From contig CM077594.1 of assembly GCA_039654915.1 (NCBI GenBank), positions 20,459,001 to 20,523,000 of the forward strand: a stretch of DNA of 64,000 nt, written 5' to 3'. The first letter of the stretch is position 1; the number at the start of each line of letters is the position of its first letter. Under the pieces are notes generated by a model. It was not told the DNA's origin and did no database searches. It worked only from the letters and a program-made list of their open reading frames with translations. Positions 1 to 64,000 of this stretch are shown here, in pieces. The DNA is from Aquilaria yunnanensis. Lineage: Eukaryota; Streptophyta; Magnoliopsida; Malvales; Thymelaeaceae. The position numbers and the translations under genes are program-made.

Positions 1-989
1 TTTTTTTTTTACAAGCTTTTAGGTTGTTAGCTTACTTCTTCAACTTATAATAATATTCCCAGATTAGGGCTACTAACGTAAAGAAGAACGAAAGGCACTT
101 TTGTAGACTACTGTGTATTGACTGGAAAGACTGCAATTCTGACTCCATGGAACTGATATTTGATCGCATGTTGCTTCAGCTCCTCGGTTTCGTGTTAATT
201 TGGTTCAGTTTTGTATTTGATTGGTTTATATATGGGGAAAAAAGCAGGTGGATCACTGAACTTTTTTTATGTCCAATTATCCGTGGCACATGAGATTTTT
301 GTAAGAATTGTGTATAATCATTTTATTACATTTAAAAAAATTATTTCCTATTTTCAATTACATTTCATGAAAAATAAATAAAAATATACATATTATTTTT
401 TAAGTGAGGTGACTTGTTTAATTGGAGTGCTAATCCACCTTGAGTATTTTAATATTTGTGCTATGAAAAATTAAGAGGAAAAACTTGAAAGAATACAGTA
501 TAAGCTGGGTGTGTGTTGGTTACACATAAGAATATTACCATGAAATATGCTACCTTTATCTCATATTCTTTGAAACATTTTACTTTTTTAATTTAAGTTT
601 GACTTAAATTTATTCATATTATTATTTATTAAAAAAATTTAAAAAAATATATTTAAAAACTATAAATCTTTATTTAACACTTATATATAAATTTTTTTCA
701 TTTACATAATAAGATGTTGAAAATAACAAATTATTTATTAATTGCTGTAAATAGTGAACATTGTAAAGAACTTGAGATGGACAGAGTTAATATTTGATTA
801 AATTTTGTTGTTTCTAAAATAATTTGAAAATATTATGAATGTCTTAAGTTGAAAAAGTAGGTGGTTACAAAGTGGGGCTGTAAATCCTTTCATTTTTTTT
901 TTCAAAAAAAAAAAGCTTATTAAATTTTTATAGTAATTACTTAGAAGAATTATCATACATATATAATTAACTTCCTCTTCTGTTTGTAG
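1..989 (+). other. AG-like gene, part of the large 5' intron
   Basis: AT-rich sequence upstream of the acceptor at 988-989. AG-clade genes usually carry a long intron, often regulatory, just after the MADS-box exon, and this is probably its 3' end. I see no further exon and no recognisable cis-element that I could defend. Confidence 0.55.
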
Positions 990-2564
990 TGTGAGGGCAA
1001 CAATTGAGAGGTATAAGAAGGCCTGTACAGATTCCTCAAACACTGGGTCTGTAACTGAAGCTAATACTCAGGTATATATATGTACAAAATTCATTATCTC
1101 CATGCCCCATTTTCGGTTTCTTTTTTACTTAAATTTAACTTAAATTTATTTATATTTATATTTTTATTTTTTAAAAAAATTATATTAGAAACTACAAGCT
1201 TATAGTTTTTAAATAAATTCAAGTGAGACTTAAATAAAAAAAAGACTGAAATAGAGCAAAGAATTTCGGATAAATGAGGCAATAATCAAACAAAATAACC
1301 TTAGCAGCTGTAAGATATATCAAGAATATTTGAAAAACAAGGGAATTATGGAATTACTCTTGTATCAGTCACTTTGGTTTCGTAAATTCTGATTTTTTTC
1401 TGGATGTGGATTACTTCAGTTCTACCAGCAAGAAGCAGCAAAACTACGTGCCCAGATTGGAAACTTGCAAAACTCGAACAGGTAATTAGTTGCACTCATT
1501 CATCCAACTATAAATTAATTAACATGCGACAGCAGCAGTTAAAGTATTGGTCTAATGGTCAAAAACTATTTGGAAGTCGATCGATATAACAAAGATTACA
1601 ATATTTTGGTGATGATCTTGTTTTGTTTTTGGGCAGGAACATGCTTGGTGAGGGCCTGGATGGATTGAACATGAAAGATCTCAAAGGGTTGGAGAGTCGT
1701 TTGGAGAAAGGAATAAGCCGAATTCGATCCAAAAAGGTTTGCCATATTTTCTCTGTCTCAGTATTCAGTTCATGTTTACTTTATTCTATTACACTATAGT
1801 TTATGATTTCTACATTTTCCTTTTCTTTTGAATTCCAGAACGAGATGTTATTTGCAGAAATCGAGTATATGCAGAAGAGGGTAATTTATAATATATATTT
1901 ACCATCTATATTTATATATTAGTGCATATCTGCAATTTCATTTCGATTGTTTGTGTTATAAGGTTTATTTGCTTGGGCAGCTTCTTTTAAACTTACTGAT
2001 TTCCTTGCATTGCAGGAAATCGAATTGCACAAGAGTAACCAAATTCTTCGAGCAGAGGTCTGTCTAATTTTTCTAGAATTTTCACCCTTGTTTCCCGGTT
2101 TCACATTTTGTCAACAATTGATGTTCATTGGATTTAAGATATGATTTAAGATAGAGCAATGGGTATGTGACGGCTCACGGATGCAACAAACACGTCCGAT
2201 ACGTGGGTCCCACACCATTGGAGGGCAGCCATGTGTCTGTCTCATCTGTGAGCTGTTATATAGCTGTAACCTTTTGGTAAAATATATCTTTTAGCCCCTG
2301 TTTTGTAAAAATCTTGGTTCCGCCCATGTTCATGTTTTATGGCTGGTTCTGTAAGATGTTTTCATGTCCTACCACTTCGGTTCACAGATTGCAAAGAACG
2401 AGAGGAAACAAGAGGGCATCAATTTGATGCCGGAAGGATCAAGCAACTACAATCAGGTGATGCCTCCCCAGCTGTTCGATGCCCGGAACTTCTTCCAAGT
2501 GGATGCGTTACAACCCTCGGATCAATATGGCCAGCAACACCACCTCCCCCTTCAGTTGGTGTGA
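990..2564 (+). CDS. AG: AGAMOUS-subfamily MADS-box transcription factor, 3' six coding exons (5' end outside window)
   Basis: Exons I can join in frame: 990-1071, 1420-1481, 1637-1736, 1839-1880, 2016-2057 and 2388-2564 (stop TGA 2562-2564), all with AG acceptors and GT donors. Sizes of 82, 62, 100, 42 and 42 bp match the canonical exon ladder of AG-clade MIKC genes. The first exon completes a split Ser codon, as in AG genes whose MADS domain is in the preceding exon, so the MADS domain lies left of the window. Visible domains: end of the I region ([12 protein letters not shown]), K-box coiled coil ([32 protein letters not shown]), then a C-terminus with AG motifs ([25 protein letters not shown]) ending LPLQLV. 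That tail is typical of C-function AG/PLENA proteins rather than D-class STK. Known role of the family: stamen and carpel identity and floral determinacy in nuclear MADS tetramers. A GT at 2559 could be a donor to a further exon after the AG at about 2693, so the exact tail is slightly uncertain. No disabling change is seen. Confidence 0.9.
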
Positions 2565-3560
2565 GGCTTAGTTTTCACATCCAATTCATAACTTTCCACC
2601 ACAATATTGAATTGGTTTCTTTTCTTCTTTTCACTTAATGCCCAGTTAATTAAAGCCATTTATTTCCTTGACTTCAATCTCCTACCTATGCAGCTAAATT
2701 CTGATGCAGTGGTGTGAAGGGTAGTGGAATAAAATGATAGTCTTCCAGCGCAAAGTCATGAAGAAATGGAGGCTGCTGCTGGAATTATGTTGATCATTAA
2801 TAGCTTAATTTTGTTGACCCCCCATTAAACTGATAATTGTGCACCCTGTATTTCGAAGACATTGTCTCCTAGGTTAATTGGGTTCCTAAGACATACCATA
2901 TATGTACTTAATTATTTGGGCCCCTAAGATATATACCATAAATGTACTTAATTACCCGTAAATTTAAGGTATTGATTTGCCCATAAATGTGCTTAATCTC
3001 TTGTATACGCCATGGTATAGAGGCTCTTGACCATGGACCATGCTTTTTATGGACCCATATCATGTTGGACACTTTTGCCCCTATTAATTGATCATTTGAG
3101 CCAATTGTTTGGATTTGGTAAATTAATAAGTTTAAGGTTGACTATTATTGTACCCAATTATAGGGCTGAAAATATGGGATTAATTTAGGAATATGTAAAT
3201 AACTCTCACTAATGAAAAATTAGGAGTTAATGGTCAATAATTAAAAAAGGAAATTAGAAGTTAAAGCATTGTACAAACAATTTGAAAAATGTTCTTTTAC
3301 TTTATCCTTTTACCTAATTCATATTAGAGTAACTTTTCTGTAGACCAGACTTATATCGTGTGTCATCCTTGAAAAATACAATAATTGTCATTTTGATCCC
3401 GTTTCTTAGAAAAGTAAGCAATCATGCCCTCATGAAACATAATAGACTTTTCCTTTTCTGCGACCTCAGGGCAAAATTTGGTTAAATAGCATGGCTGATA
3501 TTCTAATTTTGGGGGAAGCTGGGCGATGGATCGAATGCCAGCGATACCCTTTTTCATTTT
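2565..3560. other. 3' UTR of the AG-like gene and intergenic DNA
   Basis: Begins with the probable 3' UTR, possibly including a UTR intron ending at the AG near 2693. The rest is AT-rich with no supportable gene. A loosely repeated phrase built on CATAAATGTACTTAATT occurs between about 2890 and 3000. Confidence 0.5.
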
Positions 3561-3879
3561 TTAAAAAAATTTTGTTTTCTTGTTCTTCTCTTATTCTTCT
3601 ATTTCTTTCTTTATTTATTTTCATTTTTTTTCTTCATTTTTTTTGTTTGTTTAGTTTTATTGTATAATTACCTTTTCCATTTTTATTTTCTCATCTTTTT
3701 TCCAGTTTCCCCTTTTTCTTTTTCTTATTTTAGTATTATTTCAAGTTTTGTCTATTGTTTTATTTCATGTTTTACTCCTTATTTTCTTAAAATAATTTTT
3801 TCACCTTTTTTTACTTAGATTTATTATATTATTCTTATTTCTTCTTGTTCTTTTATGTCATATGTCTACCTTTTTTCAT

Positions 3880-5190
3880 TTTTTTATTCTCTACCATTTG
3901 TTCTTTTGTCTCTTCGTACTTGTTCTTTTAAAAAGGTATGTTTGTTCTTTTAGAATCATTATTTATTCTTTGAGAAGCCATTAATTGTTCTATTTTGTCT
4001 TCATGTTTGTTCTTTTAGAAGACATTGTTTGTTTTTTGTTACTTAAGTATTTGTTCTTTTAATGAGGTACTATTTGTCTTCTTTTATGATGTGTTTGTTT
4101 TCTGTTCTTTTAGAAGCCTTGTTTGCTCATCTAAAAGGGCATGTTTGTTTTTTTACATTTTCAGGCATTGCATAAATTACTTGTTCTTTTGTGTTTTGGT
4201 ATTTATATTTACGAGCCTGTTTGTTCTTTTAGAAGGCAATGTTTGTTTTTTCTTGTCTACATGTTTGTTTTTTTAGAAGGCATTGTTTGTTCTTTCTCTT
4301 ACATGTTTATTTTTTGTTACTTAAGTGTTTATTCTTATAAAAGGCACTGTTTGTTCTTATACATGACCCTATTTCTGTAAACTTCTTGTTCTTTTGTCTT
4401 CTGGTATTTGTTCTTTTATAATGGCATGTTTGTTCTTTTAGAAGGACATGTTTGTTCTTTTAGAAGACATTGTATGCTCTTTCTTTTACATGTTTATTTT
4501 TTGTTACTTAAGTGTTTATTCTTATAGAAGACACTGTTTGTTCTTATATATGACCATATTTCTGTAAACTTCTTGTTCTTTTGTCTTCTGGTATTTGTTC
4601 CTTCAGAAGTATATGTTTGTTCTTTTAGAAAGTATTGTTTGTTCTTTATTTTACATGTTTATTTTTTGTTACTTAAGTGTTTATTCTTATAGAATGCACT
4701 ATTTGTTCTTATACATGACCATGTTTTTATAAATTTCTTGTTCTTTTGTTTTCTGGTATTTATTCTTTTAGAATGATATGTTTATTTTTTTAGAAGGACA
4801 TGTTTATTCTTTTAGAGGACATTGTTTGTTCTTTCTTTTACATGTTTATTTTTTGTTACCTAAGTATTTGTTCTTGTACATGATCCCGTTTCTGTAAATT
4901 TCTTATTTTTTTTGTCTTCTGGTGTTTGTTCTGTTAGAGGGGTATGTTTGTTCTTTTAGAATGACATGTTTGTTCTTTTAGAAGGCATTGTTTGTTCTTT
5001 ATTTTTCATGTTTAGTTTTTGTTACTTAAGTATTTGTTCTTATAGAAGACACTGTTTGTTCTTATACATGACCTTGTTTCTGTAAACTTCTTGTTCTTTT
5101 GTTTTCTAGTGTTTGTTCTTTCAGAAGGGTATGTTTGTTCTTTTAGAAATGCATGTTTGTTCTTTTAGAAAACATTGTTTGTTTTTTTTC
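3880..5190. repeat. Nested T-rich minisatellite with a 165/187-bp higher-order unit
   Basis: The basic unit is about 22 bp (TTTGTTCTTTTAGAAGG plus a few bases). These sit inside a longer unit recognised by ACATGTTTATTTTTTGTTAC at about 4301, 4488, 4653, 4840 and 5006, giving spacings of 187, 165, 187 and 166 bp. The 22-bp difference equals one basic unit. Open frames across it are a by-product of low stop density and I do not treat them as genes. Confidence 0.8.
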
Positions 5191-5199
5191 CTTTGTGTT

Positions 5200-8100
5200 T
5201 GTCATTCTGAAATCAAAAGTCCATTTTTGATAAACCATCCCATTTATCCATTTTAGGAATATTCTAATTTTTTAATTTCTTTTCAACATCTTTGATTAAT
5301 ATAGTTTTTGAGTTCTTCATTATTCTATTCCCCATAATTTGTTTTTTCTCTTGTCTTTTTGAAGCAGACTTAGTTAAATTTCTAAAAATTTTATCCATTA
5401 GTAATTATCTTAGTGTTAATATCTTTAGTAGCTTATTTGTTAACGTTTTACACAATCTTACTACCTTTCACATTAACTACCGGTCTTACAATTGTTACGC
5501 AACTTGGGTGATATTTTGAAAATTTCCTAAAAATAATATTTAATTACTAGCAGGAGAAAAGTTTTGGAAATTTGACCATTCCTTAAATCAAAGAAATAAG
5601 ACAAAAATTAAATTTTAAGGACTAAGTTGTACATAAGAAATAACTTTGGGGAGATCGCTTACGGGTGCGCCGGGCGCACAGAAGAATCAGTCTTCATATT
5701 TTCGGCAACATGATTGTACAATTATGTTCCTCATATTTTTTTTCTTTATTATGATACTTGTACAACTTTGTTTATTTTAAATTTTTTGGAATACATCTCT
5801 ATTCATAATTTTTCATATTTTCTTGCTTTATTATAAAGCTTGTATACCTTTGTTCATTTTTTTATGAAGTACATCTTTGTTCACAATTGTACATCCAATT
5901 TTCTCAAAAAAAAAAAAAAAAAAGAAAAAGAGTTCATTGAAATATTATAATATGAAAATTGGATTATAATAGATAAAACATTGTACATTAGTAGTCAACT
6001 ATACTCATAGTTGCCGAAAATATATGCGCTTTATCATAAGTAGCATATGGTTGTATGTTAATCATATTGTCATTGGCTGCCACATTATTAATTGGTTATA
6101 ATCATTCAAGTACATTTCTTATCTTTTAAACTAATAAGGATAAAATTGTCTAGAAAATTGGGGGTTTTCGTAAACCTCAGTCTATGTAAGAATCTCGCCA
6201 TGATATATACCAGCCTCTCTTTAAAATTTTGTACATTATCTTAATGTATACACTTATTTAATGGACAACTAAGTACATTAAGATTGACCAATCTTATTAA
6301 ATCAAGAGCTACGCTAGCTAATAAGTGTATTTAGGATCGATCAAGCCCATCCTATCTTTCATAAAATTTACAATTTAATTCTATAGATTTTAAAATTTAT
6401 AATTTAATATATATTATAAAAGCAGGATACACTTCAGGGTAAAAATGACTTTTCACTTAACAAAATAAATAATACATTTACACGTGGCAATTTAATTCTT
6501 TTTTGGTAAGAAATTGATATATTTTTAAATTGTCTTCTCAATTTTACCATTGAGTTTGTCTGGCTCACTTCTAATCTTAAAACATGTGGTTTCTTCCAAT
6601 TCCATCCACGTAATTAAGTTCATCCTTTCAAAGACTTTTCTTATCTGGCAGTAAGAAAACTAGGCAATTAGATCCTGATTTTCCAATCACCATTTCCTTC
6701 TCCTTGATCGATCGATTTCAGATGAGTACTCGCCTCTCAACTCTCTTGTCATTGTACGATCCATGGCAGATCGATCGCACTAGTCAATTCTTAACATTAG
6801 GTAATCAATCCATTGTAGATATAATGAAGAGCATGATAAAGATTATGCATGTTCTAGGAGTTATGAGTCAAGTCGCTACCACAAATCACACTCTCGATTG
6901 AAAGAACATTCCAGGGACTATGATTACCACAAGTACTTTTTCTTTGGCTTAGTTTTTATGAAAATGTGATGATCATATTCTTTTAGATTAAAAGCATGAA
7001 ATAGATCCCTTAGTTGTGTGTTTCTATGTGTGATCAATGCTAGCATCGACCGTCATGCACCATAGCTCAACTGCCTTTGATTCTAACTTTGGCCTCCTCT
7101 TCCAATCCAACGCCTCCCTTAGTTGCCCTAGACTTCCCCCCTAAGATTTGCAAGGCCCCTGCTAGCATCAGAATGTCTTTCCAGTCATGCACTTTTCATT
7201 CACTACTAAGGCAAAATGTCCCGATCCGACGCTCACTTCCACTACCCACAATGGACCATCCCAGCGCACCATCATTTGAACTCAACAGGTTCTTTACTCA
7301 ATTCCATCTCTTACAGCAATGCCACTGCCATTAGAATTGAATTTAACCCGGATTTTTTTAGGCCAAAATAAAAAGATAGTTCGGTAGTGATTCTGCCGAA
7401 TGCACTAGATAAAGAGAATGAAGACATTCTACAAGTGAAAGAATATGGGGTGGATATGTTTTAGCATGAGGCAGTAGCAAGTCAATGGATAATAATCAAG
7501 TGGAAGCTACCCACCGGCCCATTGTTACACTACATTGGTCCATTTCAGTTTGATTGTAAAATGAAGGTAATACTCATCCTAATATTCCTGAGGAGATCAT
7601 CTGGCACAAGGATGTGGAAGTTTCAAAATTAACTCTTTTAATTGATCTTTGGGTTTCTCCTAGAAAATTGTGTAGGCCTTTGTCTTTTAGAGAAATATTT
7701 ATGGTTATTTTTAGTGTTATGGTAATGATGGTGGTGATTGGTTTGCAAATGAAGCAAAGCCCGCCACACTATTCTTTGAAGAAGGTCTTTGAAATTGCCC
7801 CTTATATATGAGATTTTGTTGGAGTTCTCATGGTAGCCCATCTCTGGACTCAATTGCATGGTTTGATTACTGTAGTAAAAAAGGCTTCTATGAGTCAAGG
7901 CTTTTCCACTAGAGATTTTATTGGAGCTCTTGAGTGCAGAAATGGTACATTTTATTTGCCTTGCGATGTTATTTTCTTCAATTTGGTTGTCTATAGAAAT
8001 GGTACATTTAGTTTGCCTTGCGGTGTTATTTTCTTTAGTTTGGTTGTCTGTTAGGATTATTTAGGTTGTGTATTAGCATATATTTTTAAGTAGCACAAAA

Positions 8101-9351
8101 GAACTGTTGAAATGGTCTGGTAGAAATAGTTTGGAAATTTGCCATAATCAACCAAACATGTGATTTTTTTTTTTTCACAATCCCTCTTTGCAAATTAAAA
8201 TATTAATTTTACAAGATTGAAAGTATGTTGGTATATGAATTTTTCATTATTCCTATAATATACTAGAAATTCCTTTTGACAAATAGAATTGTGTCAACCA
8301 TGAATGAGAGAAAGAAGACTTGTGTCTATTTTGAGTACATAGGGTTAAGGCTTAACTCTTCACACACACATATTCAATGAATGAAAAATGAAACGCTCAG
8401 TTGAGCTGACATAACCTAAAAGAACTCAAGAAAATGAAAAGCCAAATCTATTATTGAAACATAAAAAGCCTTTGCCTTTGTTTCTCTATTTCTTCAAACT
8501 AGAAAATAGAACATGATAGACACATAATACAGAGAGATGCGGTATATCACTAGAATATTAAACAATTCAAAGTCTTCATCATTACAGCTTATTCAATTCC
8601 TGAGTAGCAAATGCCATTGATTAGGTAATTTAAAAGGCACATAAGAAGACCAAACTGAGGGATTAGGAAAATTAATATGTAATGGAAAATGTCATCCTAG
8701 GCTCCTGGCTAGGCAATACAAATGAATGTTCCATTATTGAAAACGAGTGTGACTTTTATTTTGTTAAAAAGTGAAAAAATGTTCCTATGTTTGAGTGTGA
8801 ATTTTATTTTTCATAGAGTGGTAGCTGAAATAAGTTCTAAGAAAAGAAAAAAATTAAATCATAGCACGAAGTGGGCAAAGTCTAAATAATCTGAAGGAAG
8901 CAACTGTGTAAGGTTAGAGTGATTCAGTGGAATCTTGTGTTTTATAGTTAGGTTGCCTTTTAATCTGGATGATGAAAAGGTAATGTTTATTCATTTTTTA
9001 CTAACACATAAAATGTTCCCTATGTAACATGGGCATGTGATACTTAACTATTGTTTTCCCTTTATTTTGGCACAGCTTCTCCAATGCAAAGATTATTTTG
9101 GTTAGTATGTGGAAGGTACTAAAAGTTTCCAAGTCTTGGACAATTGTAGGTGTAGTCCAGGAATTCCCTTATAGTACTTGTAGTGTGTAAGTTTGAACTT
9201 ATCATATGTTGCTGACATATAAGTTGCTATATAGTAGAATCATGGATGCTACATTTAGTTATGACTGTAAAGTTTCTGAGTGAAAAGGGTTTACAGTGCA
9301 GGAATTGTTGGTTGTGTGAAGCTTTCAACTTACTTTAAGGAAGCTGAGGTA
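5200..9351. other. Gene-poor intergenic DNA with degraded repeats
   Basis: No supportable gene. There is an A17 run near 5908, and short open frames at 6704-6901, 7077-7334 and 7614-7811 have no recognisable domain. A stretch around 7590-7680 (reading IWHKDV on the plus strand) faintly recalls the zf-RVT tail of plant LINEs, but it is too decayed to annotate. The rest looks like old non-coding DNA. Confidence 0.45.
7936..8050 (+). repeat. Two-copy tandem duplication of about 56 bp
   Basis: The phrase starting AGAAATGGTACATTT and running to TTTGGTTGTCT occurs twice head to tail with a handful of substitutions. This is a local slippage duplication in non-coding DNA. Confidence 0.75.
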
Positions 9352-9356
9352 AGTTA

Positions 9357-10258
9357 TTGTTGAGTTGTGATGGCGATGAGGCCATCAGTATCTCCACTGT
9401 GTGTTGTGGAGAATGCAGCAGGAGTTTCTGGAGGTGTAGGCGAGCCCTGAAAAAGGTGCTCTATGTGGACTGCCTGTGATGGCCGGCAGCATCTTCACAT
9501 GGCAAGCACGGTGAGGCCGAGAAGGACTTCCGGTGTGAGAGAGGTCCGAAACGGGGATTCCTCAGGAGGACTGGCCTGAAACACTCAGAAAACAGGGGTT
9601 AGGAGGTCCCCGGAGTGACTTTCCAGAGAGGAGCCTCCGACGCCCAAGTCAATGCTTAGAGAGAGAGCGAGAGAGATCGAGAGAGATAGATAGATAGATC
9701 CCCTCTGCTTGTGACCATTCCCCTGGTATATATAGGAGGGGGTGAGCCCTTCATATGGCAGCACGTGTATGGACGAACACCATCCGTACTTCTGGGCATG
9801 AGGGGCCCTTAGCTGCCTGCAGGCTCATCGAGCCACGAGCTGCAATAATCATAGCCCTACATGACAGGACGTAGGCAGCGGCGACGCGTCAGAGTGCCTG
9901 TGAGGATGACGTGTAGGGTGTACGGGCGTAGTGTCAGAGGCTTCCTTGATGGCTCCTGCCGTACCTCCGAGGTCCCCTTGGTTGATGTCTCACTTCGGAA
10001 TGAGGGACCTTTTCCCTTAGTCACAGTGGTACTTCGGGGCATTCCCTGGCTCCGAAGTTAGCCACTTGAGGGACTTTCACTTGCAAAAGGTGGTTGGCAC
10101 TTCTCCCCGAAGTTGACTCGGTCGCTCTCCCGATGGAGGCGATATGCTAGTTTCCCGAGGTAGGTATTGGTGGGCTGCCGAGGTCACGTGCCTCAGGCGT
10201 TTGGCTCCCTCCTTTCCGGGGTCCTTAGGTGTTCAGGGCGATAGCACTTTGGCTATCA
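9357..10258 (-). repeat. 3' LTR (left copy) of the Tat-lineage element
   Basis: Full-length LTR of about 900 bp. On the minus strand it begins TGATAGCC at 10258 and runs to about 9357, just inside the AGTTA target duplication; the extreme terminal base is ambiguous because the AGTTA is followed by TTGTTG. It contains a TATA-type motif (TATATATA near 9727-9734), consistent with the LTR promoter, and a GAGA/GATA microsatellite at about 9657-9700 that forms a CT-rich leader on the minus strand. Confidence 0.8.
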
Positions 10259-10275
10259 CATGCCCCCCTCGGGAA
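10259..10275 (-). other. Polypurine tract of the Tat-lineage element
   Basis: The minus strand reads GAGGGGGGCATG immediately before the LTR start TGATAG. This is the expected position of the plus-strand primer for LTR retrotransposon replication. Confidence 0.7.
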
Positions 10276-10671
10276 TCCGGAATGGAGACTTCGGCTAGAG
10301 GTCTTTTTGTGGGTGCTTTTCAGGACTTAGGGTGCGCCGTTCGCAGGGGAGGTATTTCACCACCTGGGGGCATGGTTTGTTCGGACAGGTGTCATCTGTC
10401 TTCCTTTTGGTGTCCTCAAGATCCCCAACCTCTTTATTCCTTTCTGCCATAGGTTAATGGACCGTCATGTTTTGAAACTAGGCGTGTCAGTCTAGGGCGG
10501 TGCACCTGAGTTTTCAAGATGTCAGAAAATGTGTCCTAGTTTCTCGTGACGGGCGACACGTGGCAGGTGCTGGTTGGGATGAGTATGTCTTTTCGAGCGC
10601 GAGGGGCAATTATGGCGACGTTTCGCCTTCGCACAGCAATTATGACGCCCTTTCGGTTTCCCTTCCATGAT

Positions 10672-10679
10672 CTATATAA
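10672..10679 (+). promoter_or_regulatory. TATA box of the antisense gene inside the retrotransposon
   Basis: CTATATAAG sits in GATCTATATAAGCCTCC, followed by a pyrimidine-rich stretch suitable for initiation and, about 260 bp on, by the first ATG of the antisense gene at 10936. It is outside both LTRs, so the antisense gene appears to have had its own promoter. Confidence 0.6.
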
Positions 10680-10935
10680 GCCTCCTTCTGTCATTCTCCT
10701 CATTTGTTTTTCTTTGCTCTTACTTTGCTCTTGTTTGCTCTTGTGTCTTCTCTTGCCTTTTTCCTTTTTCCGGCGACGATTTTTACGGCGGAAGGATTCC
10801 CGGTATTTTGCACGACGGCGTCCAGGAATTGTGATTTTGGCAAGACTTTTGGTAGGTTCTTCCTTCGGTTTCTGCTTTTATTTTAGCTTCCCGAAGTCGT
10901 TTTTCTTCTTTCCGAAGTTTCTCTTTTGGTCAGCC

Positions 10936-13514
10936 ATGTCTTCAGCTATTCCCGAGAGCTGGCAGTCTCTTATGTCTCACCCTTGTTGTCCCACTTGTGA
11001 AAAATTAGAGAAGTGGAAAGCCAAAATTTTTCTTCCCTCCTACGTCACCACGCGGTTACCCTCCTTCGGTCAATTCAGCTTTACGAATCGGGACGACCAG
11101 GTTATCGTTTTCTGAGCCTAACTGAAGGCCGGACTTCGGTATCCCCCAGCGAGGATGATTTGTGACTTTTGCCAATTTCATGGCATAGCCGTAAATCAGC
11201 TTCCTCCCAACTCGTACTGCTATTTCAACGCCTTTCTCTGCATGTGCGGGGTCTTTGGGGTAGAACCCCATTTTATCCTGTTCATGCAGTATTATAAGCT
11301 CTATTCGGTCCTGAAGGGTGGCTTTTATTTCATGCTACCTTGGGGATCTGGGAGCAAGAAATTTATGTTCACCTTCGCTACCAAGGATAGCTGGCGAGGG
11401 TTGCAAAGGAAGTTTTTCTTCCTAAAAGTGGCGGAGGCCTGGTCGTATGTTCCGACCAAGTGGGCTCGGGGAAAGTTGGAGACGGATGTCGTGGATCCCA
11501 AGAAGTTGCTAACTCCTGAGCTGGCGGCGAGGTTTGGGGACTTCGACAAACGTATCCGTGCTGTCGCCGACTGGGATGCCGAGGTCCCTCCACGTCCCCT
11601 CTACCCTTTCCCGATCATGTGGAAACTCATGACCGATGAGGTTCTTCGGGAGTTGGGGGTGGTTACCGAGCACAAGACGGATCTTGGCATACCAGCTCCT
11701 GTTACCGATGGGAAGGATTCTTGGCTGGTGAAGCTCTTTTGGAGCGAGTTCACTTATGAGGCCTTTTTTGAAAGTAAGTTCTTTCAAAGTTTTCATCATA
11801 AGTGCCTGTCTGTACTCACGCTAATGTTTTCCTTCTTTTTCAGAGATGGGCGACGAGTCCGCTGCCTACTATAAGTCTCTCTTCCTTAGTCAGGCCGAGA
11901 AGGGAGAGGAAACAAATAAAGGCGTTTCCAAGAGGCGCAAGACTACTGGGAGCAAACCATCTTCGGCCAAGAAGGTGAAGAAGGACATCCTTCTTCCACC
12001 CCCGGAGGATGCAGCGAGAGTTGGTGCCATTGCAACTTCTACCGGGGTTGGTGACATCATTGCTACTTCCACTAAGGTTGGCGATGTCATTGCAACTTCC
12101 ACCAAGGTTGTAACTCTCGCCGAGCCGGAAATTGTGGCCGAGGTTCCTACCGGGGTGGTTGCCCTTCCTGCTTCTTTGAGTCCCGCCACGTCGGCAGATT
12201 TTGTAGGCTCTTTGGCGGGGAGTTCCTCTGCCGAGGAGCTGGAAAAATGCCAAAGGGACAAAGGCAAACATGTTCCTACCGACGTGGAGGAAGTCTGGGA
12301 CTTCAATGACGACGTCGCTGAGGTTGCGCCAGGTTTGTCTCTTATCTCCTTTTTAGTACTCGCAATCCCGTAGTCTTTCCCAGTCAAGAAATTTTGATGG
12401 GGCATATGCTCTTTTTTTTTTTTTTCCTTTTTGTAGAGGACCTGGCACCCTCAGCTTGGATGGTCGAGCATGCCCGAAGGCTGGCTCTTCGGGATTCCCA
12501 CGTCCCAAAAGACAAAGTTCCGAGGGAGCCGTTCTGGTCTTTCACGGAGGACATGAATCTGTTCTCCGATGATTGCCGGGAAATGGCTCCCCAAATGGCG
12601 CGGGGTGTACTTACTCAGGCTTCCTTCAAGGCAGTTGCCGAGGAGTGTGCCTCCGAGGATTCCCTTGCCGCTAAAGTTTCCGAGCACGCCACTCAGGCAA
12701 TTCTTCAGGCTTCTTTATTTTTGCTCCCGTTTTTTGTCTAAGTGTTTTGGCTTTCCTTGTGTGACTTTTACTAAGTACCTTCTCTCTTTTTTCTTTGCAG
12801 CTCCTGGGGTACAGTGGATACCTTCGAGCTTGGGCGACAAAGCAGTCTTCGGTCCGAGCTTGGGCCGAAGATAAATTGGAGAAGGCCAAGGTCTTCTGTG
12901 CTAACTCGGTTGTGACGAACACCGTGTTGAGCCGTATAGCCAAGCAGAAGGTTGCCCAACTTCGGGAGGAGTTCTTGAAGGGCCATGAAGATCTCTTGAA
13001 GGACTTCTCCAAGAAGAGGTCCGACCTTGGTGAGAAGGTTGTGAGCCTAACCTCGGCCAACGAGGCCATTCAGAAGGAGAGAGAAGAAGAAGCTGCTCTT
13101 CTGACAAAGGCTTTTGCCGACAAAGCCGAACTTTAAGCCAAGGTCAACTCGCTGAAAAATGATTCGAAGAAGAATAAGAAGATAAAGGAGTTGGAGAAGG
13201 AGGTTGCCAATCTTCAGAAGGAGGTTTTAGATCTTCAGAATGAGGCGAACGATTTGGACATAGAAAAAGACAAAGCTGTCCAGGCAACAAAGGTTGCCTT
13301 TCAGGACAACTTCTGCCTGGCTCGTCACCAATTTCTGAAGAAATATCCTGACCTCGATCCTTCCTTCTTGGCTGCCCTGGATATTCCCGAGGGTCCTCGG
13401 TGGACTTGGTCGAAAGTTGAGTTCCTCAATCTGCCATTTGCCCCTCCTCCTGCACCGAAGGCGACGGCCAAAGACATAGAAGTCGAAGTTTCCCGCGACG
13501 CCGAGGACCCTTAG
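10936..13514 (+). pseudogene. Antisense spliced gene of a Tat element: 'putative gypsy type transposon' domain plus coiled coil, disrupted by stops
   Basis: In-frame exons: 10936-11773, 11844-12332, 12437 to about 12708, and 12801-13514. The first two introns have good GT-AG sites and preserve frame. The third lacks a GT donor (GC at 12697 or 12709), so splicing there is uncertain. Exon 1 encodes a globular region (QFHGIAVNQLPPNSY, then GGFYFM, WRGLQRKFFF) that I recognise as the plant domain annotated Transposase_28/putative gypsy type transposon (PF04195). Exon 2 is Ser/Thr/Ala-rich with a basic patch. Exon 4 is a long coiled coil ending near KKYPDLDPSFL, a tail common to these proteins. 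Three in-frame stops (11113, 11119, 13134) break it; all are of the kind produced by C-to-T transitions. The function of the domain is unknown. It is encoded opposite to the host retroelement. Confidence 0.75.
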
Positions 13515-13842
13515 ATATTCTAGGGCCTTTGCCTTCTTCTTGTTCTTTGTATTTTTCTTCTTGTAACCTTCTCCTTGTAGTAAGACCTTCTTCAATGAAT
13601 TTTCTTTCACAATTTGGTTAAGTCTTTTGAGCAATTTTTCCCTGTTGTCCCGACCACTTTCAGTCAAGGGACTTCGGAAAGGTACGAGCGATTTTTGTTT
13701 CCCAATTGTCCAGACCTCTTTCGGTCAAAAGACTTCGGAAAGGTACATTTTGCTCGTTTCATCGGCCAAACTTTGGGTAAACTCTCTTTGTTTCCGAAGT
13801 TTACTTAGGCAAGTTTTAGCCTGTCTTTGTCGGCCATACTCG

Positions 13843-14180
13843 ATGGGCTTCACCTTTTCTGGGCATATAATCCAACCATCCTTGGAAGGAAAATAGGATT
13901 TTCGGGAGTCAATGGACTTCACCTTTTCTGGGCATATAACCCAATCATCTTTGAAACGAAAATAGGATTTTCCGGAGTCAATGGACTTCACCTTTTCTGG
14001 GCATATAACCCAATCATCTTTAAAAGGAAAATAGGATTTTCGGGAGTCAATGGACTTCACCTTTTCTGGGCATCTTTGAAAGGAAAAATAGGATTTTCGG
14101 GAGTCAATGGACTTCACCTTTTCTGGGCATATAACCCAACCATCTTTGAAAGGAAAGTAGGACTTTCGGGAGCGTGTGCT
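13843..14180. repeat. 69-bp tandem repeat, five copies
   Basis: The units begin ATGGACTTCACC at 13843 (as ATGGGCTTC), 13912, 13981, 14050 and 14107. The spacing is exactly 69 bp for three steps and then 57 bp, where one copy has a 12-bp deletion. Because 69 and 57 are multiples of three, both strands stay open across the array, but there is no sign that it is translated. It lies between the end of the antisense gene and the pol remnant. Tat/Ogre elements commonly carry tandem repeats in this untranslated zone. Confidence 0.85.
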
Positions 14181-14285
14181 TCGGCTTTGTTTGGTGAGTA
14201 CTTTCAGATAGGGGAAAACTTATGTACTTAGAGAAATTTCTCATCTAAAATTCTAAGTATAGAATTTCTTTAAGGCATCTGAATG

Positions 14286-15002
14286 CTATGTATTTTCCAG
14301 TTTTCCTCCTTTGGCGTCGCCAAGCTTGTTTACTCCCTTTCGGACCTCGTCTGGGACCAAATAAGGCCTCTTCACGTTTGGCCGAAGTACCCCATGGGAT
14401 GATTTTCGGGGCTCAGACTCGGCCTTTCGGAGGATGAGATCTTCTTTCGTTATTCCTTTTGGACTATCATGCAGGTTTGCATTTATGGCCACCTTTTGCT
14501 GAAAGGCCTTTCCTCTGAGCTCGGGCATTTCTCAGTGTTCGACAGCTAGGTCAAGCTTAGTCATCAACCCGAGGTCGTTTCCTCTTTCGTCGTACACCTG
14601 TATTCTAACTGATGGCCGTACTGCCCCGATGGGGATTATGGCCTCTGTTCTGGAGATAAGTGAAAAAAGGTGTCTCCCCCATGGCCCCTCGGGGAGTTGT
14701 CTGAAGACTCCCTAGTATAGCAGGAAGTTTTCCTGGTCTTTTCCCCTTGCTTCCCCCAACCTCTTTTGTAGTCCCTCTTTTATAGTTGTGTTGGCTACGT
14801 CCACTTATTTGTTAGTCTAGGGCTGAGCTAGTGGGTTGAAGTGCGTTTTTATTCCGAAGTCGATGACGAATTCTTGGAATCCCTCATCCATAGACTGGGA
14901 ACCATTATCGGTCATTATCATCGTCAGTATGCCAAATCTGCATATCATGTTCTTCCAGGCGAACTTTTGTATATCTTTTTCCGGGTTGTTGCCAGGGGCT
15001 CT
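14286..15002 (-). pseudogene. Ty3/gypsy integrase, C-terminal remnant
   Basis: On the minus strand, fragments read in order: KDIQKFAWKNMICRFGI, then MIMTDNGSQS (the integrase core TDNG motif with its catalytic Asp), EGFQEFVIDFGIKTHFNP, then LQKRLGEARG, DERGND and LILRKAE. These match the core-to-C-terminal end of plant gypsy integrases. Stops and frameshifts interrupt it, including one just after the junction with the LTR, so it is not functional. Reverse transcriptase and the N-terminal zinc-binding region are absent. The homology starts exactly at the junction with the right LTR. Confidence 0.75.
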
Positions 15003-15628
15003 GCCTCCGAGGCCCAAGTCAGTGCTTAGAGAGAGAGCGAGAGAGATCGAGAGAGATAGATAGATAGATCCCCCCTGCCTGTGACCATTCCCCTGGTATA
15101 TATAGGAGGGGGTGAGCCCTTCAGATGGCAGCACGTGTATGGACGAACACCATCCGTACTTCTGGGCGTGAGGGGCCCTTAGCTGCCTGCAAGCTCCTCG
15201 AGCCACGAGCTGCGATAATCATAGCCCTACATGACAGGACATAGGCAGCGGTGACGCGTCAGAATGCCTGCGATGACGGCGTGTAGGGTGTACGGGCGTA
15301 ATGTCAAAGGCTTCCTTGATGGCTCCTGCCGTACCTCCGAGGTCCCTTTGGTTGATGTCTCACTTCGGAGTGAGGGACATTTTCTCGGAGTCACAGTGAT
15401 ACTTCGGGACATTCCCTGGCTCCGAAATTAGCCCCTCGGGGGACTTTCACCTGCAGAAGGTGGTTGGCATTTCTCCCCGAAGCTGACTCGGTTGCTCTCC
15501 CGGTGGAGGCGATACGGTAGTTTCCCGAGGTAGGTATTGACGGGTTGCCGAGGTCGCGTGCCTTAGGCGTTTGGCTCCCTCCTTTCCGGGGTCCTTAGGT
15601 GTTCGGGGCGATAGCACTTTGACTATCA
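15003..15628 (-). repeat. 5' LTR (right copy), truncated, of the Tat-lineage element
   Basis: Aligns with 9638-10258 of the left LTR, including the GAGA/GATA microsatellite and the TATATATA box (about 15095-15102), but the last ~280 bp of the LTR on the minus strand are missing. The break point coincides with the start of the integrase homology. Confidence 0.85.
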
Positions 15629-15633
15629 AGTTA

Positions 15634-16931
15634 GTTGGTTGGTTGTTGTTTTGTTCTCCTGATTTCATATTTATTATATACTTGAAATAAGGAGCATCAG
15701 TTTGTTATATTCAGTTTGTTATATTCTATTTGTACATTGATTTCTATTAGACAGTAGAATGTTAAAATACGTGATGTATTTTTGTTACTCTCCGTGTCTG
15801 CGTTAGGATGTGGGCAAACAATTATTTCCTTATGTCATTTTTTGTATATGGTTTCTAACTTTTTTTTTTCAAGGCATGCTTTGGTACAATAAAGTATTGT
15901 CATGCAGGACTAAGAAATGGATTAATCAAGTTTTTAAATAAGTTAATGTTGGCCCAGTAGATTTACTATGGCCAAGATATTTTTTTAGTAAATTAGTTTT
16001 ATAGAATAATAGTTATCTTTTTATAATGCCAGTTTGGAAAAATCATAAAATGACTTCTAAGGATCACTATAGTCTATAGTTGTGCTGCTTTCTATTTTGA
16101 GAAATATATTATTACCTTGCTTATTTTTATTGAAACTGAAATGATACCAGATTAGCAATTGTTTCTTTGGACATATACGAAATAGGCCGCATTTGAAAAG
16201 ATCTGGTTTCTATTGAATGAAAAGCATATCTAGCAAAAAAAAAAAAGACAATCGTGACACATAATGCAAATAAACATGAAAATTTTTTGAAGAAAAAATG
16301 AAAAAAATAAAAAGATTTAAATCAAAGAGATTTATGCTAGAAAGACAAACAGAAAACCATATCTCCAAATGTTACTTCCAGGAAGTCAAAAAAATATGCT
16401 TGATTTTGCTAGATCAGCCATCAACGAATGTTTAAATCGAAGATAAAATAATACATAATAAATTATTTTATAAAAATTTAAGTATTATATTTTAGCAGAA
16501 ATTATTAAATTAAAATTAATGTATTGTGATGGGTAATCTCATAAGAATAAATTATTTATATTTTTATGAAAAATAAAATTGGTCCAGAAAAATGAGCAAT
16601 AACAGCCTAATCTAATGCACAATAATGAGTCTTGTCCAACAATTTGCCCAAAATAGAACAATGGGAAAGCTTTTCAGAAAAATTTGCCTAATATACCAGC
16701 TTTTATAGCTTTGGTCCTTAAACTTTCCTACTTAGCAATTAAACACCCAATTTGCAGTATTTAAAAAAATATATGAGTATCCATAGCCTTTATCTCTAAA
16801 AATAATTTCTTATTTGAAGTAATTACTTTTATTGAATCTCCGCATGTGTTATACTTTTTGATTTTTTATTTATCTCCTTACTTGTTGACAACATTACAAT
16901 AATAAAATTGTATGCTCGAATCATTATTATA
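15634..16931. other. Intergenic DNA, nothing recognised
   Basis: AT-rich, with stops in all frames. I see no gene, RNA or element boundary here. Confidence 0.45.
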
Positions 16932-16939
16932 GTGCACTA

Positions 16940-18240
16940 CAATGGCGGGCTGAAGAAGGGGCAGGTAGCTGCTACCCCTCGAAAATTTTGAAAAGTTTGA
17001 TATATAGGGTATTAAATTGCTTACCTCACGAGAAATTAGGGATTAGATTATGTATTCTTGCCCCCCGAAAAACATGAAAGAATACAAAGATGGGGGGCAA
17101 TGTGGCAGGTGCTCAAGAAATTAGGTACCAAATGGGTAGTTCTCCCTTCAGCCTCAAGCAGCTACTTAGAATACAGGAAACAGTGAAGCTTTTTTTATTC
17201 AATTAGCCCTCTTCCAAAATCCCAATCTCTCGGGTAAATCCAAGGACCAAATCACAGAGCTTGACTTGCTTGGATGATGACCTCCGCAACTCCACCTCAG
17301 CCTAAGTGCCTCCCTCCCTGCTGCCGCATGGCCGTCCCAATTCTGTTGTCCATTTTGTTCCCATCCTTTCCCTCTCTCGTCTTGTTTTCCTCTAACACTC
17401 TCGCTACCATCTAGTCTGTTCGTTGTTGCGATTCGCACCAGCATGGCCGGAAACACACAGGCCAGCAGTAGGCCACCGCCGCTGTCGGGCATTCTTCAGC
17501 TCCTAGCTTCGTCCATCTTCCTCCTCCCTTCAACTCCCCTCCCGACCACAAATCAATTTATTTGGTAACTTTAACTTAGTATTAAGTTATTAACTGTTTA
17601 AATAATTTTTTGTTGTTTGTCAAATTTTCTTTAAATTTTGTTTTATCATTGTTTGATTGAGTGATTGTCTCATTGTTTAAATTATATTTATATGGTATTA
17701 AGTCTATTGACTCTTAAAGAGTAACAACCAAACAGACGGAGAACACATAGAACAAGGTTGCTTTCATGCTTTGTGAGACAAAAATGTGCAAAAAATTAGT
17801 GAGATTTTTCAAGTTTTGACATGCTTATGGATAATGAATAATTGTGATAAAATGAATAATTGTGAAAATTGCTAGGATTTTTGTTGGTGCTACCATTACA
17901 GAATGTGCTTTTTAAACGATGAAAATTGTTAAAACCAAACTGTGAAACAAGATGGATAATGATTTCCTTGCTGATGCTTTGATTTTGTATATTGAGAAAC
18001 ATCTTGCAAAGACTTTTAGTTTAAACTCGATCCTTGATGATTTTAGAGACATGAAAGAACATCGTGTCGCATTATGAATTTGCATTTTTACAAGTAGACC
18101 TAATCATATTTATGTACACTTTTAAATTTTATGACTTATATGAACTATATTATTTTGTTTGTATGAGAATTGTACAAATTTGACAAATTTTTGCAATCCC
18201 ACCCCCTCCCCCCGAACCAAAAATCTTGGTTCCGCCACTG
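16940..18240 (+). mobile_element. hAT-family DNA transposon remnant
   Basis: The right end on the minus strand starts CAGTGGCGGAACCAAGATTT, a typical plant hAT terminus. The left end starts CAATGGCGGGCTG. The flanking 8-mers GTGCACTA (16932-16939) and GTATACTA (18241-18248) differ by two transitions, consistent with a decayed 8-bp target duplication. Inside is the C-terminal end of a hAT transposase (17885-18077). The GC-richer centre (17200-17560) has an open frame on the minus strand with no recognised domain. Confidence 0.65.
17885..18077 (+). pseudogene. hAT transposase C-terminal (dimerisation) domain fragment
   Basis: The reading frame ...TITECAF, stop, TMKIVKTKL, stop, NKMDNDFLADALILYIEK ... 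DDFRDMKEHR ends at TGA 18075-18077. It resembles the conserved hAT C-terminus of the ZMYM/TTF-type plant family, in which an ERAFSAMKIVK-type motif precedes RNKM...L...IE. Two internal stops and the loss of the catalytic region make it non-functional. Confidence 0.6.
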
Positions 18241-18248
18241 GTATACTA

Positions 18249-18896
18249 GATAAAAAACCAACCTCAACCAACACATGTAGAAGTTAACAATTTGTCTACA
18301 TGAATTTTAGTAATTTTTATCATACACAATCAACGTTAATGCTTAATTTTGTTGAAGATACTTAAGACCATGTTAGGATCAATTCGGTTAATTTTAAATT
18401 TGTGTTTTGATGATAATAATTTTCAAAAAAAATATTTTTTTAGCATTAAAATATATACTATTTTGCTTATAAAATAAAGATAAGATTCAATGAGTCAATT
18501 GGGCTTATTGTTGTTGGCAATAGAAAACTTGATTAAAGTTATGAAAAAGCTTGCTTTGCCAAGAAAAACAAGATAACAAGAAAAGCTCCTTGAAGCAATT
18601 CATAACATAAGACATACAGACTTGACAATATATATATTACACCAATCTAATGCAATGGATATATTTTAAAATATGGGGCAAAACATAAATTATAGAAAAA
18701 TGTCTTCATACAATTGTATTTTTATATGAACATCTAACCATGCATGTATTATTGCTCTCTCCTTTAACCCATAACCCTTCCCAATTCCACTTGCCCATTT
18801 CCCATGAACTTCAGTTGATTAACTCTCACTTTCTGTTCTTATGATCACCTGCGCTCTAATAGTCTCAGGACCATGAGAGGACAGGCAAGCAGTCCT
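18249..18896. other. Intergenic DNA downstream of the GDSL gene
   Basis: Probably includes the 3' UTR of the minus-strand GDSL gene in its last 200-300 bp. No other feature is seen. Confidence 0.4.
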
Positions 18897-21867
18897 TTAG
18901 AGCTGAGCTAGGCGGCGGATATCGATCGGGTATGCATCGGAGGGCGACTGGGCGCTATAGGATCGGCGGGCGATGATGGTGTTGGCAGCCTCAGTTGGGT
19001 GGAAGGCATCCCAAAACAAATACTCATTCCTGTTTTGGCATGGCATTTGGCCTGGCAAGCATGTGATTTGCCCATTGTTCCTCCCCACACCACAGCAACC
19101 CGCATTTACCACCCTAAACCCTAATACCCAATAGTCACACAAAAATGACGTGAGCTTAATTTCAGCTTCTTGTTGAGTTTCATAAATGAATTACTATATT
19201 CGTCTCATATTCTTTGAATTAATTGTTGTGAAAAAACCTTGGGGGAAGGAAATTATTATTTTTGGTGATAGAAATAGAGTCAATGAATTTAGTATAGAAG
19301 AACTTACCAAATCTCCCAGGGTTGGTTACCATGTCCTGGAAAATTCCGTAAGCATTGACGTAGATAAATTTGGCGTCGGAATTTTGGTTGTTGAATCGGT
19401 CTACAAGAGATCTGAGCCTGTTGTTGAAAATTTGGTTGGCATCGTTAATTCTTGCGACACAGGTTTTACCATCCTGGCTGTTTTGGGCCAACTCACTTGG
19501 GCTGCACCCTATCTGGCCCAATCCGAACAACACAAACTTCCTCGCCCCATAGTCGTACAAGGCCTGCCCCAGGAGAGAGACCTCATTTATTAGATTTTGT
19601 CTTGCACAATTAAAAATAATAAACATGAAAAAGACTTCCTTCCCCTCCCCACTTTTTAGTATAATTTCATTTCAAAAGAGAGAAACTATAGAAGACGAGG
19701 CACTTCTACTGCTTAGACTTTATTCAGGAATAGTGTCAGCTTTCAGTATTAGAAGTTGAAAAAAACTATACCGTCTTTAGTGGTTGGAAAAAATTACCTT
19801 TTCATAAATTATTTCAGCATCCAACACTAATATCGAACAATCAACTTGTGATCCGGTGACATTATGCAAAAATACCAATTAAAATTTGAAATAACAAGAA
19901 TTGAAAAATTAAAATTACCTGCAGCTGTTGGGTGTATTGTTGACTGAGTACGTCTGCATACTGCTCAGTATTATATTGGTTGCTGGTGGAATAATAAAGA
20001 GGCATGAAGTAGTTGTTAAGATAATCATTACTTCCCAATCCAATGGAATAAATGCATTTGCTAAGATAATTTGCTGCTGCATCTTCACTCCCCAGCAAAT
20101 TTACCACCTGAGCAACTGTGCTCTGGTAATTTCTCACTTGCCCACTAAAGCTAATCCTTCCTCCCTGCAAAATTATTGCCAATGAAGGGTAAATCTGTAT
20201 GAATTATAAAAGATGAGTGGTTTTTTAGTAATAATTATATGAGAAATGATAAGTTTATGGATTAGTAATTAATTAATTAATTAATTACAAGTTGTCTTCC
20301 AGTTTCTTCTCTGATTCCTGCGGCTGCTGATGCATAATTCACTCCTCTCAAGATCTCTTGACCTCTTGCAGTTGAATATGGAGGTACGTAGTCATCAAAA
20401 CCCAATAGCTCAGCTGTGGAATCGAAAGTAAAAATTGAGGGTTAAATTGGAGTAATATTGTAAAACAATAATTGCTATTTTCCTGCATTTGAAAAAGAAT
20501 TAAATTGTAATACTTCCAAGAATTTATTTTGTCATAAATTGGATTAGACCGCCACATTTCCTCTGTTGTCTTCCAACTTTATCAATGAGACCTAAACTTT
20601 CAAGAAACTTACAATAACCCCCCGTAACTAGCCTAACCTACAATTTATCTATTTATTTTAAAAAAAAATTCACACATTGCCCATTGTTTTTTCATACTAT
20701 TCAACAACTTACAAAATCATAATTTAAACTGTACGATATTATCTTCTAGTAATTTAAATATTTTTAATATTTTTTTAAAATTAATAGATATTTTAAATTA
20801 ATAATTTTTTCTCTATAAATACATTTTCCTCCCCATAATTGCAAATCTCAGTATTTCTAAAATACCAGTTAATTATGAGAAAAATATTAAAAAATTTGAA
20901 ATTATTGAATCATAGACCATCTAAATTAGGGGTTAGAAGTTATTGTCAGACAACACAAAAAAAAAGGAGATTTAATATAGGTTTTTAAAAATATATGACA
21001 AAATATAAATTAGGTCAAACCATATAAAGGTTTTTTTTTGGTTGTAAGTTTTCCAACTTTTAAACAACCACTAAACCAAAATTTTGGACGTAAGATAAAA
21101 AAGAGTAGAAACCAGTAAATCCACACTAAAATTGATAGTCTCTTAAATATCCTTGAATTTTGTAAAACCAAAGTATCAAACTAGTTATAGTTAACAGTAA
21201 TACCACATATGCTTGTTTTGTTTTTATTTTAATTTTTTATTATCACAAGCATTTATCTACTTTTCCAATGCCACCAAACTAGCATAATATTGGAACGGCC
21301 ACAATAAAGTGGCTTTGTTTTTTTTTATTTTTTTATTAACCACAATAATATTACCCAAGCAGTTGCTTTTCTACAATATGCGGTACTAGCGGCCATTGTT
21401 TTCCCCCAAAACTGGCAAGGACATGCCTTGGTCGATCTCAAAACAGTACTAAAATTCAAGTCATTTTTCTTGTAGGACTTGTAATTTAAGAGAGAAAAAA
21501 ACTATTTTTCGCCCCTACTTCCTAGAATTGTTGGTCCGCCACTCAGAGCATGGCACTTCACTTAACTATACATGTAATTAAAAAGAATGCTAAAATTAAA
21601 AGAGAAAATGGTAGAAATTAAGGGAGAAGCTGACCAACCTACAACATCAACGGTGGTTTTCCCGTTGGAAAACCGGCCGGTCGGACCGTCGTCAAAGTCG
21701 ATACCGTAGGGGAAGTAGTTAGCCCTAGCCAGAGAATTGAGCTGGTTATTGTTCCCATTATCCACCAAAGAGTCCCCAAAAATGAAGTAACAAGGGACCT
21801 GTGGATCCCCATAGCAAGAGCCAAACCCCAGAATCATCACACACACCACCCAACAAAACTTGCCCAT
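18897..21867 (-). CDS. GDSL esterase/lipase, complete five-exon gene
   Basis: Minus-strand exons 21639-21867, 20289-20413, 19919-20164, 19308-19563 and 18897-19120 join in frame with GT-AG introns to give 359 residues. The first 20 residues ([20 protein letters not shown]) form a signal peptide, so the protein should be secreted. All GDSL/SGNH blocks are present: [14 protein letters not shown] with nucleophile Ser33, Gly100 in GVNYAS, Asn164 in [11 protein letters not shown], and Asp323/His326 in DAFHP. The family hydrolyses ester bonds of lipids, cutin precursors and similar substrates outside the cell; the substrate of this one is not predictable. The five-exon structure and the tail [13 protein letters not shown] place it with the At1g29660/At1g29670/At5g45670-type group. 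It appears fully intact. Confidence 0.92.
20600..21060. repeat. MITE-like inverted-repeat element in intron 1 of the GDSL gene
   Basis: The left part (AACTTACAATAACCCCC ... TAACCTACAATTTATC) and the reverse complement of the right part (AACTTACAACC ... GGTTTGACCTAATTTAT) share imperfect terminal inverted repeats. The wording resembles the clearer Mutator-like MITE at 52506-52963 (GGTTTGGTCTAACTTA). I could not define a target duplication. Intron 1 spans 20414-21638. Confidence 0.4.
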
Positions 21868-23400
21868 CCTAGAAAAAAATGTTCAGAGAAAGAGGATCTA
21901 GAGAAAGAAATGGAAGAGACACTAAAGTGGGAGAGGAATGTATAGTTGAAGATTGTGATGGATATAAATGCTACAATAGAGGTGCTATATATATAGAGGG
22001 AGTGAGAGAGGGTTTGGTGTGGGTGACGAATGGAAGTCCTAATGAGCTTTGTTACAACAATCTTTTTAAAAGTTGTGTGATTAATTTAACAGAAAAAAAA
22101 AAGATTATAAAAGATGTAGCATTTAATATGAGAGAGAAAAAATATTGCTTCCTGTTATGTGTATCCTGAAATTCTTGAATATATTGTCCAATGTTAAAGT
22201 AAATATCTCTATTAAGTAAATATGTTTCATAGATAATACGTTAAATTAAACTTTAGTTCTCTTTAACTCAAGATATTTGGGCTTCAGGCTTTTTTTTTGG
22301 TAATTAGAAATATTTATATGAGATATAAGGGTTTTTTTTTTTATAATCAGAAGCAGCTTTACAATATATAAAGTTATACGGTATTATGTATGAAGGGAAA
22401 AAAAATCTACTTTTTTAGAATCTAGAAGATACCCAAATCAATATTAAATGACATTTTATGAGAAAATAGTAGAAATTGAAGTCAAACTCCAAACCTCCAC
22501 TCATATCCCTTCACCACTTTACCAATTGAGTAAGACATAGGATATAAGGGTTAAAATTACTCATATATATAAAAGAAAATGATGGATAATATCACCTTTT
22601 TCAATCTCGAAAGATACTTGAATAAGGATTAGGACATTATCCACGGTGATTTCAATTGATAGTGTAGAATAAGAACAATATGACGGATTTTTTAGGATTT
22701 CACAGCTGAAAAAGTTTAGTTGGACGCATTAATTTCACGCGGACATAATGTGAGCTGGTCGGCTTCTTGATCTGGTCTCTCTGTCTCAGCTGCGAATATC
22801 TTGAGCAATTGGAAGTCCCGCTGACCAGGCAAACGTTTGGGAAAAGAAAAACGAAAGCCCAATGAGGGTGAATTTAGTCAGTGATTATCTAACAAAAGGA
22901 AAGCAGAAAATCGATGAGGGGATTGCTAATCGGTTGATAACATCTTTTTTGGGGATCCATCCTAGCGACCAGTGGCCGGTCCCAAATACTAATTGGTTCT
23001 GAGTTTTATCAGCTTCTCAATTGAACTGAAATAGTATAAATAAAAAATAAAATTTGTAAAAATAATAGTAAAACAATTTCATCAAAATAACTTGCTAAAA
23101 TTGTTGCAACAAGATATCAGTTGGTGCCCCATGTATAAAGATCATGATCATATAATTTTATTATTTTATTGACTAAAAGTTTTACTAGATTGATTATAAC
23201 AGTAATTTATTGTTTTTTGTACTTGAAATTCAATACAAGCATTATAAGATTTTTTTTAGAGAGGGAAATGAGGACCAATCCAAGAATGGGTGGGTTTTTT
23301 TGCCTCAGACCGGGGACAACCCTAGTACATTTTAAAGTGACCATTGAGCCAAATCTTCAAATTTGGTAATAATTTATTAATCAATATATCAACACATATG
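21868..23400. other. GDSL promoter region and intergenic DNA
   Basis: Contains the GDSL promoter on its left side. The remainder is AT-rich with no gene. From about 23430 the text resembles the ~1 kb tandem repeat found again after the LINE. Confidence 0.4.
21983..21998 (-). promoter_or_regulatory. TATA box of the GDSL gene
   Basis: The minus strand reads CTCTATATATATAGCA about 120-130 nt upstream of the ATG at 21867, a normal distance for a plant TATA box plus 5' UTR. Confidence 0.6.
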
Positions 23401-23488
23401 TAGTTAGAGCGTTGGAGACTCTAACACTTGAAAAAAGACCATACAAATACTAAATCCTAAACAAACTAAACCTACACACACAAAAACT

Positions 23489-26196
23489 TTTTTTTAGTCC
23501 TGCATTGATCAGGGTATGTCTTTGGAGGTTAGAGGCTGCTCAATGTTCAAGTTAGGGAAGAAGCTGTAGAGAATCAACCTAGAACTGAAAAAGCTTCACA
23601 AGACTAAGTATGCTAATATCCAAATTAAGGTGAAAGACGTGTCTAATTACTTAAGTGATCTGCAAAGTAGATTACAACAAAACAAGAAAGATCAAGGGTT
23701 GCTTACTACTGAAAAACAAAAAGCTCGATTGGCTTATTGAAAGCTATTAAAAGCTTAGAATAGTTGTTATAGGTAGAAATCTAATCTAACTTGGATGCAT
23801 GAAGTGGATGCAAATACAAAATTCTTTCATACCATGATGCTTTAGAGAAGAGCTAAATCTAGAATTTAGGAAGTGGAGGATGCTTTGAGGATCACCAGAT
23901 TTGATCATGAGCAAGTTGTGGAGGCATTCCTGGATTATTATAAATAGTTATTGTGCTCTCCAAATATGATTCATGGTAAGCTAAATATGATGTAATCCAA
24001 TCTGGCAAATGTCTCTAAGAAAACCAGCATTAAGATTTGCTAAAATCTATTTATTTTGAGGAAATTAAAGAGGCTATGTGGTCCATTCCATTGGATAGTG
24101 CTCATGGTTCTAATGGTTTCATAGCACATTTCTTGAGAGCTACTTAGCATGAGCTGGGGTCGCTTGTTTATTTTGCCATGGCTGAGTTTTTCTTGGCATG
24201 TAAATTATTGAAGTCTGTGAATACCACTAATTTGGTCTTAATCCCAAAGGATATTGATGCTTTGAGAGTTTCTAATTTCAGACCTATTGCTTGTTGTAAT
24301 GTGATCTACAAGTGCCTCACTAAAATTTTGGCTAATTGTATAAAGCCTGTCTTAGACCTGATTGTTAATCCAACCTAAGTAGTGTTTATTCCTGACAGGT
24401 CTATTATGAAAAATATTTTTTTGGGGGTGAATTGCTAAACCATTATTTGAGGAAACACATCTCTCCAAGGTGTATAATTCAGCTTGATATAAAGAAAGCA
24501 TATGATTCTGCACATTGGAAATTTCTTGAAGATTCTCTTATTGCTCTTAATTTTCCTAAAAAGCTTGTGGAATGGATTATGGTATGTGTATCTAGCCCTT
24601 TGTTCTTTATTTATGTTAATGAAGCTGTGGAAGGTTTTTTTATAGGTAAAAAAGGTCTTCATTAGGGGGACCCCTTATCTCTTTATTTATTTGTGATTTG
24701 TATAAAGATGTTTTCTTGGTATCTTTAAGGCATTCACAGGGAGAATGGTTTTCACTTCCATCCAAAATATCATTAGTAGAAAATAGCCCACTTGGAGTTT
24801 GCTGATAATCTTCTCTTGATGTGTGGAGGTGATATGAGTTCTATAAATGTTTTGTGGTAGTATGTTTTATGCTTTTCTGGCCTTAGACCGAGCCCAAAGA
24901 AGACAAAAATCTATTTTAGGGGTGTGAATTAGTAGATGAAAGATGAGATATTAAATAGGCAGAATTTTCAAGAGGGCAAATTCCTTTTAGATATTTGGGG
25001 GTTCCTTTAAGTTCATTTTGTCTGAAATCGTTTGAGTATGATGACCTTATTGATAAAATTATTATTAAAATTGATGCTTGGGGAGCAAAACATCTCTCAT
25101 ATGCAGGAAGAAGGCATTTGGTTCAATTTGTTCTTCACAGCTTGGCTATGTATTATATGTATGTCTTTTTCCTGTTGAAAGAATTATAACAAAAGTAGAG
25201 GCTAGGTGCAGGAACTCTTTTTGGAAGGGAGTCTCTGAGGTTAAATCTAGACCAGCTATTGCCTGAAAAAATATAGTTGTTCCAAAAAAAAAGAAGGGGG
25301 TCTTTGTGCAAAATAGTTGCAGGTTTGAAACCATTCCTTTTCTTTGGAGCTCCTGTGGGCAATTCATAAAATAAATGAGGCTTTGTGGGCCCAGTGGGTG
25401 TATAGCTATCATTTAAAGGATAAGGATATCTAGGAAAAACAAAGGATTTCTATGGACTCATTTGTGTGGCAGAACTTACTAAAGGTTAGAAACATTTTTT
25501 GCACAAGGTTGGGGTCTATTGTTGCTGCTAAGGCTAGTATGGATGCTGCTACTCATTCTAATGAGGTGTTAAAGCATGGTTATGGGCTTTTGTGAACAGA
25601 ACTTCCAACTCAGGGTTGGTATAAATTATGCTAGGATTCAGTTTCAGCTCCTAAATTCAATATGTCCTTGTGGTTTACTATGAATGAAGGTTTTCTTACT
25701 CAAGCAAAGTTGAAATCTTGGGGGTTTTCTCTAGCTAATAGGTGCTATTTGTGTGGACATAATGTGGAATCTATAGATTACCTTTTCATTTCTTGCTTTT
25801 TCTCCAATCAAGTGTAGAAGGGTGTGGCGAATTGACTATAAATTCTTGCTTAGGTTTGTTTTATTCAAAATTGGAGAGTAATGTGTTTGGTTTTGCAGAG
25901 TAAGTATATCATTAGAAAAATTAAAAAAGTGAGGTTGGTTGCAGCAGTTTATCATATATAGCATGAATGAACTTATAAAAGCCATGATCTGTCCCTATGA
26001 GTGCTAAAAGTCTAATTACTTGTATTAAGATGGACCTTTGTATGAGATTCTCTTATATTCCTTTACCTCTTCTTTTAAGCTCTAATTGGTACAAGTCTCT
26101 TCTTTTTTTATGAGGTATTTTTTATATCCCTAAGTATGCCTGAGTGTATTTGTTCTAAGGTTAAGTTTAATGCAATTTGCCTTTTCCCTTAAAGAA
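23489..26196 (+). mobile_element. LINE (non-LTR retrotransposon) remnant, 5'-truncated
   Basis: Flanked by AAAAACT at 23482-23488 and 26197-26203 (target duplication) and ending in a short A-rich tail. In several broken frames it reads like plant L1-type ORF2: VLIPK...SNFRPIACCNVIYK, IIQLDIKKAYDSAHW (RT palm), GDPLSLYLFV, LEFADNLLLM (RT active-site block), then FRYLGVPLS, and a zf-RVT-like end (WFTMNEG...CYLCGHNVESIDYLF near 25660-25790). The catalytic FADD block reads FADN, and many stops are present. There is no endonuclease domain, so it is a dead, truncated copy. Confidence 0.85.
24055..25190 (+). pseudogene. LINE reverse transcriptase domain, degraded
   Basis: Successive frames carry the RT motifs listed for the parent LINE. 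Open segments are 24178-24378, 24432-24665 and 24995-25189, separated by stops and frameshifts. The second aspartate of the catalytic FADD motif is replaced by Asn. No function is expected. Confidence 0.75.
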
Positions 26197-26203
26197 AAAA
26201 ACT

Positions 26204-28480
26204 CTAGTAATCAAGCAAAACAAAACCATATTTGGCTCTTTCTTCTATACTTTGCAACTAAAAAATTCATAGTTTTCATCAAGAGTTTCATGACTCAAAA
26301 TCACAACAAATGCTAGATTACCATGCAAGTCCTTGAACTTTTTAATTTTGAGCCGAACAACCTAACAATGTCAACCTTGGCTCAAAATCTTTTAAAGCAA
26401 CACATATTGTGATAACCTCAAACAAACAACACAAGCATGACTATAATCATGAAAACAAACCATAGACATCGCCAAGATATGAGCACAACAACGAACAAAA
26501 ATGATTAGGTAAAACAAGGGCATGAGCCCAAACTCCAACATCATGAACATAAGCATACATAAATATATCTTTAATCTTCAAACATATACCAAGCTACAAG
26601 TATCACGCTGCAACTGAATCAAATCACACACTAAGTTGTCAATGCCACACCTTAACTACTACTAAAATGCAACATCCATATGACAATTCTTTAGGCTCCA
26701 CTACATTACAAACATGCAAAACTCCACCATACTATTAAGCCAATAATAGATCCACCTATGAGGATCCCCTAGGTTTCACTATACCATAAACAAACTTTAA
26801 GTCATCACAATCCAAATGCTCTATTGTGCCAAGATTAAATAGTACATTTTGATTCCACTTATTAGGAAAAAAAAATTTCTCCAGCCACCTATCATAGGCA
26901 ACGAAAGGATAAACATGATCAAGCTAGCATATACTAATTTAATGTAGTTTGAATTTTAACTATCATGCATCACAAATGAGAGAAAGCCACTCATGCATAT
27001 GCACCTCTTATCTATCTTGAAATACTTATGTCTTCTCTCTTTAAAACATTGATTTTTCTCTCATATCTAAAACACTAATATAACTTGCCTACTTATAAAT
27101 CATTCTCAAACCTAAATAAAATACAAAAACTAAATCCCAAACAAACTTTAAATCCTAAACTTCCTTAACCTATACGCACAAAAGTTTTAGTGGCCAAGTT
27201 AAAGCATTTAGGCCTTTGTTACACTTTGCAATTAATGCGTTAAACTACAAGAAAAAACTTCATAACTCTCAACCATAAGTCCCACAGCTCAAAATCATGA
27301 CACGTTTACTAAATTACCATGCAAGTGCTCAAACTTCTTAATTTTAAGTCAATTAACCAAAAAGTCTCCATCTTGGCTCAAAATCTTTCAAACACAGACA
27401 TTGCTATGAAAATCATGAACAAAGGACACAAGGATGACTATGAGCGCAAACACAAACCACAGATACCACCAAGATACAAACACAACAATAAACAAAAATG
27501 ATTACATAAAACATGACTCCAAACACCAACATCACAACACGCATTAATAAATCTTCAATTTTCAAACATATATTAAGTTGTCGGTACCATGCTAACCTAA
27601 TTGAATCATACCACACACCATTATCAAATTATAAGATGCCCAGAACGATTTCCTAGGCTCCGCCACACTGCAAACATGGAAAATTCTACCACGCTATAAA
27701 GCGAATAACTACTCCAACTAGAATTATTTCATAGGTTTCATTATACTAAAATCAAAGTTCACATCTTCACCATTCCAAACACTCCACCATGCCAAGTTTA
27801 AACCATTTGCTTTGTAAAGATCAAACCACACATTTTACCAACTTGTTAGGAAAAAAAATCTCCTTTACCCATCATGTACAGTGGATGAACAAACCTGATC
27901 AAGCTACACACTAATTTGATGTGGTTCAACTCTTAACTAGTTAACATCCACAGATAAAAAAAGTGAACTTAGACAAAAAATAAAAGTTATAGTAAAAGTA
28001 TGCTTTCTAGTGATCACATGAACTTATAGGTCCCTTACCACTATCATAAATAACATTGCCCTCATATATACAAAATATGAAAATAAAAAGGCTTTTGTCT
28101 TAGCCCTTATGAGCTTCTGGACCTTTTCTCACTCTTGAAACTTTAATATTTTGTCTCCTAAAAATATTGTTTCGCTCATAACGAAAACTTAAGTACAATT
28201 TGCCTATTTATAGATAACACTCAAACCTAAATGAAATAGGAAAAGTAAAATCCAAACAAACACTAAATCCTAACCTTTTTAAACCTACAAGCGTGTACAC
28301 CCAAAACTTGGTGCCCAAGTAAAACAAAATCACATTCCACTTTACAAAGAATGTCATTAAAGTCCAAGGAAAAACTCAAAGCTCTTGACCACAAGTCATC
28401 GAAGTCATAAAACATGTACTAGATTACCATGCAAATCTTTAAACTTCTTAATTTTGAGCCAATCAACCTAGCTAACAAAT
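26204..28480. repeat. Diverged tandem repeat of about 1.0-1.1 kb units, interrupted upstream by the LINE
   Basis: The phrase TTACCATGCAAG recurs at about 26318 and 27314, with a variant at 28424 (steps of 996 and 1110 bp). In each unit it is followed by AACTTCTTAATTTTGAG-type text and later by GATCAAGCTA...ACTAATTT and CAAACCTAAAT(A/G)AAAT. The same family is present just left of the LINE (about 23440-23488), so the LINE landed inside the array. Some short frames are open but do not resemble a protein. Confidence 0.7.
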
Positions 28481-29293
28481 TCATTCTTAGATGCACTCCT
28501 TGTCTTGTACTTTATAAATGCTTTTATTCACATATAATATAACTCAATGAAATTTTAGTACAAACTTATTCAAAATTTGTTTACACATATATCTTACCCA
28601 ACATTTTAATCCCTCATTAAATACTTTAATTCATCATGAATTCTAGTTGTTTCAGGCTTTACCGCTACCACTACTTGTTTCACCATTCACCACAAGAGAC
28701 AACCTAAAATAGAATGGATCCGACATTTTTACAAAGGAGTGATCTCCCTACATCCTATAAAATGTCACTATTAAACTATTTTAGAGCCTTTTGGGTCCTG
28801 AAAAATATTGGCATTCCTCTTTCTTAATTATAGTAATAGTACATTCTTCCTTTGCATGTTTGTAATGATTCTTCTGAATATAATATATATGTTTATGAAA
28901 AGACAAAATAAAGAGTTTCCTAAACTATAGTCATATACGAGAGAAGCTTACCAGTTTTAAGAACGAGCTACATTGCCTTTACCCTTAAAAATTAAGAAGT
29001 ATAGTAGTAGTTTTACTATTTTAGAGAGGATCAGCCCTCTTTCTCTATGAGTCTGCCACCAGTCACAAACCATCTTTTGCCATAATTATCTATTGCTAAA
29101 ATCGAATATAGAAAGCTTATGAGCAGATTACATGTCATTGTCTCCCCCGAAACTCTTGCTTTTTATCCATATAGAAAATCTTATTGCATTGTAACAGGTG
29201 ACAGATGAGATGGTCCAAAATAAGAGGATTTCATGTAAAACTCACATAAATGAAAGGTCATATTAGATTGCCATCTGTAACTTGTCACGCAAT
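28481..29293. other. Intergenic DNA, nothing recognised
   Basis: AT-rich with no supportable feature. Confidence 0.4.
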
Positions 29294-31328
29294 TATGGCT
29301 CTATCCATATCCATCATCACTGAATACCATTGCCACATCTCTGTGGTCACTTAAATCATCCCTAACCATGCTGGTATTGGCTTAAAGATCAATGCAAAAG
29401 AGAAGATTGTGACCTCATTGCAAGTGATACAACTCTTGGATTTTTTTTTTGTAGGAAGAGAAATTTGCTGGTGATCGATATGTAATTAGCTTGAGCAAAT
29501 ACTTTTATTATTATTATTTTTTTTAAAAAAGGAATACTCTACTTATTTAATGATGAGTTGGTTATTTAGGCTAATTTGAAAAAAAGAGTTATTTCTTTGA
29601 GCTAAAAATAGAATAATTGTCAACTTCAACTGAGTTATAAATAGCAACAATATATTTGGGATTTTGGCATCTAAAGAATATTATGAGAAATAAAAATAAT
29701 AGTATTAAAAGAAACAATTTTTATCAATCATAATTACATATGGAATTAAATATATTGGTAAAATAGGCAAATATACCACTCATCTTACACTAAGGGAATA
29801 GTTTGCCCACTAAACTATTTTCTGAGGCAAATGTTCCAATTTTATTTTTGAAATAGGCAAATAACTCACTAACATAATTAATGTATTGGGAAAAATTACC
29901 TATTCAAGGGTGTTAAAGATTAAGGAATTTTTACCCTGTATAGCTTGACCTTTATATATATCCAACTTGATTCAAACTTTGCCTGTTTTGATTTGAATTG
30001 AATTAATAAAATACTGAAGTACTCTAATATATTGAAATAATTTATGTCACAGATAGATATTATATTAGTAAACAAATAGTGCGAGCAATGATGGGGCTCT
30101 TGCCATACTATACATGGCCAAACAGACCCACTCATTTTCTGGCACAAAATTCTATTGTGGATGTTTATGCTAGCACATATCTTTAGTGGTGATGGTTTCT
30201 TTGCTCGGAAAGAAAACATCAGTGGCATATTTGTCTCCAAAAGTACATAAATGACCAATTTGCTTCATTAACATAAGATTTGCGGTATATTTACCCTTTA
30301 GCCTAAATATAGTGTCAACTATAAGTAAAACAATGTTAAAATATCCACTATTTTAGGGACAGGAGTTCTTTCTACATCATTATTTGTTTTTTATTTTTAA
30401 CTTTTTATTTTTTATTTTTTATTTTTTGTATAGAACTAATATAATTTACAAGCTCACACTCTAGCTACCCAATAATTACTTGAACAAAATTTTTTAAGAA
30501 ATAACTGATTTTTTATAACCAACCTCAAAAAATTAATAAAAATACTTAATTTTTTGAAAAAGGTATTTCATAAATAATTTTTATTTCTTTTTAAATTTTA
30601 GATTTTCAATTGGCATGTAAAAAGTTAAGCGAAAAATAAATAAAACTAACAATAATATACTAATTAAATAACTTATTATATAATCTCTCCTAAACATAAT
30701 CGTAACTCCAAATACAGCCAAAAGATTTACCATCACATACACATTTTTTAGGGTAATTTACAGTTATCTTCCTAAACTTAAGTTAATATTATGAAAATCT
30801 ACACTTTTCACCTCAGTAACACAAAGCATCTCAAACACGGAAGCGAGGGTAGGAAATCATTATTTTTTAAAAATTGAAGTAAGTAAAAATGATATTAGTC
30901 TAATCAGAGCGAAAGTTCAAAGCGAGAGTAAGAGAGTTGACAAAAATTGAAAAATTATGTCACATGGTTTTCCACCATGCTCTTTTTACACTGTCTAGTA
31001 GTAGCTTTTAAAATTTGAATTTAAATTGTCATTATCTACAAGTAACTTTAATTTCTCCAGTATTTTCTTATACAATTAATGCACATTCTAAATTATTAGA
31101 ATATATTTACTAGATGATTTAAATTAAAATTTTATAAATTATTATTAAATAGTATAATAAAAAGAGGGAAATATAAATTTTAAAATCTCAAAGTTGTAAT
31201 TGCAATATCAATAAATGTAACATTTCATGATCGACGAAGTCAGACCGAAGGGGGGAAGCCATTAATTTTGGACTTGGTCTAAGTCTAAGCCTACTGCATG
31301 CATTACAGCCAAGGCCCATGAACGCAAG
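29294..31328. repeat. Tandem segmental duplication, first copy (about 2.04 kb)
   Basis: Starts at TATGGCTCTATCC and is repeated head to tail from 31329. Similarity is high throughout, with scattered substitutions and small indels. It contains a Mutator-like MITE (29756-30303) that is also in the second copy, so the MITE insertion predates the duplication. No convincing gene is in the unit; a minus-strand open frame at the copy boundary (31188-31385) is unrecognised. Confidence 0.85.
29756..30303. mobile_element. Mutator-like MITE, copy in first duplicate
   Basis: Terminal inverted repeats: left GGTAAAATAGGCAAATATACC, and the right end on the minus strand GGCTAAAGGGTAAATATACC, with similarity continuing inward. 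It is flanked by 9-mers TAAATATAT (29747-29755) and TAAATATAG (30304-30312). A 9-bp target duplication is the hallmark of the Mutator superfamily. No coding capacity. Confidence 0.65.
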
Positions 31329-32791
31329 TATGGCTCTATCCATATTCATCATCACTGAATACCACTGCCACATCTCCCTGGTCACTTAAATCATCCCAAC
31401 CATGCTGGTATTGGCTCAAAGATCAATAGAAAAGAGGAGATTGCGACCTCATTGCAAGTGATACAATTGTTAGAATTTTTTTGGACTGGGAGAAATTTGC
31501 TGGTGACCGATATGTAATTAGCGCAAGAAAATACTTTTACTTTTTTTTTTTTTTTGAAAAAAAAGGAATACTCTACTTATTTAATGATGAGTTGGTTATT
31601 TAGGCCAATTTGAAAACAAGAGTTATTTCTTTGAGCTAAAAATAGAATAATTGTCAACTTCAACTGAGTTATAAATAGCAACAATATATTTGAGATTTTG
31701 GCATCTAAAGAATATTATGAGAAACAAAAATAATAGTATTAAAAGAAACAATTTTTATCAGTCACAGTTACATATGGAATTAAATATATTGGTAAAATAG
31801 GCAAATATACCACTCATCTTACACTAAGGGAATAGTTTGCCCACTAAACTATTTTCTGAGGCAAATGTTCCACTTTTATTTTTGAAATAGGCAAATAAAT
31901 CACTAACATAATTAATGTATTGGAAAAAATTACCTATTCAAGAGTGTTAAAGATTAAGGAAATTTTACCCAGTATAGCTTGACGTTTAAATATATCCAAC
32001 TTGATTCAAACTTTGCCTGTTCTGATTTGAATTGAATTAATAAAATACTTAAGTGCTCTAATATATTGAAATCATTTATGCCATAGATAGATACTATTAT
32101 ATTAGTAAACAAATAGTGCGAGCAATGATGGGGCTCTTGCTATACTATACATGGCCAAACAGGCTACTCATTTTCTAGCACGAAATTCTGTTGTGAATGT
32201 TTATGCTAGCACATATCTTTAGTGGTGGTGGTTTCTTTGCCCGGAAAGAAAACATCAGTGGCATATTCGTCTCCAAAAGTACATAAATGACCAATTTGCT
32301 ACACTAACATAAGATTAGTGGTATATTTACCCTTTATCTTAAATATATTACATCTTCCCACTTCAAGTTAATGAGCGTGTCAACTATAAGTAAAAAAATG
32401 TTAAAATATCCACTATTTTAGGGACAGGAGTTCTTTCCACATCATTATTTGTTTTTTTTTTAACTCATTATTTTTTATTTTTTGTATAGAACTAATATAA
32501 TTTACAAGCTCACACTCAAGCTACCCAATAATTACTTGAATAAATTTTTTTAAGAAATAACTGATTTTTTATAACCAACCTTAAAAAATTAATAAAAATA
32601 CTTAATTTTTTGAAAAAGGTATTTCATAAATAATTTTTATTTCTTTTTAAATTTTAGAGTTTCAATTGGCATGTAAAACGTTAAGAAAAAAAATAAATAA
32701 AACTAACAATAATATACTAATTAAATAACTTATTATATAATCTCTCCTAAATACAATCGTAACTCCAAATACAGCCAAAAGATTTACCATC
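31329..32791. repeat. Tandem segmental duplication, second copy, left part
   Basis: Matches 29294 to about 30740 of the first copy and stops at the insertion point of the 15.4 kb LTR retrotransposon. The copy resumes at 48199 with no loss other than the 5-bp target duplication. Confidence 0.85.
31790..32339. mobile_element. Mutator-like MITE, copy in second duplicate
   Basis: Same element as at 29756-30303. Here both flanking 9-mers are TAAATATAT (31781-31789 and 32340-32348), a perfect Mutator-type target duplication. Confidence 0.65.
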
Positions 32792-35317
32792 TGTTGACAC
32801 CCAATTTCGTCCGATTGTCATTAAAAAAAAAATAATATTAATTAATTAAAAGAAAAATTAATCAATTAAATTAAAAAATAATATTATATATTGATAACAG
32901 TTAGTTTAGGAGGGGGCATTCTTATTTTTATAAGTTAAAAAAAATAAAATAAAATAAAAATAAAAATGAATAAAATATAATAATATATCTGTTTGTGTGT
33001 GTTAAATTAAAATTAAAATTTATTAATTAATTAAAAAAAAAAAATAGTAATAATAATAATAGATAATCTTATCTCCAGAGGCTTCGAGGCTCTCTGGAGC
33101 CTTCTCCGTTCTTCTTTTCTTTTCTATTAAGCTCGACCTCCCTCATCTCAATAATAGAGGCTCGAGTTCTCTCTCTTCTCGGGCCATCTCTCTCTTTCCT
33201 CACTCTGCTCTCTCTCTCCCTCACGCCATACAGAGCTCTCTGATTCTCAACTCTCTCCTTCACCTCGGCTCGAAGGAGCTCCACTCCTCGCTGCTCTAAT
33301 CCCTGTCCCTCGCCTTGTCCCTGTCACCTCTGCCCTTCGTCTTGCTCACCAACCCTCTCCTCTCAGCCTAGTCACTGCCGCCAGCCGCCGCCACACCTTC
33401 TCCCGGCCGCACATCGCCCTGTCGCTCTGGAGTCACGACAATCCCCGATGTAACACGCTAAACGAGTAGAGCCCGAAACCATCGCCATCACTCGCTCTTC
33501 AGCCCGCCGTTCCACTCGTTTTCTCTCTGACGTAACCCTCTGACGTCTCCATTCGACGCTCCAGTCGCCGCCCCTGTCACGACCACACGCTGCTTGCTAC
33601 ACCGCCGCGCCTAGCACCCCCCTCTTGCCGTCGTACCTCCCTCCAAGCCTCCCTCCTCCCGTCACGATCTTCGCGACGCTGCCACTGCGCCTCCTCCCCT
33701 GCCGCGTCGCGTCTCCGAGCACACCGGCGCCCTTCCCTGCTATCCGAGCACGCCGCCGCGTCTTCTCTGCCGTCTGAGCACGCCGACGCGCTCCCCTGCC
33801 TTAACCACCATCACCTCGTCGCCTGAAGGTTGAAGACGAACCAGGAAGAAGACGAAGATGAAAACCGCCTGTTACGCGTCTTTCGTTATTTTGACCGAGT
33901 CAAAGATTTTCTGTTTTTGTATAATCCTCGTTTAGCCCTTTTGATTTCCTGTTTCGTTCATACAAGTCACTAACATCCTTTTATTTTACAGATTAGTCAC
34001 TGATGGCGGGATTTTTATTGATTTTTTTTTTATTGTTTTGTTTTATTTATTCTGCCTGTTTGAGTTTTGCATTAACTTTAACTATTAAATTTATATGAAA
34101 TATGACTTATATGTTTTACTTTCACGTTGTCTGTTTTGTTTTATTTTGATTATTTTCTTTTTATTTGTTCTCTTTATTTACTCATCGGTTGATTTATTTA
34201 CTTACTTACTTGACTATCTATTTTATTTATTTACTTACTTCTTTATTTATTTACTTTCTTTGATTTCTTTCTTTGTTTTGTTTGATTTGTCTATCTATAA
34301 AATTTAATCATTAAATCTATATAGGCTTGTCACTCGGAATGTTTAACTCATTTTTATATTCTCTTATTCTTATAATTGTGATTTAGATCTCATAATGCAT
34401 CTTGAAAACAACAAATATTAATAGTGTATAAAAATAATTAGTAAATTAATTGCTCATGTATGCTTACTTTTCTCATCATCTAGGAATTAAGAAAAGATTT
34501 AATAAGAGTCTATTTTATAACACTTGGCAAATTTCAAAGACCCGTCCTTGATGGTTTGATAAAATCCTAAGACGGATCATATCCATGTCCAAATGATTCG
34601 GTTAGAATCCATGGCTTGGATATTAGCTAAAATTATTAAAAAATAAAATTAAATTAAATAACGAAATCCTAAGACGGATCATATCCATGTTCAAATGATT
34701 CGGTTAGAATTCACGGCTTGGATATTAGCTAAAATTATTAAAAAATAAAATTAAATTAAATAACGAAATCCTAAGATGGATCATATCCATGTCCAGATGA
34801 TTCGGTTAGAATCCATGGCTTGGATATTAAATTCCATATCCGGATGATTCGGCAGGATCTACGGTTTGGAAAATATTAACTTTTAAAATTAAATAAATAC
34901 AAAGATAAAAATCCATGTTTACAATATGGATTAAATTATTTAAAATTTCACCAAATTCCGTGTCCAAATGACTCGGCAGAGTCCATGGTTCGGAATCAAA
35001 TCTTCCGTGTCCAAATGACTCGGCAGAGTCCATGGTTCGGAAGTATAAAATTCTATACAAATTAATTACCAAAAATCCACATCCGACTAATTCAGTTAAA
35101 ATTTCTGTTTAGAACATTAACTGAATATTTTTAAAGCAAAGCAAGACAAAAATTGAAATCAACTAAGGTACCAATTTTTGGGCGTTTTAACAAAGTTGTT
35201 TTAACGTAACCGTACTCCCGAACCCCCGAACTCTCGCAGACCAATTTTAAGGTGTCCAATCGACCTAGGTGAAACAGATTGGTGGCGACTCCCGAAAACG
35301 GCCCGCACGTTGCCATA
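32792..35317 (+). repeat. 5' LTR of the 15.4 kb element
   Basis: Begins TGTTGACACCC and ends GTTGCCATA. It contains an AT-rich left part, a GC- and pyrimidine-rich block (33061-33850) with a perfect hairpin CTCCAGAG/CTCTGGAG at about 33072-33098, an intron-like stretch ending in a good acceptor (TTTATTTTACAG near 33991), and a 102-bp tandem repeat (from about 34559) followed by related shorter repeats around ATTCGGTTAGAATCCATGG. Short open frames here recur in the 3' LTR and are not genes. Confidence 0.88.
34559..35045. repeat. 102-bp and shorter tandem repeats inside the 5' LTR
   Basis: ATCCTAAGACGGATCATATCC-type units start at 34564, 34666 and 34768 (102-bp steps). They continue as shorter related units (ATGACTCGGCAGAGTCCATGG) to about 35045. 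The same block is in the 3' LTR at +12,881 bp. Confidence 0.8.
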
Positions 35318-35320
35318 GCT

Positions 35321-35338
35321 TGGCGACTCCGCTGGGGA
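35321..35338 (+). other. Primer-binding site
   Basis: TGGCGACTCCGCTGGGGA begins 3 nt after the 5' LTR. The leading TGG pairs with the tRNA CCA end. This type of site is typical of Ogre/Tat elements. I infer tRNA priming but did not verify the tRNA species. Confidence 0.7.
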
Positions 35339-36079
35339 CCCTGGTTAGTGAGTCAAGCCTAAAAGTTGATTTATTTTGTTCTGTTTTGTTTATTTTTATG
35401 TGAATTTATATGTTATATTTACTTATTCTAAACATGCATAATGCATTCACAAAATGAAGCTCTATACCCGAGCTTCCTTAAATCAAACACGATTCTTTCT
35501 AAGCGGAATTGGTGTTGCTGTCCTTGTGAGGCCACGGTCTCCAAGCCTTCACCGGTTTCAAAGTAGCAAAGTAGTGTATTGCCTTCTGAGACGGTTAGTC
35601 TCTGCATGGGCCCACGAAAAGCTACGACTCGAATTAATCCATTCCTTACATTAACCCTAGAGGGTAAGGAATCGGGCTGTCACTATAATTTAGTGACGGG
35701 ATTCGGGAACTATCCCTGGCCTTTTTGATAAGCCACCTTATGCATATAGAATTCCCCACTTAACCATAGAACTGACCATAGAATTTCTACCATTTACCAA
35801 CACTATAAGCATGTTATTGTTATGCCATTTTTGTTACCTTATCCTTGGGTTTCTTTGTGTTTTATATTTATGGCTCAGACTTCTTTTCGTAATAGTTCAT
35901 GTGTTATTAATTGATATCTAACTCGTTGTTAACCTTGTTATTCTTTTGTTATACTTCTGTTTTGTACAATTTTTCGTCATGCATCAAAACCACGCACCAA
36001 ACTGTAATAACTTTTGATCTTTCTAAATGACAACTAAAAATCTCGAAGTTCTACGATAGTTGATAATCAAACTCACTTA

Positions 36080-36330
36080 TTGCATGCATCCATTACATCA
36101 ATCATGTGCATACAAAGTCTGATAAAAACATAATCTCATTTTGTATTGCATGCATCCATTACATCAATCACGTGCATACAAAGTTTGATAAAACATAATC
36201 TCATTTTGTATTGCACGCATCCATTACATTAAATACATGCATACAAAGTCTGATAAAAACATAATCTCATTTTGTATTACATACATCCATCACATCAATC
36301 AATTGCATATAAAGTTTAATAAAATGAATC
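36080..36330. repeat. 66-bp tandem repeat in the leader, four copies
   Basis: Units contain GCATCCATTACATCAATCA, GTGCATACAAAGTCTGATAA and CATAATCTCATTTTGTATT, repeating at about 66 bp upstream of the gag remnant. Possibly structural RNA of the leader, but no function can be shown. Confidence 0.75.
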
Positions 36331-36394
36331 TCACTTTAGAAACGGTAAAATTGGCCATCAACACCGATATCCAGCTCGGCTCCAAATAAGATTA

Positions 36395-37497
36395 ATGGCA
36401 GAACAAACCAAAGGACGTCTCATAGATATGAAGTCCAATATAGAAAGTATGGCTGAGCAAATGAAACAGTTAATGGAGTTAGCGACCCAAGTCCCCGTCA
36501 ATGACCCACAAGATCTAACCTATCCTCCCCAATTCACTCAGAACAGGTCTCAGTTCAAGAGAAGCTCTTTCATGACTCAGGTCTATCTGATATCATTCAT
36601 CTAAGGCACAGTCCAATTTTTGAAGAAAAGAAGCTCCTGCTTAAAGAAGAAGAGAATACTAAAAAAACTCAAGATCATAGAAAAGAGACTGCGGACCATT
36701 GAAAGAGGCACTTTATCTCTTTTGATGAACAATCTTTGCTTGATACCAGATGTTGTGATTCCCTCATACTTTAAGATACCTGACTTTGTGAAATATGATG
36801 GAATAAGTTATCCCATCAATTATATTACGCTGTTTCTAAGGAAAATACAACCACTCACAAGAGACGAGAAAGTGTTGATAGCACTTTTTCAAAAAAAATC
36901 TTATAAAGTCAGCACTACAATGGTATCTAAGTCAAGGTCTGAGAAACATCAAAGCCTGGAATGACCTCGTTTAAGCTCTCAATCAGTAACTGTGAGCATG
37001 TTATAGACTTACCCCTAGATCACCAAATTCTCCAGAATATAGAGAAGAAGGAACAAGAGACCTTTAAGGAATACGCATAAAGGTGGAGACACTTAGCCGC
37101 ACAAGTTTAACCATCTATGATAGAAAGAGAATTGATCACCCTGTTTACCCAGGCATTAAATAGACCATTTCATGAAAAACTAGTTGGGAACACTTCAAGT
37201 AGCTTTTCAAATGTGGTCTTATCTGGAGAAAAGATCGAATTTGGAATCAAAACAGAAAAGCTGGTCGATTCTTCAATTGAAGGATGTTTCAATGAAAGAA
37301 CCGGAGCTATCCAAAACATCATCTCCAAGTCCTATGATCCAATACCACTCAAGTTACAAGTGAAAGGATATCCTATTGAGACTGTAATCTTCAAGGCTCC
37401 CTCATCAGTGCCACATACCACTCATGGGAAGAAAGGCTACTCAAGTCGATTCAATTTTCACAAGTTACAAACCTGCTACCACCCATACCAACGGTAA
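36395..37497 (+). pseudogene. Degraded gag of a Tat/Ogre-type retrotransposon
   Basis: It opens with ATG at 36395 and a segment typical of these Gags (MAEQMKQLMELATQ). After a frame change, 36720-36960 reads LIPDVVIPSYFKIPDFVKYD and RDEKVLIALFQ. After more stops, a third open piece (37117-37497) reads HEKLVGNTSSSF and GEKIEFGIK. These are successive blocks of the plant Tat/Ogre capsid region in the right order but in different frames with stops between, so no Gag can be made. It retains no zinc knuckle that I can see. The loss of gag means packaging must be supplied in trans if the element moves. Confidence 0.75.
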
Positions 37498-37499
37498 CA

Positions 37500-40360
37500 A
37501 AGATCAAGTAGCCTCCTCTTCCAAGTTGGAATGACCCAAACGCCAAATATAAAATGTTCAATTGGGCATTGTGTGGCACTAAAACTCAAGGTCCAATAGT
37601 TGGTCGAGTTTAAATTCCTAGGCCATGATGTGATTGGTAAATGAAAGTGAAGATTTCGAGCTGGAATTACATTGATTTTGGAAGGACTCCAAGTCAGATC
37701 TGACCTAATAGTCCGCACACACTTTTGAATGACAGGGAATCCTTTGAATAAACTTGTATCTTTGAAAGCTTGCAAAAGTAATTTAATAGTAAAAATCTCC
37801 TAGATTTAGTCCAGAATCTAGGGTGTAGTCTTTGTTAAATGGACACCTGCTATTCTTTTTCTGGTACAACAAAAAGATGTGATGCGTGCATTCTACTACT
37901 TTCCATTTTTACACTCTTTGCCATTATACTATCCATTATTGCTATCACACTTTACTTTTTCGACAACCGGTAATTCTTTTTGTTCTCTAACAAAAAGATG
38001 TTGCGTGTGCATTCTACCACTTTTTAATTCCATTATTACATCTACACATTCTACCAATTTTTACCAAAAATTCAATTATTACACCTACACATTCCACCAC
38101 TTCTTACCAAAAATTCCATTTTTACATCCATCTCTCACTCCTTTCCATTATACTATCCATTATTGCCATCATACTTTGCTTTCTAAATGATACTACTCGT
38201 GGGTGAAAATAAAAAGTTAAGGAAAATTTGATAGTAGTGATCTTGAAAGTGCTGCCAAATCTAGTAAGAAGGATTTCAAACGTTGCACCTCAACCCTCAA
38301 AAGGAATTCACAGTGGTTATCAACATCCTTGCAAGAAGTCCGGTGTTAGCTTCCAAATCCAAAGAAGTTAGCTCTCATATTAAATGGCTTTAATGGTCTC
38401 TCAATTCTCATGAATGCTCAACACAAGCAAAGGTTCTCAGTTCTCTGCAACACAAACTCCAAAAAAAAAAAAAAAAGAGAAAGTTCATCCCTTCCATCAA
38501 AAAGCCAACAAGGGAAAATTCAAAACCAAAAAAAGTGAGACTGAGAGCAAACACAAGCAAGTAAGGCCACTTGAATCATCTCATTTCAAGAAGGCTATGA
38601 TCTCGGTTCTTTGTAACAAAAACTCCGAAAAGGAAAAAGTTCATCCCTTCCACCAAAAAGCCAACAAGGGAAAATTCAAAACCAAAAAGAACTGAGAACA
38701 AGCACGAGCAAGCAAGGTCACTTGAGTCATCTCACTTCAAGAGAGTTATCAAGTATGTTATCACCATAGCTCACACAAAAAAAAAACAAAAAAACAAAAA
38801 AAAAAAGAGGAAAAAGGGCTCAAACTAGAAAAAAAAAAAAAGAAAGAAAAAAAGTGAGCTATGGATTCTAGACTGAAAACCTGCAAAGGCAGTTTAGAAC
38901 ACAAAAGCAACCCTCGAACCAAGCATACATAAAGACCACGATAGTTGGGGGGCAACAGATGAGGTTTAACTTTCTGGAAAGAGTGGCAAGTTTGAGGTCA
39001 TCACTATTGAGTTTTTCATCATAATCAAATTTGCTCACGAGTAGTATTAAAAGACCCTTCTTTCAAACCACTTAAACTTAACTTTCCTCAGACTTATCAT
39101 CCTCATTCAGCTAAAAGACTATCATTGTGAAACATGTTTCTACCTTATTTAATACTGCTCACGAGTAGTATTAAAAGACCATTCTTTCACACCACTTAAA
39201 TTTAACTTTCCTCAGACCTAACATCCTCATTCAGTTAAAAGGCTATCATTGCAAACCATGTTTCTACCTTATTTAATACTGCTCACGAGTAGTATTAAAA
39301 GTCCATTCTTTCACACCACTCAAACTTAACTTTACTCAGACCTAATATTTACCTCTTAATATTATTCTCATTCAGCTAAAAAACAAAACAAAACAAAAAA
39401 CATTCAAACTTAACTTTCCTCACACCTAACATTTACCTCTCGATATCATCCTCATTCAGTTAAAAGGCTATTATTGTGAATCATGTTTCTACCTTATTGC
39501 CTTGCACAGTTTATGTCTTCGAGTTGGAAAGGGAAGAATGGCAGGACATTTTAATTGAAAACAAAGACCGTAAATTACTTTGTCAAGCTTTGCAAATTGA
39601 TGAAAGTTTTTCTTTAAGGCCAAACCATTATTCATTAATGTGTGTAGACTTAAAAGTGAGGAGATAGCTTGAGTCTTTCTTTAATAAGATGTGGTTCTTG
39701 TAAGAGAAATTTACGATCAAGTGCCATCACAAAGGTCTAGAAATGCTCGACCTTCTGTTAAATTAAAGGCGAGATGATATCTCTTTCCACATAAACACCA
39801 TATTCAGGGGGGCAAAGTAGTCTCTACGAAGCGTAAGAGGAGTACTGCCAACAAAGAAGTTCAATAGACAAGGGGGCAAGTCTTATGGATCAAAACATGA
39901 GTTCAAGGAAGAGCAATCATTCAGATTATAACATGGGAATAAGTAAGTGTCGGCACGGTCACAAGAAAAGGGGCAAAGCAGACATTGAAAGTAAAGCCTT
40001 TGATGGTATCAAATCCATGACAATGGATGAATACCCGAAAGAGATATAAATTATGAGACAGGCCAACTTTAAAGAAATTGAGGCCAAAATTCAAAGAACA
40101 AGTCAAAGAAAGAGGATTTTGAAAAGAGTTGGGCTTTTGAGGCAGCGAACAAAAGCTGAAAAGCATAAAGAGATTCAATAATAGTCCAAGAAGGCCATCA
40201 CAAAAGAGGATCCAGTAAAACAAAGACATAAAGAACTAGGTCCATACAAAAAAAAGCCATTAGTTACACATGCTCTGCATTCATGCATTTCATATCATGC
40301 ATACATAGCCTTTACATAACAAGGACCAAACGGGAATCACATTCACAGCACAGTTACAGC
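37500..40360. repeat. Non-coding internal region of the 15.4 kb element with several tandem repeats
   Basis: Contains a loose repeat of CATTCTACCACTTTTTA-type text (about 37880-38165), a two-copy repeat of about 156 bp (38430-38700, landmark TTCATCCCTTCCA at 38484 and 38640), A-rich tracts (38780-38850), and a 124-bp repeat (landmark GCTCACGAGTAGTATTAAAA at 39033, 39157 and 39281) that decays toward 39490. Open frames here are short, and I recognise no pol motif in any frame. This is where protease, RT and integrase would sit in a complete relative. Confidence 0.6.
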
Positions 40361-40489
40361 AATATAAGCTGAGATCTCAATGTCATCAGCTCTTACCAAT
40401 CTATCACTGGATACACAGCTAATATGCGGGACCAACCCGCATCAGGAATTCAAGGATAAAGTAGACAATATTGTCAAAAGCTTAGCTAC

Positions 40490-40835
40490 CGATTCAATAA
40501 TCGAGGCTACACCTAGAAGGATAGGATTGACGCCAGCTAGTAGTATCCAAGATAAGAGATAGCTATAGCCAAGGATAAGGCTGATATCAAAAAAATATAA
40601 AGCCTGGCAATCGATTTAATAATCGAGACTACACCTGGAAGGACAGGATTGACGTCAGCTAGTAGTATCCAAGATAAGAGATAGCTGTGGTCAAAGATAA
40701 GGCAGACATCAAGAAATATTGTCGTTGAAACTTTGTCAAAAGCGGACAAAAGATTCAATAATCAAGGACTGGATCAATGTCATGCCTGATGAGATATCAA
40801 AGATAAGAAATATCTATGATACTAAAATAAAGTAG
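40490..40835. repeat. ~122-bp tandem repeat upstream of the NABP-like ORF
   Basis: The segment containing ATCGAGGCTACACC, AGGATTGACG and TAGTAGTATCCAAGATAAGAG occurs at about 40500 and 40622 with a degenerate third copy to about 40835. The second copy contains TGACGTCA (40650-40657), a palindromic bZIP/TGA-factor site. It could be a promoter-proximal array for the ORF at 40954; this is inference. Confidence 0.6.
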
Positions 40836-40953
40836 GATCCACTTTTCCGGTTAAACGGCGGATACGGTACTCCGTGACTCTCAAGTCGGTTCTCTCAGTT
40901 GCCCATAATAACTGATTCCTTCACCCCTTCTTTCTTTTACTTCCTCCTAGAAA

Positions 40954-41373
40954 ATGGATCCTACTTTTTCCGCTCTACGAAAATATTTCCCTTCTTTCCC
41001 AATAAATGTTCTTAAAATGATTTACCAAGCTAGATGTGAAAGGATTAGAGTCTTTATGCACAAAGGCATTCCTGACAATGTGCGGTGCTTAATTGAAGCT
41101 AAGGTCCGCTCGGCTGATGAAGTTTCAGACGCATTTGTGCCCCGTATGCCCGGCTTAGGTAAAAGCGCTTATGCCGAAAAGCGAAGAGCAAAGAGGCTAG
41201 GTGTCTGTCATAAATGTGGACGATGGAATTGCGATGCTAAATGTCGTTCTTTAGGGATGATCACCAAAAATCTTGAAGATAAAAGAAAATTCATCAAGAA
41301 TGGCCTGCGTAAGGAATCTTTGGATAATATCCTATTAACTTTTGAAACACATTCTTGTGAAATAGTGCAATGA
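40954..41373 (+). CDS. Basic cysteine-rich protein resembling plant-virus nucleic-acid-binding proteins (NABP), inside the retrotransposon
   Basis: Intact ORF of 139 residues, single exon, with a favourable start context (AAAATGG). The N-terminal ~60 residues look helical. Residues 70-81 form a basic stretch (KSAYAEKRRAKR) followed at once by a four-cysteine cluster, C85-x2-C88-x4-C93-x3-C97 (CHKCGRWNCDAKC). The order Gly/Ser, basic block, cysteine cluster is the signature of the 3'-proximal NABPs of carla-, viti- and allexivirus-type filamentous RNA viruses; several of those are RNA-silencing suppressors. The best reading is a captured viral-type gene, but a retroelement zinc-finger protein of other origin is possible. 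It is followed by a 40-codon open frame (41380-41502) of no clear meaning. No stop or frameshift is present, unlike the gag remnant in the same element. Confidence 0.5.
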   Translation: MDPTFSALRKYFPSFPINVLKMIYQARCERIRVFMHKGIPDNVRCLIEAKVRSADEVSDAFVPRMPGLGKSAYAEKRRAKRLGVCHKCGRWNCDAKCRSLGMITKNLEDKRKFIKNGLRKESLDNILLTFETHSCEIVQ

Positions 41374-41560
41374 GAAATTATGGATTTATGGTGGACTTTC
41401 CGTAAAGAACAGGATCGTTACAGTCTTGAAAATCTGACTTTTAATGACCCAGTCTGCCAGTTTGTGAGAAAACTGGATGGGATGCAAATCGCCAATTCAT
41501 AGAAGGCATTGAAGACGTTACTGAATGCAAAATCAATGGAACACGTGGACCAAAGTCACG

Positions 41561-41860
41561 ATTACTGTACATACTAGCTGTCGCTTTTGAAATTATCCTC
41601 CTAATAATGTACCCACTCCTGACATGAGATACAGTTATGACTACTGTATATAGCTGCCACTTTTGAAATTTTCCTTCTCTTCCAACAATCACGTACCTAC
41701 TCCTGACGTAAGCTACAGTAGTGACTACTGTACATGCTAGCAGCTATTTTGAAAATTTTCCTCCTCTTTTAACGATAGTGTACCCATACCTGACCAGAGT
41801 CATGCCCGTGACTACTGTGAATAGCTGGCAATAATGTATCCATTCTTGAAAAATAAAATT
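41561..41860. repeat. Promoter-proximal tandem repeat of 79-87 bp, 3.5 copies, upstream of the LOG ORF
   Basis: The landmark (A/T)TACTGT recurs at 41561, 41640, 41724 and 41811 (steps 79, 84, 87), each followed by AGCTG..., TTTTGAAA, TCCTCCT and a CCTGAC motif. One copy carries TGACGTAAG (41704-41712), identical to the core of as-1-type elements bound by TGA bZIP factors. The array ends about 20 bp before the TATA box, so it has the geometry of repeated enhancer modules. Confidence 0.65.
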
Positions 41861-41878
41861 ATTGCCTTATCTCTTCAT

Positions 41879-41889
41879 CTCTATAAATA
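41879..41889 (+). promoter_or_regulatory. TATA box upstream of the LOG ORF
   Basis: TCTATAAATATATCC ends about 30 bp before the ATG at 41922. The spacing implies a very short 5' leader (initiation near 41905-41915) if used. With the repeat array just upstream, it looks like a private promoter separate from the LTR. Confidence 0.55.
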
Positions 41890-41921
41890 TATCCTCTTTT
41901 CTCACAAGGATAAGGATAGGA

Positions 41922-42551
41922 ATGGAGAAAACCCCAACTCGTAAATCCCGAAGTATTTGTGTATTTTCTGGGGCTTTTCCTGGAAAAGATGAAGAGTACT
42001 TAAAGGCAGCCAACCATTTGGGTAGAGTATTAGCTGAGCGAAAAATACATTTAGTTTATGGAGGAGGTAGTGTCGGATTAATGGGAGGTGTAGTATCAGC
42101 AGCATCTTTAGGAGGAAGTCAAGTTTTGGGTATCATCCCTAGACCTTTGAAATTTGTTTCCGGAGGCACGATTGAAGAAGAATTAATGGTAAAAAATCTA
42201 CAAGAGCGTGTGCTACAAATGCTTTTAAATGCTGATGCTTTCATGGCTCTACCCGGCGGTTTTGGTACATTAGGAGAAGTCTTCCAAATTGCTTCCATGG
42301 CCCAACTTAATTTGCATAAGAAACCCATTGGGCTTTTGAATATTAACAATTTCTTTACAGGTCTGATAACTTTTATGGATTATGCTATGCAGAAGAATTT
42401 CATATCAAGAGTGGCACGGCGAATCATAATATCCCCAACAACTGCTGAAGAATTACTAGATAAAATGCAAGCTTTTGTTCCTGAACCAGATCCAGCGATG
42501 ATCCAAATAGACTGGGCACGACAGTCTTTCCCAACCAGTTCCGTCCCATAA
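41922..42551 (+). CDS. LONELY GUY (LOG)-family cytokinin riboside 5'-monophosphate phosphoribohydrolase, intronless, inside the retrotransposon
   Basis: Intact ORF of 209 residues, the usual length of plant LOG proteins (about 200-225). LOG enzymes cut cytokinin nucleotides to free, active cytokinin bases in the cytosol. Visible motifs: a Rossmann-like start ICVFSGAFPGKDEEY (12-26), LVYGGGSVGLMG (44-55), VLGIIP (68-73), and the family signature LPGGFGTLGE (110-119) containing PGGxGTxxE with Glu119. Arg96 (LQERVLQM) aligns with the catalytic Arg of the MHxRKxxM motif, but the Lys after it is Val. The protein ends VPEPDPAMIQIDWARQSFPTS. Host LOG genes have several introns; this copy has none, which points to capture from an mRNA or from a non-plant source. 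Divergence in the Arg motif leaves substrate specificity open. The start at 41922 was chosen because it is the first ATG after the TATA box and matches the LOG N-terminus. Confidence 0.85.
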   Translation: MEKTPTRKSRSICVFSGAFPGKDEEYLKAANHLGRVLAERKIHLVYGGGSVGLMGGVVSAASLGGSQVLGIIPRPLKFVSGGTIEEELMVKNLQERVLQMLLNADAFMALPGGFGTLGEVFQIASMAQLNLHKKPIGLLNINNFFTGLITFMDYAMQKNFISRVARRIIISPTTAEELLDKMQAFVPEPDPAMIQIDWARQSFPTSSVP

Positions 42552-43094
42552 TTATCCTCTACTCACCCTGTTGAAGTATTGTGGAAGAAGAAGAGATCTG
42601 ATCCGTTTTTCTTGTCCTTTAGTTTTAATTATCAGCATTTTCTTTCGTGTTCCAGTTTTTCTTTTCAGGGAATTTCCTTTTTATCTTATAAGATAGTTTC
42701 GTCCATGCTGATATTAAAACCATGGGACAATGCCTTTAGGTTGGAATGGCTGAGTAAAGAGTAATTTTTATTACTCTTGAGACGCATCCTATTAGGTCTA
42801 CTAGGCATGACATTTTGGGGTAGTTAAGCTTTAACCTTATTGGGATGACATATCTCTCAAGCGAATCTATATTTACTGAAAAAAATATTAGATGAACCTT
42901 GGATATTGATTCCAAACATCCGTTCCCTTTATATAATTTGTCAGTGTTATTGTCATCATCAAGATTCACTTGTTTTATCGAAGCCTAATTCTTTGCACTC
43001 GTCTATTATGAAAATTCACACTTTCGAAGAAAATTATTCCAATTTCAATTGCTTCCATATAAATTTCGCTCGAGGTCCTAAGGAAAGCTCCTTA
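42552..43094. other. Downstream region of the LOG ORF
   Basis: Presumed 3' UTR and spacer of the LOG transcription unit. I see no further gene. It passes directly into the hairpin-bearing tandem repeats. Confidence 0.4.
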
Positions 43095-45535
43095 GCCTCA
43101 AAATCAATTTTCATCATCGGGGTTTTAAGGATAGAACCTTTGCCACGAAAACAATCAATTTTCATCATCGGGGTTTTAAGGATAGAACCTTTGCCTCGAA
43201 AACAATCAATTTTCATCATCAAGGTTTTAAGGATGGAACCTTTGCCTCGAAAACAATCAATTTTCATCATCGGGGTTTTAAGGATAGAACCTTTGCCTCG
43301 AAAATAATCAATTTTCATCGTCGGGAGTTTAAGGATGGAACCTTTGTCTCGAAAACAATCAACGGTAGGACTGCTCCTATCGTCGGGGTTTTAAGGATGA
43401 AACCTTTGCCTCGAAAACAATCAATTTTCCTTCAACGGTAGGACTGCTCCTATCGCCGGGGTTTTAAGGATGGAACCTTTGCCTCGAAATCAATCAACGG
43501 TAGGACTGCTCCTATCGTCGGGATTTTAAGGATGGAACCTTTGTCTCGAAAACAATCAACGGTAGGACTGCTCCTATCGTCGGGGTTTTAAGGATGGAAC
43601 CTTTGCCTCGAAAACAATCAATTTTCATCGTCGGGATTTTAAGGATGGAACCTTTGTCTCGAAAACAATCAACGGTAGGACTGCTCCTATCGTCGGGGTT
43701 TTAAGGATGGAACCTTTGCCTCGAAAACAATCAATTTTCCTTCAAACGATAGGAGAGTTCCTATCGTCGAGGTTCTAAGGTAGGACCCTTAACCTCAAAA
43801 CAATCAATTTTCCTTCAAACGATAGGAGAGTTCCTATCATCGAGGTTCTAAGATAGGGCCCTTAACCTCAAAACAATCAATTTTCCTTCAAACGATAGGA
43901 GAGTTCCTATCGTCGAGGTTCTAAGGTAGGACCCTTAACCTCAAAACCATCAATTTTCCTTCAAACGATAGGAGAATTCCTATCGTCGAGGTTCTAAGGT
44001 AGGGCCCTTAACCTCAAAATCATCAATTTTCCTTCAAACGATAGAAGAGTTCCTATCGTCGAGGTTCTAAGGTAGGGCCCTTAACCTCAAAACAATCAAT
44101 TTTCCTTCAAACGATAGGAGAGTTCCTATTGTCGAGGTTCTAAGGTAGGACCCTTAACCTCAAAATCATCAATTTTCCTTCAAACGATAGGAGAGTTCCT
44201 ATCGTCGAGGTTCTAAGGTAGAACCCTTAACCTCAAAATCATCAATTTTCCTTCAAAATGATAGGAGAGTTCCTATCGTCGAGGTTCTAAGGTAGGACCC
44301 TTAACCTCAAAATCATCAATTTTCCTTCAAACGATAGGAGAGTTCCTATCGTCGAGGTTCTAAGGTAGGACCCTTAACCTCAAAATCATCAATTTTCCTT
44401 CAAACGATAGGAGAGTTCCTATCGTCGAGGTTCTAAGGTAGGACCCTTAACCTCAAAATCATCAATCAATCATTCAGTCCATCTTACAATGATAGAACCT
44501 TTTCTATCGTTAGAGGTTCTAAGGACCTTTCCTTAAACCTCAATCAAACAATCAATCATTCAGTCCATCTTACAACGATAGAACCTTTCCTATCGTTAGC
44601 GGTTCTAAGGACCTTTCCTTAAACCTCAAACAAACAATCAATCATTCAGTCCATCTTACAATGATAGAACTTTTCCTATCGTTAGAGGTTCTAAGGACCT
44701 TTCCTTAAACCTCAATCAAACAATCAATCATTCAGTCCATCTTACAACGATAGAACCTTTCCTATCGTTAGAGGTTCTAAGGACCTTTCCTTAAACCTCA
44801 AGCAAACAATCAATCATTCAGTCCATCTTACAACGATAGAACCTTTCCTATCGTTAGAGGTTCTAAGGACCTTTCCTTAAACCTCAAACAAACAATCAAT
44901 CATTCAGTCCATCTTACAACGATAGAACCTTTCCTATCGTTAGAGGTTCTAAGGACCTTTCCTTAACCTCAAACAAACAATCAATTATTCAGTCCATCTT
45001 ACAACGATAGAACCTTTCCTATCGTTAGAGGTTCTAAGGTAGGGCCCTTAACCTCAAAACAATCAATTTTCCTTCAAACGATAGGAGAGTTCCTATCGTC
45101 GAGGTTCTAAGGTAGGACCCTTAACCTCAAAACCATCAATTTTCCTTCAAACGATAGGAGAGTTCCTATCATCGAGGTTCTAAGATAGGGCCCTTAACCT
45201 CAAAACAATCAATTTTCCTTCAAACGATAGGAGAGTTCCTATCGTCGAGGTTCTAAGGTAGGGCCCTTAACCTCAAAACAATCAATTTTCCTTCAAACGA
45301 TAGGAGAGTTCCTATCGTCGAGGTTCTAAGGTAGGACCCTTAACCTCAAAACAATTAATTTTCCTTCAAACGATAGGAGAGTTCCTATCGTCGAGGTTCT
45401 AAGGTAGGACCCTTAACCTCAAAATCATCAATTTTCCTTCAAACGATAGGAGAGTTCCTATCGTCGAGGTTCTAAGGTAGGACCCTTAACCTCAAAATTA
45501 TCAAATTTTCCCTTCAATGATAGGAGAGTTTCTAT
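43095..45535. repeat. Four-block tandem repeat array with a conserved small hairpin
   Basis: Block A (43095 to about 43735) has 51-bp units (TTTTAAGGATGGAACCTTTGCC) with a longer variant including CGGTAGGACTGCTCCTATCG. Block B (about 43736-44460) has ten 73-bp units at 43747, 43820, 43893, 43966 and so on, each with CGATAGGAGAGTTCCTATCG. Block C (44461 to about 45030) has seven units of 86/85 bp with AACGATAGAACCTTTCCTATCGTT. Block D (about 45031-45535) returns to 73-bp units. Most longer units keep a CGATAG...CTATCG stem although the rest has diverged. The frame across block A is open because 51 is divisible by three, giving a 17-residue repeat peptide; I do not consider it a gene. Confidence 0.85.
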
Positions 45536-45657
45536 CGCAGAGGCTCTAAGGAAGATTGCTTAACCTTATGGTTTAGGCGGTGAGAAGGTTCTCAAGGCCT
45601 AGCTGACCCTGACGAAATTTGGTAACGACTTTGCATACATCATGTCCTATGAAGTAT

Positions 45658-45672
45658 GCAAAGGGGGGCAGC
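45658..45672 (+). other. Polypurine tract of the 15.4 kb element
   Basis: GCAAAGGGGGGCAGC lies immediately upstream of the 3' LTR start TGTTGACACCC, the expected place for plus-strand priming. Confidence 0.75.
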
Positions 45673-48198
45673 TGTTGACACCCAATTTCGTCCGATTGTC
45701 ATTAAAAAAAAAATAATATTAATTAATTAAAAGAAAAATTAATCAATTAAATTAAAAAATAATATTATATATTGATAACAGTTAGTTTAGGAGGGGGCAT
45801 TCTTATTTTTATAAGTTAAAAAAAATAAAATAAAATAAAAATAAAAATGAATAAAATATAATAATATATCTGTTTGTGTGTGTTAAATTAAAATTAAAAT
45901 TTATTAATTAATTAAAAAAAAAAAATAGTAATAATAATAATAGATAATCTTATCTCCAGAGGCTTCGAGGCTCTCTGGAGCCTTCTCCGTTCTTCTTTTC
46001 TTTTCTATTAAGCTCGACCTCCCTCATCTCAATAATAGAGGCTCGAGTTCTCTCTCTTCTCGGGCCATCTCTCTCTTTCCTCACTCTGCTCTCTCTCTCC
46101 CTCACGCCATACAGAGCTCTCTGATTCTCAACTCTCTCCTTCACCTCGGCTCGAAGGAGCTCCACTCCTCGCTGCTCTAATCCCTGTCCCTCGCCTTGTC
46201 CCTGTCACCTCTGCCCTTCGTCTTGCTCACCAACCCTCTCCTCTCAGCCTAGTCACTGCCGCCAGCCGCCGCCACACCTTCTCCCGGCCGCACATCGCCC
46301 TGTCGCTCTGGAGTCACGACAATCCCCGATGTAACACGCTAAACGAGTAGAGCCCGAAACCATCGCCATCACTCGCTCTTCAGCCCGCCGTTCCACTCGT
46401 TTTCTCTCTGACGTAACCCTCTGACGTCTCCATTCGACGCTCCAGTCGCCGCCCCTGTCACGACCACACGCTGCTTGCTACACCGCCGCGCCTAGCACCC
46501 CCCTCTTGCCGTCGTACCTCCCTCCAAGCCTCCCTCCTCCCGTCACGATCTTCGCGACGCTGCCACTGCGCCTCCTCCCCTGCCGCGTCGCGTCTCCGAG
46601 CACACCGGCGCCCTTCCCTGCTATCCGAGCACGCCGCCGCGTCTTCTCTGCCGTCTGAGCACGCCGACGCGCTCCCCTGCCTTAACCACCATCACCTCGT
46701 CGCCTGAAGGTTGAAGACGAACCAGGAAGAAGACGAAGATGAAAACCGCCTGTTACGCGTCTTTCGTTATTTTGACCGAGTCAAAGATTTTCTGTTTTTG
46801 TATAATCCTCGTTTAGCCCTTTTGATTTCCTGTTTCGTTCATACAAGTCACTAACATCCTTTTATTTTACAGATTAGTCACTGATGGCGGGATTTTTATT
46901 GATTTTTTTTTTATTGTTTTGTTTTATTTATTCTGCCTGTTTGAGTTTTGCATTAACTTTAACTATTAAATTTATATGAAATATGACTTATATGTTTTAC
47001 TTTCACGTTGTCTGTTTTGTTTTATTTTGATTATTTTCTTTTTATTTGTTCTCTTTATTTACTCATCGGTTGATTTATTTACTTACTTACTTGACTATCT
47101 ATTTTATTTATTTACTTACTTCTTTATTTATTTACTTTCTTTGATTTCTTTCTTTGTTTTGTTTGATTTGTCTATCTATAAAATTTAATCATTAAATCTA
47201 TATAGGCTTGTCACTCGGAATGTTTAACTCATTTTTATATTCTCTTATTCTTATAATTGTGATTTAGATCTCATAATGCATCTTGAAAACAACAAATATT
47301 AATAGTGTATAAAAATAATTAGTAAATTAATTGCTCATGTATGCTTACTTTTCTCATCATCTAGGAATTAAGAAAAGATTTAATAAGAGTCTATTTTATA
47401 ACACTTGGCAAATTTCAAAGACCCGTCCTTGATGGTTTGATAAAATCCTAAGACGGATCATATCCATGTCCAAATGATTCGGTTAGAATCCATGGCTTGG
47501 ATATTAGCTAAAATTATTAAAAAATAAAATTAAATTAAATAACGAAATCCTAAGACGGATCATATCCATGTTCAAATGATTCGGTTAGAATTCACGGCTT
47601 GGATATTAGCTAAAATTATTAAAAAATAAAATTAAATTAAATAACGAAATCCTAAGATGGATCATATCCATGTCCAGATGATTCGGTTAGAATCCATGGC
47701 TTGGATATTAAATTCCATATCCGGATGATTCGGCAGGATCTACGGTTTGGAAAATATTAACTTTTAAAATTAAATAAATACAAAGATAAAAATCCATGTT
47801 TACAATATGGATTAAATTATTTAAAATTTCACCAAATTCCGTGTCCAAATGACTCGGCAGAGTCCATGGTTCGGAATCAAATCTTCCGTGTCCAAATGAC
47901 TCGGCAGAGTCCATGGTTCGGAAGTATAAAATTCTATACAAATTAATTACCAAAAATCCACATCCGACTAATTCAGTTAAAATTTCTGTTTAGAACATTA
48001 ACTGAATATTTTTAAAGCAAAGCAAGACAAAAATTGAAATCAACTAAGGTACCAATTTTTGGGCGTTTTAACAAAGTTGTTTTAACGTAACCGTACTCCC
48101 GAACCCCCGAACTCTCGCAGACCAATTTTAAGGTGTCCAATCGACCTAGGTGAAACAGATTGGTGGCGACTCCCGAAAACGGCCCGCACGTTGCCATA
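45673..48198 (+). repeat. 3' LTR of the 15.4 kb element
   Basis: Collinear with the 5' LTR at a constant offset of 12,881 bp from first to last base, with the same hairpin, GC-rich block and 102-bp repeats. I found no substitution in the stretches I compared. Confidence 0.88.
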
Positions 48199-48818
48199 CC
48201 ATCACATACACATTTTTTAGGGTAATTTACAGTTATCTTCCTAAACTTAAGTTAATATTATGAAAATCTACACTTTTCACCTTAGTGACACAAACAAAGC
48301 ATCTCAAATGCGGAAGCAAGGGTAGGAAATCATTATTTTTTAAAAATTGAAGTAAGTAAAAATGATGTAAAAATGATATTAGTCTAATTAGAGCGAAAGT
48401 TCAGAGCAAGAACAGGAGCGGGAGAGTTGACAAAAATTGAAAAATTATGTCACATAGTTTTCCGCTATGCTCTTTTTACATTGTTTAGTAGCAGCTTTTA
48501 AAATTTGAATTTAAATTGCCCATTATCTATAAGTAACTTTAATTTGTCCAGTATTTTTTTTTACAATTAATGCACGTTCTAAATTATTAGAATATATTTA
48601 CTAGATAATTTAAATTAAAATTTTATAAATTATTATCAAATAATATTAAAAAAAACAGAAAAAATATAAATTTTAAAATCTCAAAGTTGTAATTGCAATA
48701 TCAATATAAATTTAATGTAACCTTTCATGATCGACGAAGTCAGACCGGAGGGGGGACGCCATTAATTTTGGACTTGGTCTAAGCCTAATGCATGCATTTC
48801 AGCCAAGGCCCATGAACG
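48199..48818. repeat. Tandem segmental duplication, second copy, right part
   Basis: Continues the duplicate from the insertion point (CCATCACATACACATTTTTT) and matches about 30740-31325 of the first copy, ending at GGCCCATGAACG. Confidence 0.85.
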
Positions 48819-51530
48819 TCGTCCTTGGCCGGCTTCCTCGCACCTTTTTGCATTTATTCAAGCGTTTACCAACTTTTCTTTGCCCACAAATTTTAAAATT
48901 GTGTTCATTAGGTCATTAGATGCTTTAAGTGAAGCAGATTCAGAAACTATGAATCAAAAATATAATTTCCCAAAGTATGAGAACTCACAAAGGGAGGAGT
49001 ATAGAAACGGTATAGATAATATTTCTTTTTTTTTTTTTCTCAGTTTTAGTAATTTCTCAGCTGCTGAAAAGAGAGGGCAAGTCCTAATTTTGCACGACTC
49101 CCTTCCTAAGATTTTTAGACTTGGAAAAGCTACACTTCTGGTTTATAATTTTGGAAACTCTTTTTAGTTAATGATCTAATAATTTTAAAGTCTGATTGGT
49201 CGCGTGGAGAGAAGTTTGATGCGATACTAGCCATATCTGTGAAAGTTTCATTGCCAGTCAGATACATAAACTGCAATATTGATCCCAAACTATAATTATT
49301 ATTACGAGTCTATCTCCAACGTCTGTTTCATTGCATATTAGGTCCACATTTTTATCAAGTGTTGTATATTAATACCTAATCTTATGAGAAGACTGAGTTA
49401 GCAAATAAATGTGGTTTACAGAGAAAAAAACTGATAATTTAAATAATTCATTAACTATAAAAAAACTTATAATATAATTAGAAGTTATTAGAAGAAAGTC
49501 ATTCAATAGATTGAATTAATTTTTTTTTAAAAAAGATAATTTGAAATTACGTCAAAATTTTATTGAACTAAGGACAAATATACACATTATAAAAATATAG
49601 GATAAGTATTCAAGGAAACGAAGGCTGCAGCTGCAATTATATGTTTGGGACTAAGAGCATCCGTCACCCTGGAGTCAGCAGCCCTTTGGATGGGGAGAAG
49701 AAAGATGAAGGACCAGGCCAATCTTTAAGGATAACTTTCACGACGTCATCATGACCTGCCTCAACGGCTACGATCTCACATGGCTACTGTTCCGACGGTC
49801 CATAAAAACTTGTACCCAAAAGAATCATAAATGTAGCAGATGGGCAAATTCAATAGGCTAACTAAAGTCACCATAATGGAGTCTGCTTTGAGATCTGCAG
49901 GATTGACCTTTTGGGCTAACTTAAGCAGCAGGACGACATGAAATGAAAGAGACAGAACCAAACACATGGAAGCTACTTACCTATCCTAAGCTGTACATGC
50001 CGCCCGACGTGTCCACTTCTTTGTTACAACTCATAACTCCCGAGTTCGAATTCGAGTTAACTTAATCGCGATTAATCTAATTGGCTCAAATGTCTTCCAC
50101 ATCGGAAAAATATGTTTAGCAGATGAGTTCTCTTTTTTCTTTTTGTATTTTCTGAGAAAATAATTTTTTAAATTATGAAGAATTGGAAAATACTGTTTTT
50201 AATGTTTTCTTAATTTTTCATCATATATCTCGTTAGTGATTTCTCATCCTCTTCCGCCGTTGAGCACCTATCACGGACTCACGGACTAGCTTCGCCCTTA
50301 GAGTCACCACCTAACCAATCTTCTCATCACCGTCGCCCAACCAACTTCCTCGGAATCGACAAGTAATAACAATCGGAATCAGCAACCGGCTTTGTTAGAA
50401 ATTGGGTTAATGTAAAGATTGCAATCAGGCCACTCTCCTTGCTTTAAACAATGAAATTGATTATCAGCAATGTGACACAAAACCACAGCAGTGGTCAGCA
50501 ACGAGCGATTCGTTGGTTGAAGATGATGACAATGTTTGAGTGTCGTGCTTTAGGGATGATGAAGATGGTAGCTTAGATGTGAGGAATAAAAACGTTAGGA
50601 GCATAATCAGCATAAAGTAAAACGTTGGGGTCTGACTTTGGATTTTGTCCTTTCCCACTTTTGAAGCTATAGACTGAGGGAAAATTTATTGTTATAGTAC
50701 ACAAACTTTTCTTAAACTTTCAACAAAGGAACTGAGCTTTTCTTATTTATGTATATGCGTAATATCATCTCTATTAATAGTGAAACAAGTAAACATGTTT
50801 TTTAGTATCTTAGAAAACTGTACATAGAAAATAAAAACTAGAAATAGGAAATAAAAAAAAAACTATCTTCTACAACTAAACGGTATTCATTATTCTTCTA
50901 GAGCTATAAAGTTCATTTTTTTTGTATAATTTTATAAAGATGATGGTTCTGTGCACGAATTTCTGTCAACTATGACAGAAGAATGAAGATTAAAAGACGC
51001 ATGAGAATCATTTAGGCGAGGGCCGTTGGAAGTGTGGGACAATTGAAGGTGGTGGTTAGAGTTCTAACAATGACGATCGCCACTTAGTCTCTGATTGACC
51101 ACCATGTCCAGTCTCCACATAATTATGTTCCGGTACCAACCACATGAACTAATTAATACCCTGTTTTTGTCAACTCTCGTGCAAGCTCAACATTTGTCAG
51201 TTCCATCAGATGAAACAACATGCATTTGTCCCTTCTTCAATGTTCCATCCCAAATTCAACCAACTTGGTTCGGAACTAGTAAATCAACTGTCCATTTTGT
51301 ATTAGTCATTGATTAGCGTTACAATTTAAAAAAATTAATAAAAAAATAACATTTAATTTTTAACTTCAACATTTGCATTGCTAAAACTATTACATGAATC
51401 ACAAAAAACTGTTTATAAACAAAACAATGACTAAATTTAGGGCATGCAACTGTTACAGTCCCTTACCATCTCGCCTAAAGGTTGGGATCACTTAAAAGCC
51501 TCCTATTCTAAAATCACTTATCTGTACCTG
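48819..51530. other. Intergenic DNA with unassigned short ORFs
   Basis: Open frames at 48880-49167 (+), 49776-49967 (-) and 51095-51316 (+) have no recognised domain or gene-like context. The region is AT-rich and I can support no gene except the weak small-peptide candidate at 50464-50613. Confidence 0.4.
50464..50613 (-). CDS. Possible small secreted peptide, unrecognised
   Basis: A 49-residue minus-strand ORF from the ATG at 50613 starts with a strongly hydrophobic stretch (MLIMLLTFLFLTS), then a Ser-rich region, and ends CCGFVSHC. The layout of signal peptide, Ser-rich spacer and short tail resembles plant signalling-peptide precursors. However, I see no CLE, IDA, PIP or RALF signature, and a short ORF of this kind can arise by chance. 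Confidence 0.2.
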   Translation of the reverse strand: MLIMLLTFLFLTSKLPSSSSLKHDTQTLSSSSTNESLVADHCCGFVSHC

Positions 51531-51532
51531 TG

Positions 51533-52266
51533 TCACAAATCACTTCTCTGATTAGAAAAAGAAGAGAACTGCTGAGCCAAATCCTTAAGAATTTGGACCA
51601 ATCCTCCCAAATCATTACTTCCCAATTCAAGACAATCCCTGAATAGACCACCCTCCACCAATTCTTTCTGCACTGTCTCCAAAATCTGCCTTATTGGTCC
51701 CTATAAAGTTTCCACGCAAACAATTAAACCCCCAATTTGAAAAACCATGAAATTTCTCACTCGAATTTTGCAGAAATTTAAATGGAAAAGAAGGGTACCG
51801 ATTTCTGGAACACTTCGAGAAGCCTTCGGCAGACGCGTTCCGAGGCCTGGAACGCCGACCCATAATTCCGAGCGGCCCACTCAGCTTTGGCGGCCGCCGA
51901 GTCCGATCGATTCAACTGACCCAGCAGCCGACCGAGCTCGTTCAGATCCACAACGACGCCGTAGAGTTCCACGTAGTCCAACTCCCTCCAGGCGTAATTC
52001 CAAAAGTAATCCCAGCCCAGCGACCACGCCGCGCCAAATAAACCCAGCCGCGACCCTAGCTGAAGCTTCTCGGCTAAGGTTTTGGCCCGCTCGAAGGCCT
52101 CTGTATCCCCGCGCCTCGCTCGAAGGTTGGCGACGCGCGTGAGAAGCGAGTGGGAGAGGGACAGCAAGGTTTTGTACTGGTAGCTGGAAAGGGACTGTGT
52201 GGGCTTTGCTGCGTTGGCGGCGAGGAGAATGACAAGCAGAAGAGTGGCGGCGCGTGAGACGGGCAT
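51533..52266 (-). CDS. Plant-specific secretory-pathway protein of unknown function, two exons, complete
   Basis: Exon 1 is 51799-52266 and exon 2 is 51533-51700. The intron (51701-51798) has a GT donor after the TCG codon and an AG acceptor, and splicing keeps frame, giving 211 residues. Reading through the donor instead gives a shorter protein ending VPFFSI, and the spliced form matches the family better. A signal peptide (MPVSRAATLLLVILLAANAA) is followed by SSYQYKTLLSLSHSLLTRVANLRARRGD, then GLFGAAWSLGWDYFWNYAW and the C-terminal GPIRQILETVQKELVEGGLF with RDCLELGSNDLGGLV. I recognise this as a conserved, mainly helical family found across land plants and annotated only as uncharacterised. 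GC content is much higher than in its surroundings, which is common for short, little-interrupted plant exons. No damage is seen. Confidence 0.8.
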
Positions 52267-52496
52267 CGTATTCGATCGGGCTGGGAGAAAAATAGAGGCG
52301 GTTTTGGATCGAAGGCCTCTCCAGCAAGGGGACTTAGAAAGGTCAATACCATTAGAAGCTCCTGAACTCGCACACCCATATCACACGAGCCCTTAAACTA
52401 AAAAACTGGAATTATAAGCCCTCAGACTAGGTTCGATTCATTTTAGTTTTGGTAATTATAATCAACAATACAAGGTTACAAGATTATAGGGATGTA
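52267..52496. other. Promoter region of the 51.5-52.3 kb gene
   Basis: Lies directly upstream of the minus-strand ATG at 52266. I see no clear TATA box. Confidence 0.35.
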
Positions 52497-52505
52497 TTTA
52501 TATTA

Positions 52506-52963
52506 GTGAAAATTACAAAAACCCTTCTGTGGTTTGGTCTAACTTAAAGTTTACCCCCTCTATTTTAAAAAATCTATATTTTGCCCCCTGTTTGTTTTAC
52601 TGTGTTAGACAATAACTTTTAAAACCACAATTTAAATTATATGATAATAATGTTTCAGTAATTTTAAGATTTTTGATATTTTTTTCACAACTAACTGATC
52701 TTTAAAAAATACTGATATATAATTACAAAGGAGAATGTACATTTACAGAAAGAAAAAATGATAGTTTAAAATGTCTATTAACTATAAAAAAATATTAGAG
52801 AGATTGAAATTACTGGAAGATGATTATCGTATAGTTTAAATACAGTTTTAGAAGTTGTTATCAGGAAGTGTAAAAAATATAGGGGGTAAAGTGTAGGTTT
52901 CTCAAAATAGAGGGGCAAACTGTAGGTTAGACCAAATCATAAGGGGGTTTTTGTCATTTTCCC
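52506..52963. mobile_element. Mutator-like MITE, 458 bp
   Basis: Long terminal inverted repeats of about 80 bp: left GTGAAAATTACAAAAACCC...GGTTTGGTCTAACTTA, and the right end on the minus strand GGGAAAATGACAAAAACCC...GATTTGGTCTAACCTA. It is flanked by perfect 9-bp duplications TTTATATTA at 52497-52505 and 52964-52972, diagnostic of the Mutator superfamily. No coding capacity. Confidence 0.85.
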
Positions 52964-52974
52964 TTTATATTATA

Positions 52975-53228
52975 GGGAAGATTTTGTCTGACATGTATAT
53001 GGACCCTGAAAGATAATAAAAGCAGCACCGCCACCAATGCTTTATTATGGCATTGGGGGAGAAAGAGGGCGATCGAAGATATCCTGAGCACTTTGTCATT
53101 TTACTAGTAGCATGGGGACGTTCGATTTGAATATTGTCATTGAAGCAATGAGAAGTAGCAGAAGAATCCAGCCACCAAGTTATTATCAGGCAAGGCAGCA
53201 AAAACAAGAGCCTTAGCACAAACCACAA
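52975..53228 (-). pseudogene. Possible copia-type retrotransposon protease relic
   Basis: The minus-strand frame reads ITWWLDSSATSHCFND, close to the W-x-LDSGATSH active-site block of Ty1/copia aspartic proteases (Gly replaced by Ser). No zinc knuckle, integrase or LTR could be seen beside it, so this is a fragment at best. Confidence 0.4.
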
Positions 53229-53229
53229 G

Positions 53230-56125
53230 TCTATTCATTAGGGTGAATCCTTGATTTTCTTGCTAGCAAGTCTTCTTCTCGTTCTTATATGGACTTCCAA
53301 CAGTAGTGGCAGTGTAGGTTTATCTTCGTCTGTGGCGTTACATCATGCCTAATATGGGCCTAAAACAGTCTGGCCCAATATGTCCAGTTTCTTAGGGGCT
53401 GAAAAAGCCCAAGTTGGAGGATTGGGGGCCTTATAGGCCGAAAAAGTCTACATAAGAGGACCAAAGACCCTTGAGGCGGACAAGCTGTCTAGAAGATCCT
53501 CCAGTGTAGCTATATAGCTACGGAACCCCATTCTCTTAGCCAACAAGGTCATCCAACTAGCTCACATCATCTCGGGACTAAGTCACACCCTGTTGATAAG
53601 TGGTACTCCTATATTTGTAAATATCAAAATTTTATTGGACTATATCACACCTTATTGATAAGTGGTACTCCTCTATCTGTAGATATTAAAATTTTATTGG
53701 GTAAAAACTAAATTAAACTCAAATAAAAGCCTAGCCCATTTTAAAATTAATGTTCAAAATTTAGAAGTTCATCAAGTTTGGATATCATAAGTTCAAAAGG
53801 CCTAATTTTTTTAAACCCGAAAACAAACAATCAAAGGCCCCCAAATAAAAACCCAGTATGCCACTTGGACTCAAGTCCATTTTGGATAACGGGTTTAGAA
53901 AATTTTACAACCCAAAATGGCAAATAAGGCACATGGTGGGCAGATGCTAGAATGTTCAACTAATTATTCTTTTAAATTAAATAATTAGGGTAATTAATGA
54001 AAGATAATTATTATATTAATTTATTTTTAAGATAAATATAAGAAATAATTAAAAGATAATTATCACTTGTGTTTATTTTAAACAAAACCATCTCCTATCT
54101 ACACCTATAAAAAACCCTTTAGGCTAAAGAAAAACAATAACAACAAATTGGAGAGGTAGAATCAGGGAGAAAGAAAATTTTTTTACAAGAAACTCTCCTC
54201 AACTCTTCAAGTCGATCAAGCATAAATGTCCAACGAAACGAGAAATCAAATTCAAGGAAAATTAAATCCCAATTTCAATTCTATTTGAAGAACGCGACAA
54301 GAAACACAAAAAACGCATAATGGTGTTGCATCAAGTCTAAGTTTAGATCCAATGAAAACAGCAAGAATGTAAATGATTTTATTTCTGTGTTGTATCAAAT
54401 CAAAACTACAAAAAAAAGCAGCAAGAAAATGATGACATGACCAGAAGTCCTATATCCAAGGAGTATGATAAAAAGTTTTAGGCTGAAGAAAGCGGCAAGG
54501 AACATCTATTTATATTTGCATAAGACAAGTCCCGAAATTTGTATTCGTGAAGAAGTTGTCGTGTTCCTACTAAAAGCTCTAAGTGTTAATTAGAGAATTG
54601 TACATGTGAGAAGTAAGCTAGAGAGTTAATTCTCAAAATATATTTTAAATTTTAATTTTATAATTTACATTACAATTAATTTCAAGATATAATTTTTACA
54701 CCGTAAAATTTCTTCTTACAATATCAAATTTCTTTGCAATGCTTAGCCAACAATTACTCGTCGGTGAAATTTTACATTACTATAAACAAAAAGGAATAGC
54801 CGGCCAAACGCTTTAAAGAATATTGTTCCACTACTATCTTGTTCTTTTATGCGTGTATATGGTATTATAATTAACATTGAGACATTCGGCCCACAATTTC
54901 AGAGTTTCTTCTTAATCACGATAATATAATACTTAATTGATTGATAGTTGTCACTTGTCAATGGACGCTTCAAAGGCAGATGTCGAATGTCTTGTTCTCT
55001 CGCTTTATTGGAAAGTTCCTTTTTGCAGAGCGCTGTCGCAATTCATAGATCTTTAAATGCGCGTGGCAAGCTACCTGGCCCTGCGATGGCATACGTGTCG
55101 CATGTATGTGGAAATCCTAATAGGAATTTGACCTAGTCATCGTTTATTTTGGTAGAATTATCATAGAAGTTCTTAAAGTTTTTAATTGTATAATAGTAAT
55201 GATAAATCGTTACTTATAAGGAAAATTTTAAAAAAAATGGCTTAGGTAGAAAAAAAAACAAAAAGAAAGCGAACAGAAGGAGAGGACTTGCGACATCACT
55301 GACGAAATAGATGACAAGTGCACTACAAAGAGAGCAAAGCATGACAACAATCTCTAATAAAAGCTGGTCGGTGGCTTAGCACATCGTTTGAACCGTATTA
55401 GCTGCTCATAGGCCAGCTTTTTTTATTGTCAAAACCACCACTTGCAAGCAGTTACTCGGTGCTGCAGGTAGTGAGATTTGAGCCTTCAATCTCTCCCCCA
55501 TTCTTATCAATGTTGATTGCTAACACCAACTTGACACTTGACCTCTCTGATTCTGACCCATTACTTGAAATTGATCTTTCTCATTCCTTTATCATTCAAA
55601 CTATCAGAAGCTTAGGTAATTGCACCAATTTACTTGATTTTTCTCTTATTGAATGTTTGATTAGATTTTACCAAATTTTTTTTTAGTGAATTATTTTTTG
55701 GCATTCGGCTTTACTTGGCTATGGTTCTTTAATTCCTAATTTCACCTCTTATTCTTGAAAGACTGTTAGTAAGTCTTGGCAACTCCTTCATTTGCTAGTA
55801 AAGATTTCCTGTAGACTTTGAAATTTCCTCACCTAGAACCATGTCACGAAGTATTCGACCAAGCACCTACTAGAATGATCCAATGTTCAAATGCGTTGTC
55901 CAAATACACGTAAAAATAGACTAGAAACCATGTCATCCATAGTTTTTCCTTGTGCCAACACCAGCAAAATAACAAAACATTCTAACAATGATTACATTTC
56001 AAATGCAAGGTAAAGAGTAGAGGAATTTAGCATTTAAAGTTATAGTAAACTGTTTTAGAATAAGTAGATGGTTAACAAGGTCTAAAAGCCATAGTAAGTT
56101 TAGTCCTCAATCTAACAAGGACATG
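53230..56125. other. Intergenic DNA, nothing recognised
   Basis: AT-rich. Contains a partial local duplication around CACCNTGTTGATAAGTGGTACTCCT (53588 and 53648). Open frames at 54948-55136 and 55426-55686 have no recognisable domain. Confidence 0.4.
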
Positions 56126-56155
56126 CTATCCAACATACATCTCACCTGGCTTAGC

Positions 56156-56433
56156 AAGCCTATTCACCCATCCAGGAATTGGTTTCCCAGTTAGTTGTAT
56201 GCACACATCATCTGTAAAATGATTGCAGTTATTGGAAATTAAATGGTAATTGTTACCATGATACGTTTGAGAAAGTTTGTCCATGAAAGACTGAAAGTCT
56301 TCGCGAGACATATCAGTGCTACCCAAGTACACAGATTGCATGAATATAAACCTAGGACTACTTTTTTGTTCCACTTCAAAAACATCACAGGTTGAATACT
56401 CATGGGCCCCAAAGCCATATTCCAAGGTATGAG
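56156..56433 (-). pseudogene. Orphan exon of a PPPDE/DeSI-like deSUMOylating isopeptidase gene
   Basis: Minus-strand exon with a clean AG acceptor (56435-56434) and a GTGAGA donor (56155-56154). It encodes AHTLEYGFGAHEY, PRFIFMQSVYLGSTDMSREDF, YHGNNYHLISNNCNHFTDDVC and GKPIPGWVNRLAKPG, the C-terminal half of the PPPDE cysteine peptidase fold, including the catalytic Cys block (NNCNHFTD). The upstream exon with the catalytic His and the downstream exon encoding the usual CNCLLP-type tail were not found within several kb. Reading through the donor gives a stop at 56126-56128. It may be a gene fragment or one exon of a gene with very long introns; the intact splice sites keep the second option open. 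Confidence 0.6.
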
Positions 56434-56659
56434 CTGGTAAAAGGAACAAGTTAATGAGTTATAAAAGTCAAAACCCAAATGGTAAAGAAACTTGTTACGA
56501 ACATAATGACAAAGTGAACATACCAAACTAACATAGAAGCCATAAAAGCCATGGTTTAAGACCTAAAATCCGTTGAGATTAGGATTGAGTTAATGTCAAT
56601 CAAGTAAAATTGATAGGATATGTCTATTATAAATGAAGAAAAATGTTGCAAGGTATAGT
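56434..56659. other. Sequence between the DeSI exon and the solo LTR
   Basis: Would be intron if the DeSI exon belongs to a live gene. No further exon is visible. Confidence 0.3.
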
Positions 56660-56669
56660 TTCCCTATTA

Positions 56670-59116
56670 TGCCCAGCCTAGCCCCTGGCCCATTCAGGCC
56701 TAATTACTTAACCATGCAGCGGAATTTCATAAAAGGGGCATTTAATCCTTATCAAAACATATGGGCATGAACCCCAAGATATTACTAGTACTAGCTCATT
56801 AATGATTTACTTAAAGGTTGATGTTGTGCTCCCGGAAACAAGCTAGTACTTATGCGGAACTTGTGTGTTTATTTCAAGCTCGTTATCAAACATAGCAAAG
56901 TACATGCGTGGCAACCAAAACACCAATCCAGGTTTTGGAACTTGTTTATTATGCACATGCTTTTATAATCAAGCATAGGCTTATAAACACACGATTATGC
57001 AATCCATCATCAACATTACTTAGGCCCAACCGTCCATGTACAAGTCATTAACACATATTATGGCCGAATGTTCTTAAAGTTCATTTTTAACACAAGTTTG
57101 GTCATTTAGCTAAGACCAATATCATAGCACATGTGCAAACATGGCAAAACCACACAAAGAGCCAAAGAACACACTTTCCACCTTATAGACTTTGTTCCCA
57201 CAATCTAGACTCCAAGTCCTGCACATAAAGTCCACACTTAGTAGCTTAATACACAAGCAACCCATAACACTTAGAATACTTAGAATATTGAGCAAATACA
57301 CATGTACATAAACCTTTACTAACAGAAAGAGTATAAAATACTCTTGACTTTAGTGCCTTTCAAGTAAGCCTTTTTCCTAAAAAAAAAAAATATAGAAAGG
57401 CGGGTGAGTTATAAACTCAGTAAGGATTCCGTACAGCTCATAGAGCCTAACATAACACTAATATATCTTGGCAACATATAATCCAAGCTCCTGCAAAAAA
57501 ACACTAAGACAAAGAAAATACAGGATATATGCATATAATAATAATCGGGGTCAGCAAGCACAACCAAACATACACAAACACACACACACCATTTAACACC
57601 ATATTCCTATGAAGGGCAGAGCAAGCATGAGCATATTTTCTTTAATTTTGGTTAACCATTTATTAGTCCGTATTAATCTGAGATCTCTTTATGCCTAAGA
57701 ATTTGAGTTGGCCAGCCCAATTCCTAGTCGGAATGCTTGCACGAAGCTAGCTAGCACAGAGTTGCCTAAGCAACAAAACATAGCCCTCTGTAGCACCTTA
57801 GGATCCCATGGCATTCTTTATCCATCACCTAAGGGCACTGAATACTCAAAGAGTATGAGAATCCTTGCCACAAAACCCTTAGCAACTTTGTTGCCCGAAA
57901 GCTTTAGAAGCTTGTTTCTTTGCCTTTTCTTTGCTTGTCGTAGCTAGAACTTAATTTCTAGCTTGAGAACCTACAATGGATGAATTATTAGCAAGTATAT
58001 TCTTGCATTACCATAGCTCATACGCTTACATATACCAAGAAAACTTGGTGGAACACAAAATACCTCAACTAAATGAGGTATGGCCGAATCTTTTGGCTTG
58101 ATTTCCTTAGAGCTCCCATTCATCTTTTCTTGAATCCATCACTTGATTCCTAGCCTTGGAAGGCTTTAGAAGCTTATGTGCATCAAGAACACAAGCTTCA
58201 AACACGAGAATGCCAAGAACAAGACTTGGCCAAAACTTCCTTTAGTTAATGGCTTCCAAAAACGTCTCATTCTTTCAATCTTCTACTTGATTCTTTCTTA
58301 GGATGTTCTTAAGAGTTTATAGACACCAAGAACACTTGGTAAAAGCTCAAGGATGCTCAAGAATAAGCTATGGTCGAATGGTATTTGGGAGAGAAGAGTT
58401 GGAAGAGTTGGAAGAGTTTGAGAGCAAACTTAGAGAGAAATTGAAGAGAGAGATGGGGAAGAGTGAATGAATGAATTTGGGAGCTTAATGGGTATGTAAT
58501 GGAAGAAATTGGGAGGGGAGAATGAGTGTATCATGTGCTTGGATGAGTGGGAGACAAGTGGGGGACAAATTAGAATACTTGTGTGGGTGGTGGGTGAGAT
58601 AGTAAAAAATAGGGGATAAATTGGAAGACTTTTGTGGGTGGTAGGATAAGATAGTCAAAAGTGGGGACAAATTAGAAGACTTTGGTGAAAGTTGGTTGAA
58701 TTTGTCAAAAGTGGGGGACAAGTAGGTAGAGGAAGGAATCCTAAGTGATGAGTTGGATTGAAAGGTGGATTAAATTGATGGGAAATAGAGAAAGGTGACA
58801 GCCATGGCATCCAATGCCTTTAAAATTGGCTAATCCCCCCCTTAGTCCCTCAATTCCTTGTATTTGGGCAATTGAGCCCAACCACCAAAAATCTCTTTTT
58901 GTCCAATTGAGTCCCTCACATTAAATTTTCATCATTTTACTTGGCCTAGGTCAAGTTTAAATTCTTAGAGTGTCCAACACTGATCATACTCCCCGGTCCC
59001 ACTTAATTTAGTGTCTCCCAAACTCAATGAGCTTAATTCCCAATTTAGGAAAAATTCTTAAGCCTTGAATCCTCATAGCCCAAGGCTTAATTACTTAGGA
59101 TTTTGTGGGCATTACA
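56670..59116 (-). mobile_element. Solo LTR of a chromovirus-type (Tekay-like) Ty3/gypsy element
   Basis: On the minus strand it starts TGTAATGCCCACAAAATCC and ends GGCTAGGCTGGGCA. It is flanked by TTCCCTATTA on both sides (56660-56669 and 59117-59126). The internal phrase TACTGAGTTTATAACTCACCC (minus strand, near 57400) is a landmark I associate with plant chromovirus LTRs. No internal region is attached on either side, so this is the product of LTR-LTR recombination. A 10-bp flanking repeat is longer than the usual 5 bp. Confidence 0.6.
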
Positions 59117-59126
59117 TTCCCTATTA

Positions 59127-61118
59127 CATAAAATTACTTGTACAGAATAAACATCATTGCATTTCTTTCCATTGCATTTTAAGAAGAAAAAACAAGAAGA
59201 GTACTTTCCCCTAAAATCCAAAAAGAGTACTTTCCCCTAAAATCCAAAAAGAGTACTAGAATGTTTTTACTTTACATGCATTATTTTTCACTAATTTATT
59301 ATAAGTCAGTATAATAGACTTTTATTGTATTTCTTATCACTAGAACTTGATGCATTTTGTTTGGCCCTAAAACAAAGAACTAAATATCCTATAAATAACT
59401 TTTCATATCTAACCCTTCCCTTCTTACTTAAGCCAGCTTTGATAGTCTTTTTTCCTAAAGAATAATTACATTTTAATTCATAGAAGTAACTAAGGACCTT
59501 TAACTTGACCATTCTATTGCTTCAATTTAAATACTACATTGCCTGAATTTCCTTAGTGCCCTAACTGCTCTTCTGACTGAGTTTGGTGACTTTTCTTCAT
59601 TATTTTTAGAGGGAAACTGTAGTTGAGGGGAATATACTCATTTTTAAGTGTGATGTTTGGTAAGTATTCATTACCCTATAAACAAGGATAATGGTCGATT
59701 GTTGTCTGTGGTTCTATTTTTTTTTTATTTTTTATTTTTCATCGTGGAATTTAATCTTGATATTCTCTTTGTTTGTTTTTTCTGTGAAAGATATCTATCA
59801 TGACAAGTACTTTTGCTGGCATGGAATAGACCTTACCATGGAACTTTTATCACAAGGTGGTTGGATTCTCAGCATTTTTTTTTATTGAGGGGAAGGTTGC
59901 ATCTCTTAACACCGTAAAAGTTTCAGAATCAATTTTTGTGAGTTTGAAACATGTATTATACTTGATATGCAACATGTGATTTTTTCTTCCAGTTTTTTTT
60001 TAAATGCTTGTTTTATATCACATAGTATTATTGCATGAAAAATGCTCTTTCTGCAAGGGGTAAAAGTAATATACAAAACAAAAGAATTGGAAGAACAACA
60101 AACTAAGAGGTCTGTGCTATTAAACTTCAAAAGATGGAACATAGGATCTATTTGCATATGTTTCTAGCTTAAATGATCATGTATGATAATCTATTTTTGT
60201 GTATTCCTATACAATTAAGGTAGTAAAATAGTTATCTATCTTTTTTTTTTTCTTTGAAAGAATGTTCCTCCATGTATGCTGAGTATAAAAGTTGACTATT
60301 TGGATCTTTAAATGATTCTTAAAACTTTGTGATGCACATGGAGTATAAATTTTTGTTACTGAAAGAAACATGTTAGTAGCTTTATTATTTTAAAGTGTGC
60401 ACTTAACTCTAACTTGATTTAATCAAATAGGCTACTGTGTCATAAGGATCATGAACTCGGCGTAGAGTTATTTGTTTATGATCTAGATTTTGTTAGATGC
60501 CTAGTTTCTTACCTTCAACTCAAATGGAACATGTTTTCGTTTCTTTCCCAAAACTGAGCAATCCTGGAATAATCATTATGAAAGTTTTTTATCTTCTTTA
60601 CTGCTTTTATTATTGTTACCTCATTTGTGTTGTTGTTCCTAGTGTTATTGTTACTATTATTTTTATCATCGTCACAGTCATTATACCATATTATTATGAG
60701 TGACTTGTGAAACCGGATGTTAAACATGTTTATCATCTACTTGTTTTCTTCTTCAAAATGGACTATTTTACTGCTAAACTTGAACTATCAAGGTTGCTCA
60801 TATGAGTCAATTAGTATGGAATAAAATTAGATATATAAGCAAATGAATGGAACTGATCTCTCAATTTTTTTTATTTGTTTCTCTTGTTAGAAAATTGGAT
60901 GTATCAAGATGCACCAACAAGGATTCAGAGTTGCTACTACTTCTTCACATGATTTTATGTTATTAATGCAAATGGAACCTCTCCAATAGATTTTTATGTC
61001 TTTATGATAGTGGATTTTGATTTTTTGTTCATTTTATACCAGTATTTCTATTTTAAGATATAAGCTCTTAATCTTTAAAATGTTAGTACCGTTTGGCTTT
61101 TGATATTAATAGAAATAC
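59127..61118. other. Intergenic or intronic DNA, nothing recognised
   Basis: AT-rich with poly-T tracts. The short open frame at 59691-59888 and the stretch near 60890-60960 could be exon-like, but I recognise neither. Confidence 0.35.
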
Positions 61119-61123
61119 ATTTG

Positions 61124-63435
61124 TGTTAAGTTTGTTGGCTAAAATCCAAGAAGCTTAAGGATTTTGATTTTATTTAGGATTTGGTTTTAGTTTTCCTATT
61201 TTGATATGGTTTGGGTTTGTGTGTAGCCTATAAAAAGACTTGTTGTGTTAGGGTTTGGGCATGAGAAAAAAATCCAATTGTTATGAAAAGGCAATATGTG
61301 AGGGTTTCAGGAAAGAAGAGAGGTTTAAAGGCTGGAGAGGGCTAAGATGAGAAGCATTTTGTGATTCCCATATATTGTAATTGTGTGAGGGCAAGATATT
61401 GAGGTTATTAGCAATATGTAGGGGATCCATAGTTTAGCGTGAGCATTAAGGGCATACCTCAACTATAATCTCTATATTTTGTTTGATTGGATTTCTCTCA
61501 TCCGTGGATGTAAGCTAGTTAAAAACTAAACCATATTAAATTCATTTGTACTTGTTTGATCGTGTTTATTATTCTGTTGCGCATGATGGGTGATTAGGAA
61601 ATTTTTCCCCAATAAGTGGTATCAGAGCTTATGCCATGGTCCTATCATGGTAGAGCTTGTGGTGTGTTCCTAGCATGGTGGAGTGTATAGTTCGATGCTT
61701 GACATGGTGGAGCATTTGGATTGTTTCGTAAAGCCTTAAAGAATCGTCCTAAGGATATTTGACAATAGTTGCGGTGTGGTACCGATGACTCAGTACAAGT
61801 TTAAAGATTGAAGATTTTGTTCATATGTGTTGATGCTCATGGTGTTAATGTTCGTGATTGTTTTTGTTCATTGTTGTGTTCATGATTGTCTCCATTCATT
61901 GTTGTGTTCATGCCTTGGTGGTATTTGATGTTCGTAGTCATGGTCATTCATTCATGGTTGCAGTCACATGTGCTCATGTTTGGAAGGATTTGAGCGAAGA
62001 TGGGGATTGTTGGGTTTGTTGGCTCAAATCTAAGAAGTTTAAGGATTTTGATTTTGTTTAAAATTTGGTTTTAGTTTTCCTAGTTTGATATGGTTTGAGT
62101 TTGTGTGTAGCCTATAAAAAGGCTTATTCTGTTAGGATTTAGGCATAAGAGAAAAGCCAATTGTTGTGAAGAGGCAAGATGTAAGGGTTTCAGATAGAGG
62201 AAAGGTCTGGAAGCCAGAGAGAGTTAAGACGAGAAGTCTTGTGCAATTCTCATATCCTATAATTGTATGAGGGTAAGATATTGAGGTTATTAGTGGTGTG
62301 TAGGGGATCCATAGGCTAATGTGAGCATTAAGAGCATATCTTTACTGTAATCTCTATATTTTATTTGATTGAATTTCTCTCATCCGTGAATGTAGGCTAG
62401 TTGAGAGCCGAACCACGTTAAGTTCATTTGTGCTTGTTTGATCATGTTTGTTATTTCGTTGCACATGATGGTGATTGGGGATTTTTTTTTCCCAACAAGT
62501 GACTTAGAGCTTATGGCATGGTTCTTGCATGGTGGACCATATAGTGCATTCTTGGCATGGTGTAGCTTTATGGTGTGTTCATAGCATGGTGGAGCGTATA
62601 GTTCGGTGCTTGACATGGTGGAGCATTTTGATTGTTTGGTGAAGCCTTAGGGAATCATCCTAGGGATATTTGACAATAGTTTCGGTGTGGTACCGATGGC
62701 TCGTACAAGTTTAAAGATTGAAGATTTTGTTCGTGTGTGTTGATGCTCATGGTGTTAATGTTCATGGTTGTTTCCATTTGTTGTTGTGTTCATGATGTTC
62801 GTGGTCATTTCCATTCATTGTTGTGTTCGTGTCTTGGTGGTGTTTGATGTTCGTAGTCATGGTCATTTGTTTGTGGTTGCAGTCGCATGTGCTCGCATTT
62901 GGAAGGATTTGGGCCAAGGTGAAGATTGTTGGGTTTTTTTGGCTCCGATCGAAGAAACTTAAAGATTTTGATTTTGTTTAGGATTTGTTTTAGTTTTCCT
63001 ATTTGTTTGGGATTAGTTTTCCTATTTTGATATTATTTGGGTTTGTGTATAACTGTTAAAAAGGTTTGTTGTGTTAGGTTTTGGGCATGGGAGAAAAGCC
63101 AATTGTTGTGAAGAGGCAAGATGTGGGGGTTTCAGGAGGAGAGGTCCAAAGGTTGAAGAGGGCTAGGATGAGAAGCCTTTTGTGATTCTCATATCTTATA
63201 ATTGTGTGAGGGCAAGATATTAGAGCTATTAGTGGTGTGTAGCAGATCCATAGGCCAGCATGAGCACTAAAGGCATACCTCTACTATAATCTCTATATTT
63301 TGTTTGATTGGATTTCTTTCATCCGTGGATACAGGCTAGTTAAAAGCTGAATTACGTTAAATTCGTTTGTGCTTGTTTGATCATGTTTGTTTTTCCACTG
63401 TGCATGATATGTGATTTGGGAATTTTTTCCCAAAA
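61124..63435 (+). mobile_element. TRIM-like LTR element in a tandem three-LTR arrangement
   Basis: LTR1 61124-61614, LTR2 62008-62497 and LTR3 62927-63435 (each about 490-510 bp, starting TGTT(G/A)(G/A)G and ending CCCAA-A) are separated by two related short internal regions (61615-62007 and 62498-62926). The whole is flanked by ATTTG (61119-61123 and 63436-63440). LTR1 is followed by TGGTATCAGAGC (61617-61628), the initiator-Met-tRNA primer site; the second internal copy has a decayed form. The sequence before LTR2 and LTR3 is purine-rich (GAAGATGGGGAT). There is no coding capacity. The internal regions contain repeats of a GCATGGTGGAG phrase and GTTCATG-rich text that gives meaningless open frames. 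Confidence 0.82.
61617..61628 (+). other. Primer-binding site of the TRIM-like element
   Basis: TGGTATCAGAGC, the standard plant sequence complementary to the 3' end of initiator tRNA-Met, two bases after LTR1. Confidence 0.85.
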
Positions 63436-63440
63436 ATTTG

Positions 63441-63892
63441 CTTGATGGCATTTCTATATTTATTTCCTTAAAATAGATCAATTTCGTACTATAATTTAAA
63501 ATTTTAATAATTAAAACCAGCTCTTCATATCAATACTAGTTAAGAAAAAAAAATCAGTAGCAACAAAGTAGAACCAGTTAACTAGTGATAGTGAAAAAAA
63601 ATAGAACCAACAAATCAGGAACCTATGTATTATGGATAGTGGATTTGATTTTTATGTCTTTGTGATAGTGGATTTGTTGTTATGAGCAAAAATTTGTACA
63701 AATTTGTTTGTGATATGGTTTTTTTTTAGTTCAAAGACCTAAGTATTGTTGCTGAAGTATTGTTGTTGTGGTTAAATAAAAGTTTATTGGTTCATATAGT
63801 ATCTGCTATTTTACTAAAGGTTATAATCATTAAGTATTGTTTTTCATGTTTATGAATCTTTTATTTAGCTAATTTGTAGTTTGATATTTTTA
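63441..63892. other. Sequence between the TRIM-like element and the right-edge exon candidate
   Basis: AT-rich, probably intron or intergenic. The phrase ATAGTGGATTTG occurs repeatedly (63639, 63667). Confidence 0.3.
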
Positions 63893-64000
63893 GAAAATAA
63901 AGCTATGGAGTTTGAGAACTTGGCCAGGAAGCCATTGGACCAACTGACTAATTTAGAAGTTAAAGCTATGGAGTTTAATAACTTAGATGAAATGGAGGAA
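63893..64000 (+). CDS. Possible internal exon running off the window, product not recognised
   Basis: After a plausible acceptor (TTTGATATTTTTAG, 63891-63892) the frame stays open to the edge and reads KAMEFENLARKPLDQLTNLE, then VKAMEFNNLDEMEE, with a repeated KAMEF(E/N)NL motif and low-complexity acidic character typical of a real coding exon. I do not recognise the family. The donor and neighbouring exons are outside the window. Confidence 0.4.

Follow-up and report, generated by a model that had tools for sequence, protein, structure and literature searches.

A constrained cassette of LOG-family and viral NABP-type genes in an Ogre/Tat-type LTR retrotransposon lineage of Aquilaria yunnanensis

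We analysed a stretch of 64,000 nucleotides of Aquilaria yunnanensis DNA (hereafter the window; C2:20459001-20523000) and found that it holds an LTR retrotransposon with two accessory genes, an intact LOG-family gene and, upstream of it, a gene for a protein of the Carla_C4/Viral_NABP kind (NABP). In the Ogre/Tat-type lineage of this genome, LOG and NABP form a two-gene cassette downstream of pol, and both evolve under constraint. The first-pass annotation had described an intact LOG-family gene inside a recent LTR element, which our analysis confirmed, and had overlooked the protein encoded at 40954-41373. The features of the window are as follows.

30728..30825, no strand: empty second copy of the target, matching 48197-48294 at 98% identity (repeat search)
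32787..32791, no strand: left target-site duplication (TSD) CCATC, from the sequence on both sides of the element
32792..48198, plus strand: non-autonomous LTR retrotransposon of 15,407 bp, from the identity of its LTRs, the TSD, sisters located at C1 and C3 and a related copy with pol
32792..35317, plus strand: 5' LTR of 2,526 bp, zero mismatches to the 3' LTR
35321..35339, plus strand: putative primer binding site TGGCGACTCCGCTGGGGAC, from its position just 3' of the 5' LTR
36395..37497, plus strand: broken gag remnant, ends approximate, from the ORF list and a 76% nucleotide match over 36145-37238 to the gag-bearing copy L015
40954..41373, plus strand: NABP gene of 139 aa, shortened form, matching Carla_C4 (3.7e-6) and Viral_NABP (1.3e-6), both above the gathering score
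41922..42551, plus strand: LOG-family ORF of 209 aa, intact and intronless, from the ORF list, profile matches and a predicted model
43102..45551, plus strand: tandem arrays with 51-, 62-, 73- and 86-bp units among others, between LOG and the 3' LTR
45660..45672, plus strand: polypurine-rich tract AAAGGGGGGCAGC, from the sequence directly 5' of the 3' LTR
45673..48198, plus strand: 3' LTR of 2,526 bp, zero mismatches to the 5' LTR
48199..48203, no strand: right TSD CCATC, from the sequence on both sides of the element

Paired LTRs, a TSD and a polypurine tract identify the element as an LTR retrotransposon, which by its relation to a pol-bearing copy belongs to Ty3/gypsy Tat, probably to the Ogre type. 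The insertion is very young, as its LTRs are identical; the sole mismatch near the LTR ends (32790) lies outside the TG start. The TA preceding CCATC is also common to both sides, so that the boundary may move by 2 bp. The duplicate target from 30728 onward is empty, and the insertion boundaries are therefore fixed within these 2 bp. The segments 30130-32791 and 48197-48666 belong to a tandem duplication of ~2 kb, with the element in one copy and the empty site in the other. Given the LTRs, the TSD and the empty site, the LOG ORF is linked to both LTRs at a single insertion; together with the sister copies, the same observations rule out an assembly artefact. The putative primer site presumably corresponds to tRNA-Arg, as in Ogre-like elements. 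The different units of the arrays at 43102-45551 are intermixed in blocks. Outside the element, a minus-strand ORF at 51778-52266 (162 aa), perhaps a host gene, gave no Pfam match.

No pol ORF was seen in the ORF list of the window copy, and its gag remnant contains only short ORFs (36620-36964 and 37117-37497), while the LOG ORF is intact, as had been noticed before. In L015, the gag ORF comprises 634 aa with a Retrotrans_gag domain. The contrast between broken gag and intact LOG had been taken as a hint of selection or of very recent capture; the latter does not follow, since the gag break is common to the sister copy L018 (at C1), in which the 126-aa ORF of the remnant is identical. Because L018 shares the same gag fragment, the broken gag marks a non-autonomous subfamily that was probably already so when it was spreading. 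The window element may have been copied in trans by a pol-bearing partner.

The LOG ORF belongs to the type-I LOG family, as it passed both curated cut-offs, with 100.6 bits against PF03641 (cut-off 27) and 142.7 bits against TIGR00730 (cut-off 96.35). The motifs GGGSVGLMG and PGGFGTLGE (the PGGxGTxxE signature) are present, and an Arg and a Glu align with the catalytic pair, in agreement with the first-pass annotation. Its predicted model has a pLDDT of 86, and the top PDB match is Arabidopsis LOG3, with TM scores of 0.95 (normalized to the target) and 0.79 (normalized to the query). Viral contigs yielded four distant LOG loci, at 29-35% identity.

We then considered how widespread this gene is. 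In the whole genome of 842 Mb and 345 contigs, the element LOG was sought with a degenerate pattern (for QIASMAQLNLH), which matched exactly at 2,620 places (1,298 on one strand, 1,322 on the other); a host-type pattern, VITW(A/S)QLGIH, matched at 4, and the reversed control was 0 in both cases. These counts are lower bounds for the two kinds; host LOGs were counted by pattern, since element copies crowd them out of a protein search. LOG was without a stop in 150/150 of the best 150 of 3,662 candidates and in 146/150 of a second ranking (best 150 of 3,518), and NABP was full length without a stop in 150/150 (best 150 of 8,505), although all of these rankings favour intact copies. Further copies were picked by their non-coding flank (best 40 of 1,747 candidates). 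Of 49 LOG stretches extracted, not all of them independent since overlapping loci can contain the same genomic copy, 43 were intact at 209 aa and 2 at 207 aa; the four that were not had lost the start, lost the stop, or acquired early stops at 130 and 199. Six fetched copies had LTR stretches (at least 915 bp aligned) that were 99.3-100% identical, and an LTR pair was not found within the stretches fetched for two more.

A very recent capture of LOG, as suggested in the first-pass annotation, is thus not tenable, because LOG is an established gene in a lineage that has this many motif matches and relatives in several other plants. A one-off capture is likewise contradicted by the motif count and by the stop-free LOGs of the first ranking.

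Selection on the ORF, which had also been suggested, was borne out. The 496 pairs among 32 distinct DNA sequences, all intact LOGs of 209 aa, gave a mean dN/dS of 0.26, with a codon-bootstrap 95% interval of 0.17-0.37, away from 1; since the copies came from protein-similarity rankings, dN is lowered somewhat. NABP paralogues within copies gave dN/dS of 0.19-0.42 at dS 0.40-1.00; the two genes are under roughly equal constraint. We also compared LOG with its flanks. Against the 3' flank, 19 distinct copies (171 pairs) gave a dN of 0.039, a dS of 0.157 and a flank divergence of 0.0905, dN being 0.43 of flank; the 87 pairs with a 3' flank divergence above 0.05 gave 0.045, 0.179 and 0.146, respectively. 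Against the 5' flank (105 pairs of 15 copies), dN was 0.045, dS 0.171 and flank 0.0757, dN being 0.59 of flank. The non-coding flanks diverge less than dS, which makes the flank contrast weaker than dN/dS; the flanks may be constrained themselves, or there may be mixing between copies.

These data bear on the simplest alternative, in which LOG is a captured host gene without function that is intact merely through the youth of the copies. The intactness of the window copy alone says little, its LTRs being identical, and the flank-based contrasts are the weaker ones. Nevertheless, the upper bound of dN/dS, a dS that reaches 0.31 and the presence of relatives in several other plant genomes argue against a neutral passenger, which dN/dS rules out in its strict form and which we regard as highly improbable overall.

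We examined whether LOG has kept the residues that recognize cytokinin nucleotides. In the Corynebacterium glutamicum LOG, catalysis has been proposed to depend on Arg99 and Glu122, adenine is held by Met96, Lys100 and Glu121, and the likely prenyl site consists of Met96, His97, Lys100, Glu125 and Trp129, the same as in Arabidopsis LOG3 and rice LOG; replacing AMP-binding residues with alanine nearly abolished activity, except for S19A (PMC4979012). The known binding residues are also conserved in those wheat LOGs that were compared (PMC11593424). The window protein lacks the pocket residues of a cytokinin riboside monophosphate phosphoribohydrolase: at Met96, His97, Lys100, Glu121, Glu125 and Trp129, it has Leu, Gln, Val, Gly, Gln and Met, respectively.

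This pattern is shared by the lineage. Our own set consists of 32 distinct proteins, either 207 or 209 aa long. In it, the catalytic Arg and Glu122 are each present in 32/32, while Met96 is replaced by Leu, Lys100 by Val or Leu and Glu125 by Gln in 32/32, His97 by Gln and Trp129 by Met in 31/32, and Glu121 by Gly in 28/32. Among the relatives in the matches listed, the catalytic Arg is kept in 111/116 and Glu122 in 114/116, Lys100 in 1/116 and Glu125 in 2/116, Trp129 in 113/116, Glu121 in 110/116, Met96 in 85/116 and His97 in 52/116; compared with these relatives, pocket replacement is greatest in the window lineage. The count left out 4/120 LOG matches longer than 260 aa (P0002, P0003, P0008 and P0052), three of which, from Xanthoceras, keep Lys100 and Glu125 by eye, P0008 having Ile and Gln. 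P0071 also keeps the pocket Lys and Glu. In a tree of 42 rows, in which two Arabidopsis LOGs stand for the host LOGs, the position between the Arabidopsis LOGs and the remaining sequences is taken by P0071 and the two Xanthoceras units. The window lineage, represented by P0001 and 10 own proteins, has a long stem (0.62 changes per column).

The label 'cytokinin-activating' given in the first-pass annotation therefore stands only in part: the catalytic Arg and Glu are kept, whereas the replacement of the base- and prenyl-binding residues makes the assignment doubtful. A LOG with normal activity would free isopentenyladenine or zeatin and drive division wherever the element is expressed. Its fold, catalytic pair and phosphate-binding motif are retained, and the Xanthoceras relatives and P0071, with their pocket Lys and Glu, indicate that the ancestor may have had the activity. 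The score against the NCBIfam equivalog NF058542 (95.5 bits, cut-off 300) is not contrary either; we dropped it as an argument, since Arabidopsis LOG3, at 133.5 bits, also misses the cut-off. With all six pocket residues replaced in 28-32 of 32 own proteins, we nonetheless consider normal cytokinin activation rather unlikely, if still the most serious of the alternatives. Our reading is that the enzyme would have kept its chemistry and changed the base it accepts; alternatively, its activity may have been lost in favour of another role.

LOG relatives (best 120 of 7,731) included proteins from Xanthoceras, Reevesia, Paulownia, Populus, Diplodiscus, Rehmannia and Parasponia. In 100/120 of these listed matches, an LxLxL tail lies at most 3 residues from the C terminus, in many cases preceded by a basic stretch (e.g., KKRKLDLTLRL; carriers include P0092, P0005 and P0068). 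This tail resembles an EAR motif. No LxLxL tail was found in the extracted LOGs of the window lineage, which end in RQSFPTSSVP or similar.

The tail raises the possibility that LOG has turned into a regulator, where complexes bound to nucleotides or DNA would acquire a TOPLESS-type corepressor through the LxLxL of the relatives and enzyme activity would be secondary. The frequency of the tail among the matches listed, often with its basic stretch, and a pocket that drifts while the catalytic pair stays fit such a role. However, the window lineage has no tail and its LOG is nevertheless constrained, the catalytic pair is retained in nearly all proteins, and the EAR assignment of the tail is presumptive. 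We judge this explanation to be quite unlikely.

The second gene of the cassette is the NABP. The window protein carries the Cys cluster CHKCGRWNCDAKC and the basic stretch KRRAKR. Among its relatives, counting fragments, CX2CX4CX3C occurs in 134/179 and the basic stretch in 159/179, and each of the two Pfam families, Carla_C4 and Viral_NABP, was matched at E <= 0.001 by 20/23. A single core, with E about 1e-6, accounts for the likeness to viral proteins, the structure model is poor (pLDDT 61), and a search of viral contigs confirmed no NABP relatives. The gene encodes 182 aa in other copies, and it is also short in the sisters L020 (139 aa) and L018 (144 aa).

Upstream of LOG, the element copies have one to four tandem NABP genes: L012, L022 and L024 have four of 182 aa, sharing 69-80% mutual protein identity, and L009, L015, L018, L020 and L027 have fewer or partly shortened ones. 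L024 combines four NABPs and LOG with a 461-aa ORF containing a G-patch and with pol, whose ORF encodes RT, RNase H, a further RNase H and integrase; its two ORFs are separated by about 225 bp. The Ogre-type hallmarks, namely a second RNase H before the integrase and two ORFs with a gap, were seen in L024 only, the window copy being without pol; in the stretch fetched for L024, gag lies beyond the end and the LTRs were not identified. An aspartyl-protease match in L022 (22.2 bits) is below the cut-off of 24.3. At C8:42.46-42.48M (L009/L011), ~5.35 kb of internal sequence including the NABPs is duplicated head to tail at 100% identity, and two LOG genes are spaced 6.1 kb apart. Some copies also have antisense ORFs (L009:9321-9704, 127 aa; L022:5354-5725, 123 aa).

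Similarity searches at E <= 0.001 gave 971 NABP relatives, and those listed (120) included proteins from Xanthoceras, Acer, Orobanche, Diplodiscus, Populus and Rhamnella. Single gene models hold both LOG and NABP domains in Acer (P0221, LDcluster4 24.5 against a cut-off of 26.3) and Diplodiscus (P0223, Carla_C4 19.7 against 20.9). Moreover, LOG and NABP proteins from the same source on contigs of equal size, P0020/P0226 (8,723 nt), P0056/P0130 (4,511 nt) and P0054/P0192 (2,128 nt), suggest linked pairs. To judge by their copy number and similarity, the relatives in other plants would likewise lie in LTR elements.

Viral Cys-rich proteins of the NABP kind are described as silencing suppressors, and p12 of CVB as a transcription factor that induces hyperplasia (PMC12172455). 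Through its NABP partner, the proliferation effect suggested in the first-pass annotation thus gains some indirect backing. NABP could be the working part of the cassette by anti-silencing, LOG serving the physiology of the element, e.g., non-hormone nucleotide salvage. The amplification of NABP to four constrained copies, the suppressor activity of the viral proteins and the altered LOG pocket are compatible with this, whereas a constraint on LOG about equal to that on NABP and the gene models that unite both domains speak against it. Anti-silencing as the only function is, in our opinion, very unlikely.

The explanation that we prefer, to which we give about an even chance, is a resident NABP-LOG cassette of the Ogre/Tat-type lineage, in which an anti-silencing NABP and a LOG with altered base recognition make the host cell permissive. 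By analogy with its viral relatives, NABP would enter the nucleus, bind nucleic acid and counter silencing or reprogram transcription. LOG would still be a nucleoside-monophosphate phosphoribohydrolase, acting on a different or broader range of nucleotides or binding cytokinin nucleotides in another way. Both together would render the host cell less silenced and more proliferative or meristem-like, which would increase the chance of new insertions reaching the germ line. By the same viral analogy, a host-conditioning module may be the most economical reading of the two genes. Among the points against it, the pocket changes could mean that hydrolase activity has been lost, and the window NABP is a shortened form.

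A more far-reaching version, which we consider unlikely as a whole, is a long-lived lineage with a two-part host-manipulation module, where a tandem virus-type suppressor or transcription factor and a re-specified LOG, with a corepressor tail in most relatives among the matches listed, would keep cells proliferative and unsilenced. If true, a selfish element would steer cell fate via a hormone-like nucleotide product. The role of the extra ORFs of plant retrotransposons is poorly understood, and this lineage co-retains under constraint two types of accessory gene whose relatives have known biochemistry, one common to RNA viruses and one a hormone-metabolism enzyme with an altered pocket; their accessory role thus becomes directly testable by enzyme and silencing assays. 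Element LOG-like ORFs, which far outnumber the host matches, could also contaminate the annotation of the LOG gene family. A Populus trichocarpa protein in the element-like LOG group (P0068) bears the public record name LOGL10, and plant LOG gene counts may therefore include element copies.

A LOG domain in plant LTR elements has already been reported, and the NABP partner appears to be the new side, as no report of an NABP partner or domain in retrotransposons was found in the literature searched, which included few subscription papers. Within the same search, the sole report on LOG in retrotransposons that we judged relevant is that of Alvarado-Marchena et al. (2022), in which consensus LTR elements from two Citrus species, and from Populus once a filter was switched off, contain YgdH/LOG domains; that study refers to Steinbauerova et al. 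(2011) on this point (PMC9289625). The likeness is a LOG-family domain in plant Gypsy-type elements, Populus being among the present relatives; the difference is that LOG is listed there rather than studied, section 12 giving no LOG residues, and that the main text contains neither 'nucleic acid binding' nor 'carlavirus' (PMC9289625).

With Ogre/Retand (Tat) elements, the lineage shares the second RNase H before the integrase and the ORF gap of ~225 bp, both in the pol-bearing L024 (Neumann et al. 2019, PMC6317226), and the tandem repeats preceding the 3' LTR (PMC6317226; Vicient 2025, PMC11963269). Their extra domains are a plant mobile domain in Ogre and an antisense Transposase_28 in Retand, whereas here they are NABPs and LOG in sense orientation (PMC6317226, PMC11963269); the main text of the Retand survey mentions no cytokinin, LOG or nucleic acid binding (PMC11963269). 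The carlavirus Cys-rich proteins such as CVB p12 have in common with NABP the Carla_C4/Viral_NABP core, a basic stretch and a Cys cluster, but here genes of predicted activity lie on an LTR retrotransposon, where as many as four diverged 182-aa copies stand in tandem (PMC12172455).

Compared to the plant type-I LOG (Arabidopsis LOG3, 2a33), the element LOG has the same fold, catalytic Arg and Glu and PGGxGTxxE, but it is intronless, its adenine and prenyl contacts are replaced, and 100/120 relatives among the matches listed end in LxLxL. Finally, Gypsy elements of Phalaenopsis that encode an AlkB RNA demethylase offer a parallel, as they too are Tat-like and carry an added enzyme proposed to counter host control; that enzyme is a different one, described from two orchid species in that screen with no mention of an NABP partner in the passages on it (PMC9289625), whereas the lineage described here joins LOG to NABP.
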